DNA of 64,000 nt from an uncultured Verrucomicrobiota bacterium. GTDB lineage: Bacteria; Verrucomicrobiota; Verrucomicrobiia; Limisphaerales; UBA9464. Location: assembly GCA_903907995.1 (NCBI GenBank), contig CAIVQH010000041.1, positions 248,001 to 312,000 on the forward strand, written 5' to 3'. Position numbers and translations under genes: made by a program. Under the pieces are notes generated by a model, which was not told the DNA's origin, did no database searches, and worked only from the letters and a program-made list of their open reading frames with translations. Below, piece by piece: positions 1 through 64,000 of the stretch. Every line of letters begins with the position of its first letter. Within the stretch, counting starts at the first letter, position 1.

Positions 1-38
1 CGGAGACGGCCATCGAGGAGTCGTTCAAAAACCTCTGA
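1..38 (+). CDS. possible 3' end of an unidentified gene
   Basis: The frame beginning at base 3 reads ETAIEESFKNL and stops at TGA 36-38. The composition looks like an ordinary C-terminus, but only eleven codons are visible, so no family can be named. If real, the gene runs into the window from the left and converges on aroB. Confidence 0.25.
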   Translation, partial: ETAIEESFKNL

Positions 39-89
39 CGCAGAGCCACCTTCGCCAGCAGGCCCAGAAGCGCGCAGCCGCAAAGCCGT

Positions 90-1181
90 TCAGACCACGA
101 TGGAGTTCAGCACGGCGTTGATGTCTGCATCGGACACCCGCTGACCCCAGAGGGCCTCGCCGATGGACTTCACCAGCACGAACTTGAGTTCGCCACCGCT
201 GACCTTCTTGTCCACCCGCATCGCGTCAAAGAGCGCGGTGCGTTTCTTCGGCGGCAGCTTCAGCGTCGTGGGCAAGCCGGCCCGGACGAACAGCTCGCGG
301 ATGCGTTCGGAATCCTTTTCCGGCAGGCCGGCGAGCCGTACCGACAGCCGCGCTGCCGCCACCTGGCCGATGCTGATGGCCTCGCCGTGCAGGTATTCGC
401 CGTAGCCGGAAACCGCCTCGAGACCGTGTCCGATCGTGTGGCCGAAGTTCAGGATCGCCCGTTCGCCGGATTCGGTCTCATCGGCCACGACCACGTCCGC
501 CTTCAGCGTGCAGCAGCGGGCAACGACATTCATGAGCGTTGCGGCGTCGCGCCCGAGCACCTTGTCCATTTCCTTCTCCAGCCGCTTGAACAGCTCGGCG
601 TCCTTGATGATGCCGTATTTGATGACTTCACCCAGACCGGCCCGCAGCTCCCGCTCCGGCAGGCTGGCCAGCGTGTCCAAGTCGCACAGCACGGCGCGCG
701 GCTGGTGGAAGGCCCCGACCAGGTTCTTTCCCGCCTTCAGGTTCACGCCCACCTTGCCGCCGACCGAGGAATCCACCTGGGCCAGCAGCGTGGTGGGAAC
801 CTGCACAAATGGAATCCCCCGGAGGTAGGTCGCCGCCACGTAACCCGCGATATCGCCCACGACCCCGCCGCCCAGCGCCACGACGAAGGATTTCCGTTCC
901 AACCGCTTGATGGCCAACTGGTCATAGCATTCACCCGCGACCTTGAGGGATTTGGCGGTTTCGCCGGCGGGGACGGTGATGAGGTTCGGGACAAAGCCCG
1001 CCATCTTCAGTGTGCGGACCACCAGGTCGGCATATTTCGGCCCGACGTTGGTGTCGGTGATGACCGCGCAACGTTCACCCAGCTTGAGCCGGCGGCAGTG
1101 GTCGCCGAGTTTGGCGAGCAGGCCGTTGCCCACGTGGATGGTGTAAGAGCGCTCCCCAAGAGGAACCGGAACCGAACGCAT
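90..1181 (-). CDS. aroB: 3-dehydroquinate synthase
   Basis: Converts DAHP to 3-dehydroquinate, the second step of the shikimate pathway, in the cytoplasm with NAD and a divalent metal. Length (363 aa) is normal. The NAD/phosphate-binding GGGVVGD lies at about residues 104-110 and DSSVGGKVG at 137-145. Metal ligands of the family are present as the Glu of GLGEVIKYG, the His of NFGHTIGH (about 245-252) and the His of LHGEA. An in-frame GTG at 1190 would add three residues; the ATG at 1181 is preferred because the conserved protein starts right after it, although neither start has a good Shine-Dalgarno sequence. An MFS transporter gene lies about 50 bp upstream on the same strand and may be co-transcribed. 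Confidence 0.96.
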   Translation of the reverse strand: MRSVPVPLGERSYTIHVGNGLLAKLGDHCRRLKLGERCAVITDTNVGPKYADLVVRTLKMAGFVPNLITVPAGETAKSLKVAGECYDQLAIKRLERKSFVVALGGGVVGDIAGYVAATYLRGIPFVQVPTTLLAQVDSSVGGKVGVNLKAGKNLVGAFHQPRAVLCDLDTLASLPERELRAGLGEVIKYGIIKDAELFKRLEKEMDKVLGRDAATLMNVVARCCTLKADVVVADETESGERAILNFGHTIGHGLEAVSGYGEYLHGEAISIGQVAAARLSVRLAGLPEKDSERIRELFVRAGLPTTLKLPPKKRTALFDAMRVDKKVSGGELKFVLVKSIGEALWGQRVSDADINAVLNSIVV

Positions 1182-1229
1182 GAGCGTCACTGTATCCCGA
1201 TTGCGTGCCGGGGAAAAGTGTGAACCCCG

Positions 1230-2399
1230 CTAATCCTGCAAGGCCTTGGACCGCATCCGAAAAGCCATGCCAATGCCTCCCAGGATGCAAAAGGACACCA
1301 CCCAGGCCGGGGCGGTCACATTTCCCGTCAGCACCTGGGCCACCGCGCTCACCGCCGGGCCGCCACAGATGCCCATTCCGATCAGTGCCTCATGGATGCC
1401 GCCGTGCTCACCATGCGCGTCGCTGCCATCCATTGCGTAATAAAGGGATGAGTAGTACAGCAAGGCGGAAGCCCAGCCGAAGAACACCTGCGCCAAGACC
1501 AGGAGCCACACCGAAGGCGCCAGTATCACGGTCGCGAAACTGCCTGCCAGCACCAGGAACGCGGTGACAAACCAGCCAAAGTGATAGTGCCAGCCCGGCC
1601 AGAACCACAGTTTGAGGAATGCCAGCGTCCGCACGTAGTACCAGGTGGACATCACCAAACCGGCCTCGGCGATGCTCAGGCCGACATGGGTCGCGATGCC
1701 GGGCACCACGGCCAGGATCGTGTTGGCGGCCATGTAGTTAAATGGGTTTGCCACCCAGGCCAACCGTTTGAAATAGCGCGGTCCCTCAGGAGCATGGAGG
1801 TGAACCGTATCCGGCGTTTCCGGTGGCAATGACGCCAGCCAAGCGTCGTGATTCGCCTGGAGCGGCCAGATCAGGACGAACTGGATCGCATGGATGGCCA
1901 CCGGGAGCCAATACAGGCTGGCATGGCCAAGGTGCTGGAAAATCCAGCCGCCGCAGGAAAAGCCCAGGGCGGCGGTCCCGGCCCAGATGACGTTGTACAG
2001 GCCCACCCGGTTCGGCAGCCGCGCCGCCGACTCGTGCTCACTGACCAGCGCCTCCAAAATGGGCCAGGTAAAGCACATGGTGAAGGTCCAGAACCCCAGG
2101 GCCAGCAACTGTCCCCACAGCGCCGGCACCAGCCAGCCGATCAGGATGCTGAGCGCCATCCCGCCGAAGCCAATCCGCAAGGAGGTGAAATAGCCGTGCC
2201 GCTGGCCGAAGCGTCCGCCGAACCAGGAAGCCCCGATGTAAAGGAAGCCGTGCAGTGCGCTGACCGTGAGATTCTGCAGGTTGGCAAACCCGTGCAGGTC
2301 CCGCAGCAGGAACATCAGGTAGTTGAAATAGTAGGCGGTCGCGAAGGAATTGAGGCCTTCGAGGACGTAATAGCCGGTCTTGGACGGAGAGGGACGCAC
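1230..2399 (-). CDS. MFS transporter
   Basis: A 389-residue polytopic inner-membrane protein with about twelve hydrophobic segments and no signal peptide, of the size and layout of major facilitator superfamily symporters. The loop GGRFGQRHGYFTSLRIG after the second segment resembles the basic loop 2-3 motif of MFS proteins. Segment character (LNSFATAYYFNYLMF at the N-terminus) recalls the nucleoside/sugar H+ symporter branch, but the substrate cannot be told. The start is a GTG at 2399 with no clear ribosome-binding site. It precedes aroB on the same strand; no functional link is evident. Confidence 0.85.
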   Translation of the reverse strand: MRPSPSKTGYYVLEGLNSFATAYYFNYLMFLLRDLHGFANLQNLTVSALHGFLYIGASWFGGRFGQRHGYFTSLRIGFGGMALSILIGWLVPALWGQLLALGFWTFTMCFTWPILEALVSEHESAARLPNRVGLYNVIWAGTAALGFSCGGWIFQHLGHASLYWLPVAIHAIQFVLIWPLQANHDAWLASLPPETPDTVHLHAPEGPRYFKRLAWVANPFNYMAANTILAVVPGIATHVGLSIAEAGLVMSTWYYVRTLAFLKLWFWPGWHYHFGWFVTAFLVLAGSFATVILAPSVWLLVLAQVFFGWASALLYYSSLYYAMDGSDAHGEHGGIHEALIGMGICGGPAVSAVAQVLTGNVTAPAWVVSFCILGGIGMAFRMRSKALQD

Positions 2400-2528
2400 G
2401 GGAGTGGCGGAGGGGTGGCCCGCCGGGCGCGAAGTGAAGGGTTGTGCCCCCGAGGGGGCAAGCGGATTTCAGGTCAGCAGGTCTGACCGGCACAATCTGG
2501 CTCCACGCAGGCGGACATTACCCCGGAA

Positions 2529-2765
2529 CTACGGGAGGGCGCGGTTCCACCCGCGCCCCATATTTTCTTCATGGGTCTCCTGAAAAATCCTGACCGACGC
2601 CCCTTCGAAGGCGAGGTTGATGCGGCTGTAGGTCACATAGCCATCGCGACTTCCGGCGGTGGCCTCGGCGGAATAGGTTGGCTCAAGGTCGCAGGCTTGC
2701 AGCAGACAGTTGAATTCGACCAGGTGCTCGACGCAGCCCTTGGAAACTTCATCGACGGCGCACAA
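2529..2765 (-). CDS. hypothetical ORF, possibly a gene fragment
   Basis: A 78-codon frame opening with TTG. The middle part (for example DGYVTYSRINLAFEG) has the look of real protein, but the last residues (GRGWNRALP) are encoded by the hairpin repeat at 2533-2557, so the natural C-terminus may be missing. The frame stays open upstream of the TTG to about 2817, overlapping the end of the 2794-3369 ORF in another frame, so the two may be one gene split by a frameshift. No family is recognised. The 2400-2528 stretch upstream of the MFS gene holds only a small palindrome (TGCCCCC/GGGGGCA near 2452) and nothing else visible. Confidence 0.3.
   Translation of the reverse strand: MCAVDEVSKGCVEHLVEFNCLLQACDLEPTYSAEATAGSRDGYVTYSRINLAFEGASVRIFQETHEENMGRGWNRALP
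2533..2557. repeat. 25-bp hairpin repeat R6, copy 1
   Basis: A short REP-like palindrome: stem GGCGCGG / CCGCGCC around a TTCCAC loop, preceded by GGGAG. An exact reverse-complement copy of all 25 bases sits at 3678-3702. The two copies bracket the AT-richer insert between two MFS genes. Confidence 0.8.
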
Positions 2766-2793
2766 GGTGCGCCAAGTCGGGAGGGCGGGGATT

Positions 2794-3369
2794 TTAGGCC
2801 AGCAATGGTCCCTGACTCAGGCACCGATTAGGTAACTGACCTTTGAAGTAGATTTCGGCTCGGCCGCCCCCGAAGTGCGAACTCGCACCAAAAGGTCGCA
2901 ATAGGTTTTGAAGCCTAAAGTACCAGGGCTCCGGGGTGTCATCCATCCCATGCGTGACAACCCCCTCTTCAGTTTCAATTTCAGCGACGTTCAATATATG
3001 CGTCCTGCTCTCACCCTGAGGAGTGGAATAGTACATTTCGACCAAGACCATTTCCACTTGTCTGCGGATCACGCGATTCAGCTCGTTACTTCCAGCTAAG
3101 GAAAGCGAGTTCTGAAAGGCCGCCCATGCCGCCATGTTTAGGAAAGCGCTCCACGCACGCAGCGTTAAATGATCCTCGACAATCTTATGACCTAGGTAAG
3201 TTCGGTGGCTGGCATTGCTGATCGGAGGTAGTTCTGCAAACAGACGGGGATGAACCGCAAATGTTAGGGCACTGGGATCTTGTCGATCTGCTATCAGCAT
3301 TCCTCGCATAAGGTCCACTTCGTGATGGGGGAGGAGGTCAGTGATAGGCATCAGGCTGGATTCAATCAC
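2794..3369 (-). CDS. hypothetical protein in AT-richer insert
   Basis: 191 residues from GTG (or 185 from ATG at 3351). No signal peptide or membrane segment; a mixed alpha/beta soluble protein with a helical centre (around AFLNMAAWAAFQNSLSL). I do not recognise a family. Base composition is clearly more AT-rich than the surrounding MFS, aroB and DapA-like genes, which suggests separate acquisition. A second unknown frame follows at 2529-2765, and the pair is flanked by the R6 hairpins. It could be intact, or the first half of a frameshifted gene. Confidence 0.5.
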   Translation of the reverse strand: MIESSLMPITDLLPHHEVDLMRGMLIADRQDPSALTFAVHPRLFAELPPISNASHRTYLGHKIVEDHLTLRAWSAFLNMAAWAAFQNSLSLAGSNELNRVIRRQVEMVLVEMYYSTPQGESRTHILNVAEIETEEGVVTHGMDDTPEPWYFRLQNLLRPFGASSHFGGGRAEIYFKGQLPNRCLSQGPLLA

Positions 3370-3706
3370 ATGCTACACGCTTGGTACGATATTTTTAACG
3401 CCCTCCGGCATGGCCCGCTGGCGGCTGTGCTTGCCACCAGTTTATTGCATCGATCTGGTTTGGCCGGCGTCGGGGCCGTGGTCACGATCTCACGCTGCCA
3501 GCCCGAGGTGACAGCCTGGCAATGAGGCTGGCCTGCTCATTGCCAGGGAACAAGTCCAACCATTGCGGCGGTCCCGCATGGCGGTTTTTCTAGTGGGATT
3601 CTAAAGTGCGGTTTCGCTGCGGGCGGCATAGATCTTACCAACTGATCATCTGGATTCGCCTGGTGCGAAAAATTTACGGCGCGGGTGGAACCGCGCCCTC
3701 CCAAGG
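3370..3706. other. intergenic stretch with 12-bp perfect inverted repeat
   Basis: No convincing gene. It contains a perfect inverted repeat, CCTGGCAATGAG at 3515-3526 and CTCATTGCCAGG at 3536-3547, separated by nine bases. There is no T-run after either arm, so it is not a classical intrinsic terminator. The R6 hairpin copy (3678-3702) closes the stretch just before the end of the next MFS gene. Confidence 0.6.
3678..3702. repeat. 25-bp hairpin repeat R6, copy 2
   Basis: Reverse complement of 2533-2557, identical in all 25 positions, with the same GGCGCGG/CCGCGCC stem. It lies five bases beyond the 3' end of the MFS gene 3707-5014 and could act as a transcript-end hairpin. Confidence 0.8.
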
Positions 3707-5014
3707 TTAACGAGAAGAACCGGCCACCCCTGAAGCGCGCCAGAGCAATGCCGCCACCACCAGGTAGATGAGCCCGCAGAGCGAGACGGCCAGGCTCATG
3801 TTCGCCACCTCGCTGCCCTGCCCTGCGTGTTTCGCCATCCAGCCCGCGTACAGCGGTCCGAGCGCACCACCCGTCCAGCCGACGGTGTTCATCACGCCCG
3901 CCGCCGTCGCGCGGGAATTCTCGGGCACCACGTCGTAGAGCGAGGCGAAGATGCCGGCGTCGTAGCAGCCCTTGCACAGACCAAATGCGGCCATCGCCAG
4001 CAACAGCGTTGATTTGTCGTTGGTCCACCCGACGAGGGCGACAAACCCCGCGCCAACAAGCATGCCTGCCGCCTGCACCAACATGCGCGCCCCGGGACGC
4101 CGCACCGACCACGCATCCGCCAGCCAGCCGGACAAAGGCCCGCTCAGGGCGCTGGCCGCGTGGATAAAAATGGTCGCATTCAGGCCGGCGGTGCTCAGTT
4201 TGTAACCGAACTTCTCGATCAGAAACGTGGGGGTCCACACGAGAAACAGCGCCGCCACAAAATTCGCCCCGACGAAGGCCAGCAGGAGCAGCCGCGCCGA
4301 CGGATGGCCGAGGAGAAAACGCAGCGTATCCATGAACTTCGGCGGTTCGGCCTCAGTTTCTAACACACTGGCCTCGGCCACCGGCGAAGGCTTCGTATCC
4401 GCCTGGATTTCCCGGCCCGGCTCCCGAAGAAACAGGTACAGCAACAGGGCCAGCACCATCCCCGCGACGCCGAAACAGTAAAAGCCTGTGCGCCAGCCGT
4501 ACTGTTCCGCCAGCCATGCCCCGAGCCAGCTTCCGCCGATGGTGCCGGCATAGACACTCGATTGGTGGACCGCCATTGCCCGCGAGCGGGTGCGGAGGCC
4601 GTGGTAGGCGCTGACCAGTGACATCGAAGCCGGGAAATAGAACGTCTCACCAAAGCCTTCGAGCGCCCGCACGGTGACGAACTGCCACAGCCGGCCGCAC
4701 CAGGCCGTCGTCATCGTCACGAAGCTCCAGAACAGGCAGCCGCCAAGAATCAGGTGGCGGCGTGGAAAGCGGTCCCCCGTCCAACCGGCAAACGGCGCCC
4801 CTGCCGCATAGACCCACATGAACGCCGAGCCGATGAGCCCGAGCTGCTGCTTGTCGAAGCCGAACTCCTTTTGCAGCAATGGAAACACGACGGAAATGGC
4901 CTGCCGGTCCGCGTAGTTGAACGCGCACACGAACCACAGCATTCCGACCACCGCCCACGCGTATCGGCGTGACGACATGGCCGGGCGGGCCGGGTTGGTG
5001 GCCGGCCGCCTCAT
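3707..5014 (-). CDS. MFS transporter, anion:cation symporter-like
   Basis: 435 residues (or 423 from the internal MSSRRYAW start), about twelve membrane segments. The N-terminal region with FNYADRQAISVVFPLL and the loop GWTGDRFPRRHLI match the layout of the ACS branch of MFS, which takes up hexuronates, sialic acid, sugar phosphates and other organic anions. Its start overlaps the end of the DapA/NanA-like gene by four bases (ATGA), so the two are translationally coupled: a transporter plus an aldolase/lyase for an imported acid is the natural reading. The exact substrate is not visible. Confidence 0.88.
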   Translation of the reverse strand: MRRPATNPARPAMSSRRYAWAVVGMLWFVCAFNYADRQAISVVFPLLQKEFGFDKQQLGLIGSAFMWVYAAGAPFAGWTGDRFPRRHLILGGCLFWSFVTMTTAWCGRLWQFVTVRALEGFGETFYFPASMSLVSAYHGLRTRSRAMAVHQSSVYAGTIGGSWLGAWLAEQYGWRTGFYCFGVAGMVLALLLYLFLREPGREIQADTKPSPVAEASVLETEAEPPKFMDTLRFLLGHPSARLLLLAFVGANFVAALFLVWTPTFLIEKFGYKLSTAGLNATIFIHAASALSGPLSGWLADAWSVRRPGARMLVQAAGMLVGAGFVALVGWTNDKSTLLLAMAAFGLCKGCYDAGIFASLYDVVPENSRATAAGVMNTVGWTGGALGPLYAGWMAKHAGQGSEVANMSLAVSLCGLIYLVVAALLWRASGVAGSSR

Positions 5015-5904
5015 GCCAGACCGGCTTCCACAAGCAGCGTGCCGAGTTCGGCGGCGCAGAGGTCATACTTGTACCGGGTCGGCTCTGAAACCGCCGATTT
5101 GAAGGGGCCGGTGGCAAATCCCCGTGCCTCCATCCCGGCGGCGACATCCAGCGGGAACTTGATGCGCCCGCAGGCTTCGCCCACGCGCTGGAGCAGCTTC
5201 ATCTCCGCATCGGTCGCCTGCCCTGCACGATGCGCCGCCAGCACGCGGACGAGCGGTTCCGGCACAAAGTTGGCCAGGCCGCTGATGCAGCCGACACAGC
5301 CCAGCGTGAGCGCCTCGGCAAAACGCGTGTCGCTGCCGGTGTACACGCCGAAGCCCTTCGCCCGGCCGAGCGCCACCAGGTCCCGATGGTACTCCCATTC
5401 GCCGCCGCTCTGCTTGATGCCGGCCAGCCGGGCCCGGTCGGCAAAGGCGGCCACCGTTTCCAGAGCGATGCGGTTGCCGGTGCGCTCGGGAAAATTGTAG
5501 AGATACATCGGCAGATCGGTGGCCTCCGCTACCCGCAGGAAAAACGCGAGCTGGTCATCCGGTTCCAGCGGAAAATACCAGGGCGGGAGCACGGTAATGC
5601 CGGCACAGCCGTTCGCCTGCGCGACCCGCGCCAGCCGGCAGGCCACCACCGGGCTGACATCGCTGACATTGGCCAGCACCTTCAGCGATTCCGCCAGCGG
5701 CACGATGCGCTCCAGCAGGTTGGCCCGGGCCACTTCGGAAAAATGGACGAATTCCCCCGTGCTGCCCAACGCCAGGATGCCATCCACCCCGGTTTTGCGA
5801 AGAAAGCCGAGATGGTGTTGGAGTTCAGGTTCGAGGAGACGCCCCTCGTCATTGGTGGGCGTCCATAGCGCGGCGAAAACGCCGCCTTCGGTTTGGTTCA
5901 TCAT
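5011..5904 (-). CDS. DapA/NanA-family class I aldolase
   Basis: A (beta/alpha)8 lyase/synthase that forms a Schiff base with a keto-acid. With the start at ATG 5904 the protein has 297 residues, the normal family length. Seen in sequence: GSTGEF at about 47-52, the catalytic Tyr136 in YNFPERTG, and the Schiff-base Lys164 in AGIKQSGG. A GTG at 5997 would add 31 residues and overlap the end of the upstream gene; I prefer 5904 because the conserved fold starts there (GGVFAALWTPTNDEG). The chosen start has no Shine-Dalgarno and lies just after a terminator hairpin. Coupling to an ACS-type transporter suggests catabolism of a sugar acid or sialic acid rather than lysine biosynthesis; dihydrodipicolinate synthase remains possible. 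Confidence 0.85.
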   Translation of the reverse strand: MMNQTEGGVFAALWTPTNDEGRLLEPELQHHLGFLRKTGVDGILALGSTGEFVHFSEVARANLLERIVPLAESLKVLANVSDVSPVVACRLARVAQANGCAGITVLPPWYFPLEPDDQLAFFLRVAEATDLPMYLYNFPERTGNRIALETVAAFADRARLAGIKQSGGEWEYHRDLVALGRAKGFGVYTGSDTRFAEALTLGCVGCISGLANFVPEPLVRVLAAHRAGQATDAEMKLLQRVGEACGRIKFPLDVAAGMEARGFATGPFKSAVSEPTRYKYDLCAAELGTLLVEAGLA

Positions 5905-5909
5905 GCAGT

Positions 5910-5941
5910 AAAAGAAAGGCCGGGCATCCGGATGCCCGGCC
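5910..5941 (-). terminator. intrinsic terminator after the 1145-aa gene
   Basis: A perfect 24-bp palindrome at 5918-5941 (half-site GGCCGGGCATCC) followed on the minus strand by TTTCTTTT. It lies about 30 bp after the stop of 5969-9406 and only a few bases before the ATG chosen for the DapA-like gene, so that gene needs its own promoter within or overlapping this region, or read-through. Confidence 0.7.
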
Positions 5942-5968
5942 AGGTCACTTATTTCAGGTGGGGACAGT

Positions 5969-8900
5969 TCACTGATAGGTGATGACGATGTTGTCACCCA
6001 CCCGCTTCACCTGAGTTATGCTGACCGCCGTGTCGGCCTGCACACGGAAGAAGAAAGCCACCGACGCACTCGAAATCGGCACGGTGATGGTCTTGTTCGC
6101 CGAATCCAGCTGCGCGCCGGTCAACGGCTGGAACTGGCCGGTGACCGTATCCGCACCCAGCAGCGCCGGCCCGGTTGCAGCCGAGGTGTAGGAGGCGATG
6201 CCACCGGCCGCGTTCACCAGCGTGCGGTCGCCAGTGGTCCGGTTGACCGTGAACCACTCGACATGGGCGGCGCCGGTGTGCTCGTACCACACGAACCGGA
6301 AGGCATAGACGCCGGCCTGCGGCACCACGACGTCGAAGGTCTCATCGGCCGGCCCGCCATTGTGGAAGGCCAGGGGCGTGGTGCTCGCGTTGGGGTTCAG
6401 CGCGCTGGCGAGCTTGTAGCCGTCATCGCTACGGACGCCGAAGCGGATGACTCCGGCGGGCAGGTCCAGGAAGGCTTTGGCCTCCATCGCAAAATTGTCG
6501 TCGCCGTTGTCCAGTGTCTGCCCAGGAATCGGGAGATCCCCGTCGAAATAGCCGTCCGTGCCCCCGCCGCTGATCACGTTTTGCGAAAAGTTGATCACGT
6601 CGTTGGTCACGGTCAGGTCGTAGAGTTTGGCAATCGACGACCCGGCCGCCAACTGCGACTCCGCATAATCGAGGCTGTTCTGCCCCACATCCTGCCCCTG
6701 CACCACCCGGGTTACGATGCCGCGCACGGGGCCGGGTCCGGCCAGGCGGGTGGACGGATCCAGCTGGACATAGGTGATGGTAAAACTCCAGTCGTTGGTC
6801 TGCGCCACGCCCTCGTTGTCCGAGAAAATGATGCGGGCCGACTGCACCACGTCCTTGGGCGGCAGGCTGGGGAAGGTGTAGTCCACCGTGGCGCCGTCGG
6901 GCGTGTTCGTGACCTGCGCGGTCACCGGGGTGCCGTTGATGGACAGCTTCACCGTGGACGGATTGACCGAGGTGTCACGGTTCTGGATGGCGACTTCGAT
7001 CTTGGGCTCGGTCGTGCTGGTGGTCGTGCCGTTCGCCGGGCTCAGCGAGGCGATGGTCGCGCGCTGCACGCCGGCATCGGCCACCGGCACAAAGATGAGA
7101 TAATTGAGCAGCCGGTTGCCGGTACTGTCATCCGGCGTGATCGTGTGGAGGCGCAGCGTAGTTTTCCCGGACAGGCGCAGCTTGAGCTGGTTCAGGCCGG
7201 CACCATCGGTCAGGGGCACGTTGCGCGAGGTATAGCCGGAGGTCGTGGCGAGGAAGGAACCGATCGTTTTCACTGTCTGGTCCGGCTGGGTGGCATCGCT
7301 GGTCACCTGTTCCAGCAGGCTGTCGCCGTGGGTCAGGTTGACCACCGCCTCCCGCAGATAGACCACATAGGTGCCGGCCGCAAACTCGTGGGTGTAGTTC
7401 ATCCATTCGTCCGCCGCGAGATCGCCGACATCGTAATCGTACACGCCGTTGTCATTGTTGAACTGCGCCCGCCGGCGATCCAGCGAATGCGCCATGCGCA
7501 CGAAATCCTGTGTGCGATAGAGGGTGTCGCTGCCGTGCGGGGCGGTCCGGGTATCGGAATAGTCCACTCCGGGCGTGCCGACCCGGTCGGTGTAGGAGTT
7601 GTCGGCTGAGCCCAAGCCTTCCGGCGTCCGCACCGGGCTGTTGAAGTAGCCGCCAGACTCGAAATTGTAATCCTCGATTTCCACCACCGGATCGTCCCCT
7701 GTGAAGGTGTCAAAGGCCACGGTGGCCGTGCGTTCGACGTTGCCCGCATCGGTCACGCTGATCTGCCCCAGATAAGTCTGGTTGGCGGCAAAGCCGCCCA
7801 ATGCCGCCGTACGGTTCGCACCTGCCGCGCTGAGCGTCAGCCCGTTGGTCGTGGTGTAGGTCGTCCCGTTCAGGGTCACTTTCACACCGGCATCCGGAAT
7901 GTCGGCATCGTCCGTGATCCTGAAAGTCACCTGGGTGGAAGCCGGGAGGAAGTTGGCCCCTTCCAGCGGTGCCACCTCCGTGATGATCGGCGGCTGGTTG
8001 GCTGCCGCCGGGGGAGCCGAGGCGAGAAGATTGTCCAAAATGACCTGATAGCCGTTGGGATCGGTGCCGTTATCGGCGTAGAGATAGAGCACCACGTTGC
8101 CGACCAGATTGATGAACGGCCCCGGAGGATCATCGCTGCCATCGGAAAGCACATCGGCCGCCGGGGTATCCACGAAGGTCTTGTCAAAGATGACCGCGTC
8201 GCCGGCGTCCTTGTCGAACACCCGGCCACGGATGGTCACGTTGCCGTTCTGCACCGTCAGCGTGAGCGTGAGCCGGACGTTGTTGTTCATGAGGGCCGGC
8301 GTGGGGTTCTCGTTGAAGAAGTACTTGTTGATGCCCTTGGAGATCAGGATGTCCGTCTCCGACTTGGTGATGCCATAGCCGGCCAGGGTGTTCGGCCCGG
8401 TCGCCTGGGGGATGAATCCCAGCACCGCAAACGAGTCCGGTCCCTGCCCGCTCACGAGATCCACGGAAAATTCATTCCGCGTCCCCTCGGTCAGCTCGAA
8501 CGTCTTCGTCGTCTTCTTGCTGTTCACGAAGTACGGCTGGCCGACCGCCGGCAGGTTGAACGTGAACACTCCGCCGCCCTGCTGGCCGCCCGGCAGCCCG
8601 AAGCCGCCCGGGTCGGAATCCTCCCAGCCACTGCGCTGGGCGGCGTTGAAATCATCCAGCACGATCTCATCGGTGACGAAGGTCTCCGCATTGTCGTACA
8701 CGACCTGGTAACCGGCCGGATCGGTGCCGTTATCGGCGTAAAGGTAGAGCACGAAGTTGCCGACCTGGTTGATGAAGGGCCCCGGGGGATCATCGTTGCC
8801 GTCGGACAGCACGTCGGCCGCCGGGGTGTCCACAAAGGTCTTCTCGAAGATCACCTTGTTGCCGTCGTCCTTGTCCAGCACCTGCCCGGTGATGATGACG

Positions 8901-9406
8901 TTGCCGTTCTTCACCGCCAGGTTCAGCACCAGCGTCACGTTGTTGTTCTTGATCGCGGGCGTGGGATTCTCGTTGTAAAAGTACTTGTTGATGCCTTTGG
9001 AGATCAGGATGTCCGTCTCCGACTTCGAGATGCCATAGCCGGCGAGGGTGTTGGGACCGGTCGCCTGCGGGATGAAGGCCAGCACGGCAAACGAGTCCGG
9101 CCCGCGCCCACTCACGAGGTCCACGCGATATTCGATGGTGCGGCCCTCCTGCAGCTGGAAGGTCTCGGAAGTCTTCTTGCTGCTGACGAAAAATGGCTGG
9201 CCGACCGCCGGAAGATTGAACGTGAACTGCCCCCCGCCCTGCTGGCCACCCGGCAACCCTAAACCGCCCGGATCGGAATCTTCCCAGCCGCTGCGGGTGG
9301 CGGCGTCAAAATTGTCCAGCACCTTGGCCTGGGCACCCAAACCGATGGCCGCGATGACCGGCAGCAGCCAACGACGACAGACATGAGACAGCAGAAGAGA
9401 GTTCAT
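5969..9406 (-). CDS. large secreted protein with duplicated N-terminal domain
   Basis: 1145 residues with a signal peptide (predicted cleavage after AQA, residue 27 or 28). Two tandem domains of about 220 residues follow (about 29-248 and 249-466), each starting VLD(N/D)F(D/N)AA and GWEDSDPGG and rich in beta strands. Then come an Ig-like segment (about 475-565), a carbohydrate-binding-like module (about 575-770, EDYNFESGG...), a second Ig-like segment, and a C-terminal PA14-like region (FDGDLPIPGQTLDNGDDNF, GVRSDDGYKL). No catalytic motif is recognised, so a polymer-binding or surface role is the safest inference. Terminated by a strong hairpin at 5910-5941. Confidence 0.85.
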   Translation of the reverse strand: MNSLLLSHVCRRWLLPVIAAIGLGAQAKVLDNFDAATRSGWEDSDPGGLGLPGGQQGGGQFTFNLPAVGQPFFVSSKKTSETFQLQEGRTIEYRVDLVSGRGPDSFAVLAFIPQATGPNTLAGYGISKSETDILISKGINKYFYNENPTPAIKNNNVTLVLNLAVKNGNVIITGQVLDKDDGNKVIFEKTFVDTPAADVLSDGNDDPPGPFINQVGNFVLYLYADNGTDPAGYQVVYDNAETFVTDEIVLDDFNAAQRSGWEDSDPGGFGLPGGQQGGGVFTFNLPAVGQPYFVNSKKTTKTFELTEGTRNEFSVDLVSGQGPDSFAVLGFIPQATGPNTLAGYGITKSETDILISKGINKYFFNENPTPALMNNNVRLTLTLTVQNGNVTIRGRVFDKDAGDAVIFDKTFVDTPAADVLSDGSDDPPGPFINLVGNVVLYLYADNGTDPNGYQVILDNLLASAPPAAANQPPIITEVAPLEGANFLPASTQVTFRITDDADIPDAGVKVTLNGTTYTTTNGLTLSAAGANRTAALGGFAANQTYLGQISVTDAGNVERTATVAFDTFTGDDPVVEIEDYNFESGGYFNSPVRTPEGLGSADNSYTDRVGTPGVDYSDTRTAPHGSDTLYRTQDFVRMAHSLDRRRAQFNNDNGVYDYDVGDLAADEWMNYTHEFAAGTYVVYLREAVVNLTHGDSLLEQVTSDATQPDQTVKTIGSFLATTSGYTSRNVPLTDGAGLNQLKLRLSGKTTLRLHTITPDDSTGNRLLNYLIFVPVADAGVQRATIASLSPANGTTTSTTEPKIEVAIQNRDTSVNPSTVKLSINGTPVTAQVTNTPDGATVDYTFPSLPPKDVVQSARIIFSDNEGVAQTNDWSFTITYVQLDPSTRLAGPGPVRGIVTRVVQGQDVGQNSLDYAESQLAAGSSIAKLYDLTVTNDVINFSQNVISGGGTDGYFDGDLPIPGQTLDNGDDNFAMEAKAFLDLPAGVIRFGVRSDDGYKLASALNPNASTTPLAFHNGGPADETFDVVVPQAGVYAFRFVWYEHTGAAHVEWFTVNRTTGDRTLVNAAGGIASYTSAATGPALLGADTVTGQFQPLTGAQLDSANKTITVPISSASVAFFFRVQADTAVSITQVKRVGDNIVITYQ
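8005..9322 (-). repeat. tandem ~660-bp intragenic duplication
   Basis: The two N-terminal domains of the 1145-aa protein are encoded by consecutive blocks of about 660 bp (roughly 8663-9322 and 8005-8662) that remain closely similar at the DNA level. Long runs such as the codons for DTPAADVLSDG and ATGPNTLAGYG are conserved. The similarity points to a fairly recent unequal duplication. Confidence 0.8.
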
Positions 9407-9555
9407 GCGTGGTGTTCGTGAGGAGGGGATTGTTAACGGATGTCATTAGCCCCAAGGACCGGAGGGCGTCAAAGCAATTGTCGGTAACCGCCGTGCCATC
9501 CGTGTCACGGCTTCGCCATTGCCAGCGGCTCCCGCTCCCGTGGACAATCGCGGCA

Positions 9556-10263
9556 ATGCGCAACCCGATCATTGTCGCCCTTGATCTGCCCACCGCCACC
9601 CAGGCCCTCGCGCTGGCGCGCCAGGTCGCGCCCTTCGTCGGCGCCTTCAAGGTGGGCAAGGAACTTTTCGTCAGCGCTGGGCCGGACATCGTGCGCGAAC
9701 TGCGAGCGACCGGCGCCAGCGTGTTTCTCGACCTCAAGTTTCACGACATCCCCAATACCGTCGCCAAGGCCGTGACTGCCGCAACCCGTCTCGACGTGCA
9801 GATGCTCACGATCCATTGCAGCGGCGGCAGCGAGATGATGCGCGCGGCGGAGACGGCGGCGCAAAACACCGCCAAGGAGCTGGGCCGCCCGGCCCCGCTG
9901 GTGCTCGGCGTCACGGTCCTTACCAGCATGGACAGCAAAACGCTGGCCGAACTCGGCGGTGAGACCGATGTCACGCAACAGGTCGAACGGCTGGCCCGGC
10001 TCGCCGTGACTTCCGGCCTGCGAGGCCTTGTCTGTTCGCCCCTGGAACTGCCCGTGTTGCGAACCTTTCTCCTGCCTGCCATGCAGTTGGTCACCCCCGG
10101 CATCCGCACCGGCGCGGAAAAGGCCGACGATCAGAAACGCACGCTCAGTCCGCAAGAAGCCATGGCCGCCGGCGCCAGCTGGCTTGTGATCGGCCGGCCC
10201 ATCACCGGCGCCCCGGAGCCGGCGAAAGCCGCCAAGGCGATCTGGGATTCGCTACGGGCGTAA
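9556..10263 (+). CDS. pyrF: orotidine 5'-phosphate decarboxylase
   Basis: Last step of UMP synthesis, cytoplasmic. From ATG 9556 the protein has 235 residues, typical for the class that carries the catalytic array D59-x-K61-x-x-D64 (LDLKFHDIPNT) with Lys32 in AFKVGKELF; these are all present. The phosphate-binding VTPGIR and the C-terminal VIGRPI are also visible. The reading frame is open back to 9409, but the extra residues are not pyrF-like and fall in the divergent intergenic region, so the internal ATG is used. It ends directly against an inverted octamer-repeat array, converging on the double-barrel gene. Confidence 0.96.
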   Translation: MRNPIIVALDLPTATQALALARQVAPFVGAFKVGKELFVSAGPDIVRELRATGASVFLDLKFHDIPNTVAKAVTAATRLDVQMLTIHCSGGSEMMRAAETAAQNTAKELGRPAPLVLGVTVLTSMDSKTLAELGGETDVTQQVERLARLAVTSGLRGLVCSPLELPVLRTFLLPAMQLVTPGIRTGAEKADDQKRTLSPQEAMAAGASWLVIGRPITGAPEPAKAAKAIWDSLRA

Positions 10264-10347
10264 GTCAGTAATCAGTGAATCAGTGGACTGCAGAAGACCA
10301 TCAACCCTTCGGCTCCACTACTGATCACTGACTACTGATTCACTGTA
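10264..10347. repeat. inverted AATCAGTG octamer array (R2)
   Basis: Left array 10264-10287 of AATCAGTG/AGTAATC-type units and right array 10314-10347 in opposite orientation, about 26 bp apart. It begins on the base after the pyrF stop and fills the convergent gap to the next gene. The arms can fold into a long imperfect hairpin, so a bidirectional terminator role is plausible. Related arrays occur at 15394-15441 and 54783-54954. Confidence 0.75.
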
Positions 10348-10365
10348 CTACCCGCTGCGCGGGCC

Positions 10366-12306
10366 TCACAGCCGCCAGTTCATCCAGATCGAGCCGTAGT
10401 CGTGGGTGCCGAAAGGCTGCCCCTTGTACTCCTGGCTTTGCCGGGCGTAGGTGAAGCCCAGGTCCACCTGGCTCCAGGTGACGGCAAAACCGACCCGCGT
10501 CTCCAAGTCCAGCGGTTCGGATTCGACGTGGTAGCTGGAACGCCAGAGGTTGCCGTCCAGAAATGTGTCCCGCGCCACCGCCCGGCCTTCCACCGCCGCA
10601 AAAAGATAAACTCCAAATTGCTGCGGCGCCCCACCGCTGATCGGCAGGAGGGACTGGATCGATGGCTGCCCGAAATCATCGGGCAGATTAACACCGATCC
10701 GCAACGTGCCACCCGCGCCTGCCTCCGTACGCGGCGTACCGCCCACCAAGCCGAAGTGCGGGATGAAATCCACCGCGCCACCCTCACGTTCTCCGGCGAG
10801 CAGCACACGCCACGCGCGGGCATAGGTGAAATCGGCCGTCGGCTCGTTCTTAAGCTGGTTTTCCCAGCCCTGGGCCTGGTTGATCTGGAAATTGCGGTGG
10901 ATGAAGTTCTGCGCCTCACCGCCCAACGCGCCCGGCCCGACCCAGCCGAACCCGAGCCGAACCTGTTCCAGCACGTCGGTCCCGCCGGACGTTCGGCCAC
11001 GGCGCTCCAAAGACGGGGCGCCATAGATCCAGCCCGCGTAGGGATGATCGCCCACCTGCAAGGCGGTCGCGTGGATGTCCAGCGGCGTGAAGATGAGCTG
11101 CCCCGCGGCAAATGTCGCCCGCGCACGCTCGACCGTATAGCCCAATGCCGGCAGGCCCTCGCCAAACCAGCCCAGCCAGCCGGGCATTTCCCCAAGGCGA
11201 TATTCCGGCCCTAGATAGGCCACCTGCGCGCCCTGCGAGTAGTTATCGTCGGTGCCGCTCATGGAGTCGTTCTCCTCCCAGAGCTGCACCGTATGCCCGC
11301 CCAGACCGGAATCGCCACCCGCACCCGTCCGCTCCAACGGTACCGCGCGCTGGCTGTCATCGCTGCCCGACGCCGGGTGATGACTGCCACCGAGTCCGAC
11401 ATCCAACGCCAGGCTCACAAAGGGAGTCGCTTGCGCATCGCGGTCGAAGATCGTGTTTCCCAGATCATTGCGGAGGCGGTAAGAGGTCCCCATGGTCCGG
11501 CCAAGCGCCACGGTGACTTTCGTCGTGGGATTGGGCTGCCACTCCAGACCGACCGTGATCGGTGTCGTCTGGTCCCGCAGCACCCCATCGGGCACACTGG
11601 AATCGCCGGCCAGCCGAAATTCCCGGGTCTCATAGGACAGCCCCAGAAAGAGGCGCAGCGGCTCGCGGAGTGCGTAGCTCAGGTGACCTTCCAGACCTTT
11701 CGTCTCCAGCCGCCAGCGCTGCGAAATCTGCCACTCCACGCCGATCAGAGGCAGTATCCGGACGGAATCTTCCAGGCGGGTCGTGGCATATCCCCCGAAG
11801 GTCAGCGCAAAATGCTCGCTGAATTTTCGCCGTGCACCCACGTATCCGCCGTAGGTCAGCGACTTCCCCACATCCGCATCGGGATCGCCAGCAACCGCAA
11901 GCTGAGCGCCGGTGACCAGCGACCAGCGCTCGTTGAGCGAGTAGTTGAAACGCGGTTCGAGCTTCACCCGAAAAGCATCCCGGACCGGCTCCAGCACCCC
12001 GGGCGGCACGGACGGTAGATTGAAGAAGCGGTAGTGCGAATGCTCTATACCCGCATCCAGCCCAAACTGCGCCTGGGGCGAAAGGGTCCACAGGCCGTCC
12101 AGATCGAGCATGACGCGCGGAGCCCGGACATCGACCGTGTCATCATTCAGTTTGGCGCGCAGCGGGGCATAAAAGCCCGGTTTGACATGGAATTCCGGAG
12201 GCGGCAGTTCCAGTGCTTGCGGCGGCACTTCGGTGTCGGCGCGGCCGTCCAGCACCAGCAATGGCAGCATGGTCAGGGCGGAGAAACAGACGGCGCGTGC
12301 AGACAT
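10366..12306 (-). CDS. double outer-membrane barrel: DUF6268-like + LpxR-like lipid A deacylase
   Basis: 646 residues with a signal peptide. The N-terminal half (about 45-305) is a run of amphipathic beta strands resembling DUF6268 outer-membrane barrels. The C-terminal half (about 338-646) resembles LpxR (DUF2219), which removes the 3'-acyloxyacyl chain of lipid A: WEENDSMSGTDDNYSQG carries the Asn-Asp pair of the LpxR active site, and HPYAGW (about 420) with the following QNFIHR region matches the family pattern. It ends with the strand IWMNWRL. LpxR proteins are usually about 300-330 residues, so this looks like a fusion of two barrels joined by a Gly/Ser-rich linker (about 305-335). A start at TTG 12315 is possible. 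It is the last gene of a minus-strand set with Gfo/Idh, HicB-like and MOSC genes. Confidence 0.8.
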   Translation of the reverse strand: MSARAVCFSALTMLPLLVLDGRADTEVPPQALELPPPEFHVKPGFYAPLRAKLNDDTVDVRAPRVMLDLDGLWTLSPQAQFGLDAGIEHSHYRFFNLPSVPPGVLEPVRDAFRVKLEPRFNYSLNERWSLVTGAQLAVAGDPDADVGKSLTYGGYVGARRKFSEHFALTFGGYATTRLEDSVRILPLIGVEWQISQRWRLETKGLEGHLSYALREPLRLFLGLSYETREFRLAGDSSVPDGVLRDQTTPITVGLEWQPNPTTKVTVALGRTMGTSYRLRNDLGNTIFDRDAQATPFVSLALDVGLGGSHHPASGSDDSQRAVPLERTGAGGDSGLGGHTVQLWEENDSMSGTDDNYSQGAQVAYLGPEYRLGEMPGWLGWFGEGLPALGYTVERARATFAAGQLIFTPLDIHATALQVGDHPYAGWIYGAPSLERRGRTSGGTDVLEQVRLGFGWVGPGALGGEAQNFIHRNFQINQAQGWENQLKNEPTADFTYARAWRVLLAGEREGGAVDFIPHFGLVGGTPRTEAGAGGTLRIGVNLPDDFGQPSIQSLLPISGGAPQQFGVYLFAAVEGRAVARDTFLDGNLWRSSYHVESEPLDLETRVGFAVTWSQVDLGFTYARQSQEYKGQPFGTHDYGSIWMNWRL

Positions 12307-12365
12307 GCGCGGCAAGAAAGCTGATCCATACGGGAACGCAAGCCCTCCCGTGTGCCTCTTTGGAC

Positions 12366-13187
12366 CTATTCCAGGACCAACTCCGCACCCACCATCAGCC
12401 GGATGCCGGCACCGGCGGCCAAGATCACATTCTGGCCGAACAAAGGCGCGTTGAAACGCGGATCGCGACGGTAAGTGGCCAGAGTCCGGAGTGGCTCCAC
12501 GCCGACCTCGGTCGTGACCTGGTCCGTCGTCGTGATCCGGCAGCGGGTACAGGGTTTTACGATGCGAAAATCAACCTCACCCTGGCGCATTGTCCTGGCG
12601 GTATCCTCCGCATAGGGCGCGAGACCCCGAATCACCAGATTCGGGCGGAACCGGTTCATGGGCAACGAACTGCCGGAACCGATGCGCCGGTTCAGGTCGT
12701 CCAGCGATTCTTCGCTGATGACGAGATAGGGATAGCCATCCGCGAAGTAATTCTCCGCCTCAATCCCGCCCGTCCACTCGAAGTTGCTGAGCCGGCGACG
12801 CGCCGGATTCCAACGGACCAACCGGACTTTGGCATTCAGGAAACCGCCGAACCATTCGGCCGTCGAGTCCCCTTCGTCGAAGGCGACCGTGGCATGGCTC
12901 CAAACCTCGGCTCGATGATCGGTGAGGGCCCGTTGCTTCAACGGAATTTTGAACGGCTTCATCCCGGGAGCCGTCAGTCGAAGCATGTCGGCGGTCAGCT
13001 CCGTCCCGATCAGGGCCATACGCGGATAGGTCCGCTGAGTCACGAACTGCCCGGCCTCATCCACCACCATCCATTCCCGGTCGTGCTCAATGCCGTGCGG
13101 TGTCAGGAGCGCCTCGGTCAACGCAATCCCACCGCAGGATTTGACCGGATAGACGTGCAGGCTGGTGAGAACCGCGCAGGAAGTCAT
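12366..13187 (-). CDS. MOSC domain-containing protein
   Basis: 273 residues: an N-terminal MOSC beta-barrel (VYPVKSCGG at about 12-20) followed by the MOSC domain with the conserved KPCTRC at 211-216. Cys213 corresponds to the sulfur/molybdenum-cofactor-handling cysteine of this family (YcbX/mARC-like). YcbX-type proteins detoxify N-hydroxylated bases with molybdenum cofactor; no redox partner domain is fused here. Its ATG overlaps the HicB-like stop codon (ATGA), so translation is coupled. Confidence 0.88.
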   Translation of the reverse strand: MTSCAVLTSLHVYPVKSCGGIALTEALLTPHGIEHDREWMVVDEAGQFVTQRTYPRMALIGTELTADMLRLTAPGMKPFKIPLKQRALTDHRAEVWSHATVAFDEGDSTAEWFGGFLNAKVRLVRWNPARRRLSNFEWTGGIEAENYFADGYPYLVISEESLDDLNRRIGSGSSLPMNRFRPNLVIRGLAPYAEDTARTMRQGEVDFRIVKPCTRCRITTTDQVTTEVGVEPLRTLATYRRDPRFNAPLFGQNVILAAGAGIRLMVGAELVLE

Positions 13188-13435
13188 TGGAAGAGGTGTT
13201 CAGGCCGAATCCGCCTCGCGCATGGGACGGTGCAGTTTGGTGGTAATTCCCGCGCATTTGCCCGAAGCTGTGCCACTTCCTCTTCCACGCGGAAGCTGAG
13301 TTCCAGATAGGCCTCCTTTTCCGTAGTTGCGTGGCAGACACCACCCCAAGGGAACAAGTCGGGGCAGTAGCCTATATATAGGCCGTCTTCCTCCTCCCAG
13401 CCGACAAACTCGCGATACCGACCTTGTGCTTTCAT
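13184..13435 (-). CDS. HicB-like protein, no HicA partner
   Basis: 83 residues with the small alpha/beta layout of HicB antitoxins: YREFVGWEEEDGLYIGYCPDLFPWGG, where a first strand pair leads into a 'PDL' turn, then a helix rich in Glu. No HicA-type double-stranded RNA-binding toxin is found on either side. It is squeezed between a Gfo/Idh gene (7 bp upstream) and the MOSC gene (4-bp overlap). It may be a solitary HicB-fold regulator rather than an antitoxin. Confidence 0.65.
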   Translation of the reverse strand: MKAQGRYREFVGWEEEDGLYIGYCPDLFPWGGVCHATTEKEAYLELSFRVEEEVAQLRANARELPPNCTVPCARRIRPEHLFQ

Positions 13436-13442
13436 TGTGGGA

Positions 13443-14618
13443 TCAAACCTTCACCCACCGCTTCCCTTCGCTGCTCTTCAGGATCGCCTCGCATAGCTTC
13501 ACCTCGTGGTGGCCGTCCTCGGCGGTGGCGAAGAGGACGGGCGTCGTCCGGCCGCTGGCGATGTGCTCGTACACGGCGCGCGAGTGCATCTTGTGGCTGT
13601 CGGGGAAGCCTTCGGGATGGCCGCCGGGATAGTCGGTGAAGCCGGCCACATCCTCGCTGAAGCCGGCGGTGGCGCGCTGGAGGATCTGGTTGGGCTCATC
13701 ACGGCGGCCGAGGACGATTTCGTTGGGCTGCTGGAGGCTCCATTGCACGCTGCCCTTCGTGCCGTAGATGCCCAGATACAGGTCGCATTTCCAGCCCGCC
13801 GCCACCTGCGAGATGGAGGCGTTGGCATGGACACCCTCCGCAAAGCCGTGCGCGGACTTGCCAAACCTCAGCAGGACACTCCCGAAGTCCTCCGTGTCCA
13901 CTTTGTAGGGCACCATCGTGGCGGGATCGATCTTGGCGAAGGTCTGCACCTCGCCCGTCGGGCGGAAACGCGTTTTGTGAAAGGTCTCCAGATGCGCGAA
14001 CGTGCTCTCAGCCTTCGCACCAAGGATGAACGACACCGCGTCAATCCAGTGTGTGCCGATGTCGCCGACCGCCCGGAGCTTGCCACCCTCGCTCGCGAGC
14101 AGCCGCCAGTTGTAGTCGGTGTCCTTGAGCAGCCAGTCCTGAAAGAAGTGGCCCTGCACGTGCATGATCTTCCCGAGGTCACCGCGCTGCAACAGCGCCC
14201 GCATCTGGAGCACGGCGGGGAAGAAGCGGCACATGTAGTTCACCGCGAACACGGGCGAGCCCTTCCGCTTCACGGCGGCGACGACCTTAGCCGTCTCCTT
14301 CGCCGTCATGCCGAGCGGCTTCTCGCAGACGACGTGTTTGCCCGCCTTCAGCGCGGCCAGCGACTGAGCGACGTGGACCTTGTTTGGTGAGGTGATGTGG
14401 ACGACATCCACGTTCGGCGAGGCAAGCATCGCCCGGTAGTCGTAGTCACCATACACCTCCGGGATGCCCCAGCGGTCCGCCGTGGCCCGCGCGGACTTGG
14501 TCGAACCGCAGATCGCGGTGACCTGCACGCCAAGGCGTTTGAGCCCCTCGATGTGAACCGGACCGATGAAGCCGGTGCCGATGACACCGGCCCGCAGCGT
14601 ATGAAGCGGCTTGGACAT
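13443..14618 (-). CDS. Gfo/Idh/MocA family oxidoreductase
   Basis: 391 residues from ATG 14618 (the frame is open to 14654 but the extra residues are not conserved-looking). N-terminal Rossmann fold with GVIGTGFIG at about 11-19, the EKPLGM motif (Glu99-Lys100-Pro101) that carries the catalytic lysine of the family, and a GDIGTHWIDA segment supplying a later catalytic-site histidine. Family members oxidise or epimerise sugars and inositols with NAD(P). No Tat signal, so cytoplasmic. First gene of a set with the HicB-like, MOSC and LpxR-like genes. Confidence 0.92.
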   Translation of the reverse strand: MSKPLHTLRAGVIGTGFIGPVHIEGLKRLGVQVTAICGSTKSARATADRWGIPEVYGDYDYRAMLASPNVDVVHITSPNKVHVAQSLAALKAGKHVVCEKPLGMTAKETAKVVAAVKRKGSPVFAVNYMCRFFPAVLQMRALLQRGDLGKIMHVQGHFFQDWLLKDTDYNWRLLASEGGKLRAVGDIGTHWIDAVSFILGAKAESTFAHLETFHKTRFRPTGEVQTFAKIDPATMVPYKVDTEDFGSVLLRFGKSAHGFAEGVHANASISQVAAGWKCDLYLGIYGTKGSVQWSLQQPNEIVLGRRDEPNQILQRATAGFSEDVAGFTDYPGGHPEGFPDSHKMHSRAVYEHIASGRTTPVLFATAEDGHHEVKLCEAILKSSEGKRWVKV

Positions 14619-14633
14619 GGCCGCAGTGTGAGC

Positions 14634-14658
14634 AGCAAAGGAACAAAGGCGCAAAAGG
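14634..14658. repeat. short AACAAAGG octamer array
   Basis: Three 8-9 bp units (AGCAAAGG, AACAAAGG, CGCAAAAGG), 15 bp upstream of the Gfo/Idh start codon. A related three-unit array (AACCAAGA) is at 29255-29278. Confidence 0.55.
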
Positions 14659-14742
14659 AGACATGCATCACGACCGACTGGGCCGCTGTTTCCCAGCGGT
14701 CGTGTATTTTACAAGAAACGATGGCGCAGCTGTCCCACCCCC

Positions 14743-15393
14743 TTAATTGGAACTGCCATCCAGAGGCGCCACGTGCCCGTCCATGAACGCGACATTCTTG
14801 CCGAATTTGGGCGGGCGCGGGTGGAACTCCTCGTAATCGAGCAGGAGCGGAATCGTGGCCGGCGGAAACGTCTGGGAGAAGTTGGTAACGCCGCCGGAAA
14901 AGTCCCCTTTCTTCAGCAAAAGGAAGGCGTCATCGGACCGGGTTTCATCGATGCGATGCCCGTTCAGATCGAAATTCCATTCGTAGCTCGAACCTTGAGC
15001 GGCGAACCGGCCCGCCCTGTCGGCCGGGCATTTGAAGACGGTGGCGCTGTTGGTGTTCGTGCCCGCGGCTCTGCCCACGTAAGTCGCCAGGACATCGCAG
15101 ATGCGCGGCAACGGATGCTGGGGATCGATGGGTTGCGTCGGGAGGATTTCCGCGCTCGGCATTCGCTCCTGGTTCCCGTCGGCATAAAGGCGGATGGCCA
15201 TGCCCAGCTGCCGAAGGTTGTTCACGCAGGCCGTGTTATAGGCCTGGGCCTTCGATCGTCCCAAAGTGGGCAGCAGCAGGCCGGCCAGAATCGCGACAAT
15301 GGCGATCACCACCAGCAATTCCAGGAGGGTAAAGGCGCACGCGCGATGGCGCACCCGGGTACGGCGGTTCGATTCAAATGGGTGAGGTTTCAT
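14743..15393 (-). CDS. prepilin-type protein with H-x9-DG-like C-terminus
   Basis: 216 residues. A class III signal (A20|FTLLELLVVI, with Glu25 at +5 of the mature protein) and a hydrophobic helix to about residue 42 mark it as a type II secretion/type IV pilus-like pseudopilin processed by prepilin peptidase. The rest is a small globular domain ending in NVAFMDGHVAPLDG, the 'xxFxDGHV' box of the very numerous DUF1559-like proteins of Planctomycetes and Verrucomicrobia. The start ATG forms the end of an octamer-repeat array. No secretion machinery is nearby, so it is an isolated minor pseudopilin. Confidence 0.9.
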   Translation of the reverse strand: MKPHPFESNRRTRVRHRACAFTLLELLVVIAIVAILAGLLLPTLGRSKAQAYNTACVNNLRQLGMAIRLYADGNQERMPSAEILPTQPIDPQHPLPRICDVLATYVGRAAGTNTNSATVFKCPADRAGRFAAQGSSYEWNFDLNGHRIDETRSDDAFLLLKKGDFSGGVTNFSQTFPPATIPLLLDYEEFHPRPPKFGKNVAFMDGHVAPLDGSSN

Positions 15394-15441
15394 CAGTGAG
15401 GACGTTCAGTGCTCAGTAATCGGTGGTCGGTGAGTCAGTGG
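15394..15441. repeat. AATCAGTG-type octamer array
   Basis: Degenerate units (GTTCAGTG, CTCAGTAA, TCGGTGG, GTCAGTGG) fill the gap between the pseudopilin and the small membrane protein. On the minus strand the last unit reads CACTGATG and supplies the ATG of the pseudopilin gene. Confidence 0.6.
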
Positions 15442-15449
15442 ATGATTTC

Positions 15450-15707
15450 TCAGCCGCCCACGCCGAACGGCTTGCGCGCGAACTGGACCCGCTGTTCGGG
15501 AGTCATCTCCCGAAACCGCTGATTCGGATCGGGAGCGCGGAGCAGCTGGGCGGGTGTGGGTTGGCCATCGGGTATGGCCGCGCCAACGCCGACGCGTGTG
15601 TCCGATCTGGTTTCCGAGTCGGCCGGTTCACGGTGGCTCTGGACAAGCCAGAGGGCACCGGCAATGGCCAGCGCCGCGAGGGCAAGAAGGAGACGTTTTA
15701 ATTTCAT
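15450..15707 (-). CDS. small single-span membrane protein
   Basis: 85 residues from ATG 15707. Lys/Arg-rich start followed by one hydrophobic helix (LLLALAALAIAGALWLV) acting as a membrane anchor or uncleaved signal, then a hydrophilic tail ending with PEQRVQFARKPFGVGG. The frame is open further upstream, but the hydrophobic start favours 15707. The family is not recognised. It lies just upstream of the pseudopilin gene on the same strand and could belong to the same transcript. Confidence 0.6.
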   Translation of the reverse strand: MKLKRLLLALAALAIAGALWLVQSHREPADSETRSDTRVGVGAAIPDGQPTPAQLLRAPDPNQRFREMTPEQRVQFARKPFGVGG

Positions 15708-15842
15708 GTGAAGGTGTGTGTTTTTGGTGCAAGCCGCACCTCCACTTTCCCCTGCCTCTAGACGAATGCTACCGGGATGTGACCAAGCCCGCTCAATTCC
15801 GGGACGAAAACGCCCGGTGACGGGACGGATCAAAAAGGCGGA

Positions 15843-16616
15843 TCAGACTTCGCCGAGGCGCGCCTGCAGTTCCGCCAGACTGCAGGTCATGTCCAATCGC
15901 GTGCCGTTCTTGAGCAACAGCGAATGGCGGCCGGAGCCGGCCGGCTGGATCTCGCGAATGCAGGCGAGGTTCACGATCACCGAGCGGCTGATGCGCATGA
16001 AGCCTGCCGGCGCCAGCCGGGCCTCCATGGCCGAGCTGGTTTCGCGGATGATATGCTGCTCCTTGCCCGAATGCAGGACGACGTAGTTGCCCGCCGCTTC
16101 GGCATGGGTGATCTCTTCGGGCTTGAGGAACAAAATCCGCTCCGCAGACCGGACCAGTATCCGCCCTCCGCCAGCGACGGGTGCGTGGAGCTGGCCCAAG
16201 AGGGCCTTCAGCTCGGGATCAGCCTGGCGGGAACTCTTTTCCAAGCGGGCCCGTGCCTTTTTCAGCGCGATTTTGAAGCGCGCTTCACTGAAGGGCTTGA
16301 GCAGGTAGTCCAGCGCGTTGAATTCAAAGGCTCGGATCGCGTGCTCATCGTGCGCGGTCGTGAAAATGACGACTGGAATGGGACCCGGCGAAAGGGTTTC
16401 GAGCACCTCGAAGCCGTTCAGCCGCGGCATCTGCACATCGAGAAAAAGCAGGTCCGGCAGGCGTTTCTGCGTTTCCTTGAGGGTCTGCGCGCCGTCGGCG
16501 CACTCGGCCACGACTTCCACGTCCGCCTCCTCCTCGAGCAGGGAGCGAACCCGCTCGCGCGCGAGCGGTTCGTCGTCGGCAATGATGGTGCTGATTTTCC
16601 TCAAATTATTCGTCAT
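15843..16616 (-). CDS. LytTR-family response regulator
   Basis: 257 residues: receiver domain (Asp14/Asp15 acidic pair, phospho-acceptor Asp60 in LLFLDVQMP, Thr86/87, Lys107 in LLKPF) followed by a LytTR DNA-binding domain (about 155-257). It is the output partner of the kinase encoded immediately upstream. The ATG at 16616 lies inside the kinase gene (11-bp overlap) and within a heptamer repeat; there is no separate ribosome-binding site, so expression depends on translational coupling. Confidence 0.93.
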   Translation of the reverse strand: MTNNLRKISTIIADDEPLARERVRSLLEEEADVEVVAECADGAQTLKETQKRLPDLLFLDVQMPRLNGFEVLETLSPGPIPVVIFTTAHDEHAIRAFEFNALDYLLKPFSEARFKIALKKARARLEKSSRQADPELKALLGQLHAPVAGGGRILVRSAERILFLKPEEITHAEAAGNYVVLHSGKEQHIIRETSSAMEARLAPAGFMRISRSVIVNLACIREIQPAGSGRHSLLLKNGTRLDMTCSLAELQARLGEV

Positions 16617-17997
16617 TCGAAACTCGAAACTCGGCCCTTGCCGTGTTCCAGGGAATCTCAACGCGGACGATAACGCCTCCCGTCTCGCGGGGGGATAATT
16701 CCAGCTTCTGCCGCGGGCCGTAAAGAGCCTGGAGCCGCTCCCGGAGGTTGGCCAAACCGATTCCTGTTCCGGCCTTGGTAAGGACCGCGTCCGCGGCCGG
16801 TGCTGGATCACCGGAACAGGCAGTACCGCTGGCGAGTCCGACCCCATCATCCTCCACCGTCAGCATGAGCATTCCGTCTTGGCGGGATGCACTCACCCGC
16901 ACCACTCCCCCCTTCTCGGCCGGCTCAATTCCATGCCGGATGGCATTCTCCACCAGTGGTTGCAAAACCAGCGTCGGCACCCGGCAGTCCAGCGCCGACG
17001 GTTCGATGTCCTGTTCCACGCGCAGCTTGTCGCCGAACCGGGTTTGCTGAATCTCCAGATAACGCCGCACGAACTCCAGTTCCTCACGGAGGGTGCCCTC
17101 GTGTCGCTCGGACTGGCTGAGGGCCAGGCGCAGCAGCTCGCTCAGCGCCACCAGCGTCGTTTCGGCCAGACGCGGATCGCGTCGAAGCAGGGCGGTGATC
17201 GCATTGAGGCTGTTGAACAGGAAATGCGGCTGCAACTGGGCCTTGAGCGTATTGAGACGCGCGGTGGCGAGATTGGATTCGAGAACAAGCGCCCGGCGTT
17301 CCCGCTCCCGCAGACGCCGGTGGAAGTTGACGGAATGGGCCAGGCCAGTGACCGCCCCATAGGCCAGCAGGTCCAGTATGGTGGAGCGCACGAACTCTTT
17401 CCATGTGGGTGGGCGTGGCGAAAGGCGTCGGGAATCGTTCGGTAGCGGCGCCGGCACCTGGATCGGCTCATCACTCCCGGCAATCCGGCCAAGGACTGAA
17501 CTGCCGCCTAGCCCATCGGGCCCGGACGACGCAGTTCCGGGAGCCACTAACACCCGAGGGGGGCGCGGTGCGGGTGTCCGGAAATCAATCACATGGCACG
17601 CCCAAGCAAAAGCCAGGCAGACCGCCATATTGAGTGGCAGGTGGCGGCGGAGGCGCTCCCGTTCCAGGGGAAAGTACCAGGCCAACAAGGCCAGGTAGGG
17701 ACTGAACAGAACCCACGGATAAGCGCGTTGGAGGCCGAGAGCATGGCCGAAGATTGCATGCACCTTCTCGGTGAAGCCGGGCTGGTCCACTTCGCTATCC
17801 CGGAAAACCCACACTGACGGCAGGCCATTGCTTTCCCCGAGCCACCAGAGGGCAAAGGCGACAAAGGCCGTCCACCCCAGCACCCCAAGCCACACGATTC
17901 GGGGCTGCCGCTGCGGATGCGGCGGCGTCCCTGCTGGAACGGGATGGACTGCGTTGATCAAATTGGCACCCGACGCGGACTCGGTTTCAGTCCACAT
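16606..17997 (-). CDS. LytS/AlgZ-type sensor histidine kinase
   Basis: 463 residues. Four predicted membrane segments in the first 225 residues (around 34-54, 93-110, 121-138, 206-222) form the sensor. The His_kinase (PF06580) domain has phospho-acceptor His258 in LQPHFLFNSLNA, Asn351 in LVENAIRHGIE and a DDGVGL ATP-binding box. No known ligand domain is fused. The last residues EFRVSNDE are encoded by a heptamer array. Pairing with the LytTR regulator is certain from the overlap; the stimulus and target genes are unknown. Confidence 0.93.
   Translation of the reverse strand: MWTETESASGANLINAVHPVPAGTPPHPQRQPRIVWLGVLGWTAFVAFALWWLGESNGLPSVWVFRDSEVDQPGFTEKVHAIFGHALGLQRAYPWVLFSPYLALLAWYFPLERERLRRHLPLNMAVCLAFAWACHVIDFRTPAPRPPRVLVAPGTASSGPDGLGGSSVLGRIAGSDEPIQVPAPLPNDSRRLSPRPPTWKEFVRSTILDLLAYGAVTGLAHSVNFHRRLRERERRALVLESNLATARLNTLKAQLQPHFLFNSLNAITALLRRDPRLAETTLVALSELLRLALSQSERHEGTLREELEFVRRYLEIQQTRFGDKLRVEQDIEPSALDCRVPTLVLQPLVENAIRHGIEPAEKGGVVRVSASRQDGMLMLTVEDDGVGLASGTACSGDPAPAADAVLTKAGTGIGLANLRERLQALYGPRQKLELSPRETGGVIVRVEIPWNTARAEFRVSNDE
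16609..16633. repeat. GAGTTTC heptamer array at the kinase/regulator junction
   Basis: On the minus strand the units are GAGTTTC, GAGTTTC, GAATGAC, GAATAAT. The array encodes the kinase C-terminus and, in the third unit, contains the ATG of the response regulator. Confidence 0.7.
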
Positions 17998-18150
17998 CCA
18001 TGAAAATGGGAGGACTTCGAAACAACAAGCAATCGCGCAGTGACCAAGGCCGGGGCAAAGCGTGACCAGGCTGGCGGAACGTGTGACGAAAGCCGCTGTG
18101 AATCGTCCCCCCGTCTCCTGCCATTGTGTGGTTTCCCCGACAGTCAGCTC

Positions 18151-19056
18151 CTATCGCGCTGCAGCTTCCCGCAAGCGCTTGGCCAGCTCCTCGTATCCCG
18201 AATCCAACGCCACGCTGGCCGGGGTGAAAACCGTCCTGGATACGATACCTTCCTCTTCTGGGTCAGCCGCCCTCGCCTTCGGGTCCGCTCCGGCGGCGAG
18301 CAACGCCTCCACCGATTCGGTTTCCCCATGAAAGGCAGCAAAGATCAGTGCCGTATAACCGCGGGGCGAGTGGGCGTTCGGGTCCGCACCCTGCGCCAGG
18401 AACCAACGAACCAGTGGACCACGGCCTTCACCCCGCGCGGCCAGCATCAACGGAGTGTTGCCGCTGCTGCTGGGGCGTTCCAGTTCGGCACCGTACTTTA
18501 GCAGGAGCCCGGCTACGTTGGTGTCTAGGCGTACGGCCGCATGTCCCAAGGGGGTGATCCATTCGCCCGATTCGCCCCGAAAACAGGGCGCGTTGGGATC
18601 GGCCCCCAGTTTCAGCAGGCATTCGACCGACTTCGCACCACCCCTGGAAATGGCGACCGCGAGCGGCGAACCTCCCTTTAGGGTCAACTGATCCAGCCGC
18701 GCGCCCTTGACGGCCAATAGTTCCAGCACTTTGAGGTTGGCTTTGGCCGCCGCGAAATGGATCACATAGCTGCCCTGGCTCGCCGCACTGCGGCCGTTGA
18801 CATCGGCGCCGCGCTCGATCAGGAGCCGGATGGCGGCCAGATCGTCATGGTTCACGGCCTCGATCAAGGGAGACCAGCCACGAGAATTGGTGGCCGCCAG
18901 GGACGCACCATTCTTGAGCGCGGTTTCGATGACGGCGAGATCGTGCCGCTCCACTCCCCGGAACAGCTCCGCATCATCCGGCGCGGCAGAGACCGCCTTC
19001 AGCCACGGCAGCAGCAGCAGGAGCAAAATCGTCAGGCGATAAGGCAGGCGAGGCAT
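18151..19056 (-). CDS. secreted ankyrin-repeat protein
   Basis: 301 residues with an N-terminal signal peptide (hydrophobic LLLLLLPWLKAVSA, cleavage near residue 24) and about seven ankyrin repeats, recognisable by G-(W/Y/N)-(S/T)-(P/A)-L and LL-x-x-GA(D/E) patterns, covering almost the entire mature protein. The repeat run ends with an SRTVFTPASVALDSG unit that is a degenerate last repeat. Predicted periplasmic binding scaffold; the partner is unknown. It stands alone upstream of the LytS kinase gene on the same strand, about 150 bp away. Confidence 0.88.
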   Translation of the reverse strand: MPRLPYRLTILLLLLLPWLKAVSAAPDDAELFRGVERHDLAVIETALKNGASLAATNSRGWSPLIEAVNHDDLAAIRLLIERGADVNGRSAASQGSYVIHFAAAKANLKVLELLAVKGARLDQLTLKGGSPLAVAISRGGAKSVECLLKLGADPNAPCFRGESGEWITPLGHAAVRLDTNVAGLLLKYGAELERPSSSGNTPLMLAARGEGRGPLVRWFLAQGADPNAHSPRGYTALIFAAFHGETESVEALLAAGADPKARAADPEEEGIVSRTVFTPASVALDSGYEELAKRLREAAAR

Positions 19057-19168
19057 GATAAGGGCGACCGGCAGACGCTGGCATAAAGGGGCGGCATGCG
19101 GCCAGCCGAACCGCGAATAATATGCTGCCCAGAAAGGGTGGTTATGGTGTGCTCAGCCGGTGCCCGGG

Positions 19169-22100
19169 ATGTTCCGACTTTCCACCTCCATACCGCTTCT
19201 TTTGCTCGGCCTTACTGTGCTGACCGCACGGTTGGGACATGCCGCCGAGGTCGCACCCGCTCCGCTCCGCATCGCGGTCGCCGCCCCGCTCAATGCCGAT
19301 GCACCGGCCGCCTGGCGTCAGACAGCCACCGAGTGGGCCGGCCTGGTCACCACCGAGCTCTCGCATGATCCCAGCCTGATCCTGCTGGAGCGAAATCAGC
19401 TGGCGCAACTGACAGATGAACTGAGCCGGTCGCTGTCCCAAGGTGGTGGCACCAATGCCGTCCGTGCCGGACGAATCTTGGGCGCGGACCTGCTGCTCGT
19501 CGGAACGCTCTGGCGGAACCCGGCCACCAATCTTTGGGTTCTGCGGCTGCTCGATGCCCGTACGGGAGTTGTCTGCGACACGGGACTCGTACCCGTCAGC
19601 ACCGCGGCGTCGCTGGACGCCGCCATGGGGGCGGCGCGCTTCGTCCGGCAGGCCAATCGGCGCCCCGATCTCAACCATTCACCCCGCTTTATCGCCCTCG
19701 GGGCTTTCGAGGATGTCGGCCTCGGCGGACGACACCCCGACTTCGCGCAGTGGGTGCGCCAGGCCGTCGAATCCCGGTCGGCCAGCACCCGGATCGTTCC
19801 GGTGGAACGCCAACAGGCCGGCGCTCTGCTGGCGGAACTGAGATTGCGCCTGGGTTCTTTTCTCGACGAGGCCGCGACCAACCAAATCGAGCCAGCGCTG
19901 CTGGTGGTCGATGGGGTGTATCAATCCACGCAGGATAAAGATGCGGGCATCGATCTTGTCGTGCGGCTCGAACGGGTGGGCGGCGAGGCGAAGACCCACA
20001 GCCTGCGTGAACCGGTAGGCCCCGCACTGGCGGCTCACATTGCCGACTTCGTGGCCGCCGGGTTCACCGAACTCAGCGCCAAGAATGTTCCGGACGGACG
20101 GGCTGCCGAAGCGGCCATCCAGCTCGCCCGGGGTAATGAACTCGCCCGCCTGCCCCGCGCCCTGTGGACGCCCTTGGAGGCTTTGGGTGGAGATTTCAGC
20201 ACCATATCGGAAGAGCAACGCCGGCAGAATATAGCACGGGCGGCCGAAGCCTTCTCGGCGGCCATATCACTTTCACCGGACAACGCGGAGGCGAAGCTCG
20301 GACTGGCGGTCTGCTGGATGTCCCCATTTTTGAACCGCCGCGCCGAAGGCCTGGATTTGATGCGGGAAGTGATCGCGGCCACGACCAACCGCCCGCTGGC
20401 TTTGACGGCCTACGCGCAGCTGGCCGAGTCGTACGCCGTCGACCAGCCCGACACCGCCCGAAAGCTCCACCGTATGCTGGCGACGGAACTCACCGATCCT
20501 TTGGCGAAGGAAATCCACCTGGACAGTTATTGCGAACTGACGGGGCAACTTTTCAGGAACGGCCGGCTGCCGGAATCCGACCTGGCCATCGCGGAGGACG
20601 CCGTGATTGACCAGGCCTGCGAGAAGGCGGTCAGGCAAGGCAGGTTTGACGCCCACATGCTCGGTCCCAACACCCTGGGACTGATGGCGCATTGGCGAGG
20701 CCTGACGCCGGCCAAGGCCGATGGCCACTACGCTGGCCTGATCCAACGGCTGGTACTACGGAAACCAACCTTCGCACCGTATTTTGTCGCGGGACTGACG
20801 GAACAATACGAAGCGCCGACCGCATGGTTGCTGGATCAACTGGCCGGCCTGCTCACCCGTTGCGAGGAGCAGCCCGAGCACATGTTCTCGCCCCCGATTT
20901 TTTACTCCGACAGCATGCCGGCTCTTCTGGAATGGTACGCCGCCCATCAGGAGGAAGCGGCTGCGGCCCGTTGCGGAGCCCTCCTGCAGAAGCGTCGTGT
21001 AAGCCTCTCCGTCCAGACCCGGATTGAACTCGCCTACTCCCTTCGCAAGCTGGGCCGCCCGGAGGAGGCCCTGACGTTGCTGCGGCCCTTCGAATTGGAT
21101 CAGGTTGAGATCAATCGTGATGGCCCCTGGGGCCCCGCTCCCGCCGTCATCAAGGTGGGCCGGCTCATCGCCGAATGGCAGGCGACTCCGCAACGCCCGG
21201 AGAACGATCTTCCTGCGAGATTTGAATTGGGCCTTCCACGGCTTTCCTTGGGCGGGGAATTCGTCTTCGCCGTGGGCTCCGACCGCATCTGGCTCGGAGA
21301 CGGGCTGATCCCGCTGGTATTCGATCCCCGGGAGGACGCCATCCGGCTTTTGCCGCACGCCCCCGTGTTCCGACAGCCAATCCATTGTGTCGCCGCCGGT
21401 GGCAACCGCGTCTGGTTTGGCACGGAGGGGGACGGCCTGTACGAGTACCATCCCGCCGACGGAAGCTGGCAACACCTGGGCGTCAGCGACGGGCTCCTGC
21501 TCGACCACGTGACGGCATTGCTTCCGCAGCCCGGCCGCCTCTGGGTGGGGTTCGGCGCCGAGCGTCATGGCGGTGTGGGTTACCTGGATCTGAAGACGCG
21601 CGCATGGGTCATGCTGACACCGCCCCTGCCCTCGTCGGTCGCCGCCGCCCGGGCGACGCGGGAACACGGGCCGTTCGACACTTCCTCCGCCCAGGCTCCC
21701 GCGGGCCGGGTCACCAGCCTGGTGGCACAAGCAGAGGTCATTCTGGCCCTGGCTCCGGACAGCGGCGTGCACCGTTTCAATCGTGAATCCCAGCAGTGGC
21801 TTCCTGTCATCCGGGGAGGTTCTGCCACCGCCTTCGCCCTGGCCGCCTCCGAACACTTTTTGGCGGCGGCCAGCCCCTTCTCGCCACTGCAGGCGCTCCG
21901 GATGACCTCCCCTTCACCGCGTCTGGATACGACCGTGTTTCCGAACGCGACGTTACCCAATAAGTGGGGACGGTGCGTGGCGGGCGACACCGGCGACCGG
22001 GTCTGGCTGGGAGGAAATGGCTATCTCGCCGGCGTGAATCTGGCCGGAGGCAAAATCACCGCGCTCTGCGTCCTTAGTCAGGACTCCACCGGAATGAATG

Positions 22101-22225
22101 TGCCCGAGGAAGCCCGGGTTCGAAGCATCCAGATCAGCGGTGACCGGCTTTGGGTCGCCGCCGGCCGGAATCTGCATGAGGTGCGCCTGCCGGTCAGCCC
22201 ACCGACTTCACCACGCCCTCGATAA
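19169..22225 (+). CDS. large secreted CsgG-like / TPR / beta-propeller protein
   Basis: 1018 residues from ATG 19169 (GTG at 19160 would add three). Signal peptide ends at GHAAEV. The region about 28-150 (IAVAAPLN, VTTELSHDPSLILLERNQLAQL, GADLLLVGTL) resembles the CsgG/FlgO/TolB-N type fold; a second copy-like segment follows at about 165-310. Residues about 330-640 are helical and TPR-like. The C-terminal about 690-1010 carries repeats with VWFGTEGDGLYEY, LWVGFG, VWLGGNG and LWVAAG, the pattern of 'two-component regulator' propellers. No enzyme motif is seen. A periplasmic assembly or sensing role is inferred. It overlaps argD tail to tail by 32 bp. Confidence 0.8.
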   Translation: MFRLSTSIPLLLLGLTVLTARLGHAAEVAPAPLRIAVAAPLNADAPAAWRQTATEWAGLVTTELSHDPSLILLERNQLAQLTDELSRSLSQGGGTNAVRAGRILGADLLLVGTLWRNPATNLWVLRLLDARTGVVCDTGLVPVSTAASLDAAMGAARFVRQANRRPDLNHSPRFIALGAFEDVGLGGRHPDFAQWVRQAVESRSASTRIVPVERQQAGALLAELRLRLGSFLDEAATNQIEPALLVVDGVYQSTQDKDAGIDLVVRLERVGGEAKTHSLREPVGPALAAHIADFVAAGFTELSAKNVPDGRAAEAAIQLARGNELARLPRALWTPLEALGGDFSTISEEQRRQNIARAAEAFSAAISLSPDNAEAKLGLAVCWMSPFLNRRAEGLDLMREVIAATTNRPLALTAYAQLAESYAVDQPDTARKLHRMLATELTDPLAKEIHLDSYCELTGQLFRNGRLPESDLAIAEDAVIDQACEKAVRQGRFDAHMLGPNTLGLMAHWRGLTPAKADGHYAGLIQRLVLRKPTFAPYFVAGLTEQYEAPTAWLLDQLAGLLTRCEEQPEHMFSPPIFYSDSMPALLEWYAAHQEEAAAARCGALLQKRRVSLSVQTRIELAYSLRKLGRPEEALTLLRPFELDQVEINRDGPWGPAPAVIKVGRLIAEWQATPQRPENDLPARFELGLPRLSLGGEFVFAVGSDRIWLGDGLIPLVFDPREDAIRLLPHAPVFRQPIHCVAAGGNRVWFGTEGDGLYEYHPADGSWQHLGVSDGLLLDHVTALLPQPGRLWVGFGAERHGGVGYLDLKTRAWVMLTPPLPSSVAAARATREHGPFDTSSAQAPAGRVTSLVAQAEVILALAPDSGVHRFNRESQQWLPVIRGGSATAFALAASEHFLAAASPFSPLQALRMTSPSPRLDTTVFPNATLPNKWGRCVAGDTGDRVWLGGNGYLAGVNLAGGKITALCVLSQDSTGMNVPEEARVRSIQISGDRLWVAAGRNLHEVRLPVSPPTSPRPR

Positions 22226-23498
22226 TCGCCAGGCCTTCCTCGGCCTGCTGATGCGACAGGTTCAGGGCGGGCAGCAGCCGCACAATCTGGTTGCCGCTCG
22301 GGATGGTGAGCACACCCGCCTCGTGCAGGCGGTTGACGAACTGCATGCTCGCGGCCTTGTCCTGCGCGGCAAAGGCGCGGATGCGTTCGCGGTCCTGCAG
22401 CTCGATGCCGAGCATGAAGCCAAGGCCGCGCGCGCCTTTCACGACCCCGGGATATTGGTCGGCGAGCCGCTGGATGCCCGTCTTCAGGTAATCGCCAGTC
22501 GCGCGGACGTTGTCGGCCAACCGGTCGCGTTCGATAACATCGAGGATTTTTAACGCCACAGCGCAGCCGAGCGGTGTGCCACCAAAAGTGGTGCCGTGCG
22601 TGCCCGCGCCCAGCAGGTCACAGAGCTTCATGCCATGCGCCTCTTCCCGCACCCAGAACGCGCCCATCGGGAAGCCACCCCCAAGCGACTTTGCCATCGA
22701 GATGCCGTCCGGCAGGAAGCCTTCGGCCCCCGGCACGCCTTCCAGCACGCGCTGGAAACTCTGGAAGCGCCCCGACCGAAAATGGCCGCACTGCACCGCG
22801 TCGATGAACAGCAGCAGCCGCTTCTCATTGCAGAGCTGACGCAGGCCGAGCAGGTATTCGGCGGTCGCGGGTGTCACGCCGCCCTCGCCCTGGATGCCCT
22901 CGATCAGGATCGCCGCCGTCGCCGGCGACAGCGCGTCGCGCATCGCCTGAAGATCGTTAAACGGCACGTGGCGGAAGCCCGGAATGATCGGCTCGAAACC
23001 TTTCTTCACCTTGTCCTGACCCGTCGCCGCGATGCCGCCGAGCGTGCGGCCGTGAAAAGAATTGATCGCGGTGATGATCTCGAAGCGGCCCTCGTCGTGG
23101 CCAAACTTGCGGGCGAGCTTGTAGAGTCCTTCGTTCGCCTCGGCACCCGAGTTGCAGAAGAACACTTTGCCCGGCGCAAGGTGTCCCACAAGCCGCTGCG
23201 CCAGCCGGCCCTGTGGTCCCTGGTAGTAGAGGTTCGACACGTGGACGAGCTTGCGCGACTGCTCGATCAGGGCGTCGGTGATCTCCGAATTGGCGTGCCC
23301 CAGCGCACACACGGCGATGCCGCCGCCGAGGTCGAGATAGCGTTTGCCCGCAACGTCCCACACATAGCTGCCGGCACCGTGGCTGAGCACGAGCTCGAAG
23401 CGTCCATAGCTAGGCACGACAAAGCGGCTGAACAGCTCGCGGATCTCCGCGAACTGGTTGTGAACGATGGCCGGCGGCGCAGGAACAATGTCTCTCAT
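22194..23498 (-). CDS. argD: acetylornithine aminotransferase
   Basis: 434 residues from ATG 23498 (ATG 23513 is an alternative). PLP-dependent class III transaminase of arginine biosynthesis, cytoplasmic. Seen: CNSGAEANE (about 115), FHGRTLG (about 148), the PLP-binding Lys270 in SMAKSLGGGFPMG, and HGTTFGG. The usual DEVQ at the PLP ring nitrogen reads DAVQ here (Asp233 kept, Glu replaced by Ala). argB and argJ lie on the same strand within 6 kb, so this is part of a loose arginine cluster. Confidence 0.93.
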   Translation of the reverse strand: MRDIVPAPPAIVHNQFAEIRELFSRFVVPSYGRFELVLSHGAGSYVWDVAGKRYLDLGGGIAVCALGHANSEITDALIEQSRKLVHVSNLYYQGPQGRLAQRLVGHLAPGKVFFCNSGAEANEGLYKLARKFGHDEGRFEIITAINSFHGRTLGGIAATGQDKVKKGFEPIIPGFRHVPFNDLQAMRDALSPATAAILIEGIQGEGGVTPATAEYLLGLRQLCNEKRLLLFIDAVQCGHFRSGRFQSFQRVLEGVPGAEGFLPDGISMAKSLGGGFPMGAFWVREEAHGMKLCDLLGAGTHGTTFGGTPLGCAVALKILDVIERDRLADNVRATGDYLKTGIQRLADQYPGVVKGARGLGFMLGIELQDRERIRAFAAQDKAASMQFVNRLHEAGVLTIPSGNQIVRLLPALNLSHQQAEEGLAIIEGVVKSVG

Positions 23499-23565
23499 CG
23501 AATGCGGGCGCATCGCCGCAAAAAGCGGCGCGCGATGCAATGTGAATCTGCGATGAGGTCGGGCG

Positions 23566-23643
23566 GATGTAGCAGCCGAGGTGACGAGGCTACGTCTGAC
23601 GAAGAAGTTAGAGCCTCCTCATGTCGGCTGTTACGAGGAGGCT
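23566..23643. repeat. hairpin repeat R5 downstream of rnhA
   Basis: A block starting GATGTAGCAGCCGAGG and an inverted, imperfect copy, the latter containing a perfect AGCCTCCTC / GAGGAGGCT stem with a 14-base loop (23612-23643). It fills the gap between rnhA and argD and has the structure of a REP/BIME-like element. No protein is encoded in 23499-23753. Confidence 0.7.
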
Positions 23644-23753
23644 TGCGCAATCGAACCGCGACTCAAGGCAGGGCGGCCGCCTTGCGTCCATGAGTCGGAC
23701 GTAAAATCGGATTTTCCATCGAAATGGGCGCGAAGGCGTATGCCGCGACCGCC

Positions 23754-24293
23754 TCACAACAGCCCATCAGCCTTGCCCAACTCGCGCTGCGTAAACTCCG
23801 CCAGCGCGGCGCGCAGCTGGGCGCTCGAATATTTTCTCCTCATCTCCGCCATCGCCTCGCCCGCGAGGCGGTCGCAGCGCTCGTTCAGCTCGTGTCCGGC
23901 GTGGCCCTTCAGCCACTTCCAGGTGATGCGGTGCTTAGACGCCAGTACATCCAGCTCCTGCCACTGGTCCTGGTTCTTGACCGGCTGCTTGTCCTGGGTG
24001 CGCCAGCCGTTGCGCTTCCAGCCGGCAACCCATTTGGTGATGCCCTGCCGCAGGTAGCTGGAATCGGTATGAAACTCAACCTCGCAGGGTTGGTTCAGCG
24101 CCTTCAGCGCCTGAATGGCCGCCTGCAATTCCATGCGGTTGTTGGTGGTGGCCGGCACGCCGCCCGACAGCTCCCACATCTGGTCGCCGTGTTCGATCAC
24201 CCATGCCCACGCGCCCACGCCGGGGTTGCCCTGGCACCCGCCATCGGTGTGGATCACCACCCGCTCCGGCACGTTGCATTTAACCGCACTCAC
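23754..24293 (-). CDS. rnhA: ribonuclease HI
   Basis: 179 residues from GTG 24293, starting one base after the stop of the upstream gene. Removes RNA from RNA:DNA hybrids. Catalytic DEDD set visible: Asp17 (HTDGGCQGNPG), Glu55 (NNRMELQAA), Asp77 (HTDSSYLRQG) and Asp141 (NERCDRLA), with the flexible His region KGHAGH at 130-135. The C-terminal 25 residues extend beyond the usual 155 and are helical. Likely co-transcribed with the GH20-like gene. Confidence 0.95.
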   Translation of the reverse strand: MSAVKCNVPERVVIHTDGGCQGNPGVGAWAWVIEHGDQMWELSGGVPATTNNRMELQAAIQALKALNQPCEVEFHTDSSYLRQGITKWVAGWKRNGWRTQDKQPVKNQDQWQELDVLASKHRITWKWLKGHAGHELNERCDRLAGEAMAEMRRKYSSAQLRAALAEFTQRELGKADGLL

Positions 24294-24294
24294 T

Positions 24295-25332
24295 TCAGGG
24301 CTTGGCCGGCTCGGCGAGGCGCTGGAGCGAACTGACCAGCGGCGGCCATTCGGACAGCGGTGTGCCCTTCACCGAACCCCAGGTGGTCACGAGATAGCCG
24401 ACCATGCGCGGGTTGTTCTGCCGCTTGGCGTCGTCAATCAGGCGTCCGGCATTGTCGATGTTCTTCCAGCCAGAGGGCCAGACACGGAATCCCTTCGACA
24501 GCAGGAACGGCAACGAGGGATAGCTGTCGCGCTTCTCATAGTGCCAGTCGCACATCACGATGTCCTTGGGCACAAGATCCACGGCGCCCTGCGTGCCGTT
24601 CTTGGATGCCTCCCATTCGCCATAGCCGGTGGCGTTGCCATCGAGGAAGCGGTCGCCCCACATCATCATCTCCAGCTTGCGCTTGCCCACGATGTGATCA
24701 TGCAGGTCGTTGACCGCCTTGGCGAAGAGCTTCGCCGGATCGCCGCCTTTGCAACGCGGGCAATAGGGCGAGGCGATGAGGAACACCTCGTCCATGCCCA
24801 CATGAAAGGCGTCGGCCTGGAACGCGTCGGTCAGCTCGTCGATGAGCGCGAAGACCACTACGTTCACGCCCGGATGTTGCGGGCACCAGCTCCGGCAGTA
24901 GATGCCCTTGTTGCCGGGATACTGGCCCGGCGTCTCGTCAAACTCGGGATATTTGGTGAGCAGGGAAAACGTGGTGCCGCTCCAGGACTGATGACCGAGG
25001 CAGTTGATCGAAGGGATCAGGCGGATGCCATTGGTCCGGGCCACGGCGGCCATCTCCCGGGCCTTCACCCTGGTCAGGAATTGCGGTGGCCTCAGTTCTG
25101 GATGCGACTGGAACTCGAAACTGTAATCCACTTCGACGATGAGTGCATTGACGCCCAGCGCGACCAGCTTCGGCATCTCGGCGATCAGCTGGTCGGCGGC
25201 ACGGTCACTCTTCGCTTCCAGATGAATGCCGCGCCAGATCTGCGCGTGTTTTGGGGCGGATGAGGAATCAGTCTGGCAGCCCAAGATGGCCACGAGGAAG
25301 AGCAGGGTGCCCAGGAGCGAGACGGTTTTCAT
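24295..25332 (-). CDS. GH20-like glycosidase lipoprotein
   Basis: 345 residues from ATG 25332; a lipoprotein signal with Cys19 (AILGC). The fold is a (beta/alpha)8 barrel with FHVGMDEV at 177-184, matching the catalytic Asp-Glu pair (Asp181-Glu182) of family 20 beta-hexosaminidases and related enzymes, where the Glu is the acid and the substrate acetamido group the nucleophile. There is no separate GH20b domain. A CPRCKGG segment suggests a small metal or disulfide site. Predicted to be anchored in the envelope and to act on amino sugars (chitin or peptidoglycan fragments); substrate not proven. Confidence 0.8.
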   Translation of the reverse strand: MKTVSLLGTLLFLVAILGCQTDSSSAPKHAQIWRGIHLEAKSDRAADQLIAEMPKLVALGVNALIVEVDYSFEFQSHPELRPPQFLTRVKAREMAAVARTNGIRLIPSINCLGHQSWSGTTFSLLTKYPEFDETPGQYPGNKGIYCRSWCPQHPGVNVVVFALIDELTDAFQADAFHVGMDEVFLIASPYCPRCKGGDPAKLFAKAVNDLHDHIVGKRKLEMMMWGDRFLDGNATGYGEWEASKNGTQGAVDLVPKDIVMCDWHYEKRDSYPSLPFLLSKGFRVWPSGWKNIDNAGRLIDDAKRQNNPRMVGYLVTTWGSVKGTPLSEWPPLVSSLQRLAEPAKP

Positions 25333-25381
25333 GCGAGGACGGAATCGAGTCGCGGATGGTTTGCCGGATCGCAGCAGGAAT

Positions 25382-26257
25382 TCACAGCACAACTTCCGTG
25401 CCGACACCGGCGTCGGTGAAAATCTCCAGCAGCACCGAATGCGGAGTACGCCCGTCCACAAAGGAGACCTTGTCCACGCCCGACTTCAGCGCAGCGACGG
25501 CGCTGTCCACCTTGGGAATCATGCCCTTGTCCACGATGCCCGCCGCCTTCAATCCCGGCACCTCGGCGGTGTGAAGATGCGCGATGACCGTCGCCGGATC
25601 CTTCGGATCGCGCATGAGCCCCGGCACGTCGCTCATGAAGACCAGCCGCTTGGCCTTGAGTGCGATCGCGGCCATGGCGGCGGCCACGTCGGCGTTGCAG
25701 TTGTAAATCTTACCATTCTCGCCCCGCGCCGTCGGGCTGATGACCGGCGTGAAGCCGCGCGCAATGCAGTCCAGCAGCGGCGCGGTGTTCACCGCCGTGA
25801 CCTCGCCGACGTAGCCGATGTCGAGCTTCTCGCCGGCGGGACCGGTGAGCCACAGCTTGCGGCAGGTGAAGATGTCCGTGCCGGCAAAACCCTGCGCCAC
25901 CCCGCCCAGATGATTGATGGCCGCAACCACCTCCGGATTGATCTCACGCGACAGCACGCGGTCCACGACGGCCACAGCCGCCTCGTCCGTCACGCGCTGG
26001 CCCTGAACGAACTCCGTCTTCGCGCCCGACTGCTCCAGCGCCCGCGTGATCGCCTTGCCGCCGCCGTGGACGACGACCGGATTGATCTCCACCGCCTCAA
26101 GGAAAACGATGTCGCGCGCGACGCCATTGCGGATGGTCGGGTCGGGCGAGTCCATGAAACTGCCGCCGTATTTCACGACAAAAGTCGTGCCGGCGAATTT
26201 CTGGATGTAGGGCAGCGCCTCCAACAAAGTGGAGGCCTTGGCAATGAGGTCTTGCAT
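25382..26257 (-). CDS. argB: acetylglutamate kinase
   Basis: 291 residues from ATG 26257 (the frame is open upstream but overlaps coaE). Second step of arginine biosynthesis. Seen: KYGGSFMD at about 29-36, VVHGGGKAI near 63, RVTDEAAVAVV near 89, and SDVPGLMRDP and KGMIPKVDSA toward the C-terminus, all typical of ArgB. The gene is divergent from coaE with 88 bp between starts. The C-terminal half contains the regions that bind arginine in feedback-sensitive enzymes, but sensitivity cannot be judged. Confidence 0.96.
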   Translation of the reverse strand: MQDLIAKASTLLEALPYIQKFAGTTFVVKYGGSFMDSPDPTIRNGVARDIVFLEAVEINPVVVHGGGKAITRALEQSGAKTEFVQGQRVTDEAAVAVVDRVLSREINPEVVAAINHLGGVAQGFAGTDIFTCRKLWLTGPAGEKLDIGYVGEVTAVNTAPLLDCIARGFTPVISPTARGENGKIYNCNADVAAAMAAIALKAKRLVFMSDVPGLMRDPKDPATVIAHLHTAEVPGLKAAGIVDKGMIPKVDSAVAALKSGVDKVSFVDGRTPHSVLLEIFTDAGVGTEVVL

Positions 26258-26345
26258 CGGAACGAAGGGAGAGTCCGGTCGGCGGCTTGGCTGCGTCAAG
26301 AATCCGCCTCGACGACGTGACGCCCGGCGCGACAGCTTTACGGCG

Positions 26346-26951
26346 ATGAGCGAAGCGAAACCACTGCGGTTTGCCGTCACCGGCGGCATTGGCTGCGGCA
26401 AGTCGGCCACTGGCACCGCGCTGCAAGGATTGGGCGTAGCCGTGCTCGATTCGGACGACCTCGCCCATGCCCTCCTGTCGGGCGATGCCGCCGTCCATGC
26501 CGCCATTCGGGCGCGATTTGGCGATGGGGTGTTCAGCGACGGTAAGGTCGATCGCCGCGCGCTGGGAGCTGTTGTATTCGCCGCTCTTGCCACACGGGCC
26601 GATCTGGAAGCGATCCTGCATCCACGCATCCGTACGCTCACGGACGAATGGCTGGCGGCCCAGCCAGCCACGCAACCGGCCGCCGTCATCATTCCCCTGC
26701 TCTACGAGGTCGGCCGGGACGAGGACTTTGCCATCGTCGTCAGTGTCGCCTGCTCGCCAGCCACGCAGAGCGCGCGGCTGAAGCAACGCGGCTGGTCCGA
26801 GACGGAAATCAGCCGCCGCCTCGCCGCACAATTACCCACCGAAGAGAAAGTAAAACGCGCTCAAGCGGTCATCTGGACCGAGGGCGCGGTGGAAAATCAC
26901 GCGGAACAGTGGCGTACCATCCTGCCGCAATTGGCGCACCGACTCGCGTAG
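26346..26951 (+). CDS. coaE: dephospho-CoA kinase
   Basis: 201 residues from ATG 26346. Last step of coenzyme A synthesis. P-loop GGIGCGKS at 13-20, SDDLAHALL (substrate-binding Asp), RRALGAVVF and HPRIR motifs are all typical. The frame is open back to 26229, but those residues overlap argB and are not conserved-looking. It converges on argJ across an inverted repeat pair. Confidence 0.95.
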   Translation: MSEAKPLRFAVTGGIGCGKSATGTALQGLGVAVLDSDDLAHALLSGDAAVHAAIRARFGDGVFSDGKVDRRALGAVVFAALATRADLEAILHPRIRTLTDEWLAAQPATQPAAVIIPLLYEVGRDEDFAIVVSVACSPATQSARLKQRGWSETEISRRLAAQLPTEEKVKRAQAVIWTEGAVENHAEQWRTILPQLAHRLA

Positions 26952-27003
26952 CAGGTTGCCTTGATGGAGCACAGCTTCGATGCCAAGTCGCTGGAAAGTT
27001 CAT

Positions 27004-27232
27004 CGGCCGGGCTGAAAGCCCGGCCGAATAATGCTTGGGGTGAAGCGAGCCAGGCGAGCGGAGCCCCAGGTTATCCAGGCAATGCGGTCGAGCGCTGTAA
27101 GCGCGTCCCAAACGGCCAGCCTCCTTGCGGGGCAGGCCTTCAGCCCTCGGCCCGATCGCGAGCGCTGGCCCTGGGGCTGCGCTCACTGCGTCGCTCCACC
27201 CCAGGCATCACGTGGCGGGCTTTCAGAGCTGT
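27004..27232. repeat. inverted pair of ~62-bp elements (R7)
   Basis: Left element 27004-27072 starts with a palindrome, CGGCCGGGCT-GAA-AGCCCGGCCG, and continues to GAGCCCCAGG. The right element 27169-27232 is a similar sequence in reverse orientation (CTGGGGCTGCGCTC ... GGGCTTTCAGAG). It fills the convergent gap between coaE and argJ; no gene is visible in 26952-27277. It may serve as a bidirectional terminator. Confidence 0.75.
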
Positions 27233-27277
27233 GACAGACGGAGAAGGACCTGGCCGTCCGCGGCCCGTTTCTCCGGT

Positions 27278-28648
27278 TCAGCCCCCCAGCGTCGTCGGGT
27301 CGGTGACGTCGCCCTTGTTGTAATCGACGTAGGCCTCGGTCAGGTCGGCCGCGTACATCAGGGCCTCGCCCTTGCCGAGGTTGAGGCGGATGTGCAGGTC
27401 GAATTCCTTCGGGGCGGTGGCGGCGCACAGCTCCTTGAAGGTCGCCTTGGTCGGCTGGCCACGCCTGAGGCTCCAGAGCACCTTGCGGCTGCCCGGTGTG
27501 CTGTAACCGATGTCCACCTTGTTCTCCACGATCGTCGCGGCACTGTAGCCAAGAGCGTCGATGATCCGCCCCCAGTTCGGGTCGCCGCCGTGCCAGCTCG
27601 TCTTCACCAGCGCGCTGTTGGCGATGGCCCGCGCCGCCGCGTCGGCATCGCCCACGCTCTTCGCGCCGGCAACCCGCACGGTGACGACGCGATGAACCCC
27701 TTCGCCGTCGCGCACAATCATCTTCGCGAGTTCCAGGCAGGCGTGCTGCAAGGCCGCCGCAAACGTGGCGAAATCCTTGTGCTTGGCGGACTTGATGGTG
27801 GCGTTGCCCGCCAGCCCATTCGCCAGCACCAGCACCGTGTCGTTGGTGCTCATGTCTCCATCGACCGTGATGCGGTTGAAGCTGTGGGCCACCGCTTCCC
27901 GCAGGGCCAATTGCAGCACCTTCGCCTCGATGGCGGCATCCGTCGTGATGAAGCCGAGCATCGTGGCGTGCAAACCCGCCGGAAGCGCCGCCGGACGTGC
28001 GCCCGTCGCGCTCATGCCGGGCTGGATCATGCCCGCGCCCTTGCACATGCCGCCGAGCCGGACCGTCTTGCCGCCGAGCTTGAACTCGATCGCGATCTGC
28101 TTCGGCCGGGTGTCACTGGTCATGATCGCCTCGACCGCCTGGGCGGCATGGTCGGCCGAATTTCCGAGCAGTGGCGCGACCGCCACGATGCCAGAATTCA
28201 CCTGTTCCATCGGCATGGTCACTCCAATGCGGCCGGTCGAGCCGACGAGCGCATAGCCGTCCTTGAGGCCGAGCGTCTTTTCAGTAAGGCGCACCATCGC
28301 CAGCGCGTCCTTCATTCCCTGCTTGCCGGTGCAGGCGTTGGCGTTGCCGGAATTCACCACCACGGCCTGGGCGATGCCCTTGGCCACGCGCGACACACAC
28401 ACCTTCACCGGGGCGGCACAGATCTGGTTCGTCGTGAACATGCCCGCCACGGAGCACGGCACGTCGGAAACGATGAGGGTGAGATCACGTTTCGGCCCCT
28501 TGTTGGAACCCTTGCCGGTGCCCAGGCGCTTGATGTCGCAGAAGACACCCGCAGTACGAAAACCCTGGGCCGCGATCACGGCGCCCTCGACATTCTTGAA
28601 CTTCAATTTCACGCGCGCGGATGAAGTCACAGGCAGCGCCCGACGCAA
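27278..28648 (-). CDS. argJ: bifunctional glutamate N-acetyltransferase / ornithine acetyltransferase
   Basis: 456 residues from TTG 28648 (a GTG at 28612 is also possible). Transfers acetyl from acetylornithine to glutamate. The precursor self-cleaves before the nucleophilic Thr: here Thr229 in HATMLGFITTDA. Other signatures: VVVNSGNANACTG (about 97-109), GSTGRIGVTMP, and DGDMSTNDT. Unusually, the conserved KGxGMI.P segment is separated from ATML by roughly a dozen extra residues (SATGARPAALPAGLH). The usual ArgJ reads nearly continuously there. Confidence 0.94.
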   Translation of the reverse strand: MRRALPVTSSARVKLKFKNVEGAVIAAQGFRTAGVFCDIKRLGTGKGSNKGPKRDLTLIVSDVPCSVAGMFTTNQICAAPVKVCVSRVAKGIAQAVVVNSGNANACTGKQGMKDALAMVRLTEKTLGLKDGYALVGSTGRIGVTMPMEQVNSGIVAVAPLLGNSADHAAQAVEAIMTSDTRPKQIAIEFKLGGKTVRLGGMCKGAGMIQPGMSATGARPAALPAGLHATMLGFITTDAAIEAKVLQLALREAVAHSFNRITVDGDMSTNDTVLVLANGLAGNATIKSAKHKDFATFAAALQHACLELAKMIVRDGEGVHRVVTVRVAGAKSVGDADAAARAIANSALVKTSWHGGDPNWGRIIDALGYSAATIVENKVDIGYSTPGSRKVLWSLRRGQPTKATFKELCAATAPKEFDLHIRLNLGKGEALMYAADLTEAYVDYNKGDVTDPTTLGG

Positions 28649-28673
28649 ACAGGAAATCTTCCCTCCGAATGGA

Positions 28674-29183
28674 TCATCCGCCCCGGTCAGCCCGGAAGCG
28701 CGCCCAGATCACGCGGAATCCGCTCGCCAAGTCCATGGGACGCCGGGCGATCCAGTCATCAATCGCCCCGAAGGTGAACCAGCCGCCGCCGCGCACCTCG
28801 GACTCCTGGAGCACAAACGGCCCCTCGTGTTCCACACGATAGACCCAGCAGAATTCCATGCCGGTGTCGGCGCAGGCTTCCAGTTTGAAGAGACGTGCCG
28901 GAACAGCGGGCAGGATCAGGCCGATCTCCTCGCGCACCTCGCGGACGGCGCAGGCGTCGTAGCTCTCGCCCTGGTCCAGGTGGCCGGAGGCGGAGGAGTC
29001 CCACACGCCCGGCCAGTTGTCCTTCAGGAGCGAGCGCTGCTGGAGGAACAATTCGTTACGCGCGTTGAACACGAGCACATGCACGGCCCGGTGACGCAGG
29101 CCCAGCCGGTGAACCTCGCGCCGTGGCATCGCCCCGATGACCTCGTCCTGCTCATTCACCAGATCGAAAATTTCCTCACGCAT
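28674..29183 (-). CDS. Nudix hydrolase
   Basis: 169 residues from ATG 29183. Nudix box GHLDQGESYDACAVREVREEIGL, matching Gx5Ex7REUxEExGU. The N-terminal MREEIFDLVNEQDEVIG and RREVHRLGLRHRAVHVL match the small Nudix group related to isopentenyl-diphosphate isomerase and YfcD-type hydrolases. The IDI active-site cysteine is not evident, so a hydrolase is more likely. Substrate unknown. Confidence 0.88.
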   Translation of the reverse strand: MREEIFDLVNEQDEVIGAMPRREVHRLGLRHRAVHVLVFNARNELFLQQRSLLKDNWPGVWDSSASGHLDQGESYDACAVREVREEIGLILPAVPARLFKLEACADTGMEFCWVYRVEHEGPFVLQESEVRGGGWFTFGAIDDWIARRPMDLASGFRVIWARFRADRGG

Positions 29184-29254
29184 CGCGCGCCTAGTAATCG
29201 CGGAGGCGGGACGGGGCGCAAGCGTGAGTGGCATGATCGGGATTTTGGTTGAAC

Positions 29255-29278
29255 AACCAAGAAACCAAGAAACAAAGC
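29255..29278. repeat. AACCAAGA octamer array
   Basis: Three units, AACCAAGA, AACCAAGA, AACAAAGC, between the Nudix gene and the vWA gene, preceded by a small GGTTGAACAACC palindrome. The unit resembles the AACAAAGG array at 14634-14658. Confidence 0.6.
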
Positions 29279-29337
29279 AATGGAGGGAAAGTGACTAGGA
29301 CCGCGAATCCGCTTCGCATGCTCTGTTCACCTCTCAC

Positions 29338-31965
29338 CTACTTCCCCCCACTCAGCTTCTGCGCGGTGCGGGCGAGATCCACGAACTCGGCGCGGTAGCC
29401 TTCCTTGTCGTCGCCCAGGCCCTGTTCGGCGAGGCGCAGCACCTTTTCCCAGGTGAGGTCGCCCTTGTGCGGTGAGTCGCGCAGGAGCATCCCGTAGCCG
29501 GCCACGGCGGCGGCGAACTTGAGGTCGGCCCCGGCCTGCGCGAACTCGCGGTCGGCATCCTTCACCGGCTGCTCGATCAGACGGCTCTTCTCGCCGTCCG
29601 GCTGCTTGTAGCGGAGCTTGAGGTTGAGCAGCTCGTCGGTGTGCACCGGTTTCACATCGGCGCGGCCCGTCCGGTCAAGGTCGCCCTTCTTCTCGCCGTA
29701 GCGGAGCGGGTCCACGCCCGCGAGGTTCGGCCCGACCGGGACGATCTCGTATAGCACTGTGACACTGTGGCCGGCGCCGACCTCGCCGGCATCTTTGGTG
29801 TCGTCGTTAAAGTCGCGGTCACGCAGCAGGCGCTTCTCGTAGCCGAGCAGGCGGTAACTGGCGACCCGGGCGGGATTGAACTCAACCTGCACCTTGGCGT
29901 CCTTGGCCACGGTCACGAGCGTACCGTCGAGCTGCTCGACGAGGACTTTGCGCGCCTCGCTGAAGGAGTCGATGTAGGCGTAGTTGCCGTTCCCCTTGTC
30001 GGCCAGCGTCTCCATCGTGGCGTCCTTGAGGTTGTCCATGCCGAAGCCGAGCACGCTCAGGAACACGCCGGATTTCGCTTCCTGCGTGATCAGGTTCAGC
30101 AGTTCGTTCTGGTCGGTGATGCCGATGTTAAAGTCGCCATCAGTGCAGAGGATCACCCGGTTGACGCCCTCCTTCACGAAGTGGTTCGTCGCCATCGCGT
30201 AGGCGTTCTGGATGCCCGCGCTGCCGTGCGTGCCGTGGCCGGCGCGCAGGCCCTCCAGCACATCGGTGACGCGCTGCTTGCCCTCGGCGGTGATCGTGAC
30301 CGGTTCCAGGGCGACCTTGGCCTCGCCGGCGTAGGTGACGATGCCGACGGTGTCGCGCGGCGTGAGCCGGTCCAACAGCAGGCGCATGGCCCGTTTCACG
30401 AGCGGCAGCCGGTTCTCCGGTTCCATCGAGCCGCTCACATCCAGCAGGAAGACCAGGTTCGCGCGAGGGCGCTCGCCCCGCGCAAGATCCTTCGCCCGGA
30501 TGCCGACCCGGACGAGCTTGTGCGCCTCACTCCACGGGCAGGCGGCGATCTCGACGGTCGCCCCTAGCGGATCGTCCCCGCGCGGCTGCGGATAGTCGTA
30601 GTGGAAGTAGTTGATGAGCTCCTCCAGCCGCACGGCATCCGGCGGCGGGAGCGAGCCGCCCCGCAAGAAGCGCCGGATGTTGGAGTAGCTGCCGGTGTCC
30701 ACATCCATGCCGAAGGTGGAAAGCGGAGCGGTCGTGACGTCTTTGAACGGGTTGTCCACAACTGGCGCGTAAGCTTCGCCGCCGCTGAAGCCGCCGACCG
30801 GCCCGGACGACGGCACCCGGTAATACATGGGCATGGCCGTGTCGTACCGGTCGGACGACTGACGTAACTCGACCTCTTTCTCGCGGACCAGACGTTCCTG
30901 AAGCGCCGGTTTCGCATCGGCCAGTTGCAGGGCGCGTCCCAGCTTCACCTCCGATCTGTCGGTGGCCTCTGTCAATCGTCCGTAGCCCGCGATAAATCTG
31001 CCGGAAGCCGCCGGTTTGCCCTTGGCCAGCGTGTCGTAGGCCAGGGTGCCGTTCGCCGCCCCGGCCTGAAGTCCGTCGGTTGTCTGCTGCGGCACAATGA
31101 AGTCACTCTGGCCGGCAACCCGGGAACGCACCGTGACCGCCGCAGTTTCCACGGATGCCGCACCGGCAGACTTCGCATAACTGTCGGTCGGAGCCAGAGT
31201 GGATGCGGCAGGCGGCGCCACCGCCGAGCCCGGTGCCGCCGAGTAAGACCAAGGAGGCGTGGTAGCGAGCGAGAGGTCTTGGCCATTTTGCATCCCAAAA
31301 CGGTTTGCATCGTTGTTGGCCACCGCTCCCGTAGGCGTCTTCGCCGACGCGTCCAAGGCAAGAGATCGGCCAGCCGCAGACGTGGTCAGCAGCGGGGCGC
31401 TCGTTGCCGCCGGCAGCCCCAGAGTGCTGGTAGCATTCCGTTGCTTGTCGGCCGGCCCATCCTTGGCGGCCTGGGGAACCGCCGGCGCATTACTGGGAGC
31501 CTGCGGTTTGGGGGCAGGTACGGGTGAGAAATCAGGCTGATAACGGAGCTGGGCGAACTGGCGCTCCAAATCCTTGGGCTTCGGCCACAGCGCGAAGGTG
31601 AGCACTAGCACGGAAACGGCAGCGAGCGCCCAGGCCAGCGAAGCACGCCACACCTGGAAACGCTCCCACAGCAAGACCGCGAGCGGCTGCGGGGCCGGGT
31701 TCCGATCCGCAACGGCTTTCGCCACCGGGCTGCCGGCATTTTGTACGATGGTGGCCCGCTGGCTCGGGGAGAGCTCCACCGCCGGTTCGGCGGCAAATTC
31801 ATTGGCCAGCAGGTCCGCCGTGTGCCGCAGGGCGTCCAGTTCGGCGCGCAGTTCGGGGCTCTCGGTGAGGGCAGCCTCCACGGCGGCGCGTTCGGCGGAG
31901 GTGAGTTCGCCGAGGGCGTAGGCGGTCAGTTCGGGGGAATCGGGGGAAAGTTTCATGGCATTCAT
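29338..31965 (-). CDS. anti-sigma-like / von Willebrand factor A membrane protein
   Basis: 875 residues. The N-terminus (SPELTAYALGELTSAERAAVEAAL...) has the helical pattern of cytoplasmic anti-sigma domains; one membrane segment follows at about 110-127. The periplasmic part has a long low-complexity linker (about 130-390), a conserved segment before the vWA domain (YSNIRRFLRGGSLPPPDAVRLEELINYF), then a vWA domain with a complete MIDAS start DVSGSME near residue 505 and a DUF3520/YfbK-like C-terminus. It lies 12 bp after the ECF sigma gene and likely controls it. The trigger could be a protein bound through the metal site. Confidence 0.88.
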   Translation of the reverse strand: MNAMKLSPDSPELTAYALGELTSAERAAVEAALTESPELRAELDALRHTADLLANEFAAEPAVELSPSQRATIVQNAGSPVAKAVADRNPAPQPLAVLLWERFQVWRASLAWALAAVSVLVLTFALWPKPKDLERQFAQLRYQPDFSPVPAPKPQAPSNAPAVPQAAKDGPADKQRNATSTLGLPAATSAPLLTTSAAGRSLALDASAKTPTGAVANNDANRFGMQNGQDLSLATTPPWSYSAAPGSAVAPPAASTLAPTDSYAKSAGAASVETAAVTVRSRVAGQSDFIVPQQTTDGLQAGAANGTLAYDTLAKGKPAASGRFIAGYGRLTEATDRSEVKLGRALQLADAKPALQERLVREKEVELRQSSDRYDTAMPMYYRVPSSGPVGGFSGGEAYAPVVDNPFKDVTTAPLSTFGMDVDTGSYSNIRRFLRGGSLPPPDAVRLEELINYFHYDYPQPRGDDPLGATVEIAACPWSEAHKLVRVGIRAKDLARGERPRANLVFLLDVSGSMEPENRLPLVKRAMRLLLDRLTPRDTVGIVTYAGEAKVALEPVTITAEGKQRVTDVLEGLRAGHGTHGSAGIQNAYAMATNHFVKEGVNRVILCTDGDFNIGITDQNELLNLITQEAKSGVFLSVLGFGMDNLKDATMETLADKGNGNYAYIDSFSEARKVLVEQLDGTLVTVAKDAKVQVEFNPARVASYRLLGYEKRLLRDRDFNDDTKDAGEVGAGHSVTVLYEIVPVGPNLAGVDPLRYGEKKGDLDRTGRADVKPVHTDELLNLKLRYKQPDGEKSRLIEQPVKDADREFAQAGADLKFAAAVAGYGMLLRDSPHKGDLTWEKVLRLAEQGLGDDKEGYRAEFVDLARTAQKLSGGK

Positions 31966-31976
31966 CGGTTCGGGGT

Positions 31977-32555
31977 TCAGGCGCGGGCGGCTTGGGGCGG
32001 GCGGTCGAGTTTCTCCATGCGCGACCGCAGCGTCTTGAGCGCGGTATGGAGCAGGAAGCCGACGTTGCCCACGCTGAGCGAGGTGACGGCGGCGATCTCC
32101 TGATAGCTGAGCTGGTGCTGGAACTTCAGGCGGACGACCTCGCGCTGGTTCAGCGGCAGGTCGGCGAGGAAGTCGAGCGCCTGGGCCAGGCGCTCACGGG
32201 TGTCGGCGGAATCGGCCGGGGTCGGCTCGTGCCCGGCGGCGGACCGGCGGTCAAGCTCGGCCTCGGCGGTTTCGGTGCAGGTGGTCATGCGGCTGGCCTT
32301 TCGTTGCACGTCGAGGGCCCGGTTCCGACAGACCGTGAACAGCCACTGGGTCAGATGGCCGTCGAGACTTCCCGGGGGCTGCTCGCAGAGGCGCAGGAAC
32401 GTGTCCTGCACCACATCGCGCGCGGCCTCCAGGTTGCCCGTGAACCCCAGCGCGTAGCGGACGAGCGGGGCTTCATGCCGTTCCAGTGCCGCGCGGATAA
32501 ATTCCGTGTGGCTTCCCACCGGCGCTTCCGGGGCGGTCGTATCGTTGGACTCCAT
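31977..32555 (-). CDS. ECF-family RNA polymerase sigma factor
   Basis: 192 residues: region 2 (YALGFTGNLEAARDVVQDTFLRLCEQ, TQWLFTVCRNRALDVQRK) and region 4 (LPLNQREVVRLKFQHQLSYQEIAAVTSLSVGNVGFLLHTALKTLR), with a linker between. Directly followed by the anti-sigma-like vWA gene, a standard sigma/anti-sigma arrangement. The upstream DNA carries a possible own-promoter (see 32556-32605), which suggests autoregulation. Confidence 0.93.
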   Translation of the reverse strand: MESNDTTAPEAPVGSHTEFIRAALERHEAPLVRYALGFTGNLEAARDVVQDTFLRLCEQPPGSLDGHLTQWLFTVCRNRALDVQRKASRMTTCTETAEAELDRRSAAGHEPTPADSADTRERLAQALDFLADLPLNQREVVRLKFQHQLSYQEIAAVTSLSVGNVGFLLHTALKTLRSRMEKLDRPPQAARA

Positions 32556-32605
32556 GCCGTGCTGCTGAGGTAACGCAGCCGGGCCGGCTTTCTTAGAAGA
32601 ATTTT
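32556..32605 (-). promoter_or_regulatory. candidate ECF autoregulatory promoter
   Basis: On the minus strand, ATTCTTCTAA and GCGTTACC lie about 16 bp apart just upstream of the sigma ATG, a spacing typical of ECF -35/-10 elements. The same two boxes and spacing recur at 38677-38716 without a gene. Assignment as promoter is inference. Confidence 0.45.
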
Positions 32606-32621
32606 TGCCAAGGGGGCCGAA

Positions 32622-32787
32622 GGAGACAGGAGACAGGAGGGACTGCGTCGGGAGTCAGGAGGAGGAGGGGCAACGGAGCAACGCGCCATCCGGCCTTCCA
32701 CACGCCCTAGTTATGAGTTACGACATTCGCCGTTCGCCGCCCCGCTCCTGACTCCCGGCCGCAAGGCCGCTCCTGTCTCCTGTCTCC
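32622..32787. repeat. composite repeat with R10 modules and GAGTTAC heptamers
   Basis: Left module 32622-32661 (GGAGACAGGAGACAGGAGGG ... GGAGTCAGGAG), an internal GTTATGAGTTACGAC heptamer stretch near 32710, and an inverted variant 32745-32787 containing the GGCCGCAAGGCC palindrome. The left module is 39/40 identical to 34368-34407 (opposite strand). It fills the gap between the sigma gene and the broken pentapeptide gene; no ORF is supported here. Confidence 0.75.
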
Positions 32788-32802
32788 TTCAGCCACCGCC
32801 GG

Positions 32803-34278
32803 TTACTGCTCCAGCATCCCCGTCCACGCAGCTACTGCGATGGGAATCAGCGCCCAGCCGAGCATCGTGTGGAAGCGGCTCCAGAGGCGCGGCAGGCCGG
32901 AGCTGTCACGCGGCTTCCACAGGTCGGCGTCCTGCAGTTTTATGAGGGGCAGAAACAGGTCCACGCTGTACTAGAACGGGCTGAAGCCGTCGACGGCCAG
33001 GGCGGGGTTGCGCGGCTCCATATCCTTGGCGCGGAAGATGACGGTGCCAAAGAGAATGATGGCAAGGCTCCAGAAGATTGCGCGTTCAGGACTGCGTCCA
33101 TAGCCGACGAAGACATCCAGAAACAGGCTCCAGGCATGGGGCAGGCCGTGCAGGACTTCGGCGCGTTCGCGGCGCTTTTGGGCGATGTAGAACTGGTTGG
33201 CCTGCCGGGGATAGCCATCGCGCCGGTAAAAGGCGGAGAGCCGGGTGTAAATGTCCATGCTGTAGGCGGTGCCGTGCGCCGCGCGATCGACCAGGGTGAA
33301 AAGGTTGCCGGCCGACTCCTGTTCCGAGCCGGAGATGATGCGCCGGTAGGTCAGGCCATTGAGCCAAAGCCATTCGTGCGCAGATTGGGCGGGCCATCTG
33401 ACAGCGGTCAGGTCGAGCGAAGTGCAGGTGGCGTCCTTGAGCGAGAGATAACCCGCCAAGGTGGCGTCCTTGAAGGACACGCTGCCATCCACCCGCATGG
33501 CTTCAAAGCAGGCGAGGCCGGTGACGGAGGTGAAACGGGCCCCATCGAAGCGCAGGGCTTCCGTGGTGTGGCTGTACTGGAAGTTCGCCGGACCGGCAAA
33601 CACCGCGTTGGTGAAGAACGCCACCCCGCCGACCTTGAGGTTGACGAAGTCCGCTGCCAGTTGCGGATGGGTGAACTGCGCATCACCGGCCATCAGGGAG
33701 CCGGCGACCTCCATCTGGGTGAAATCGGCATGGCCCTGAAAAACCGTCCCGGTGAGGAAAATGCCGCGGCTGACATGCATGGCGTAGAAGGACGCCGGAC
33801 CGGCAAAGGTGCTGCCCTCGAAGGAGAGGGTGTTTTCGAACTCGGACTTCGAGAAATTGACCTCGCCTTCAAAACGGCAGTTGGCGAACCGGATGTCGTG
33901 CGGAATCCGCACATTCCGCAGATCCACGGCGTCCCGCACGACGATACCCTCAATGAGCACGCCGTTGCGGTGGATGTCGCAGTCAGTACGCGATCCGGCG
34001 AGCAATTCCTCCAGCAGGGCGGCGCGCACCACGCGGTCGGTCGCGTTGGTCATCGCGGTTTTGAAATCGGCCACCTTGCCGGCGGCCACCTGATCCAGCA
34101 GATATTTTTCCCCAGGGGTTGGTTTGCCGGCGGAGGAGCGACGCGCTTGTGCCTGCAACTGGCCCGGATGGAGGGCCAGCATGAGGATCAGGCCCAGGAG
34201 AATCCGGAGGGTGCGCCGGGCCGCCGGTGCGAATCCGAAAGCGATTTCCTGGGTCGTTGTGGCTGCCTTGCAGTGCAT
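32803..34278 (-). pseudogene. pentapeptide-repeat membrane protein interrupted by in-frame TAG
   Basis: The first 435 codons encode a signal peptide, a beta-helical pentapeptide-type region (patterns such as ANCRFEGEVNFSKSEFENTLSFEG; about 130-290), and near the end a membrane segment (IFWSLAIILFGTVIF). A TAG at 32973-32971 then stops translation within GFSPF. The same frame continues with 55 sensible codons (YSVDLFLPLIKL ... LWKP ... MLGWALIPIAVAAWTG) to TAA at 32805-32803, including a last membrane helix. Proteins of this type commonly end with such a YSLD-x-FLP...GW tail, so the full-length form would have 491 codons. TGG-to-TAG is the simplest explanation; read-through or a sequencing error are alternatives. 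Confidence 0.8.
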
Positions 34279-34300
34279 TCGATACGCCGAAAGAGAGCAC

Positions 34301-34407
34301 GAGAAGTTACGAGTTACGAGTCAGGGAATGACGAGTTTGGAGTTGCGAGTTATGAGTGCCCTCCCAACTCCTGACTCCGGACGCAGTCCCTCCTGTCTCC
34401 TGTCTCC
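34301..34407. repeat. GAGTTAC heptamer array plus R10 module
   Basis: Heptamer-like units 34301-34358 (GAGTTAC, GAATGAC, GAGTTTG, GAGTTGC, GAGTTAT) followed by a 40-bp R10 module at 34368-34407. It occupies almost all of the gap between the secreted-protein gene and the pentapeptide gene. The same two ingredients occur at 32622-32787 on the other side of the pentapeptide gene. Confidence 0.75.
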
Positions 34408-34412
34408 TTCGC

Positions 34413-36461
34413 TCAGGGATGGTTCAGCCGGTAGTAGGTCGTGCCGCCCGGTGTGAGCCGGAGGACCTGCTGATCGCCTTCGACCGTGGGCGCCGTGGTG
34501 ACGGGCTGCCAGTTCGGCGCTCCGAGATCAGCGGTCGATTCCAAGGTGTAGCCTTCGGCTGCCGTCGGCCACGAGATCACCAGTTTGTGGTCCGTGCCCA
34601 CCGTCACACCGAGGGCCGGCGCTTCGACCGGTTTGCAGGCCGCGAGAGGATTCTGCCCGGCCTTGGGACCGCACGGCCGGATCACGCCGTACCGCACGCT
34701 CGTGAAGAAGATCTTGTCCTCCAGCGTGAAACGCGCCGCCGCCTGCGGGGTCTGGTTCACCCCGATGAACTTCATGTCCGGGATCTCCCAGTAGGCCGTG
34801 CGCCATTTGTCGGTGCCTTCCAAGGTCACGAAAAAGCTGTCCGGCGTGAACCCGAACGTCGTCGTGCCGTTCTGGTCCGTCATGTAAACCTCCGGCTTGA
34901 ACCGCTTGCCCGCCAGGGCCGGATCATCGTAGTAGGTCACACAGATCGTCAGGTCGGCGTTCGGCTGGGATGACGGACCAAAGCGCTCGTCCAGGATGGC
35001 GAAGTTCAGATACTTGTGCTCCGCCCCCGGCGTGCCGTCTTCGCGTGCCGGGCGGATCGCCTGGCGCCGGTCATTGGCCGGGCCAGCCACGTCCTGGATC
35101 ATTTCCTGGTCCCCACCGCTGGTGCCCACATCCAGGCCGTCGGTGATTCCCTTGTCCAGATCCAGCTCAGCCGAGTTGCCCCACAGGTCGGTGCACACGC
35201 GCGGATCGGCAAAACAGTCAGCCAGCGGGTCCAGGCCGGCCAGCGGATGCGTGCCCACGCGGAGCACGGCGAGTTCCACCCGGGAGACGAACACCTGCGC
35301 GTTGGCGGAGACGAACCGGGGCCCGGCGGTGAAGGCGCCGGCATTGACCCCCTTGAGGTCCACCGCCGGAATGACCCAGGAACGGCGCACCCAGGCGCCG
35401 GTGCCCTCCAGCGTCGCGCGCTGGTCGGCCGGCACGACACCCACTCCGCCGGCGTCGTCGGTGGCATAGCTTTCCGGACCAAAGGTCACCTCCTGCCCGG
35501 CAAAGGCCGGATCATCATAATAATCCAGGCACACCTTGACGGTGTGGGGGTCGTTGCAGGGCTGGCCGAGGTAATTGCCGGTGATGCCGAAGTTGAGGAA
35601 GTTGTCGGCGCCATCCGCGCGCACGGCCTTCCGCGGGTCATTGGCCGGACCGATGTTCGCCGCAAAGGCCGCGGGCTGGCTGGCGTCGTTGATGACCACC
35701 AGGTGGTTCGTCACGCCGGCGGCCATGTCCAGGCCCGCGAGGTTCGTGTTGGGCTCCACATCGCATGCGCCCGCCGGGACGAACTTGTTGATGTCCTCCG
35801 GCTCACCGAAGGCTCCCTCCTCACCGAAGGCGACCGCGCGGATGATGAGGTTTGCCACGCTTTCGAAACGGATCGTGCCGCCGTTGACGCCGCCGGCCGT
35901 GGTGGCCCCCTGCGCATTGGCGGGAATGGAGCCGACCAGGTGGCTGCCGTCCGAGGCGCGGATGCCATTGGGAATGCGGAAGAGCACCCAGTTCCACTTC
36001 TTGTTGCGTGCATCCACGGGGATCTGCCCGCCGATGGGGAAGGCCAGTTCCGGCAGCGTGCCGGTCAGGAACTTGAAATCGCGCGGCAGGCCCTGGGCAT
36101 TGAACAGGGCGGCGTCGCCATAAACCTGCACGAGGATGTCGATGAAATCCTTGTCGGCCCACTCGCCATAGCTCGCGTCGGCGATGTTCAGAAAGCTGCC
36201 GGTGACCTTCTTGCCCTTGTGCCCACCGATGGTGATGTTGACCGTGCCCTGGTCGCCACCGCTCAGGATGGTCAGTTCATTGGCCAACCAGGTGGCGCTG
36301 GGCGGCTGCAGGTTGTCGTCGGTGATGACGTAGTGCACCTTCTTGCCAGGCTGCTTCGTCGAGGGCCAGTCCTCCGGGGTAAAGGGTCCGCTCTGGGCCT
36401 GCGAAGCCAGGCTGCCCACAAAGGCAGCAAGCATGAGGGATAGAATACGCTGGAGCTTCAT
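34413..36461 (-). CDS. large secreted protein with two related beta domains
   Basis: 682 residues, signal peptide ending at SQAQS. Two related domains of about 190 residues follow an N-terminal region: each has GITDGLDVG/GVTNHLVVIND, a GPANDxR(Q/K)A(I/V)R segment, NFLNF/KYLNF, and a (C)LDYYDDPA/CVTYYDDPA motif with paired cysteines. The C-terminus (about 625-682) is a beta-sandwich ending KLVISWPTAAEGYTLESTADL, the layout common at the ends of verrucomicrobial secreted proteins. No catalytic motif is seen; binding function inferred. Divergent from the GH99-like gene across repeats. Confidence 0.75.
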   Translation of the reverse strand: MKLQRILSLMLAAFVGSLASQAQSGPFTPEDWPSTKQPGKKVHYVITDDNLQPPSATWLANELTILSGGDQGTVNITIGGHKGKKVTGSFLNIADASYGEWADKDFIDILVQVYGDAALFNAQGLPRDFKFLTGTLPELAFPIGGQIPVDARNKKWNWVLFRIPNGIRASDGSHLVGSIPANAQGATTAGGVNGGTIRFESVANLIIRAVAFGEEGAFGEPEDINKFVPAGACDVEPNTNLAGLDMAAGVTNHLVVINDASQPAAFAANIGPANDPRKAVRADGADNFLNFGITGNYLGQPCNDPHTVKVCLDYYDDPAFAGQEVTFGPESYATDDAGGVGVVPADQRATLEGTGAWVRRSWVIPAVDLKGVNAGAFTAGPRFVSANAQVFVSRVELAVLRVGTHPLAGLDPLADCFADPRVCTDLWGNSAELDLDKGITDGLDVGTSGGDQEMIQDVAGPANDRRQAIRPAREDGTPGAEHKYLNFAILDERFGPSSQPNADLTICVTYYDDPALAGKRFKPEVYMTDQNGTTTFGFTPDSFFVTLEGTDKWRTAYWEIPDMKFIGVNQTPQAAARFTLEDKIFFTSVRYGVIRPCGPKAGQNPLAACKPVEAPALGVTVGTDHKLVISWPTAAEGYTLESTADLGAPNWQPVTTAPTVEGDQQVLRLTPGGTTYYRLNHP

Positions 36462-36580
36462 AAGTAGTGGAATCAGAATGGTTTTAACAGCCCAACGCCC
36501 TGACGGAAGCCCAAAGTTCCAGCCAACGAAATTTGTGACCTATCAGATCATCTTAGTTGGCGTTTGGCTCCGGGCGCGTG

Positions 36581-36654
36581 GTGGGGCGAGCGTCCTCGCG
36601 AGCCGCAGCGGCCTGGGTCTGGGGCGGCCCGGCTCGCGAGGAGGCTCGCCCCAT
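36581..36654. repeat. 74-bp hairpin element R3, copy 1
   Basis: Arms of 25 bp beginning GTGGGGCGAGCGTCCTCGCG and their near-perfect inverse, with a 24-bp centre. A second copy with the same arm length and the same centre length is at 50712-50785. The centres differ. It lies in the divergent gap between two secreted-protein genes. Confidence 0.85.
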
Positions 36655-36688
36655 GGGGTTTCCTTTCAGCCGCCGAAGCGCTCCGGAA

Positions 36689-36824
36689 GTAGCGCAGGTT
36701 CGCAACCTTCCGTAGCGCAGGTTTTCAACCTGCAACCCGTGGAAAACTTCGACGCATTCGGCACACCTGCGGCCGGTGCAGCTTGCAAAGCTGCGATACA
36801 GCAGAATCCAATTCTGCGCTACCC
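36689..36824. repeat. four-hairpin repeat array R4
   Basis: Four short palindromes in a row, each linked to a GTAGCGCAG-type word: AGGTT-CGC-AACCT, CAGGTT-TT-CAACCTG, GCAGCTTGCAAAGCTGC, and CAGAATCCAATTCTG. It runs up to about 35 bp before the first plausible start of the GH99-like gene and may have replaced its original 5' end. The 36462-36688 part of the gap holds R3 and nothing coding. Confidence 0.8.
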
Positions 36825-36858
36825 ACGCCGCGTCGCCGCTCCCTTCCTTCATCCCTGG

Positions 36859-38619
36859 TTGAGTCTGGCGTGGCTGTTGGCGCTGCTCACCGCAGGTCAT
36901 CTTGGGGCCGCCCCCAATTCGCCGGCCGAGATCAATCCGCCCCTCGGTCCCTACATCGGCCTCACGCCGGCGGACTTCACCGACTCGCACACCTTCGCCA
37001 CCAACGACCGCGTGGTGCTCACGCCCTACTTCTATTGGTACGACTGTTATTCCGGCGCCCACCTCCTCGATCCCGACGGCTCCGACGCCCTCACCGAGCA
37101 TCCACCCACACTGACCGGTTTCTCCTACCTCTCCCGCGCGTGGCATCGCGGCCAGCTGGAAGACATGATGGTCGCCGGCATCGACGTGCTCCTGCCCGTC
37201 TATTGGGGTGAGCCCTCCCAACGCCTGCCCGGGAAACCCGTGTCGGCCCAGCCGTGGAGCTATGCCGGGCTGCCGCCGCTGGTCGCCGCCCGGGAAGAAC
37301 TGCTCAGCCAGGGAAAACAGCCGCCCTACATCGGCATGTTCTACGACACGTCCACGCTGATGTTCAACGCGGCCGGCGGACGCATCGACCTCACCACGCC
37401 GCACGGACGCGAGTGGTTCTACGAAAGCGTACGGGACTACTTCTCCCTCATCCCTGCCAAACACTGGGCCATGATCGGCGGCCAGCCCGTCGTGTTCCTC
37501 TACTCCGCCAGCTTTGCCGCGGCCCATGACCAGAGCTGCATCGACTACCTCAGCGAGGCCTTCGCACGCGATTTTGGCGGCCGCACGCCCTTTGTCGTCC
37601 GCGAAGTATCCTGGCAGGTTCACACCGCCAATGTCTACGCCTGGGGAGGGGCGCTCGGTCTCAGGAACCCTGGCGTCGCCTCGCTGGGGCCCGGCTACAA
37701 TGACTCGGCCGTCCTCGGCCGTACGCCCCTCATCGTGCCGCGCGAGGGCGGCGCCTTCTTCGAGCGCAACTGGCTCAGCTTCCTGCGCCGCCCTTCCAAG
37801 CTCGTCATGATCGAGACCTGGAATGAGTTCCACGAAGGCACCGACATCGCACCCTCCCGCGAATACGGCGAACAATACCTCGCGCTCAACCGCCGCTATG
37901 TGGACCTCTTCAAGCAGGGCTTCGTGCCCCCGCCCGAAATCGGCCCCTTCACGGGCGCCCACCTCGTGAGCATCGAGCTGGCCGCCACCAACCGCCCCAG
38001 TGGCATCACCCAGTTCGACGGCGCCGACGGCACGACCGCCCCGGCGACCCTGGCCGGACGCGAGTGCCGGATCCTCACGCCCACCCCATACGCCGGCCAC
38101 TACCTCTATGCCCGGCTGGATGAGTCCTTCAAATGGGCCGACGAAATGGACCTCGTGCTGGTGGCCGATTATTTTGATGCCGCCGCCGGCACCCTTCAGG
38201 TCGAGTTCGATGGCAGCGACCCGGGCGCCCCCTTTCAGGGAGCCTACACGCTCGCCACGCCCCCTGTCGCCCTCACCGGCAGCCAGACGTGGAAAACGGC
38301 CAGCTTCCGCCTGCCCCGGGCCCGCCTGCTTAACCGCGAGAATGGTGGCGCCGATTTCCGGCTCAATAGCAGCATCCTCGGCCTCAACCGGGTGCAAATC
38401 GTACATCCGGGCGTGACCGTGGACCGCACCAAACCGGGGCCCGCCATGAACCTGGTGATCTGGGGCGAACCCGGTGCCAGCTACGCCCTGCAAACCTCAC
38501 CGGACCTGCTCCAATGGCGAGAGATCAGCAGCCTCCGCTTGGAAGGTGTCTCCCACGACTTCACTGATCAGGCCACCGGCACCGAACAAACACGCTATTA
38601 CCGCCTGATGGCGCAGTGA
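36859..38619 (+). CDS. GH99-like / DUF5010-type secreted glycoside hydrolase
   Basis: 586 residues if translation starts at TTG 36859. Residues after the signal-like helix (LSLAWLLALLTAGHLGAAP) form a (beta/alpha)8 enzyme: TPYFYWYDCYSG, GIDVLLPVYWGEP, YIGMFYDTSTL and IETWNEFHEGTDIAPS match GH99-like families, in which the Glu of WNEFHEG is near the active site. The C-terminal 150 residues are a beta-sandwich (SYALQTSPDLLQW) for binding or secretion. No ATG precedes the signal helix: the frame runs through the R4 hairpin array, and an Arg-Arg pair just upstream suggests the true start was displaced. Start is uncertain. Confidence 0.75.
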   Translation: MSLAWLLALLTAGHLGAAPNSPAEINPPLGPYIGLTPADFTDSHTFATNDRVVLTPYFYWYDCYSGAHLLDPDGSDALTEHPPTLTGFSYLSRAWHRGQLEDMMVAGIDVLLPVYWGEPSQRLPGKPVSAQPWSYAGLPPLVAAREELLSQGKQPPYIGMFYDTSTLMFNAAGGRIDLTTPHGREWFYESVRDYFSLIPAKHWAMIGGQPVVFLYSASFAAAHDQSCIDYLSEAFARDFGGRTPFVVREVSWQVHTANVYAWGGALGLRNPGVASLGPGYNDSAVLGRTPLIVPREGGAFFERNWLSFLRRPSKLVMIETWNEFHEGTDIAPSREYGEQYLALNRRYVDLFKQGFVPPPEIGPFTGAHLVSIELAATNRPSGITQFDGADGTTAPATLAGRECRILTPTPYAGHYLYARLDESFKWADEMDLVLVADYFDAAAGTLQVEFDGSDPGAPFQGAYTLATPPVALTGSQTWKTASFRLPRARLLNRENGGADFRLNSSILGLNRVQIVHPGVTVDRTKPGPAMNLVIWGEPGASYALQTSPDLLQWREISSLRLEGVSHDFTDQATGTEQTRYYRLMAQ

Positions 38620-38651
38620 GCATCAGCCCATCGGTCTCCGGGAAGACCGTG

Positions 38652-38716
38652 TCGTTGGACTCCATGCCGTGCTGCCGAGGTAACGCAATCGGGGCAGTTT
38701 GATTGGAAGTATTGTC
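38652..38716 (-). other. orphan copy of the ECF sigma leader and promoter
   Basis: Bases 38652-38687 match 32542-32577 at 35 of 36 positions, covering codons MESNDT and the leader of the sigma gene. The next about 30 bases keep CTTCYAA and spacing to GCGTTACC. No sigma ORF follows: the frame reads into the tail of the convergent GH99-like gene. It could be a gene relic or a second sigma-controlled promoter. The remaining bases between 38620 and 38778 hold nothing else visible. Confidence 0.6.
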
Positions 38717-38778
38717 GCGACGGCGGCTTTAGGACTCAACCCGTAGCGCCGTTCGGCGGACACCCGTGTCCTTCGTCT

Positions 38779-39531
38779 TTATTTGACGGAGCGGCGGCGG
38801 GCGTAGGTCAGCAGTCCGATGGCGCCCAATCCGACAATCGCCGCATAGGTGCTGGGCTCGGGCACGGGGCTGGAAATGTTGGCGACCTGAATCGCCTGCA
38901 CGAGGACATTGTCGGCCGGGCTGGCCGAATCTACGTGAGTCGAGGCGAAGTAGTACTTGTATGTGCCCCAGTTCGGCAGGTTGACCCAGGTGGTCGCCTG
39001 CGCGGGCGTGATGGTCTGAAGAATCAGCGTCAACGGGGAGGTGCCGGGTTTGTCGGTGGCCGTATTTGAACCCCAGATGTCCAGCTGCTCAGTCGCCGTC
39101 GTGCTGCCGGCCAGGATCTGGCCGACGGATCCGGGGAACGCCTGGTAAACTTGGCTGACGTCGTACCGGATGAAATTGGCGATCGCGGTGCCCGTTCCGT
39201 TCAGCGTCAGTTCGTTGTCGTACGTCCCAGTCAGTCCAATCCCCTGCTCACCGGCGCCGCCGTCCTTGGTGAAGAGATTGTGCGCCGTTCCATTGGCATC
39301 GAACCCGGCCAGGGAAAGCGTGTACGACGAGCTGTTGATCGTCTGCGATACCGACCAGACATTGCTTCCGATATCGACATTGTCGGTGGTCGTAGAGGTG
39401 GTCTGTCCCGCGACCCCGACCATGAACTGGAAATTGGCAGACGTGGCACCCAGCACGCCCGAGCTGGCGGTGACGGCCAGACTGAGAACGGAGAATGGGC
39501 GGATAACCCGGAGCCAATGCGTGCTAATCAT
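38779..39531 (-). CDS. PEP-CTERM sorting domain protein
   Basis: 250 residues from ATG 39531, preceded by GGGAAG nine bases upstream. N-terminal signal peptide, then a beta-rich domain full of Thr/Asn, and a C-terminal VPEPSTYAAIVGLGAIGLLTYARRR: the PEP motif, a hydrophobic helix and a basic tail that direct the protein to an exosortase (EpsH-type) for cleavage and surface attachment. Cargo function unknown. The exosortase gene is not in this window. The frame is open 19 codons further upstream, but those residues are not signal-like. Confidence 0.92.
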   Translation of the reverse strand: MISTHWLRVIRPFSVLSLAVTASSGVLGATSANFQFMVGVAGQTTSTTTDNVDIGSNVWSVSQTINSSSYTLSLAGFDANGTAHNLFTKDGGAGEQGIGLTGTYDNELTLNGTGTAIANFIRYDVSQVYQAFPGSVGQILAGSTTATEQLDIWGSNTATDKPGTSPLTLILQTITPAQATTWVNLPNWGTYKYYFASTHVDSASPADNVLVQAIQVANISSPVPEPSTYAAIVGLGAIGLLTYARRRSVK

Positions 39532-39692
39532 GTGACAAAGCTTCCCAGAACTCCTGCCGGATACGCAATCAGGGTTCAGCGTTTGCACGCCTGCTTGATC
39601 CTCGGATGACTCCTTAGTCGGGTACTAACATGCCCTAGACTCACGGTTCGGAGACCGATTTCGCATTCTGAGAAGAATTGTACCGCAGGGGG

Positions 39693-39721
39693 CTCGGCGG
39701 TGACTTTTCGTGACTGCCGAG
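39693..39721 (-). terminator. possible hairpin downstream of tRNA-Glu
   Basis: CTCGGC / GCCGAG stem extended to 8 of 9 pairs, ten bases after the tRNA 3' end on the minus strand. No U-run follows, so termination is uncertain. The rest of 39532-39730 shows nothing coding. Confidence 0.35.
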
Positions 39722-39730
39722 GAAGAAGAT

Positions 39731-39805
39731 TGGCGACCCTACCGGGATTCGAACCCGGGTTACTGCCGTGAAAGGGCGGTGTCCTAACCACTGGACGATA
39801 GGGTC
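39731..39805 (-). tRNA. tRNA-Glu (TTC)
   Basis: 75 bases with 7-bp acceptor stem (GACCCTA/TAGGGTC), D-loop AGTGGTTA, anticodon loop CTTTCAC (anticodon TTC), T-loop GGTTCGAATC, and an encoded GCCA 3' end. It lies just downstream of tRNA-Lys on the same strand, so the two are probably one transcript. Confidence 0.96.
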
Positions 39806-39858
39806 GCGGCGCGCAGTGAGTAGAGGCCTTGCGGCCTCCGGTCACGCAAAATCTATTC

Positions 39859-39933
39859 TGGTGGGCTGGGTGGGGTTCGAACCCACGACCAACGGCTTAA
39901 AAGGCCGCTGCTCTACCACTGAGCTACCAGCCC
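39859..39933 (-). tRNA. tRNA-Lys (TTT)
   Basis: 75 bases: acceptor GGGCTGG/CCAGCCC, D-arm GCTCAGTGGTAGAGC, anticodon loop CTTTTAA (anticodon TTT), T-loop GGTTCGAACC, and an encoded ACCA 3' end. First of a two-gene tRNA set (Lys-Glu). The 53-bp spacer contains a GAGGCCTTGCGGCCTC palindrome. Confidence 0.96.
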
Positions 39934-39995
39934 GCGCAAATAGGGCGCGCAAAATACCGACCGACCCCGTCGGTGCAAGACGTATTTGGCGGGAG

Positions 39996-40023
39996 GATTT
40001 ACGATTTGCGATTTACGATTTAC
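39996..40023. repeat. GATTTAC heptamer array
   Basis: Four perfect-register units: GATTTAC, GATTTGC, GATTTAC, GATTTAC. It lies between tRNA-Lys and vapB. Same period as, and similar in sequence to, the GAGTTTC arrays. Confidence 0.75.
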
Positions 40024-40209
40024 GAACGGAGCCGCCGAACGGGGACCGGAGGTGCAACGCGCTACCGTCATGGGCTTTCGCACTCCCGCCGGCAGAACGC
40101 TGGCCGCGTTGCCCCAGCCATCACTCCTGTCGCGAGGCATCCAACACAATTTGGACTTCGCCGCGTTTACGGCTTGCCCCCCGGAGTAAGACGCGTAAGA
40201 CATGACGCC

Positions 40210-40461
40210 GTGAGCACTGCGACACTTTCCACCAAGGGCCAGTTGGTGATCCCCAGCCGTTTCCGCCACGCCTTGCACCTGCAACCGGGTGACAAGGTGG
40301 CGTTCGCCTTGGAAGGGGAAAAGCTGGTCATTGAGCGGGCCAAGTCCACCAAGGCCCGGCTCATCACCAACCGCGAAGGACGCAAGGTGCTCGTCGCGCA
40401 CGCTGATGCGCCTCCGATGACCAGCGAAACCGTCAAGGCCATCCTCGCCGATTTCCCTTGA
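40210..40461 (+). CDS. AbrB/MazE-fold antitoxin (VapB-type)
   Basis: 83 residues from GTG 40210. N-terminal swapped-hairpin fold: STKGQLVIPSRFRHALHLQPGDKVAFALEGEKLVIERA, the signature of SpoVT/AbrB antitoxins, then a flexible tail that would cover the toxin. Stop overlaps the toxin start (TTGA). Expected to bind its own promoter; the region just upstream (40024-40209) has no other gene. The upstream ATG at 40202 is out of frame. Confidence 0.88.
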   Translation: MSTATLSTKGQLVIPSRFRHALHLQPGDKVAFALEGEKLVIERAKSTKARLITNREGRKVLVAHADAPPMTSETVKAILADFP

Positions 40462-40853
40462 GCCATCTCCTTGATGTAAACCTGCTGCTGGCCTGCGCGT
40501 GGCAATCGCACGCGGACCATTCCAAGGCTTGCGCCTGGCTGGAAAAGCAGAAGGAGTTCGTCACCTGTCCACTGACCCAGCTCGGGTTTTTGCGCGTAAG
40601 CCTAAGTCCCGGCTTCCGGGCTGATTTCGCCGATGCCTTGGCAGCCTTGGAAGATATCATCACCCGCACCGGTGCGGAATATGTCCCTGATGATTTGCCG
40701 GCCGCAAAAATCCCCGCCGTGACCTCGCATGCCGACGTGACGGATGCCTACCTCGTGGCGCTGGCCAAGGCCCACAAGCTCAAACTGGCCACGCTGGATG
40801 CCGCGCTTTGTAGCCGGTCCTGGGCCAAAGGCGTGGCGGTAAAGCCGCTTTGA
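40458..40853 (+). CDS. PIN-domain toxin (VapC-type)
   Basis: 131 residues from TTG 40458, overlapping the antitoxin stop. PIN-domain ribonuclease with Asp6 (HLLDVNLLLA), Asp96 (HADVTDAYLVALA) and Asp114 (LATLDAAL). The position where most relatives carry a Glu before GFxR reads Gln41 (CPLTQLGFLR), which may change metal binding. VapC toxins cleave tRNA or rRNA; this module sits next to two tRNA genes. Confidence 0.88.
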   Translation: MSHLLDVNLLLACAWQSHADHSKACAWLEKQKEFVTCPLTQLGFLRVSLSPGFRADFADALAALEDIITRTGAEYVPDDLPAAKIPAVTSHADVTDAYLVALAKAHKLKLATLDAALCSRSWAKGVAVKPL

Positions 40854-40932
40854 ACCCGGTACGAATTGCAGGTCGGATTTCTCCATTGGCTTCATCCCCA
40901 AGCGCTCGTTCCAGCGATGCGGTCATGGCTGG

Positions 40933-41580
40933 CTACCACCCCGCTTGCAGCCGGGCCAGCGCCCGCGCGCGGTGGCTGAGACCGTTCTTCACGGCTTCAC
41001 CCAGCTCGGCAAAGGAGACCGCATGTCCCTCGGGAATGAACAGCGGATCATATCCAAAACCGCGCTGCCCGGCCGCCTCGCGGGCGATGCGCCCCTCGCA
41101 GGTGCCGTCGAAGAAACGGGTGGCGGCCTGCATTTTCCCGGCAGTGGCCCCGGGCGTTACCGGCGTCAGCGCCAGCGTGCAACGGAAACGGGCGGAGAGC
41201 TGCCCATCGGGCACCGGCGCCAGCAGCCGTAACAGTTTCGCATTGTTCTCGGCGTCGGGTGAATTGCCCTTCCGGCCGTCATCCAGGGCGGCAAAGCGGG
41301 CGGAATGCACGCCCGGGGCTCCGCCCAAAGCGTCCACCTCGAGCCCGGAATCATCGGCCAGGACGAACTGGGCGTTCAAGTTGCAGACGTCGGCGGCGAG
41401 GTAGGCGGCCCAGGTCACGGCCTTGATCTGGGCGTTCTCGGCGAAGGTGGCCCCGGTCTCCTCGGGTTCCAGCCTCACGTTGGCGTCCTTCTGCGAAAGA
41501 ACGGTGAACCCGCTTCCGAGCACGGCGCGGATTTCCTGGACCTTGTGGGCGTTGCCCGTGGCGATGAAGAGTGTCGGCAT
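40933..41580 (-). CDS. rdgB: RdgB/HAM1 non-canonical purine NTP pyrophosphatase
   Basis: 215 residues. Removes dITP/XTP from the nucleotide pool. Motifs: IATGNAHKVQEI at 6-17, TFAENAQIKA, DDSGLEVDALGGAPGVHSARFA (the substrate pocket), and GFGYDPLFIPEG with the following FAELG. A small acidic insert (RKGNSPDAENNAK) is present. Convergent with vapC and divergent from moxR. Confidence 0.95.
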   Translation of the reverse strand: MPTLFIATGNAHKVQEIRAVLGSGFTVLSQKDANVRLEPEETGATFAENAQIKAVTWAAYLAADVCNLNAQFVLADDSGLEVDALGGAPGVHSARFAALDDGRKGNSPDAENNAKLLRLLAPVPDGQLSARFRCTLALTPVTPGATAGKMQAATRFFDGTCEGRIAREAAGQRGFGYDPLFIPEGHAVSFAELGEAVKNGLSHRARALARLQAGW

Positions 41581-41642
41581 GGGTTTAGGAGACCGGAGAC
41601 TGCCGCCGGACGCCAGAATTCTGGGCGGTCCAGGAGTCCTTC

Positions 41643-41722
41643 GTAATCCTAATCTTGCTCTTAATCCTCCCCGCTGAGGAAGGTGTGATTATGATTAAGA
41701 TTAGGATTACGATTAAGATTAG
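41643..41722. repeat. inverted GATTAN hexamer arrays
   Basis: The right array 41687-41722 has six exact-register hexamers GATTA(T/A/G/C/A/G). The left array 41643-41667 has the same type of units on the other strand. The centre is about 19 bp. It lies in the divergent gap between rdgB and moxR; the remaining 41723-41894 shows no gene. Confidence 0.8.
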
Positions 41723-41894
41723 GGCCATGCAATTTATGCGGTTCGGCGGTGTCTATCCCTCCGGAAGTCCTGTCGGGAAGGCTCCGGACCGTATGTCCGG
41801 AGGACAAAGCCGTTTACGAGGGAAGATTCGGTTCCCCCTTTGTTTGAACCCCTTGCCGGCCACGCTGTCCTTACGGCATACACGCGCTCGCAAA

Positions 41895-42877
<983 letters not shown>

Positions 42878-42881
<4 letters not shown>

Positions 42882-43072
42882 TTCCAGTCTCTTTGTCCGA
42901 GATGAAGACCGTGCAGCGACGCACCCTCCAGCGCAAACCGGCCGAACAGCGGCCAAGCTTATCCAACACACCGACCATTCGGCGGCGTATGGACTTGGAC
43001 CAACACTTTCGATGGGTTCATAACCAGCCGCCCGTCGACGAAAAGCTCCTCGCCGAACTGCTTCGCCGTTGA
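42878..43072 (+). CDS. small ORF between moxR and DUF58 gene
   Basis: 64 codons from GTG 42878 (4-bp overlap with moxR) or 56 from ATG 42902. Basic N-terminal half (RRTLQRK, RRR) and a DLDQHFRWVHNQPPVDEKLLAELLRR tail. I recognise no family. It fits snugly in the operon, so it may be real, but it could also be chance. Confidence 0.35.
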
Positions 43073-43088
43073 TGAATCCGTTCGCTCG

Positions 43089-44045
43089 ATGATCCCCAAG
43101 GAACTCCTCAAAAAGATCCGCCAGATCGAGATCCGCACCAAGCGGCTCGTCAGCGAATCCCTCGCCGGCCAGTACCACTCGGCCTTCAAGGGCCAGGGCA
43201 TGGACTTCGACGAGGTGCGCGAATACCAGCCGGGCGACGAGGTCCACGCCATCGACTGGAACGTCACGGCGCGGATGAACCATCCCTTCGTGAAGAAGTT
43301 CCGCGAGGAGCGCGAGCTGACGGTCATGCTGGTCGTGGACCTGAGCGGGTCGGGCCTGTTCGGCTCCGGGGAGCAGTCGAAGCGCGAGCTGGCCGCCGAA
43401 CTGGCCTCGGTGCTCGCCTTCTCCGCGATCCGCAACCAGGACAAGGTCGGCCTGCTGCTCTTCACCGAGGTGGTCGAGAAGTTCATCCCGCCCCGCAAGG
43501 GCCGGCGGCACGTCCTGCGGGTCATCCGCGACATCCTGGCTTTCAAGCCGAAGTGGCGCGGCACCTCGCTGAACGGAGCGCTGGAGTTCGTGAACCGCAT
43601 CCTGCCGCACCGGTCGGTGGTCGTGGTCGTCTCGGATTTTCTTGGTGAGACCAACCCAAGCCGGGCCGAGATCATGGCGCATCTCAAGCGCAGCGCGGTC
43701 CACAGCGAGACGCTGGGGCGGACCTCCGCCACGGTGCTCCGGCAGACCAGCCGCAAGCACGACCTCGTTGCCGTGCAGATCATCGATCCCTACGAGCTGA
43801 CGCTGCCCAATCTCGGGCGCCTGGTACTCCAGGATGCCGAAACGGGTGAACTGGTGGAGGTGAACACCTCCGACGAACGCCGGCGCACGGCCTTTGCGAA
43901 CCGCCAGGACAAGACGCAACGCGAGCTGGAACGCCTGTTCCGGGGCGCCAAGGTGGATGCCATCCGGGTCCGTACCGATGAACCGTACGAGCACGCGCTC
44001 GCCCAGTTCTTCGACACCCGCGAAAAACGACGGAGGCATGGATGA
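43089..44045 (+). CDS. DUF58 domain protein
   Basis: 318 residues. Contains the DUF58 core REYQPGDEVHAIDWNVTAR (about 45-63) followed by a vWA-like fold with VVDLSGSGLFGSG (about 82-94), a MIDAS-like DxSxS. These proteins accompany MoxR and Bat proteins and probably form the cytoplasmic partner of the ATPase. Its stop TGA overlaps the next gene's ATG. Confidence 0.92.
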   Translation: MIPKELLKKIRQIEIRTKRLVSESLAGQYHSAFKGQGMDFDEVREYQPGDEVHAIDWNVTARMNHPFVKKFREERELTVMLVVDLSGSGLFGSGEQSKRELAAELASVLAFSAIRNQDKVGLLLFTEVVEKFIPPRKGRRHVLRVIRDILAFKPKWRGTSLNGALEFVNRILPHRSVVVVVSDFLGETNPSRAEIMAHLKRSAVHSETLGRTSATVLRQTSRKHDLVAVQIIDPYELTLPNLGRLVLQDAETGELVEVNTSDERRRTAFANRQDKTQRELERLFRGAKVDAIRVRTDEPYEHALAQFFDTREKRRRHG

Positions 44046-44746
44046 AGGGGGAGTTTCGAGTTTCGAGTTTCGAATTGCGAATGAGAGGGCGGCTGGCGGT
44101 AGCCGGCGTTCTGAGTTTCGTTTTTTGCCATTCGATGGTGGCGGCGACGAATGCGGTGACGAAGCCCGGCGTGGCGGTTCCGACGACGTTGCACGACATC
44201 AAGGGGCCGATTGAGATTCCCACGGTACTGATGTGGCTGATCCGGATCGGCATCGTGCTGGTGCTGGCCGGGCTGCTCTGGCTGGGCTGGTGGCTGTGGC
44301 AGAAGCGTCGTCCCAAGGGCGAGACGGTGGCGCTGGTTTCTCCGGATCAGCGGGCTCGCGAACGGCTGGCGCAGGCGCTGGACCTCATTGGCCAGCCCGA
44401 ACCCTTCTGCACGGCCGTGTCCGAGATCACCCGAACCTATCTGGAGGAACGCTTCGGCCTGCGCGCCCCGGACCAGACGACGGAGGAATTTCTCGCCGAA
44501 CTGCCGCGCAGCATCGTGCTGGATCTGCGGCACAAGCAGTTCCTCGCCGACTTTCTGACCCAATGCGACCTCGTGAAGTTCGCGCGCTTTGAACCGACCC
44601 GGGTGGAACTGGAGCAGTTGCACGCGTCCGCGCTGAACCTCGTCGAGGAAACGGTTCCTCGCAGTGCGCCCGCCGGAGCGGTCCCGCCGCCGCTGCCGCC
44701 GGCCGCGCCATCGCCGCCCCCACCCTTCCCCGTCGCCCAGCCATGA
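44042..44746 (+). CDS. Bat-operon membrane protein (DUF4381-like)
   Basis: 234 residues. The ATG at 44042 has a GGAGG five bases upstream and overlaps the DUF58 stop. Residues 4-14 (EFRVSSFELRM) come from the heptamer array; an alternative ATG at 44081 lies in the last unit. A signal-like helix (about 17-35) and a strong membrane helix IEIPTVLMWLIRIGIVLVLAGLLWLGWWLW are followed by a cytoplasmic helical domain and a proline-rich tail. This layout matches the DUF4381 protein usually placed between DUF58 and batA. Confidence 0.8.
   Translation: MKGEFRVSSFELRMRGRLAVAGVLSFVFCHSMVAATNAVTKPGVAVPTTLHDIKGPIEIPTVLMWLIRIGIVLVLAGLLWLGWWLWQKRRPKGETVALVSPDQRARERLAQALDLIGQPEPFCTAVSEITRTYLEERFGLRAPDQTTEEFLAELPRSIVLDLRHKQFLADFLTQCDLVKFARFEPTRVELEQLHASALNLVEETVPRSAPAGAVPPPLPPAAPSPPPPFPVAQP
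44051..44085 (+). repeat. in-frame GAGTTTC heptamer array
   Basis: Five exact-register units: GAGTTTC three times, GAATTGC, GAATGAG. It lies inside the N-terminal coding sequence of the DUF4381-like gene and contains an in-frame ATG (44081-44083) in the fifth unit. Confidence 0.85.
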
Positions 44747-45741
44747 ACTTCGCTTCGCCCTGGTGGCTGCTCGGCCTGTTGACCATCCCGCTGCTCGCCT
44801 GGCTCCGTGGCCGGAGCGGTCGCGAAAGTGCTTTCGTCTATTCCAGCCTGACGTTGGTGAAGGGCATCACGGAACTCAGCCGCAGCCGCGCCGGAGCCTT
44901 TCTCATCAACCTGCGCTGGCTAGCGCTCGCGCTGCTGTTCGTTGGCATGGCCCGGCCGCAGGTCGGTGGCGGCCAGGTCCCGCTCAAGGCCAGCGGCATC
45001 GACATCGCGGTGGCGGTGGATCTCTCAGGCAGTATGGCAGCGGAGGACTTCGAACTTCATGGCGAGCCGGTCAACCGCCTCATCATGCTCAAGGACGTGC
45101 TGAAGACGTTCATCGAGAACCGCCCTTCGGACCGCATCGGCCTTGTCGCTTTCGCCACCGAAGCCTTCATCGCCGCCCCGCCTACGCTCGACCACGACTT
45201 CTTGAACCGCGTGCTGGAGCGGCTCGAACTGGGTGTCATCAACGGCGATCAGACGGCCATCGGCTCCGGTCTGAGCGCCGCCGTGAACCGTTTGCGGGAA
45301 CTCAAGTCGAAGTCCCGCATCGTCATCCTCATGACCGACGGGCAGAACAACGCGGGCAAGATTCCCCCGCTCACCGCCGCCGAGGCCGCCCAGGCGCTGG
45401 GCGTGAAAGTGTACACCATCGGCATCGGCACGCGCGGCATCGCCCGGGTGCCCGTGACGGACGCATTCGGCCGAAAAGTGTATGTGCGCCAGCCGGTGGA
45501 CATCGATGAGGACACCCTGACCAAGATCGCCGAGAAAACCGGTGGAAAATACTACCGGGCCGACACTTCCGACACGATGCGCCGCATCTACGCCGAGATC
45601 GACAAGCTGGAAAAAACCGAGGTCGAGACCAAGCGCCACGCGTATTACGAGGAGCTGATGAGCTGGTTTGTGCTTCCCGCGCTGGGATTGCTCGCGCTGG
45701 AGCTCCTGTTGGGACAAACGGTTTGGCGAAAATTGCCGTGA
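44743..45741 (+). CDS. batA: BatA, vWA-domain membrane protein
   Basis: 332 residues. Two N-terminal membrane segments (about 5-20 and 50-68), a vWA domain with MIDAS start Asp93-Ser95-Ser97 (VDLSGSMAAEDF), the TDGQNNAG loop, and a C-terminal membrane helix (about 306-322). The vWA faces the periplasm. BatA/B form a membrane complex linked to aerotolerance and envelope stress in Bacteroides; its start overlaps the previous stop (ATGA). Confidence 0.94.
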   Translation: MNFASPWWLLGLLTIPLLAWLRGRSGRESAFVYSSLTLVKGITELSRSRAGAFLINLRWLALALLFVGMARPQVGGGQVPLKASGIDIAVAVDLSGSMAAEDFELHGEPVNRLIMLKDVLKTFIENRPSDRIGLVAFATEAFIAAPPTLDHDFLNRVLERLELGVINGDQTAIGSGLSAAVNRLRELKSKSRIVILMTDGQNNAGKIPPLTAAEAAQALGVKVYTIGIGTRGIARVPVTDAFGRKVYVRQPVDIDEDTLTKIAEKTGGKYYRADTSDTMRRIYAEIDKLEKTEVETKRHAYYEELMSWFVLPALGLLALELLLGQTVWRKLP

Positions 45742-45800
45742 GCACGGAGAACGAAGCTAATGAGCATCAATAATTGCCCGCCAACAAGCAGCCGAGGCCC

Positions 45801-45959
45801 TTCTCCCTCACCCCGGCCCTCTCCCGCTGGGAGAGGGGGAATTGTCGTCCGTCTCTCAGCGAACGCGGGCGCAGGATTGGCCGGAAAAACTTCCAATCAT
45901 CCAAAAACACCCGCCGGCTATTCCCTCTCCCAGCGGGAGAGAGCCGGGGTGAGGGAGAA
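45801..45959. repeat. long inverted repeat R8 (CCTCTCCC family)
   Basis: Arms 45801-45842 and 45920-45959 are near-perfect inverses (TTCTCCCTCACCCCGGCC...), each with an inner CCCTCTCCC-GC-TGGGAGAGGG palindrome; the centre is about 77 bp. It sits between batA and batB, the only wide gap inside the Bat operon. Similar 'CTCTCCC..GGGAGAG' elements are widespread in Gram-negative genomes. Confidence 0.8.
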
Positions 45960-45980
45960 CGGCATCTGCCTTCCAAGGTC

Positions 45981-46020
45981 TCCGCGCTCCGGACGCTCCA
46001 CGCTCCGCGCTCCGCGCTCG
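45981..46020. repeat. TCCGCGC heptamer array before batB
   Basis: Units TCCGCGC, TCCGGACGC, TCCACGC, TCCGCGC, TCCGCGC, then a degenerate TCGGCAGC, ending about 15 bp before the batB ATG, which reads GCTCATG. Same 7-bp period as the GAGTTTC arrays but a different unit. Confidence 0.6.
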
Positions 46021-46034
46021 GCAGCGCCCCGCTC

Positions 46035-47093
46035 ATGAACTTCGCCACTCCCCAATTTCTTTGGCTCGCGGGCTTGGCTGCCCCGCTGACGGCTCTCTTT
46101 CTCTGGTGGACGTGGCGGCGGAAGCAGCGGGCGGCACAGGCGTTCGTGAAGACCCGTCTGTTTGCCCAACTTACGGTGGGTGTGTCGCTGCACCGGCAGA
46201 TCGCCAAACGGGTTCTCTTCGGGGCCGGGATTGTCACCCTGCTAGTCGCCCTCGCGCGGCCGTTGTGGGGCTACATCGAGGAGGAGACCACGGCCTCGGG
46301 CCTCAATATCGTCGTCTGCTTCGATGTCTCCCGCTCCATGCTCGCAACCGACGCCGCGCCCAACCGGCTGGCCAAGGCGAAGCTCGCCGCCTTCGACCTC
46401 GTGTCCTTCAGCAAAACCGACCGCCTGGGGCTGGTCGCCTTTGCCGGCAGCGCGTTTGTGCAATGCCCGCTGGCGCTTGATGACGAGGCCTTCCGCCAGA
46501 GCGTCCGGGCATTGGATACGGACACGATCCCCGAACAGGGCACAGCCCTGGCCGAGGCCATCCACGAAGCGGCCTCCGCCTTCACCAAGGACAGCACCGG
46601 GGCCAAGGCCGTCGTGATCCTGAGCGACGGCGAGGACCATGAAGACGGCGCGGTGGAAGCCGCGAAGGAAGCAGCGAAGAACGGCGTTCGCATCTTCACC
46701 ATTGGCGTGGGCACGGCCAATGGCGCAGTGCTCAAGACCACCGATCCGTACGGCAATCCGGTCTTTGTGAAGGACGACGACGGCAACGCCGTGAAATCGC
46801 GGCTCAACGAGGACATGCTCAAGCAGCTGGCCGATGCCGGCGGCGGTTTTTACCTGCCGCTGCAAAACCGTCAGACCATCCAGACGCTCTACCAGAAAGG
46901 GCTGTCGTCCCTGCCCAAAACGGACTTCCGCTCCGGCAAATCGCGCCAGTGGATCGAGCGGTTCCAGTGGCCACTCGGATTTGCCATCCTGCTCCTGATG
47001 CTGGAAATTCTCCTGCCGGAGCAGAAAGCTTCGCGGGACAAAGAAAAGATGCCGCTCGCCGCTCCCTCGGCCGGGATGGCCGGTGCCCGATGA
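46035..47093 (+). CDS. batB: BatB, vWA-domain membrane protein
   Basis: 352 residues from ATG 46035; the longer open frame back to 45774 is repeat-derived. Two N-terminal membrane segments, vWA with MIDAS Asp97-Ser99-Ser101 (FDVSRSMLATD) and LSDGEDHEDG, and a final membrane helix (about 313-330). Paralogue and partner of BatA. Overlaps batC by four bases (ATGA). Confidence 0.94.
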   Translation: MNFATPQFLWLAGLAAPLTALFLWWTWRRKQRAAQAFVKTRLFAQLTVGVSLHRQIAKRVLFGAGIVTLLVALARPLWGYIEEETTASGLNIVVCFDVSRSMLATDAAPNRLAKAKLAAFDLVSFSKTDRLGLVAFAGSAFVQCPLALDDEAFRQSVRALDTDTIPEQGTALAEAIHEAASAFTKDSTGAKAVVILSDGEDHEDGAVEAAKEAAKNGVRIFTIGVGTANGAVLKTTDPYGNPVFVKDDDGNAVKSRLNEDMLKQLADAGGGFYLPLQNRQTIQTLYQKGLSSLPKTDFRSGKSRQWIERFQWPLGFAILLLMLEILLPEQKASRDKEKMPLAAPSAGMAGAR

Positions 47094-48100
47094 AATCCAT
47101 GCCCTCCAAAAGAGCCAGCAGTGTCAGCCCTCTGGGCGGAAGTTTCCCGCCGGCAGTCTGGCTGGTGCTTTTCGTGGCGCTGGCGTCCGGCGCCTCCGCT
47201 TCGCCAGATGCCGCGCTGAAGGCCTACGAAAAGGGCGACTTCCTCCGCGCCCGCGCAGAGTTTGAACGGCTGGCGAAGGAAAAGCCCGATGATCCCCGGC
47301 TGCGCTTCAATGCCGGCGACGCCGCCTATCGCCAGCAGGATTTCACGAATGCCACGGCTCACTTTGAGACGGTGCTGGGCGCGCCCGACCTCAAGCTGCA
47401 GGAACAGGCCTATTACAACCTCGGCAACACGCGTTACCAACTGGGCACGAAGGCCGCCGATCCGCAGGCCAAGCTGCAATCCTGGCAGCAGGCCGTCACC
47501 AACTACAGCTCTGCGGTGAAGCTCGACCCGCACGATACAAACGCGCTGTCCAACCTGAATTTCGTGCAGCGACAGGTCGAGGAGCTGATGAAGCAGATGC
47601 CGAAGCAGCCCCAACAGCAGAACCAGAAGCAGGACGACAAGAAGCAGGACCAGAAGGACCAGGACCAGGACGCCTCCCAGCAGGCCAGCCAGTCCAAGGA
47701 TCAAAAGGACTCGAAGCCGAAAGATTCGAAGGATTCGAAGGACTCCCAGCCGAACCAGGAACCCAAATCCCAGCAGGCGCAGCGGCCGGATCAGCAGAAG
47801 GATTCCGAAGATTCCAAGCGGGAGGACCAGAAGGAACAGGCCAAGGCCGAACAGAAGAAGGAGCAGCAGAAGGAGCAGCAGGCCCAGAAGCAGGAGGGCC
47901 AGCCGGCCGGCGAAAAATCACCGGGGTCCGAAGGCCAGCCCCAGCCGGCCGAGGCGGGCAAACCCGGTGAGATGAACGCCGCCCAGGCCGGACGCATGCT
48001 CGACGAGCAGAAGGGCGAGGAAAAGGCGCTGGTCTTCCAGGCGGGAGGCAACGGCAAGGAAGCGGCGGAACGCCCGCGAAAGAACCGCAAGAAATGGTAA
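47090..48100 (+). CDS. batC: BatC, TPR protein with Gln/Lys/Asp-rich tail
   Basis: 336 residues from ATG 47090. Signal/anchor helix (about 24-42), two to three TPR units (about 45-165: AYEKGDFLRARAEFERLA, AYYNLGNTRYQLG), then about 140 residues of low-complexity QQQNQKQDDKKQDQKDQ-type sequence ending with PRKNRKKW. The tail is likely disordered. BatC binds BatB in the Bacteroides system. Confidence 0.88.
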   Translation: MKSMPSKRASSVSPLGGSFPPAVWLVLFVALASGASASPDAALKAYEKGDFLRARAEFERLAKEKPDDPRLRFNAGDAAYRQQDFTNATAHFETVLGAPDLKLQEQAYYNLGNTRYQLGTKAADPQAKLQSWQQAVTNYSSAVKLDPHDTNALSNLNFVQRQVEELMKQMPKQPQQQNQKQDDKKQDQKDQDQDASQQASQSKDQKDSKPKDSKDSKDSQPNQEPKSQQAQRPDQQKDSEDSKREDQKEQAKAEQKKEQQKEQQAQKQEGQPAGEKSPGSEGQPQPAEAGKPGEMNAAQAGRMLDEQKGEEKALVFQAGGNGKEAAERPRKNRKKW

Positions 48101-49902
48101 CCGTGCCCCGCCCCAATCCAGCACCCCGCTCAGTGGGACCCGGCTTCCGGTGGCTCCTCCTGTGCCTCGCCCTATGCACCCTTCATTCTGCAATGGCGGG
48201 TTCGTTCGAGGTGCGCGCGGAACCGGACTCGGTCGCCGTGGGTGACGCCGTCACGCTTCAGCTGATCTTCACGGATTGCGGCAACGTGACGCCGCCGAAA
48301 CTGCCCACCCTGCCCAACTGCTCCGCCCAGTTCGCGGGCACCAGCAAGCAGTATAGCAACATCAACGGCAGCGCCTCGACCTCCTTGACCCACCAGTATG
48401 TTCTCCGCCCCACGGTGGAAGGCGTCATCAAGATTCCGGCCCTGGAGGTCGAGGTCAGCGGCCAGAAGCTCACGAGCAACCCCGTCACCGTGCGGGTGGG
48501 CAAGGGCCTGGAACTCTCCGACATCGGTTTTGTGAGGGTCGTGCTCCCCAAGCCGACCGTCTATCTGGGGGAGACTTTCCCGCTGGAGGTTAAATTCTAT
48601 TTCCGTCAGTCGCCGCAGGAGGTCGCCCCCGTTCCGACGCTGAAGCTCGACGGCTTCACCATCAACAAGCAGGGCCAGCGGCAGAACGGCGTGGAGCGCG
48701 TCGGGGCCGCCGACTACAGTTTTGTCACCTGGCGGATGAGCGTGACGCCGGTGAAGCTGGGCGACCTGACGGTCGGGCCAGCGGAGGTGGAGACGATTTT
48801 CCTGTTCCAGGCCCGCAACCGGCGGCGCGGCCCCTTCGATGATCCGTTCTTCAACTCGGTCTTCGGCGGTGGCGCCGAACGGCGGCGGCTCACCTTCACC
48901 AGCGAGACCAACCTGGTCCATGTGCTGCCTCCACCCACGACCGGGCGCCCCAATGGCTTCGCCGGGATCGTGGGCCGTTACTCGTTGGAAATGTCGGCCT
49001 CACCCACCAACGTCATCGCCGGCGATCCCGTCACGGTGCGGCTCAAGGTGCAGGGCCGGGGCAATTTCAGCGCCCTGCAACTGCCCGAGTTTCCGGCCGG
49101 CCTCGGCTTTCAAGCCTATCCCGGAACCAATTCGTTCGAGCCGACCGACGAACTCGGCCTCGAGGGGGTGAAGACCTTCGAAGTGGTGCTTGTTCCCGAC
49201 AGTGCGGAGGTGAAGGAACTCCGCTGGCCCGCTTTCTCCTTCTGGGATCCGGATGACAAGCGTTACGACACGGTCGAACCGCGCGCCATTCCGCTGAATG
49301 TCCGCCCCGGCCAGACGCTTCAGGCCCAGCCCGGGGGCAATCTGGCCAATGCCTCCACGGCGTCCCCTGCCCCGCGCCCGGTCGCGAATGAATTTCGTCC
49401 ACCCGAAACCCGCCTCGGCACGCTCGTCCGGCTGCGGTCGCCGATGGTGGCGCAACCATGGTTCCTCGGCCTGCTGCTGGCACCGGGAGCCGCCTATCTT
49501 GCCCTCGGTGCGGTGCTGCGGTTCCGTGCCCGTCCGCGCGACCTGACGCAGACAATCCGGCAGCAGCGTGAGGTGGCGCAAAACACCGCCCTGCGTTCGC
49601 TGGCGCAACACGCGCAGGCCGCCGATGCGCCGGCCTTCTTCCAGGCGCTGAACACGGCCCTGCAGGAACGGCTGGCCCTGACGCTGGGCGGAACCGCCGG
49701 CTCGTTTACGCCCGAGGTGGTGGAGACACGTCTGGTGCGGCTCGGACTTCCCGCCGATGCGGTGCCCTGCCTGCACCGCCTGTTCGCCGCGCTGGATCAG
49801 GCGCGCTATTCACCAATCGCCTCGACCGCCACCTTGGAGTCGCTGCGGACCGATGCCGAAGCGGTGGACGCCGCCCTGCGAAAGCTGGAGGGAGCACGAT
49901 GA
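48094..49902 (+). CDS. batD: BatD, oxygen-tolerance protein
   Basis: 602 residues; signal helix (about 15-32), then three Ig-like beta domains (about 35-420: AEPDSVAVGDAVTLQL, KPTVYLGETFPLEVKFYF, ASPTNVIAGDPVTVRLKV repeat the same strand pattern), a membrane helix (about 455-475) and a cytoplasmic helical domain. This is the usual BatD layout; it presents binding surfaces in the periplasm. Start overlaps batC by seven bases; stop overlaps batE. Confidence 0.92.
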   Translation: MVTVPRPNPAPRSVGPGFRWLLLCLALCTLHSAMAGSFEVRAEPDSVAVGDAVTLQLIFTDCGNVTPPKLPTLPNCSAQFAGTSKQYSNINGSASTSLTHQYVLRPTVEGVIKIPALEVEVSGQKLTSNPVTVRVGKGLELSDIGFVRVVLPKPTVYLGETFPLEVKFYFRQSPQEVAPVPTLKLDGFTINKQGQRQNGVERVGAADYSFVTWRMSVTPVKLGDLTVGPAEVETIFLFQARNRRRGPFDDPFFNSVFGGGAERRRLTFTSETNLVHVLPPPTTGRPNGFAGIVGRYSLEMSASPTNVIAGDPVTVRLKVQGRGNFSALQLPEFPAGLGFQAYPGTNSFEPTDELGLEGVKTFEVVLVPDSAEVKELRWPAFSFWDPDDKRYDTVEPRAIPLNVRPGQTLQAQPGGNLANASTASPAPRPVANEFRPPETRLGTLVRLRSPMVAQPWFLGLLLAPGAAYLALGAVLRFRARPRDLTQTIRQQREVAQNTALRSLAQHAQAADAPAFFQALNTALQERLALTLGGTAGSFTPEVVETRLVRLGLPADAVPCLHRLFAALDQARYSPIASTATLESLRTDAEAVDAALRKLEGAR

Positions 49903-50648
49903 AGCCGCGTCTTTTCACCCAACTGTGTTGCCTGATGCTGGGCCTGGTAGGCGGCCGGCTCATGGCCGCCGATGCTGAAGCCGCGTTTGATGCCGCCAAC
50001 CGTCTGCTCGCACAAGGGCACCCGGCGGAGGCCGCACGGGCTTACGCGAACATCTCGCCCGACGGCGCGACCTCCGTCGCGCTCGAACGCAACTGGGCCC
50101 AGGCCTGCTATCAGAATCAGCAGCCAGGTCTCGCGCTGCTCCATTTGCGCCGCGCCGAGCGGCTCGCCCCGCGCAACGAGGCCGTGCGGGCGGACCTGGC
50201 CCTTTTGCGCAGCAAGCTCGGCACCCCGGCCCCGGCATCCGATGACCTGCAATTTTTGCGGTCCCTCCGGCTCGATGAGTGGGCCTGGCTGTCCCTGATC
50301 GCCGTGTGGCTCTGGTTCGCCCTCCTTTTCGCGGCGAAGCTGAGCCCGCGCCTGCGCTCAGCGGTAAGCGGGTTCACCTTGGGCACCGGGCTCGTGGCCC
50401 TCGTGCTTTGCGGTCTGCTGGCGGCGGCGCATGCCCGACAATCGGGTGCTCCCGATGCCGTGGTGCTGGCCGGCGACACGCCCGTGCGCCAAAGCCCGCT
50501 CGACGAGGCCAAAGCCACTTTCACCGTGCCCGCCGCGACCGAGCTGCGCGTCCGCGATCAGAAGGACGGCTGGCTGATGGTCGAGGACGCCGGTACCCAG
50601 CGTTTCGGCTGGCTGAAGCAGGCGCAGGTCGGACGTATACTACCCTGA
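49899..50648 (+). CDS. batE: BatE, TPR/SH3-like membrane protein
   Basis: 249 residues. Signal helix, TPR region (about 26-105), two membrane helices (about 126-144 and 155-178), and a C-terminal bacterial SH3-like domain (DTPVRQSPLDEAKATFTVPAATELRV). Last gene of the Bat operon, overlapping batD by four bases. A 74-bp hairpin element (R3) follows and could end the transcript. Confidence 0.9.
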   Translation: MKPRLFTQLCCLMLGLVGGRLMAADAEAAFDAANRLLAQGHPAEAARAYANISPDGATSVALERNWAQACYQNQQPGLALLHLRRAERLAPRNEAVRADLALLRSKLGTPAPASDDLQFLRSLRLDEWAWLSLIAVWLWFALLFAAKLSPRLRSAVSGFTLGTGLVALVLCGLLAAAHARQSGAPDAVVLAGDTPVRQSPLDEAKATFTVPAATELRVRDQKDGWLMVEDAGTQRFGWLKQAQVGRILP

Positions 50649-50711
50649 GCAGTGCATTTTCCGAGCTGAGGATGTTGCCGGCACAGGAACGCGCCAAACA
50701 TACAACGCAGG

Positions 50712-50785
50712 GTGGGGCGAGCGTCCTCGCGAGCCGTGGCCACCTTGCTCGGAGCTGCCCCGGCTCGCGAGGACGCTCGTCCCAC
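50712..50785. repeat. 74-bp hairpin element R3, copy 2
   Basis: Two 25-bp arms starting GTGGGGCGAGCGTCCTCGCG and ending in the inverse, with a 24-bp centre. Same geometry as 36581-36654, different centre. It lies downstream of batE. No gene is seen in 50649-50921 apart from this. Confidence 0.85.
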
Positions 50786-50921
50786 CGAGTCCCCCTTGTT
50801 TCGGAAGCAGAATCGCTCCGGCAGTTGGAAAGCATTCAACATTGAAAGATGAGGCCCCTCGACGATCGCACCGAACTAAACCGTTGACCCGGAGGCGTTG
50901 GCTCCGTTTTCTCTCCGTGCG

Positions 50922-51917
50922 ATGTCCCCCCTCCGAAAAGCAAGGCTGACACTCGGTCTCATTTTGGCCGGCGTGGGCATTGCGGGATGCGCCACCGGAG
51001 GAAGCAGCACTTCATCCTCCAACACCGGAGTCACCCTGGTTCAGACCAATGATGTGGTGCAGGTGAGCTTCGACGGGAAGCTCTTCACCGAATACCATTT
51101 CCGCGACGTTTCCCGCCCGTTTCTCTACCCCATCCTCGGCGCGAACGGGGAGCAGTTCTCCCGTCGCTGGCCACAGGAAACCGTCCCGGATGAGGAGCAC
51201 GACCACCCGCATCACCACGCGCTGTGGTGGGCCCACGGCGATGCCAACGGCGTGGATTTCTGGAGCGAGGAGAAGAACGCCGGCCGCACCGTCCACCAGT
51301 CCTTCGCCGAACTTTCGTCGGGCAAAGAAACCGGGGTGCTCACCACCCGGAACCGCTGGATTGCCAAGGATGGCAAGGTCATTGCCTCCGACGAGCGCAC
51401 CATGCGCTTTTACCATCCGCACGGTACGGAACGGGTCATGGATTTTGAGGTCACCGTCTTCGCCTCCAACGGCGACCTGACCCTCGGCGACACGAAAGAG
51501 GGCTCCATGGCGCTGCGTCTCGCGGAGTCCATGCGGCTGACCAAACCTGACAAGCAGCCGGGCGCCGGGCATATCGTGAACTCCGCGGGGGTCCGCGACG
51601 GCGAGACGTGGGGCAAGCGGGCCGAATGGTGCGACTATTACGGGCCGGTGGATGGCCATACGGTCGGCGTCGCCATTTTCGACCACCCGTCCAACCCGCG
51701 TCACCCGACCTGGTGGCACGTCCGCGACTACGGCCTGTTCGCGGCCAACCCCTTCGGCCTGCACGATTTTGAGAAGAAGGAAAAGGGCGCCGGTAACATG
51801 AAGATTCCCTCTGGCCAGTCCGTTACCTTCCGCTACCGTTTTCTGTTCCATGAGGGCGACACCGAATCCGCCCACGTGGCCGACCAGTTTTCCGAGTATG
51901 TAAAAGCCAGGAAGTAA
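50922..51917 (+). CDS. DUF6807 (PmoA-like) lipoprotein
   Basis: 331 residues from ATG 50922, with a lipobox (GIAGC, Cys23). The conserved core DHPHHHALWWAHGDANGVDFW and later YYGPVDGHTVGVAIFDHP and HVRDYGLFAANPFG are typical of DUF6807, annotated in databases as 'PmoA-like' although unrelated in function to methane monooxygenase. The His cluster suggests a metal or sugar-binding site. It is followed 42 bp later by a Tat-exported Gfo/Idh oxidoreductase, a very common pairing in this phylum, so both probably act on the same exported sugar pathway. Confidence 0.88.
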   Translation: MSPLRKARLTLGLILAGVGIAGCATGGSSTSSSNTGVTLVQTNDVVQVSFDGKLFTEYHFRDVSRPFLYPILGANGEQFSRRWPQETVPDEEHDHPHHHALWWAHGDANGVDFWSEEKNAGRTVHQSFAELSSGKETGVLTTRNRWIAKDGKVIASDERTMRFYHPHGTERVMDFEVTVFASNGDLTLGDTKEGSMALRLAESMRLTKPDKQPGAGHIVNSAGVRDGETWGKRAEWCDYYGPVDGHTVGVAIFDHPSNPRHPTWWHVRDYGLFAANPFGLHDFEKKEKGAGNMKIPSGQSVTFRYRFLFHEGDTESAHVADQFSEYVKARK

Positions 51918-51959
51918 GTCTCCCGAAACCTCAGCGAGCCTACAGCGTCCCTCCATCCT

Positions 51960-53420
51960 ATGAAGACGACCCGTCGTTCATTTCTGAAGTCATCCGCCCT
52001 TGCCGCCTCCGCCCTCGCGCTCCCGGCCTCCTCATGGGCCGCCGTGCGCGGGGCCAATGAGGATATCCGCGTTGCCGTCATCGGTTTTAACGGACGCGGC
52101 AAGGATCACATCGAGGGCTTCCGCAAGGTCCCCGGCGTCCGGCTGGTCGCCCTGTGTGACGTGGACAAGAAAGTGCTGGATCGCGAGGCGCAAAAGCTGA
52201 AGGACGCCGACAACCCGGTGAAGACGTACGTGGATGTCCGGGAGCTGCTGGCCAGCGACGACATCGACGCCGTCTCCATCGCCACGCCCAACCACTGGCA
52301 CGCCCTCATGGCCATCTGGGCCTGCCAGCACGGGAAGGACGTCTATCTCGAGAAACCGGTCTCCCACAACGTCTGGGAAGGCCGCCAGATCGTGCGCGCC
52401 GCGCGCAAATATGGCCGCATCGTCCAGACCGGGACCCAGAGCCGCTCCAACCCGGGAATGCAGGAGGCCATCGCCTGGGTCCAGGGTGGCGGGCTCGGTG
52501 AAATCCGCCTCGTGCGCGGCCTCTGCTACAAGCCCCGGCAGAGCATCGGCCACGTGGACGGGCCCCAGCCGATCCCCGAATCGGTCGAATACGATCTCTG
52601 GTGCGGCCCCTCCCCCAAGAAGGAGCTGCGCCGCAAAAATCTTCACTACGACTGGCACTGGGACTTTGACACCGGCTGCGGCGACATCGGCAACCAGGGC
52701 ATCCACCAGATGGACATCGCCCGCTGGGTGCTGCGCCAGAACGCCCTCAGCCCGCGCATCCTCAGCGTCGGTGGCCGCCTCGGCTACGATGACGACGGGA
52801 ACACGCCCAATACGCAGTTCATCCTCCATGACTACCCCGAAGTCCCGCTGATCTTCGAGGTGCGGGGCCTGCCGCGCAGCAAGGAGTACCAGACCAACGA
52901 CCTGTGGAGCCGCAACATGCCCGAATACCATGGCGCCCGCATCGGGGTCATCGTGGATTGCGCCGATGGCACCCTGGTGATCCCCAGCTACGACAGCGCC
53001 ATCGCCTATGATGAGAAGGGCAACGAGATCCGCAAGTTCAGCGGCTCGGCCGACCACTTCGCGAATTTCATCGGCGCCGTGCGCAGCCGCCAGGCCAACC
53101 AGCTCAATGCCGACATCGCGCAGGGACACCTGAGCAGCGCGCTCTGCCACACCGGCAACATCAGCCACCGCCTGGGCCGGCTGATGGCCCCCGAGGACAT
53201 TCGTGACCAGCTCGCTTTCAGTGGCCCAGCCCGTGAGACCCATGCCCGCATGGTGGCTCACCTTGAGGCCAATGGGGTCGATCTCCGTCGTCGTCCGCTG
53301 ACCTTCGGCGCCCTGTTGGAAATGGACTCGCAGCGAGAACGCTTCACGAACAACCCGGCGGCCAACCAGCTCCTGACCCGCGAATACCGCTATCCGTTCA
53401 CCGTGCCGGAGAAGGTCTGA
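51960..53420 (+). CDS. Tat-exported Gfo/Idh/MocA oxidoreductase
   Basis: 486 residues. Twin-arginine signal TRRSFLK at 4-10 with a hydrophobic region to about 28. Rossmann motif VAVIGFNGRGKDHI (about 38-51), the EKPVSHN catalytic-lysine motif (about 131), and GDIGNQGIHQMDIARW with the family's His. Exported folded with bound NAD(P), as expected for Tat substrates. It follows the DUF6807 gene and likely shares its transcript. Confidence 0.94.
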   Translation: MKTTRRSFLKSSALAASALALPASSWAAVRGANEDIRVAVIGFNGRGKDHIEGFRKVPGVRLVALCDVDKKVLDREAQKLKDADNPVKTYVDVRELLASDDIDAVSIATPNHWHALMAIWACQHGKDVYLEKPVSHNVWEGRQIVRAARKYGRIVQTGTQSRSNPGMQEAIAWVQGGGLGEIRLVRGLCYKPRQSIGHVDGPQPIPESVEYDLWCGPSPKKELRRKNLHYDWHWDFDTGCGDIGNQGIHQMDIARWVLRQNALSPRILSVGGRLGYDDDGNTPNTQFILHDYPEVPLIFEVRGLPRSKEYQTNDLWSRNMPEYHGARIGVIVDCADGTLVIPSYDSAIAYDEKGNEIRKFSGSADHFANFIGAVRSRQANQLNADIAQGHLSSALCHTGNISHRLGRLMAPEDIRDQLAFSGPARETHARMVAHLEANGVDLRRRPLTFGALLEMDSQRERFTNNPAANQLLTREYRYPFTVPEKV

Positions 53421-53523
53421 CCTGGCTCAGCGGGGACGATCAGGACAAATCTGGAGCCGTCCTCTCATGGACGGCGAGCCGTTGGCTTTCCCGCTTCCGA
53501 ACGGAGGGACGGGCTGACTAGGA

Positions 53524-54777
53524 TTGCGCGTGCCTCTGGTCTGCCGGGTTCTTCTGCTCTTCATCACGCTGTGCTGTGCTGGCCGCTGCACGGCGCATCC
53601 GTTCCTGCAGGATTCCTGGTGGGTGGTCGTCGAAACGAACCGGCTGGTGATGCGCGTCAGCGCCACGCTGCGGGAGGTGGTGGTCGTCCAAAAGGTGGAG
53701 CTGACCACCAATGCGGCGCCGGATCTCGCCCGGCTGCAATCCGCCCTGACCAACCACGGCAACTACCTGCTGCAGGCCCTGAAACTGCAGGCCGACGGGC
53801 AGCCGCTGACCGGCGACGTCCTCGACTGGCAGCTGGTGGGCGACCTCGGTCCCGCCGAGCCGGTCGATTCACCGCTTTATTTGGAACGCACCCATGCGGC
53901 GTTTGACCTTGAATTTCTGTTCCCTTCGAACCGGCCGCCGCACGAGATCACGTTCGCCCACGCGACCCTCAAGGAGCACCGCTACGCGCCCGGGGTTCCC
54001 TGGGACGTGACCTATGCGCTGACCGTCCAGGATGGCGATCGGAAGGAGCTTGCCGCCGGCCTCGTGCGGATGGATCTGCCGTTCACGCTGGCCTTGAGTT
54101 CGCCCACTAATTCCGGCACCGGCCAGAACGCGGCGGACGGCCTGTCCCCCACGGCGGCCAAGGCAGCCAATCCGCTGGCCGGCTTTAAACCGGCAGACCC
54201 GTCCCGGTCGTTCCTCGCCTATCTCCAGCTCGGCATCCACCACATTCTGACCGGCTACGATCACCTGCTCTTCCTGACCGCCCTGGCCCTGGCGGCGGTG
54301 CGCCTGTCGGATTTCTTCAGGCTGATCGCCACCTTTACCGCCGCCCATTCCATCACGGTCACACTGTCCGCGCTCAATTATGTGCGGTTGCCCCCGTGGT
54401 TTGTGGAACCGTTCATTGCCGCGAGCATCGTCTTCGTGGCGGTCCAAAACCTCGCCGCCCCGAACCAGGCGCGGGCCCATTCGCGTCTGCTGCTCGCCTT
54501 CGGTTTCGGTCTGGTTCACGGCCTTGGTTTCGCGGGCGGTCTCAACGACTCGCTGGGCGGGCTGGGCGGACGCGGCCTCGCCCTGGCGATCCTCGCCTTC
54601 TGCCTCGGCGTCGAGCTGGGCCACCTGCTGGTAGGCCTGCCTTTCTGGAGCATGATCCGCGCGGGTCGGGCCGAATTCGGGGAGAAATTCGAACGCCGCG
54701 CCTTCCGCATCGGATCGGCCGCGGTGGCGCTGGGTGGCAGCTATTTTCTGGTCGCCGCCCTGCGGCAGTATCTTTAG
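53524..54777 (+). CDS. HupE/UreJ-like membrane protein with large N-terminal domain
   Basis: 417 residues from TTG 53524 (GTG 53530 also possible). Signal peptide (about 1-24), a periplasmic beta-rich domain of about 190 residues, then a HupE/UreJ-type membrane domain starting LGIHHILTGYDHLLFLTAL (about 238), with AHSITVTLS and GFGLVHGLGFAGGL helices. HupE relatives are metal (nickel/cobalt) permeases; the His/Asp in HHILTGYDH would line the path. No urease or hydrogenase genes are nearby, so substrate is unknown. Convergent with the next gene. Confidence 0.85.
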   Translation: MRVPLVCRVLLLFITLCCAGRCTAHPFLQDSWWVVVETNRLVMRVSATLREVVVVQKVELTTNAAPDLARLQSALTNHGNYLLQALKLQADGQPLTGDVLDWQLVGDLGPAEPVDSPLYLERTHAAFDLEFLFPSNRPPHEITFAHATLKEHRYAPGVPWDVTYALTVQDGDRKELAAGLVRMDLPFTLALSSPTNSGTGQNAADGLSPTAAKAANPLAGFKPADPSRSFLAYLQLGIHHILTGYDHLLFLTALALAAVRLSDFFRLIATFTAAHSITVTLSALNYVRLPPWFVEPFIAASIVFVAVQNLAAPNQARAHSRLLLAFGFGLVHGLGFAGGLNDSLGGLGGRGLALAILAFCLGVELGHLLVGLPFWSMIRAGRAEFGEKFERRAFRIGSAAVALGGSYFLVAALRQYL

Positions 54778-54782
54778 GAAGA

Positions 54783-54954
54783 CCAGTGATCAGTGATTCA
54801 GTCATCAGTAATCAGAGTGATGCGCTAGGAAATAGAGTGAGCTGTTGCCGAGAGGGCGACACAGGGAAGGCAGATAGCCAGAGGTGTACCCAACCAAATC
54901 CAGCACCCGTCCATTCACCGATTACTGATTACTGGTTACTGATTCACTGCTCAC
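54783..54954. repeat. inverted AATCAGTG octamer arrays
   Basis: Left array 54783-54819 and right array 54916-54954 in opposite orientation, about 96 bp apart, filling the convergent gap between the HupE-like and PD40 genes. The right array contains the stop codon of the PD40 gene. Closely similar in design to 10264-10347. Confidence 0.75.
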
Positions 54955-57900
54955 TTGGGCTGCACAACCAGTTGGTAGAAAGCGGCGTTTTCGGCTGAAA
55001 TCGTCGCTCCGAGGTCGGCCACGGAACCGTCGCCCACCACCGTCAGGCTGAGGGGACTCCAAGGGCCATCGCCGATCGCCGACCGTTGCCGCACCTGATA
55101 GGTGATGCCCGAGACCGTCTGCCAGCGCAGGCGCACGCCTGCCTGGGCAGTGAACATCACCTCGAGATGCAGATACGAGTGGGGGTCCTTGAGATCGGTG
55201 CCGGCGACGAACTCATCGTAATTGCTCACGCCATCGCCGTCGAAGTCGTCCGTTCCTGACTGCGCCAGGTTGCCGAACAGCTGCAGTTCCAGCGCGTCCG
55301 GCAACCCGTCCCCATCGCTGTCGTAGGGCGGGGCCACTGAAAGCGTCCTCAGAAAGACGTCGGTCAGGAAGTTGAAGTCCCCGGGAGTGAGATCATCGGC
55401 CGCCGAACGGAACACGACGGTGTGTCCGTCCGCGCTCAACACCGGAAGGGAGGAGCCGAAGTCGCCACCCTGTTCGCCATCGGAGCGGCGGGAAACCATG
55501 AGAAGTCCTCCGGTTTCCAAGTCCCGTACGAAAATATCGCCGGCCTGGTTGGTGTCATCTGCCACCAGGTTGCCGGCGAAACTGTGAAATGCGAGAAACC
55601 GGCCGTCGGCACTAAAGGCCGGCGAATCCGAGGCCCCGTTGGCAGTGCCACCGTCGGGAGGGGCGCTGGCGCGGCTGATCACCCTCGTGGCGATATCGAA
55701 AACGAACACATCATTCACCCCATTGGTTTCGTTGATGGCGATGGAGGTGGTGAACGCCACCCGCCGGCCATCTGGCGACATGACCGCCTCCGAATAAGTC
55801 CCGGGAGCCTGGCTGTTGAAGATCACGTCATTGGTGCCGGCACGATTGTCGCGCCAATAGATTCCCCTGAAAAAGCTCGCCGAGGACACAAACGCAGCCC
55901 GCCTGCCATCGGCGCTCAGGCTCACCGCGCTCGGGGCGAAATTCGTCGTCGCCCGCACCAGTTTCAGAGCGTCTAACGAATAGACAAAGAGATCGACCGG
56001 GCTGGCGCCCAAAAACGCAACCGTCTGGCCGTCCGCGCTGATCGCCAGCCTGCTGGAAAAATTGGCGATGGAGGGAGCGAAGCTGGTCAGATTGCTGCTC
56101 AGCCAATAAGTGCGGTCCGCCGCCAGGTCGCGCAGGAAAATATTGTTGGCGGTGCCGCTCGGGCCGCTCACCAAGTCGGTTGCCGCGCTTTCGAAGGCCA
56201 CGTAGCGGCCATCGGCACTGATGACGGGATTGCCGGCCGGCTTGTTGCCGGCCGTGCTGTTGGTGCCGCGGTCCCGGGCGCTCGCCAGCACCGTCGTTCC
56301 GGCCTGAAGATCCCGCACAAAGACATCCGCCACGGTGTTGGCATCGCCGCCCACCAGGTTGGTCGCGCTGCTGACAAAGACGACATGCCGCCCATCACCT
56401 GTGATCCGGGGGGTGTTGGAATAGCCCGATGCCGACTGGCCATCGGTGCCGACACTGACCAGCTGGTTGGTGCCGCTCTGGGCATCGAACACAAACACAT
56501 CGCTCATGCGGTTGTGATCGTTGGTCACAAGATCGTCAGCGTAGCTGGAGAACGTCAGGAAACGTCCGTCGGCGCTCACCGACTGCACATCCACGGAGCT
56601 CAGGCCGGAACTGGTCCGCACCGGGCTGTCCGCCGCTCGCGCGGTCAGCAACGTCACCGAATCCAGCGTCATCGGGGCGAGGAAAAGGTCAGTGGCCCCG
56701 TTTTGGTCGTTACTGCCCGGGAGCACACCGGACACCTGCAACAGCAGGGAATGGCTGTCCGGGCTGAATTGGGGATAGTACGCCGAGAATTCATAGCTGT
56801 GGGTCGGGAACAGCGTATGGGTTTCCCCGGTCGCCAGCCGGCGGACATAGAGGCGCAACTCACCGGCGGCGGCCACCCCGGCGGCCGGAACGGCCGCGTC
56901 GGTCTGAAAGGCCAGCAGTGATCCGTCCGGGCTGAGCACGGGGGCCACGGAACTGGCCGGCTCGGCGGACCCGGGCGGCACGCTGGGGACAAGCCCATCC
57001 AGCGAACGCAGGCCGGTCGTCGCATTCCAGATCTTGGTCACGCCCGGCTGGAAGCTGCTGGGCTTCACCTCGAACGCCAGTGTCCGGCCGTCCGCAGTCA
57101 TCACGGGCCCGCTGCCCTCGTCATCACCGCCCGCCACCAGCAGGGTTCCCGAGGCTCGAACCTTGGTCCCCAGTTGCAGGTCAAACCACCACACTCCCTC
57201 GAAATCCTGCAACTTCGTGGCGGAGGCGACATCGGTACGGAAGGCCAGGTAACGACCATCGGCACTCAGCGCATGATTGTACGTGAAAACTGTGGCGGCC
57301 GTACCGGTCACCGCGCCCGGCAGGACGACCCGCGTGGTCACGCCGGTGGAACGCCGGCGCACGTATAGATCGGTGACGCGCTGCCCCGCAACCACCGGCA
57401 CCAGATCGGTGGCGTCACTGCGGAACACGATGACCTCCGCGTTGGCGCTGAGCAGAATCGCCGAAGAGGAACCATTGCCGGCCGCCCTGTCCGGCCGCGC
57501 ACTCACCAGGGAGGTGGTGCCGGCGGCCAGGTCGCGGAGAAAAACATCGGCGTTCAGATTGGCATCGCTGGCCACGAGATCCGGAGCGTAGCTCTCAAAC
57601 AGCACGAATTTCCCATCCGCCGAAAGTATCGGGGCGGAGGAGTCCAGCCGCCCGGGCTGGCCGGCAGCCGTGGCCGAGACCAGACGGGTGTCACCGGTCG
57701 CCAGATCCCGCAGGAAAACATCCGACGCGCCGTTGACATCCCCCGGAACTAGGTCGGAAGCAGAGCTGGAAAAGGCGGCCAGACGGCCATCCGCCGAGAC
57801 GCTGAAGTCGGTGGCCTGGCCGTTGCCACTCCCCTTGCCATCGGCGCGGACGCTCACCAGCGTGGTCTTTCCCGTCGCCAGTTCACGGCGGAAGACGTCC

Positions 57901-58142
57901 AGCAGCAGCCCGTTGTGGTCGTTCGTCACCAGGTTGGGAGCCGAACTCAGGAAGAAGACGAACCTGCCGTCACCGCTGAAAGTGCCCACACCGGAATCCC
58001 CGGCCCCGGTATCGCCCGGCAACAGCTGCGGTGAAATCAAGGAGACTGGGCGCACTCCGGTGCCGGCCCCTGCGACAGTGGCGGCAAGCGTGCACAGCGC
58101 GACGACCGGTGCGAGGAGGCGAATATGATTCAGGGTTGGCAT
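54951..58142 (-). CDS. secreted PD40/TolB-type propeller protein
   Basis: 1063 residues, signal peptide ending near AGAGTG. At least fifteen repeats of the form 'LSADGR-x-(V/L)-x-F-x-S-x-A-x-(D/N)LV-x-x-D-x-N-x-x-x-D-(V/I)F-(V/L)RDL-x-TG', i.e. WD40-like PD40 blades, enough for two propellers. Near the C-terminus, DSDGDGLPDALEL and DFDGDGVSNYDEF are calcium-binding thrombospondin type 3-like repeats, followed by a short beta-sandwich. No enzyme motif; probably a surface scaffold. Confidence 0.85.
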   Translation of the reverse strand: MPTLNHIRLLAPVVALCTLAATVAGAGTGVRPVSLISPQLLPGDTGAGDSGVGTFSGDGRFVFFLSSAPNLVTNDHNGLLLDVFRRELATGKTTLVSVRADGKGSGNGQATDFSVSADGRLAAFSSSASDLVPGDVNGASDVFLRDLATGDTRLVSATAAGQPGRLDSSAPILSADGKFVLFESYAPDLVASDANLNADVFLRDLAAGTTSLVSARPDRAAGNGSSSAILLSANAEVIVFRSDATDLVPVVAGQRVTDLYVRRRSTGVTTRVVLPGAVTGTAATVFTYNHALSADGRYLAFRTDVASATKLQDFEGVWWFDLQLGTKVRASGTLLVAGGDDEGSGPVMTADGRTLAFEVKPSSFQPGVTKIWNATTGLRSLDGLVPSVPPGSAEPASSVAPVLSPDGSLLAFQTDAAVPAAGVAAAGELRLYVRRLATGETHTLFPTHSYEFSAYYPQFSPDSHSLLLQVSGVLPGSNDQNGATDLFLAPMTLDSVTLLTARAADSPVRTSSGLSSVDVQSVSADGRFLTFSSYADDLVTNDHNRMSDVFVFDAQSGTNQLVSVGTDGQSASGYSNTPRITGDGRHVVFVSSATNLVGGDANTVADVFVRDLQAGTTVLASARDRGTNSTAGNKPAGNPVISADGRYVAFESAATDLVSGPSGTANNIFLRDLAADRTYWLSSNLTSFAPSIANFSSRLAISADGQTVAFLGASPVDLFVYSLDALKLVRATTNFAPSAVSLSADGRRAAFVSSASFFRGIYWRDNRAGTNDVIFNSQAPGTYSEAVMSPDGRRVAFTTSIAINETNGVNDVFVFDIATRVISRASAPPDGGTANGASDSPAFSADGRFLAFHSFAGNLVADDTNQAGDIFVRDLETGGLLMVSRRSDGEQGGDFGSSLPVLSADGHTVVFRSAADDLTPGDFNFLTDVFLRTLSVAPPYDSDGDGLPDALELQLFGNLAQSGTDDFDGDGVSNYDEFVAGTDLKDPHSYLHLEVMFTAQAGVRLRWQTVSGITYQVRQRSAIGDGPWSPLSLTVVGDGSVADLGATISAENAAFYQLVVQPK

Positions 58143-58389
58143 AAGCTGGCGGGCTGACTGGGCATCCTTAATAGGTCTGAGAACTGGAGACTCTTTGCGG
58201 AAAGCACGGAAAGTGCCAGCTACAAATCCCCGCTTGAACCTGCCGGGCCACGAGTTTACGCGTGAAGTTCACGCATGTAAGTGTCAATCCCACGCGCCCT
58301 CAAGGCGGCCGGCGCCGCCATTTCCTGTCGCTTGAGACCTAGCACGGCTCCTGCTATCAGCGCACTGAGCCCCCCACATAATACAGATC

Positions 58390-59202
58390 ATGGAAACACC
58401 ACTTCCCACTCTGCGGTCCGCCTTCACCCGTGCCGACTTCATGGCGCTGCTCGGCTCGGTGTCGTTATTGGCCGTCCTTTTCATCACTTCGGCCGGCACC
58501 ACTCGCCGGGGCTCTCAAGTGCTGGTCTGCCGGAATAACCTTCAACGATTGGCGGATGCCTGGCTGGTTTATGCCGGCGACAGCAAACTGCTGGTCGGCA
58601 ATGTCAACGGTGGCGCTGCCAGCTCAACGGCACCCGCCAAAGCGACGACCTGGGCCACGGGGGTGCTCGATTGGGTATCCACGATGGACAACACCAATAC
58701 AGCCAAACTTCAGACGGCCGCCTTCGCCCGCTACATCGGGCCCGACGTTTCCGTGTTCAAATGCCCTTCGGACGCTTATCTCAGTCCCACCCAGCGCAAG
58801 CTGGGCTGGGTCCGCCGGGTACGTACCTACTCGATGAACGCCTATGTCGGTCCAAGCGGAGTCGAAGAAGGTCCGTTTGATTCCAGTTTCATTCATTTTC
58901 AATCACTGGCGCAGGTGACCCCGCCGGGCGAGATCTTCGTTTTTACCGAGGAACATCCCGACAGCATGAACGACCCGATGCTGATCATATCACCCCGCGC
59001 GACCCAGTTCATTGACCTGCCGGCCTCGTTCCACTCCAGGGGAGCCAACTTCACCTTTGCCGACGGCCATGTCGAAGGCCACCGCTGGGCCAGCGCCAGC
59101 ACAGTCTTGCCTGTAAGGTATGTGAGTTACGGAGGCTTTGCCCCTCAGCGCGGAGATCCGGATCTGCTCTGGCTCGGCGCGCACGCCTCGCGACCAAAAT
59201 GA
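58390..59202 (+). CDS. divergent pseudopilin-like protein
   Basis: 270 residues. The C-terminal part (VFKCPSDAYLSPTQRK, SMNAYVG, FHSRGANFTFADGHVEGH) is the domain of DUF1559-type pseudopilins, including the FxDGHV box. The N-terminus has AFTRADFMALLGSVSLLAVLF: the expected FTLIELLVV signal is altered, with Asp in place of the +5-region Glu and Arg in the core. It may no longer be processed by prepilin peptidase. The 247 bp upstream (58143-58389) and the 254 bp downstream show no gene. Confidence 0.82.
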   Translation: METPLPTLRSAFTRADFMALLGSVSLLAVLFITSAGTTRRGSQVLVCRNNLQRLADAWLVYAGDSKLLVGNVNGGAASSTAPAKATTWATGVLDWVSTMDNTNTAKLQTAAFARYIGPDVSVFKCPSDAYLSPTQRKLGWVRRVRTYSMNAYVGPSGVEEGPFDSSFIHFQSLAQVTPPGEIFVFTEEHPDSMNDPMLIISPRATQFIDLPASFHSRGANFTFADGHVEGHRWASASTVLPVRYVSYGGFAPQRGDPDLLWLGAHASRPK

Positions 59203-59456
59203 AAGCGAACACGCCACAGCGTCCGACCGGCACTTGCGGAAAACCGATTGGCTGCCAGCGAGCGGCGGCAGACCTCCATGCGGTCTGAGAACTCCGGCCA
59301 GGGGGTGCCCCGGTTCCCTTCCGGCGGTTGCAATCCGATCCCTCCGGTCTCACTATGATTCCAGTCCTGAGCCGAGGGATTGCCACCCGAACCACCATCT
59401 GATGCGCCGCAGCAGGCGTCGGATGGCCGGGCAATTGCTTGTCCCAGTCGACTTGC

Positions 59457-62400
59457 ATGAACCGACTTTTGCCGACCGTTTCCGGCCACAATGATACCCT
59501 ACGCCATGGCCTATGGCAGGTTGTCCTGTCGGTTTGGGCCATGGCCGCCCTGGCGGCCCGGCTGGCGGCGGCAGATGCCTCCCGGATCACGCTCTCGGGC
59601 AGCATCCACGAGGACCGCCTGACCGCCGCGACCTCGAAACCACGCCCGCAGGCCGTCATCTCCCGGCAAGCCCTGCTGCCGGAGGAAGCGGCGGCCGAGA
59701 TGGAATTTGGGGTCGCCCTCAGCATGAGGAATCTGAACGAACTGCAGGCCCGCCTGGCCGCCGGGGAACTCCTTGCGCCCGAGGAGATGGCGGCAAAATA
59801 CTGGCCCTTGGCGGCGGATGAGGAGCAACTGGCCCGCTGGCTGCAAGGTGAAGGCTTCACCATAGTACGCCGGGACGAGAACCGTCTCGTGGTGTTCGCC
59901 AGCGGCTCCGTCAGCCGGGTGGCAGCGGCCTTTCAGACCACCTTCGCCCGGATCAGCGTGAATGGGGCCGACTACACCTCGGCGATCACCGTTCCAAGCA
60001 TGCCCATCGACGTGGGTCGCGCGGTCCTGGGGATAAATGGGCTGCAGCCTCATATCCGCCGCCGGCATCTCGGTCGTATCCGTCCGGCGGCCACCGGCAA
60101 CAACCCGCCCTTTCTGCCCGCGCAGATTGCGAAGGCCTATGATGCAGACGGCCTGAGCTGGAACGGGGCGGGGCAGATCATTGGCATCGTCATCGACACT
60201 CCGCCACGGACGACCGACCTCACCGCCTTTTGGAAGGCGGCCGGGGTGGCCCAGTCGCTGAACAATATCCAGACCGTACAGGTGATCAGCGGCACGCTTC
60301 CAAAACAGGACGGCGAGGAGAGTCTCGATGTGGAATGGAGCAGCGCCATGGCGCCCGCCGCCAAGGTCCGCGTCTATGCCACCCATGATCTCACCGACCC
60401 GCATCTGGATCGGGCCTACCAGCAGATTTATCAGGATGCCAAGACCCTGACCGGCCTGCGGCAGATCTCGCTCAGTTACGGCATTGGCGAGACCGAGGTT
60501 TCCACCGCCCAGTTGCAGACCGATGCCCAGCTGTTCGCCAACCTTGCCAGCATCGGCATCACGGTCTTCGCCTCCTCCGGCGATGACGGATCGACTCCCG
60601 ACGGCACCCTTCAGCCGGGCTCCCCGGCCGACGATGTCAATGTGACCGGCGTCGGCGGCACCAGCCTGGTGCTGGACAATGCTGGGGCGGTCAGTGGCGA
60701 AACCGCGTGGGATGGCAGCGGCGGTGGAATCAGCGGCTTTTTTGCTCGCCCGAGCTGGCAGAAGGGTCCCGGAGTTTCTGCCGGCACCAAACGGCTCGTG
60801 CCCGACGTGTCGCTGCCGGCCGATCCCCAGACGGGAGCCGTTGTCTATCTGAATGGCGTGCGGGTTGAATATGGCGGTACGAGCTGGAGCTCGCCGACCT
60901 GGGCCGGATTCTGCGCGCTGATCAACCAGGCGATGACCAGTTCCGGTCGCGGGCCGGTCGGAGTGCTCGGGGCCAAAGTTTATCCGTTGCTCGGCACCCC
61001 CAGCTTCCGCGACATCACCAGCGGCAACAACGGCGACTACAGCGCCGGTCCCGGCTACGATCTGTGCACGGGCATCGGCGTTCCCAACGTGGCCCTGCTT
61101 ATCCAGGCACTGACGGGAGGCCCGGAAATCACCTCGCAGCCCGCCAATCTGGCCGTCGATCTTGATCAAAACGCCACGTTTGCCCTCGCGGCCAACTCTC
61201 CCTTGACCATCGGTTATCAATGGCAGCAGGCACCTGCGGGCAGTTCGGTCTGGGCCGACCTGGTGGAGGGAGTCAGCTTCACCGGCACCAAAACCTCCAG
61301 CCTGAGCCTCCTCAAGGCCGGCTGGGCCATGAACGGAGCCCAGTTCCGTTGTCAGGTCAGCACCAGCGCCGGTTCCACCTTCAGCCAGATCGCCACCCTG
61401 ACGGTACGGGCCCCCGATCTGGCCTTGGCGGCGGGCAATCCCGGCCCGCTAGTCGTTGGCCCCGGAGATCCTGTATCGACGAGTTTCATTTTCACGAACG
61501 CCGGCAGCCTGCCCACCGTGGCCACCAAGGTTTACCTCTACTTCGGCACGAGCGCCGCCAATTTTGACAACGGGTCCAAGGTCGGCGAAATCGCCCTCGC
61601 GGCGCTCGCCGGCGGTGCCAGCAGTGGCAGCCTGCCGTTTTCTTACCAGCCTCCGGCCGGCACCGTGGGCGGAACATTTTTCCTGAATTACTGGATCGAT
61701 GCCCCCGGGCTGGTGACGGAAGGCGATGAGACGAACAATCGCGGTTCACTGACCGTCCAGATTCGCGCGGTCGGCCCGTCCTTCACCGGCCAGCCCGCCA
61801 ATCAGACGGTCGTGGCGGGAGCGGATGCCCAGTTCACGGTCACGACTCTGGGCACACCTCCCCTGGTCTATCTTTGGAAGCGCAAACCTTCCGTCGGCAC
61901 GACTTGGGGAAGCCTCACCAACGACAGCCACTATGCGGGGACATCACTGCCCACGTTGACCATAAGCCGGACCATTGCCGCCATGAACGGCGACCAGTTC
62001 CAGTGTGTGGTCACCAATGCCACCGCCTCAATCACGAGCAACCCGGCAAACCTGGTCGTCAATGCGGCGGACCTGACCGTCAGCAGCGGGCGGGTTCTCC
62101 CCAATCTCGGCGTTCCCGGCACCGCGTTCATCCGGACGATTGTGGTCACCAATCTGGGCAATGCGAGTTCGGCGCCCACGTTCGTGGACTTCTTTCTGAA
62201 CCCGAAACCGAGCCAGTTCTCCGGTGGCACAAAACTCGGCTCGGTGGCCCTCCCCGGCCTCGGCGTCGGTGCCTCAACCAGCCTCCAGTTTGCCTATCAG
62301 TCTCCCGCCGATGCGCCTCTGGGCACCTATTCGTTCTACTATGTCATTGATGGCCCCGACCTGGTCTCCGAACGCAATGAGGCCAACAACACCTTTGGCG

Positions 62401-62663
62401 CCAATATCACCATCACCCGCATTGAGACCCATCCGCTGCCGGTGGCCAACGGCATCTTCCAGCTGCTGTTCCGCTACGCCGATGGCAGCACGCCGACGCT
62501 CGACGGTTGGAAGATCCAGTGGCGCAGCGATCTGCCCCTAGGTGCTGACACGAATTGGAACACCTTCACCGCACCGCTGTATCTGACCAACGGTTTTGTC
62601 GGCGTGAACGATACCAATGTCCTCCAGCAGCCGCGCCGTTATTTCCGCATCACCGGCCAGTAG
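59457..62663 (+). CDS. sedolisin (peptidase S53) with CARDB/Ig tail
   Basis: 1068 residues from ATG 59457 (TTG 59439 possible). Signal helix (about 13-40), kumamolisin-type pro-domain (about 75-200), S53 catalytic domain (about 215-560) with Glu287 and Asp291 (EESLDVEW), oxyanion Asp376/377 (SSGDDGS) and nucleophile Ser476 (GGTSWSSPTWAG). After it come alternating Ig-like and CARDB-like domains to the C-terminus. An acid-active secreted endopeptidase that matures by cleaving its pro-domain. The accessory domains probably tether it to the cell or substrate. Confidence 0.94.
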   Translation: MNRLLPTVSGHNDTLRHGLWQVVLSVWAMAALAARLAAADASRITLSGSIHEDRLTAATSKPRPQAVISRQALLPEEAAAEMEFGVALSMRNLNELQARLAAGELLAPEEMAAKYWPLAADEEQLARWLQGEGFTIVRRDENRLVVFASGSVSRVAAAFQTTFARISVNGADYTSAITVPSMPIDVGRAVLGINGLQPHIRRRHLGRIRPAATGNNPPFLPAQIAKAYDADGLSWNGAGQIIGIVIDTPPRTTDLTAFWKAAGVAQSLNNIQTVQVISGTLPKQDGEESLDVEWSSAMAPAAKVRVYATHDLTDPHLDRAYQQIYQDAKTLTGLRQISLSYGIGETEVSTAQLQTDAQLFANLASIGITVFASSGDDGSTPDGTLQPGSPADDVNVTGVGGTSLVLDNAGAVSGETAWDGSGGGISGFFARPSWQKGPGVSAGTKRLVPDVSLPADPQTGAVVYLNGVRVEYGGTSWSSPTWAGFCALINQAMTSSGRGPVGVLGAKVYPLLGTPSFRDITSGNNGDYSAGPGYDLCTGIGVPNVALLIQALTGGPEITSQPANLAVDLDQNATFALAANSPLTIGYQWQQAPAGSSVWADLVEGVSFTGTKTSSLSLLKAGWAMNGAQFRCQVSTSAGSTFSQIATLTVRAPDLALAAGNPGPLVVGPGDPVSTSFIFTNAGSLPTVATKVYLYFGTSAANFDNGSKVGEIALAALAGGASSGSLPFSYQPPAGTVGGTFFLNYWIDAPGLVTEGDETNNRGSLTVQIRAVGPSFTGQPANQTVVAGADAQFTVTTLGTPPLVYLWKRKPSVGTTWGSLTNDSHYAGTSLPTLTISRTIAAMNGDQFQCVVTNATASITSNPANLVVNAADLTVSSGRVLPNLGVPGTAFIRTIVVTNLGNASSAPTFVDFFLNPKPSQFSGGTKLGSVALPGLGVGASTSLQFAYQSPADAPLGTYSFYYVIDGPDLVSERNEANNTFGANITITRIETHPLPVANGIFQLLFRYADGSTPTLDGWKIQWRSDLPLGADTNWNTFTAPLYLTNGFVGVNDTNVLQQPRRYFRITGQ

Positions 62664-62714
62664 TGCCCAATTCGCGCTTGCGCGACTCAGTCCGGTTTCG
62701 CTTGGGTTGCCTCG

Positions 62715-64000
62715 GTGACAAACTCTTCCCTCCGGGCCTTTAAGCGGCCTGTCCAAACCTGTCTCCTGTCCCTGCTCTGCCTGGCTTCGCCTCGGCTCAT
62801 GGCCGATGACTGGCCGCAGTGGCTTGGGCCGCAGCGTGATGGTGTGTGGCGTGAGACCGGCATCGTGGAGAAGTTCCCCGAGGGCGGCCCGGCACGCGTC
62901 TGGCAGACGGAGCTGGGTGCGGGCTATTCGGGACCGGCGGTGGTCGGCGGCAGGGTGTTCGTGATGGACCGGCTGGTGCCGGCGGAAACCCCGAAGCCGA
63001 AGAGCGCCTTTGATCTCGGGCAAATCCCCGGCAGCGAGCGCGTGCTGTGCTTCGACGCAGCCAACGGCAAGCAGCTCTGGAAACACGAATACGACTGCCC
63101 CTACACGGTGAGCTACGCCGCCGGCCCGCGCACGACGCCGCTGATGGCGGGAGGACGCGTGTTCGCGCTCGGCACCATGGGCAATCTGAGCTGCCTCGAC
63201 GCGGCGACCGGCAAGGTCGTCTGGGAGCGCGATTTCAAGAAGGACTTCGGACTGAAGATTCCCACGTGGGGCGTTTCCGCCAATCCGCTCCTCGACGGAC
63301 AGAAGCTCCTCTGCCTCGTGGGCGGCGAAGGCAGCGTGGCGGTCGCCTTTGACAAGGACACGGGCAAGGAGCTCTGGCGCGCCCTGTCCGCGAAGGAGCC
63401 GGGCTATGCCCCGCCGATGATCTACGAGTTCGGCGGACGGCGGCAGCTGATCCTGTGGCACGCGGAGGCGGTCAACGGCCTGGATCCGGAGACCGGCCAC
63501 GTGCTCTGGACGGAACCGTGGAAGCTCAACTACGGGATGGCCATCGCCACGCCACGCAAGCTCGGTGAGCAGCTCTATCTCTCCTGTTTTTACAACGGTT
63601 CCCTCATGCTTCGCTTCGAGCCGGGCAAGGAGGCTCCGGTGGTCGTCTGGCGCACGGCCAAGATGAGTGAGCGCGACACCACCCACCTGAACTGCACAAT
63701 GAACACCCCGTTCATCGACGAGGGTTATATCTACGGCGCGTGCAGCTACGGGCAGTACCGCTGCCTGCGGGCGGAAACTGGCGAGCGCCTGTGGGAAACC
63801 TACGAGCCCACGAGCGGAAAACCCGAACGCTGGGGCAACTGCTTCACGGTAAAGAACGGCAACCGGTTCTTCCTCTTCAGCGAAAAGGGCGACCTGATCA
63901 TCGCGAAGCTATCCCCTGAGAAATATGAGGAGATCAGCCGTGCGCATCTGCTGGAGCCGTTGAACACCGATCCCGGCCGGCCGGTGGTGTGGTCGCATCC
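62715..64000 (+). CDS. PQQ-type beta-propeller protein, 5' part
   Basis: Starts at GTG 62715 with a signal helix (TCLLSLLCLASPRLMA) and mature start DDWPQWLGPQRDGVW, the standard opening of 'outer membrane protein assembly BamB-like/PQQ-binding-like' proteins. Blades visible: VLCFDAANGKQLWKHEY, LSCLDAATGKVVWERDF, AFDKDTGKELWRAL, NGLDPETGHVLW, YRCLRAETGERLWETY. The gene runs off the window with no stop in 428 codons. Members of this group are secreted and often lie near sulfatase or protease genes; real PQQ binding is not proven. Confidence 0.88.
   Translation, partial: MTNSSLRAFKRPVQTCLLSLLCLASPRLMADDWPQWLGPQRDGVWRETGIVEKFPEGGPARVWQTELGAGYSGPAVVGGRVFVMDRLVPAETPKPKSAFDLGQIPGSERVLCFDAANGKQLWKHEYDCPYTVSYAAGPRTTPLMAGGRVFALGTMGNLSCLDAATGKVVWERDFKKDFGLKIPTWGVSANPLLDGQKLLCLVGGEGSVAVAFDKDTGKELWRALSAKEPGYAPPMIYEFGGRRQLILWHAEAVNGLDPETGHVLWTEPWKLNYGMAIATPRKLGEQLYLSCFYNGSLMLRFEPGKEAPVVVWRTAKMSERDTTHLNCTMNTPFIDEGYIYGACSYGQYRCLRAETGERLWETYEPTSGKPERWGNCFTVKNGNRFFLFSEKGDLIIAKLSPEKYEEISRAHLLEPLNTDPGRPVVWSH

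Follow-up and report, generated by a model that had tools for sequence, protein, structure and literature searches.

The heptamer array at a LytS-type kinase/LytTR regulator overlap is probably one copy of a dispersed, lineage-specific repeat

The window analysed here, a stretch of 64,000 nucleotides from an uncultured Verrucomicrobiota bacterium, contains two overlapping gene pairs with an array of tandem heptamers at the junction, one consisting of a sensor kinase and its response regulator and the other of a DUF58 gene and a DUF4381-like gene. Gene calls and starts were obtained with a simple caller of our own. The features of both junctions are as follows:

16606..17997, minus strand: LytS-type sensor histidine kinase (PF06580, 3.6e-25; PF02518, 4e-11)
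16605..16632, minus strand: heptamer array GAGTTTC GAGTTTC GAATGAC GAATAAT, 28 bp, based on sequence and family membership
16632-16626, 16625-16619, 16618-16612 and 16611-16605, minus strand: individual units GAGTTTC, GAGTTTC, GAATGAC and GAATAAT
15843..16616, minus strand: LytTR response regulator, counted from the ATG in the array (PF00072, PF04397)
16602..16604, minus strand: TTG (in TTGAGG) immediately 3' of the array, the start position of orthologues (TTGA overlap, L072-L075)
43089..44045, plus strand: DUF58 gene (PF01882, 2.4e-78), ending in a stop that is overlapped by the conserved ATGA start of the following gene
44042..44746, plus strand: DUF4381-like gene with ATGA overlap start, N-terminus MKGEFRVSSFELRMRGRLAVAG... 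and a sub-cut-off Pfam DUF4381 match (25.6 bits, cut-off 27.2 bits)
44051..44085, plus strand: heptamer array (GAGTTTC)3 GAATTGC GAATGAG in the part of the DUF4381-like gene that encodes the N-terminus (predicted signal peptide)

The kinase is composed of His_kinase and HATPase_c domains, the regulator of Response_reg and LytTR domains. The conserved core of the kinase ends with ...GGVIVRVEIPW and the array begins 15 nt later; on the minus strand, ...GGCAAGGGCC is followed by the four array units and then by TTGAGG. Encoded within the array are the last eight residues of the kinase (E-F-R-V-S-N-D-E) and its TAA stop, and unit 3 (GAATGAC) harbors an in-frame ATG of the regulator (16616-16614), resulting in an 11-bp overlap with the kinase (ATGACGAATAA). 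The TTG 3' of the array is in the same frame, four codons behind this ATG, for which no obvious Shine-Dalgarno sequence can be observed. The four units, the kinase end and the regulator ATG are as described in the initial annotation on the minus strand; only its range (16606-16633) is one base off.

The doubled-unit pattern GARTTTCGARTTTC gives 53 matches (about 36 arrays) in the 5.1-Mb genome (G000) and the reversed pattern 5, so the repeat at the kinase junction does not reflect chance and, as had been supposed, belongs to a genome-wide family. Congener G003 displays 32 matches (22 for the reversed control), six other congeners none, and the GARTTTC-type doubled unit is abundant only in G000 and G003. 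GAATGAC represents a genuine unit of this family, being used 10 times in 46 runs of at least three units and six times as the last unit. About a dozen unit families, mostly intergenic, together reach a density of roughly 8 heptamer arrays per 100 kb; the statistics in general stem from sampled stretches, some of them picked for holding GARTTTC arrays, which affects the density of that family and should not affect polarity. In 844 kb, comprising most of contigs C41 and C60, 57 arrays with a lag of 7 are intergenic and 11 coding, even though 88% of the sequence is coding, compared with 1, 15, 13 and 3 intergenic arrays at lags of 5, 6, 8 and 9. For the analysed part of C41, an order-5 Markov model predicts 2 arrays, whereas 51 are observed. 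Units drift along the arrays, and identical units recur at dozens of unlinked loci. Only some of the other families are G-rich (GGGGAGC, GGTCCCG), and GARTTTC is devoid of a G-tract. Almost no lag-7 arrays were found in the small samples (20-40 kb each) of order-level relatives, and a search of the literature available to us yielded no earlier report for Verrucomicrobia. Arrays of period 8 and 10, for example CTTCAACC, are about as numerous as those of period 7 in the congener G007 (L111-L117, L137-L140).

Further arrays of these families are found within the window:

10262..10347: convergent pair of CAGTRAT-type arrays, the right arm of which is a GTTCGCC-type array in G003
32621..32788: convergent AGGAGAC and CTCCTGT arrays that share a spacer
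34305..34408: CTCCTGT array, which has the core GGACTGCGTC in common with 32621, beside a GAGTTAC-type array
39996..40025, plus strand: GATTTAC array between divergent genes
45993..46022: GCTCCGC array in a spacer insert of about 290 bp that is absent from G003
54784..54944: convergent CAGTGAT / ATTACTG arrays between convergent genes

The non-repeat core GGACTGCGTC is common to the arrays at 32621, 34390 and elsewhere. A MITE-like palindromic element with CTCCCTCACCCCGGCCCTCTCCCGCTGGGAGAGGG arms, present in several genome copies, occupies positions 45790-45960 of the window; the orthologous spacer of G003 lacks both this element and the neighbouring heptamer array. Two more dispersed palindrome families are located in spacers, GGGGCGAGCGTCC... 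(36422-36918, 50609-50981) and GTAGCAGCCGAGGTGACGAGGC... (23459-23813).

Arrays are often positioned close to gene ends and read away from them. In the genome of the window, 39 of 105 arrays lie within 11 bp of a gene end (19.7 expected), and this proximity is weaker in G003 (14 versus 9.9 expected). Arrays of the GA family are distributed +28/-3 on the left side and +7/-21 on the right side (Fisher p=2.6e-7; stretches picked for GARTTTC arrays included). With one array per spacer and all families of the own genome pooled, the ratio is 31:8 versus 6:29 (p=1.2e-7), the orientation labels of the pooled counts having been set after the data were seen and the per-family Fisher tests being independent of labels; in G003 alone, polarity is weaker (p about 0.05). 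The direction of the unit is away from the nearer gene end. According to our own reading, 18 of the GA-type arrays lying no farther than about 11 bp from a gene end in this genome are located at stops and 4 at starts, the closest mostly 0-11 bp after the stop. The preferential insertion at overlaps suggested by the initial annotation thus gives way to a preference for gene ends of any kind, chiefly stops, with fixed polarity.

Since arrays begin right after stops with inward polarity, they could constitute the arms of RNA or DNA hairpins, either terminators or stabilisers of mRNA 3'-ends, that are selected at gene ends, with single arrays representing half-elements. Convergent arms are indeed common in spacers: some spacers, among them L060:14395-14483, consist almost entirely of two facing arrays, and an inverted partner (p<0.02) is detected for 11 of 56 arrays compared with 5 direct partners. 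Moreover, folds with z<-3 are found in 10 of 30 array-bearing spacers and in 6 of 60 spacers without arrays, and both arms have switched unit together in two slots. However, the difference in folding is only borderline (p=0.05), arrays are also located within ORFs, and both focal junctions are single-armed and lie between co-directional, probably co-transcribed genes. Spacers between convergent genes are not enriched either, as arrays are found in 5 of 37 convergent, 21 of 171 tandem and 4 of 51 divergent spacers, which excludes the terminator idea as far as it relies on such enrichment. Selection for hairpins is therefore a possible but rather doubtful account of the arrays.

A comparison of G000 with G003 over 370 kb of sampled aligned sequence (90.4% identity) illustrates the turnover of the arrays between species, each represented by one assembly and the relatives including MAGs. 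By our own reading, about 16 slots agree in their unit, often down to the individual letter; at 5 slots the units differ, and about 7 slots have an array in one genome only, some of these within inserts that measure up to about 300 bp. In two of the five unit-swapped slots (L041:6111/L197 and L132:15897/L221) both hairpin arms have changed. Hypervariable copy number was not seen in the G000/G003 slot comparison and is thereby ruled out between these two genomes; copy number often stays constant while whole arrays change unit. The DUF58/DUF4381 junction displays four unit types in five relatives (GAGTTTC in G000, (GATTTAC)4 in G003, (CTTTTGC)4 in G002/G004, and GAATGCG/GATTGCG in G014), the array being absent in most others. 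Although the DUF58 proteins of G000 and G003 are 99% identical, the units at this junction differ (GAGTTTC versus GATTTAC).

Arrays within ORFs are in frame in UvrA-like, RlmN-like, ApbA-like and molybdopterin oxidoreductase genes. The oxidoreductase (L069:9550-11922, minus strand) contains two in-frame GAATTTC-type arrays, encoding LEFEIRNSEFEILE and GEFRISND. At the first of these sites G003 encodes LRLKTENCELKTLE with another heptamer and at unchanged length; a GAAATTC-type unit in G000 faces a GAAAACT-type unit in G003, and the array segment is equal in length in nearly all orthologues, with or without an array. In the protein of L207 (residues 405-428; also L320/L321), a loop harbors a heptamer array in G000/G003 and an in-frame GTAG-type palindrome, GTAGCCGCCGAGGTGACGAGGC, in G002/G014.

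These cases, namely the DUF58/DUF4381 junction, L041:6111, L132:15897 and the oxidoreductase, would be examples of exchange in place: tentatively, and with rather low probability, such heptamer 'words' might be replaced at fixed slots, protein segments of conserved length included, by templated rewriting from a genome-wide vocabulary, with both hairpin arms being rewritten together. Alternatively, the arrays could result from pure replication slippage at random seeds, with a polymerase favouring period 7 and selection merely purging coding arrays. An excess of heptamers among bacterial repeats and a slippage hypothesis have been published (PMC4692102), and the drift of units along arrays is in line with such an origin. 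Nevertheless, slippage of this kind is improbable, given the same units at dozens of unlinked loci, the fixed polarity at gene ends together with inverted partners, the cores common to several loci, and a copy number that often stays the same between species where an entire array has changed its unit.

All orthologues of the kinase read at the junction (60-70% identity) have the same or a closely similar core end, ...VRVEIP(W); the EFRVSNDE tail is found in none of them, and their own tails are unconserved and differ between lineages. In agreement with the initial annotation, the conserved part of the homologues thus ends before the array. In the orthologues L072-L075, a TTGA without any array combines the stop of the kinase with the start of the regulator. 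The window has kept TTGAGG right after the array, aligned with L073 (TTGAGGAGAATCAGC), so it can be concluded that the array sits in an unconserved linker in front of an older coupled start. The distance between VRVEIPW and TTGA amounts to 17, 41, 41, 44 and 41 nt in orthologues versus 43 nt in the window, lengths that would fit insertion as well as overwriting. In the congener G007 (L076), TGA ends the kinase, and other heptamers, an ATCGCAG-type array and (GGACTTT)3, lie in the gap of about 110-130 nt before the regulator TTG. The close congener G003, at about 90% identity, has no orthologue of the kinase (best match 43%), and the comparison of this junction covers the orthologues at 60-70% identity.

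At the second junction, most of 30 relatives share the ATGA (44042) that overlaps the stop of DUF58, and its frame stays open through the array into the N-terminal segment wherever an array is present. Read from this frame, the N-termini are MKGEFRVSSFELRMRGRLAVAG... in G000, MRADLRFTIYDLRLPKRMG... in G003 and MSSRMRIAECGLRNEQ... in G014, all of which we read by eye as predicted signal peptides. In G004/G002 (L163/L164), the start of the DUF4381 product combines a basic segment from a purine-rich arm with the hydrophobic core LFCLLPFAFCLVAA from (CTTTTGC)4, which is likely a signal peptide built from facing heptamer arrays. Owing to the conserved ATGA frame, the ATG in the last unit of the array at 44051 is probably not the start of the gene; the array itself is present as had been proposed, and the ATGA upstream at 44042 speaks against its suggested function as a start.

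The initial annotation regarded the ATG within the array as a design shared by two independent coupled pairs, pointing to a role in coupling. This is not supported for either pair, as orthologous kinase/regulator pairs without the array (L072-L075) maintain the tight TTGA overlap, and at the DUF58/DUF4381 junction the conserved start lies upstream of an array that most relatives lack. Moreover, GAATGA occurs in 10 of 46 GA-type runs (about 1.2 Mb) and could occupy a start position only in these two, while the remaining runs are situated beside genes pointing the opposite way or within ORFs. Together with the upstream ATGA of the DUF4381-like gene, this rules out a shared start-in-array design. 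At neither junction is the array conserved in coupled orthologues, as a translational coupling element would be. An element that uses repeats around the overlap to attract ribosomes or a binding protein is, despite an ATG within the array, no obvious Shine-Dalgarno sequence and a published case of heptamers directly before start codons (Beggiatoaceae TAACTGA), highly improbable in view of orthologues that couple without an array, the predominance of stops over starts among GA-type arrays near gene ends, and a DUF4381 array downstream of the conserved start.

The nearest known kind of repeat is GGGAATC of Xanthomonas campestris and X. axonopodis, which forms dispersed heptamer arrays of at least two units, about 90% of them intergenic, located 28 nt from the 5' neighbouring ORF versus 160 nt from the downstream ORF, with many convergent pairs and with sequence and length varying among related species (PMC4692102). 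The arrays of the window have the same architecture, as they are dispersed tandem heptamers of at least two units, mostly intergenic (57/68), with polarity at gene ends and convergent pairs. However, the Xanthomonas unit is a single G-rich, quadruplex-forming G-tract sequence (GGGANTN), whereas about a dozen mostly non-G-tract units, exchange at slots and in-frame copies in genes are found here; because GARTTTC lacks a G-tract, the arrays are not members of the GGGAATC family. New here are the many units per genome, the wholesale exchange of units at orthologous slots of about 90% identical species, and the in-frame protein segments. Marine Beggiatoaceae possess a single heptamer, TAACTGA, as direct repeats in forward orientation just upstream of starts, with related heptamers rarely repeated, and a role in coupling or initiation through recruitment of ribosomes or a binding protein has been proposed (PMC4679880). 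In contrast, TAACTGA is not among the units listed here, and many different heptamers abut mainly stops; with 18 stop-proximal and 4 start-proximal GA arrays, a forward position ending just upstream of a start is not what characterizes them. The GGGGA(C/T)T repeats of Nostoc PCC 7120 and other cyanobacterial heptanucleotide repeats are likewise abundant, dispersed and mostly intergenic (PMC4692102). They differ from the present arrays in unit sequence, and inverted pairs are few in Nostoc. Rickettsia palindromic elements have inverted arms and also occur in frame within protein genes, but are longer and share a family consensus. In-frame copies and inverted arms are thus common to both, the arms here being tandem heptamers of varying sequence. 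RAYT transposases go with REP or GTAG-tagged palindromes. The latter are small palindromic intergenic repeats (PMC3733652). Five Y1_Tnp matches and GTAG-type palindromes are present in the genome; the heptamer arrays, however, carry no GTAG tag and do not consistently flank RAYT genes, which sets them apart from REP/RAYT systems and rules out a link to these transposases.

Taken together, the array at the kinase/regulator overlap is very probably one copy among hundreds of dispersed, lineage-specific heptamer arrays, built from GARTTTC or one of about a dozen other 7-mers, that come, go and exchange units in tolerant places irrespective of coupling, and the coupling of kinase and regulator would, with the same good probability, predate the array and not need it. 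Such tolerant places would include spacers and linkers, junctions of genes, signal peptides and C-terminal tails; the unit reads away from the abutted gene end, and the opposite side of the spacer often holds a second array that faces it. Between kinase and regulator, the array would have arisen, by insertion or overwriting alike, in the unconserved tail that follows the kinase core and precedes the ancestral TTGA stop/start, where it now would supply the last eight residues of the kinase and a new stop, and by chance an ATG four codons before the old TTG start of the regulator and in frame with it. The arrays may be copied from a genomic pool by templated or slippage-prone synthesis, with slippage alone and fold-back templating as further candidate routes. 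The kinase tail is presumably neutral with respect to function, and the ATG may be an earlier, new start of the regulator next to the old TTG, either of which could be the one in use. With about 16 slots preserved across 10% divergence, the arrays may also have a selected local function.

Heptamer arrays at gene overlaps should be read as regulatory devices only with caution. Reports of abundant heptamer repeats in bacteria go back years and have come without a mechanism. Congeners of about 90% identity that carry different heptamers at the same slots make the origin of these arrays testable by comparison of close genomes, and the repeats encode parts of proteins, such as the kinase tail and signal peptides.
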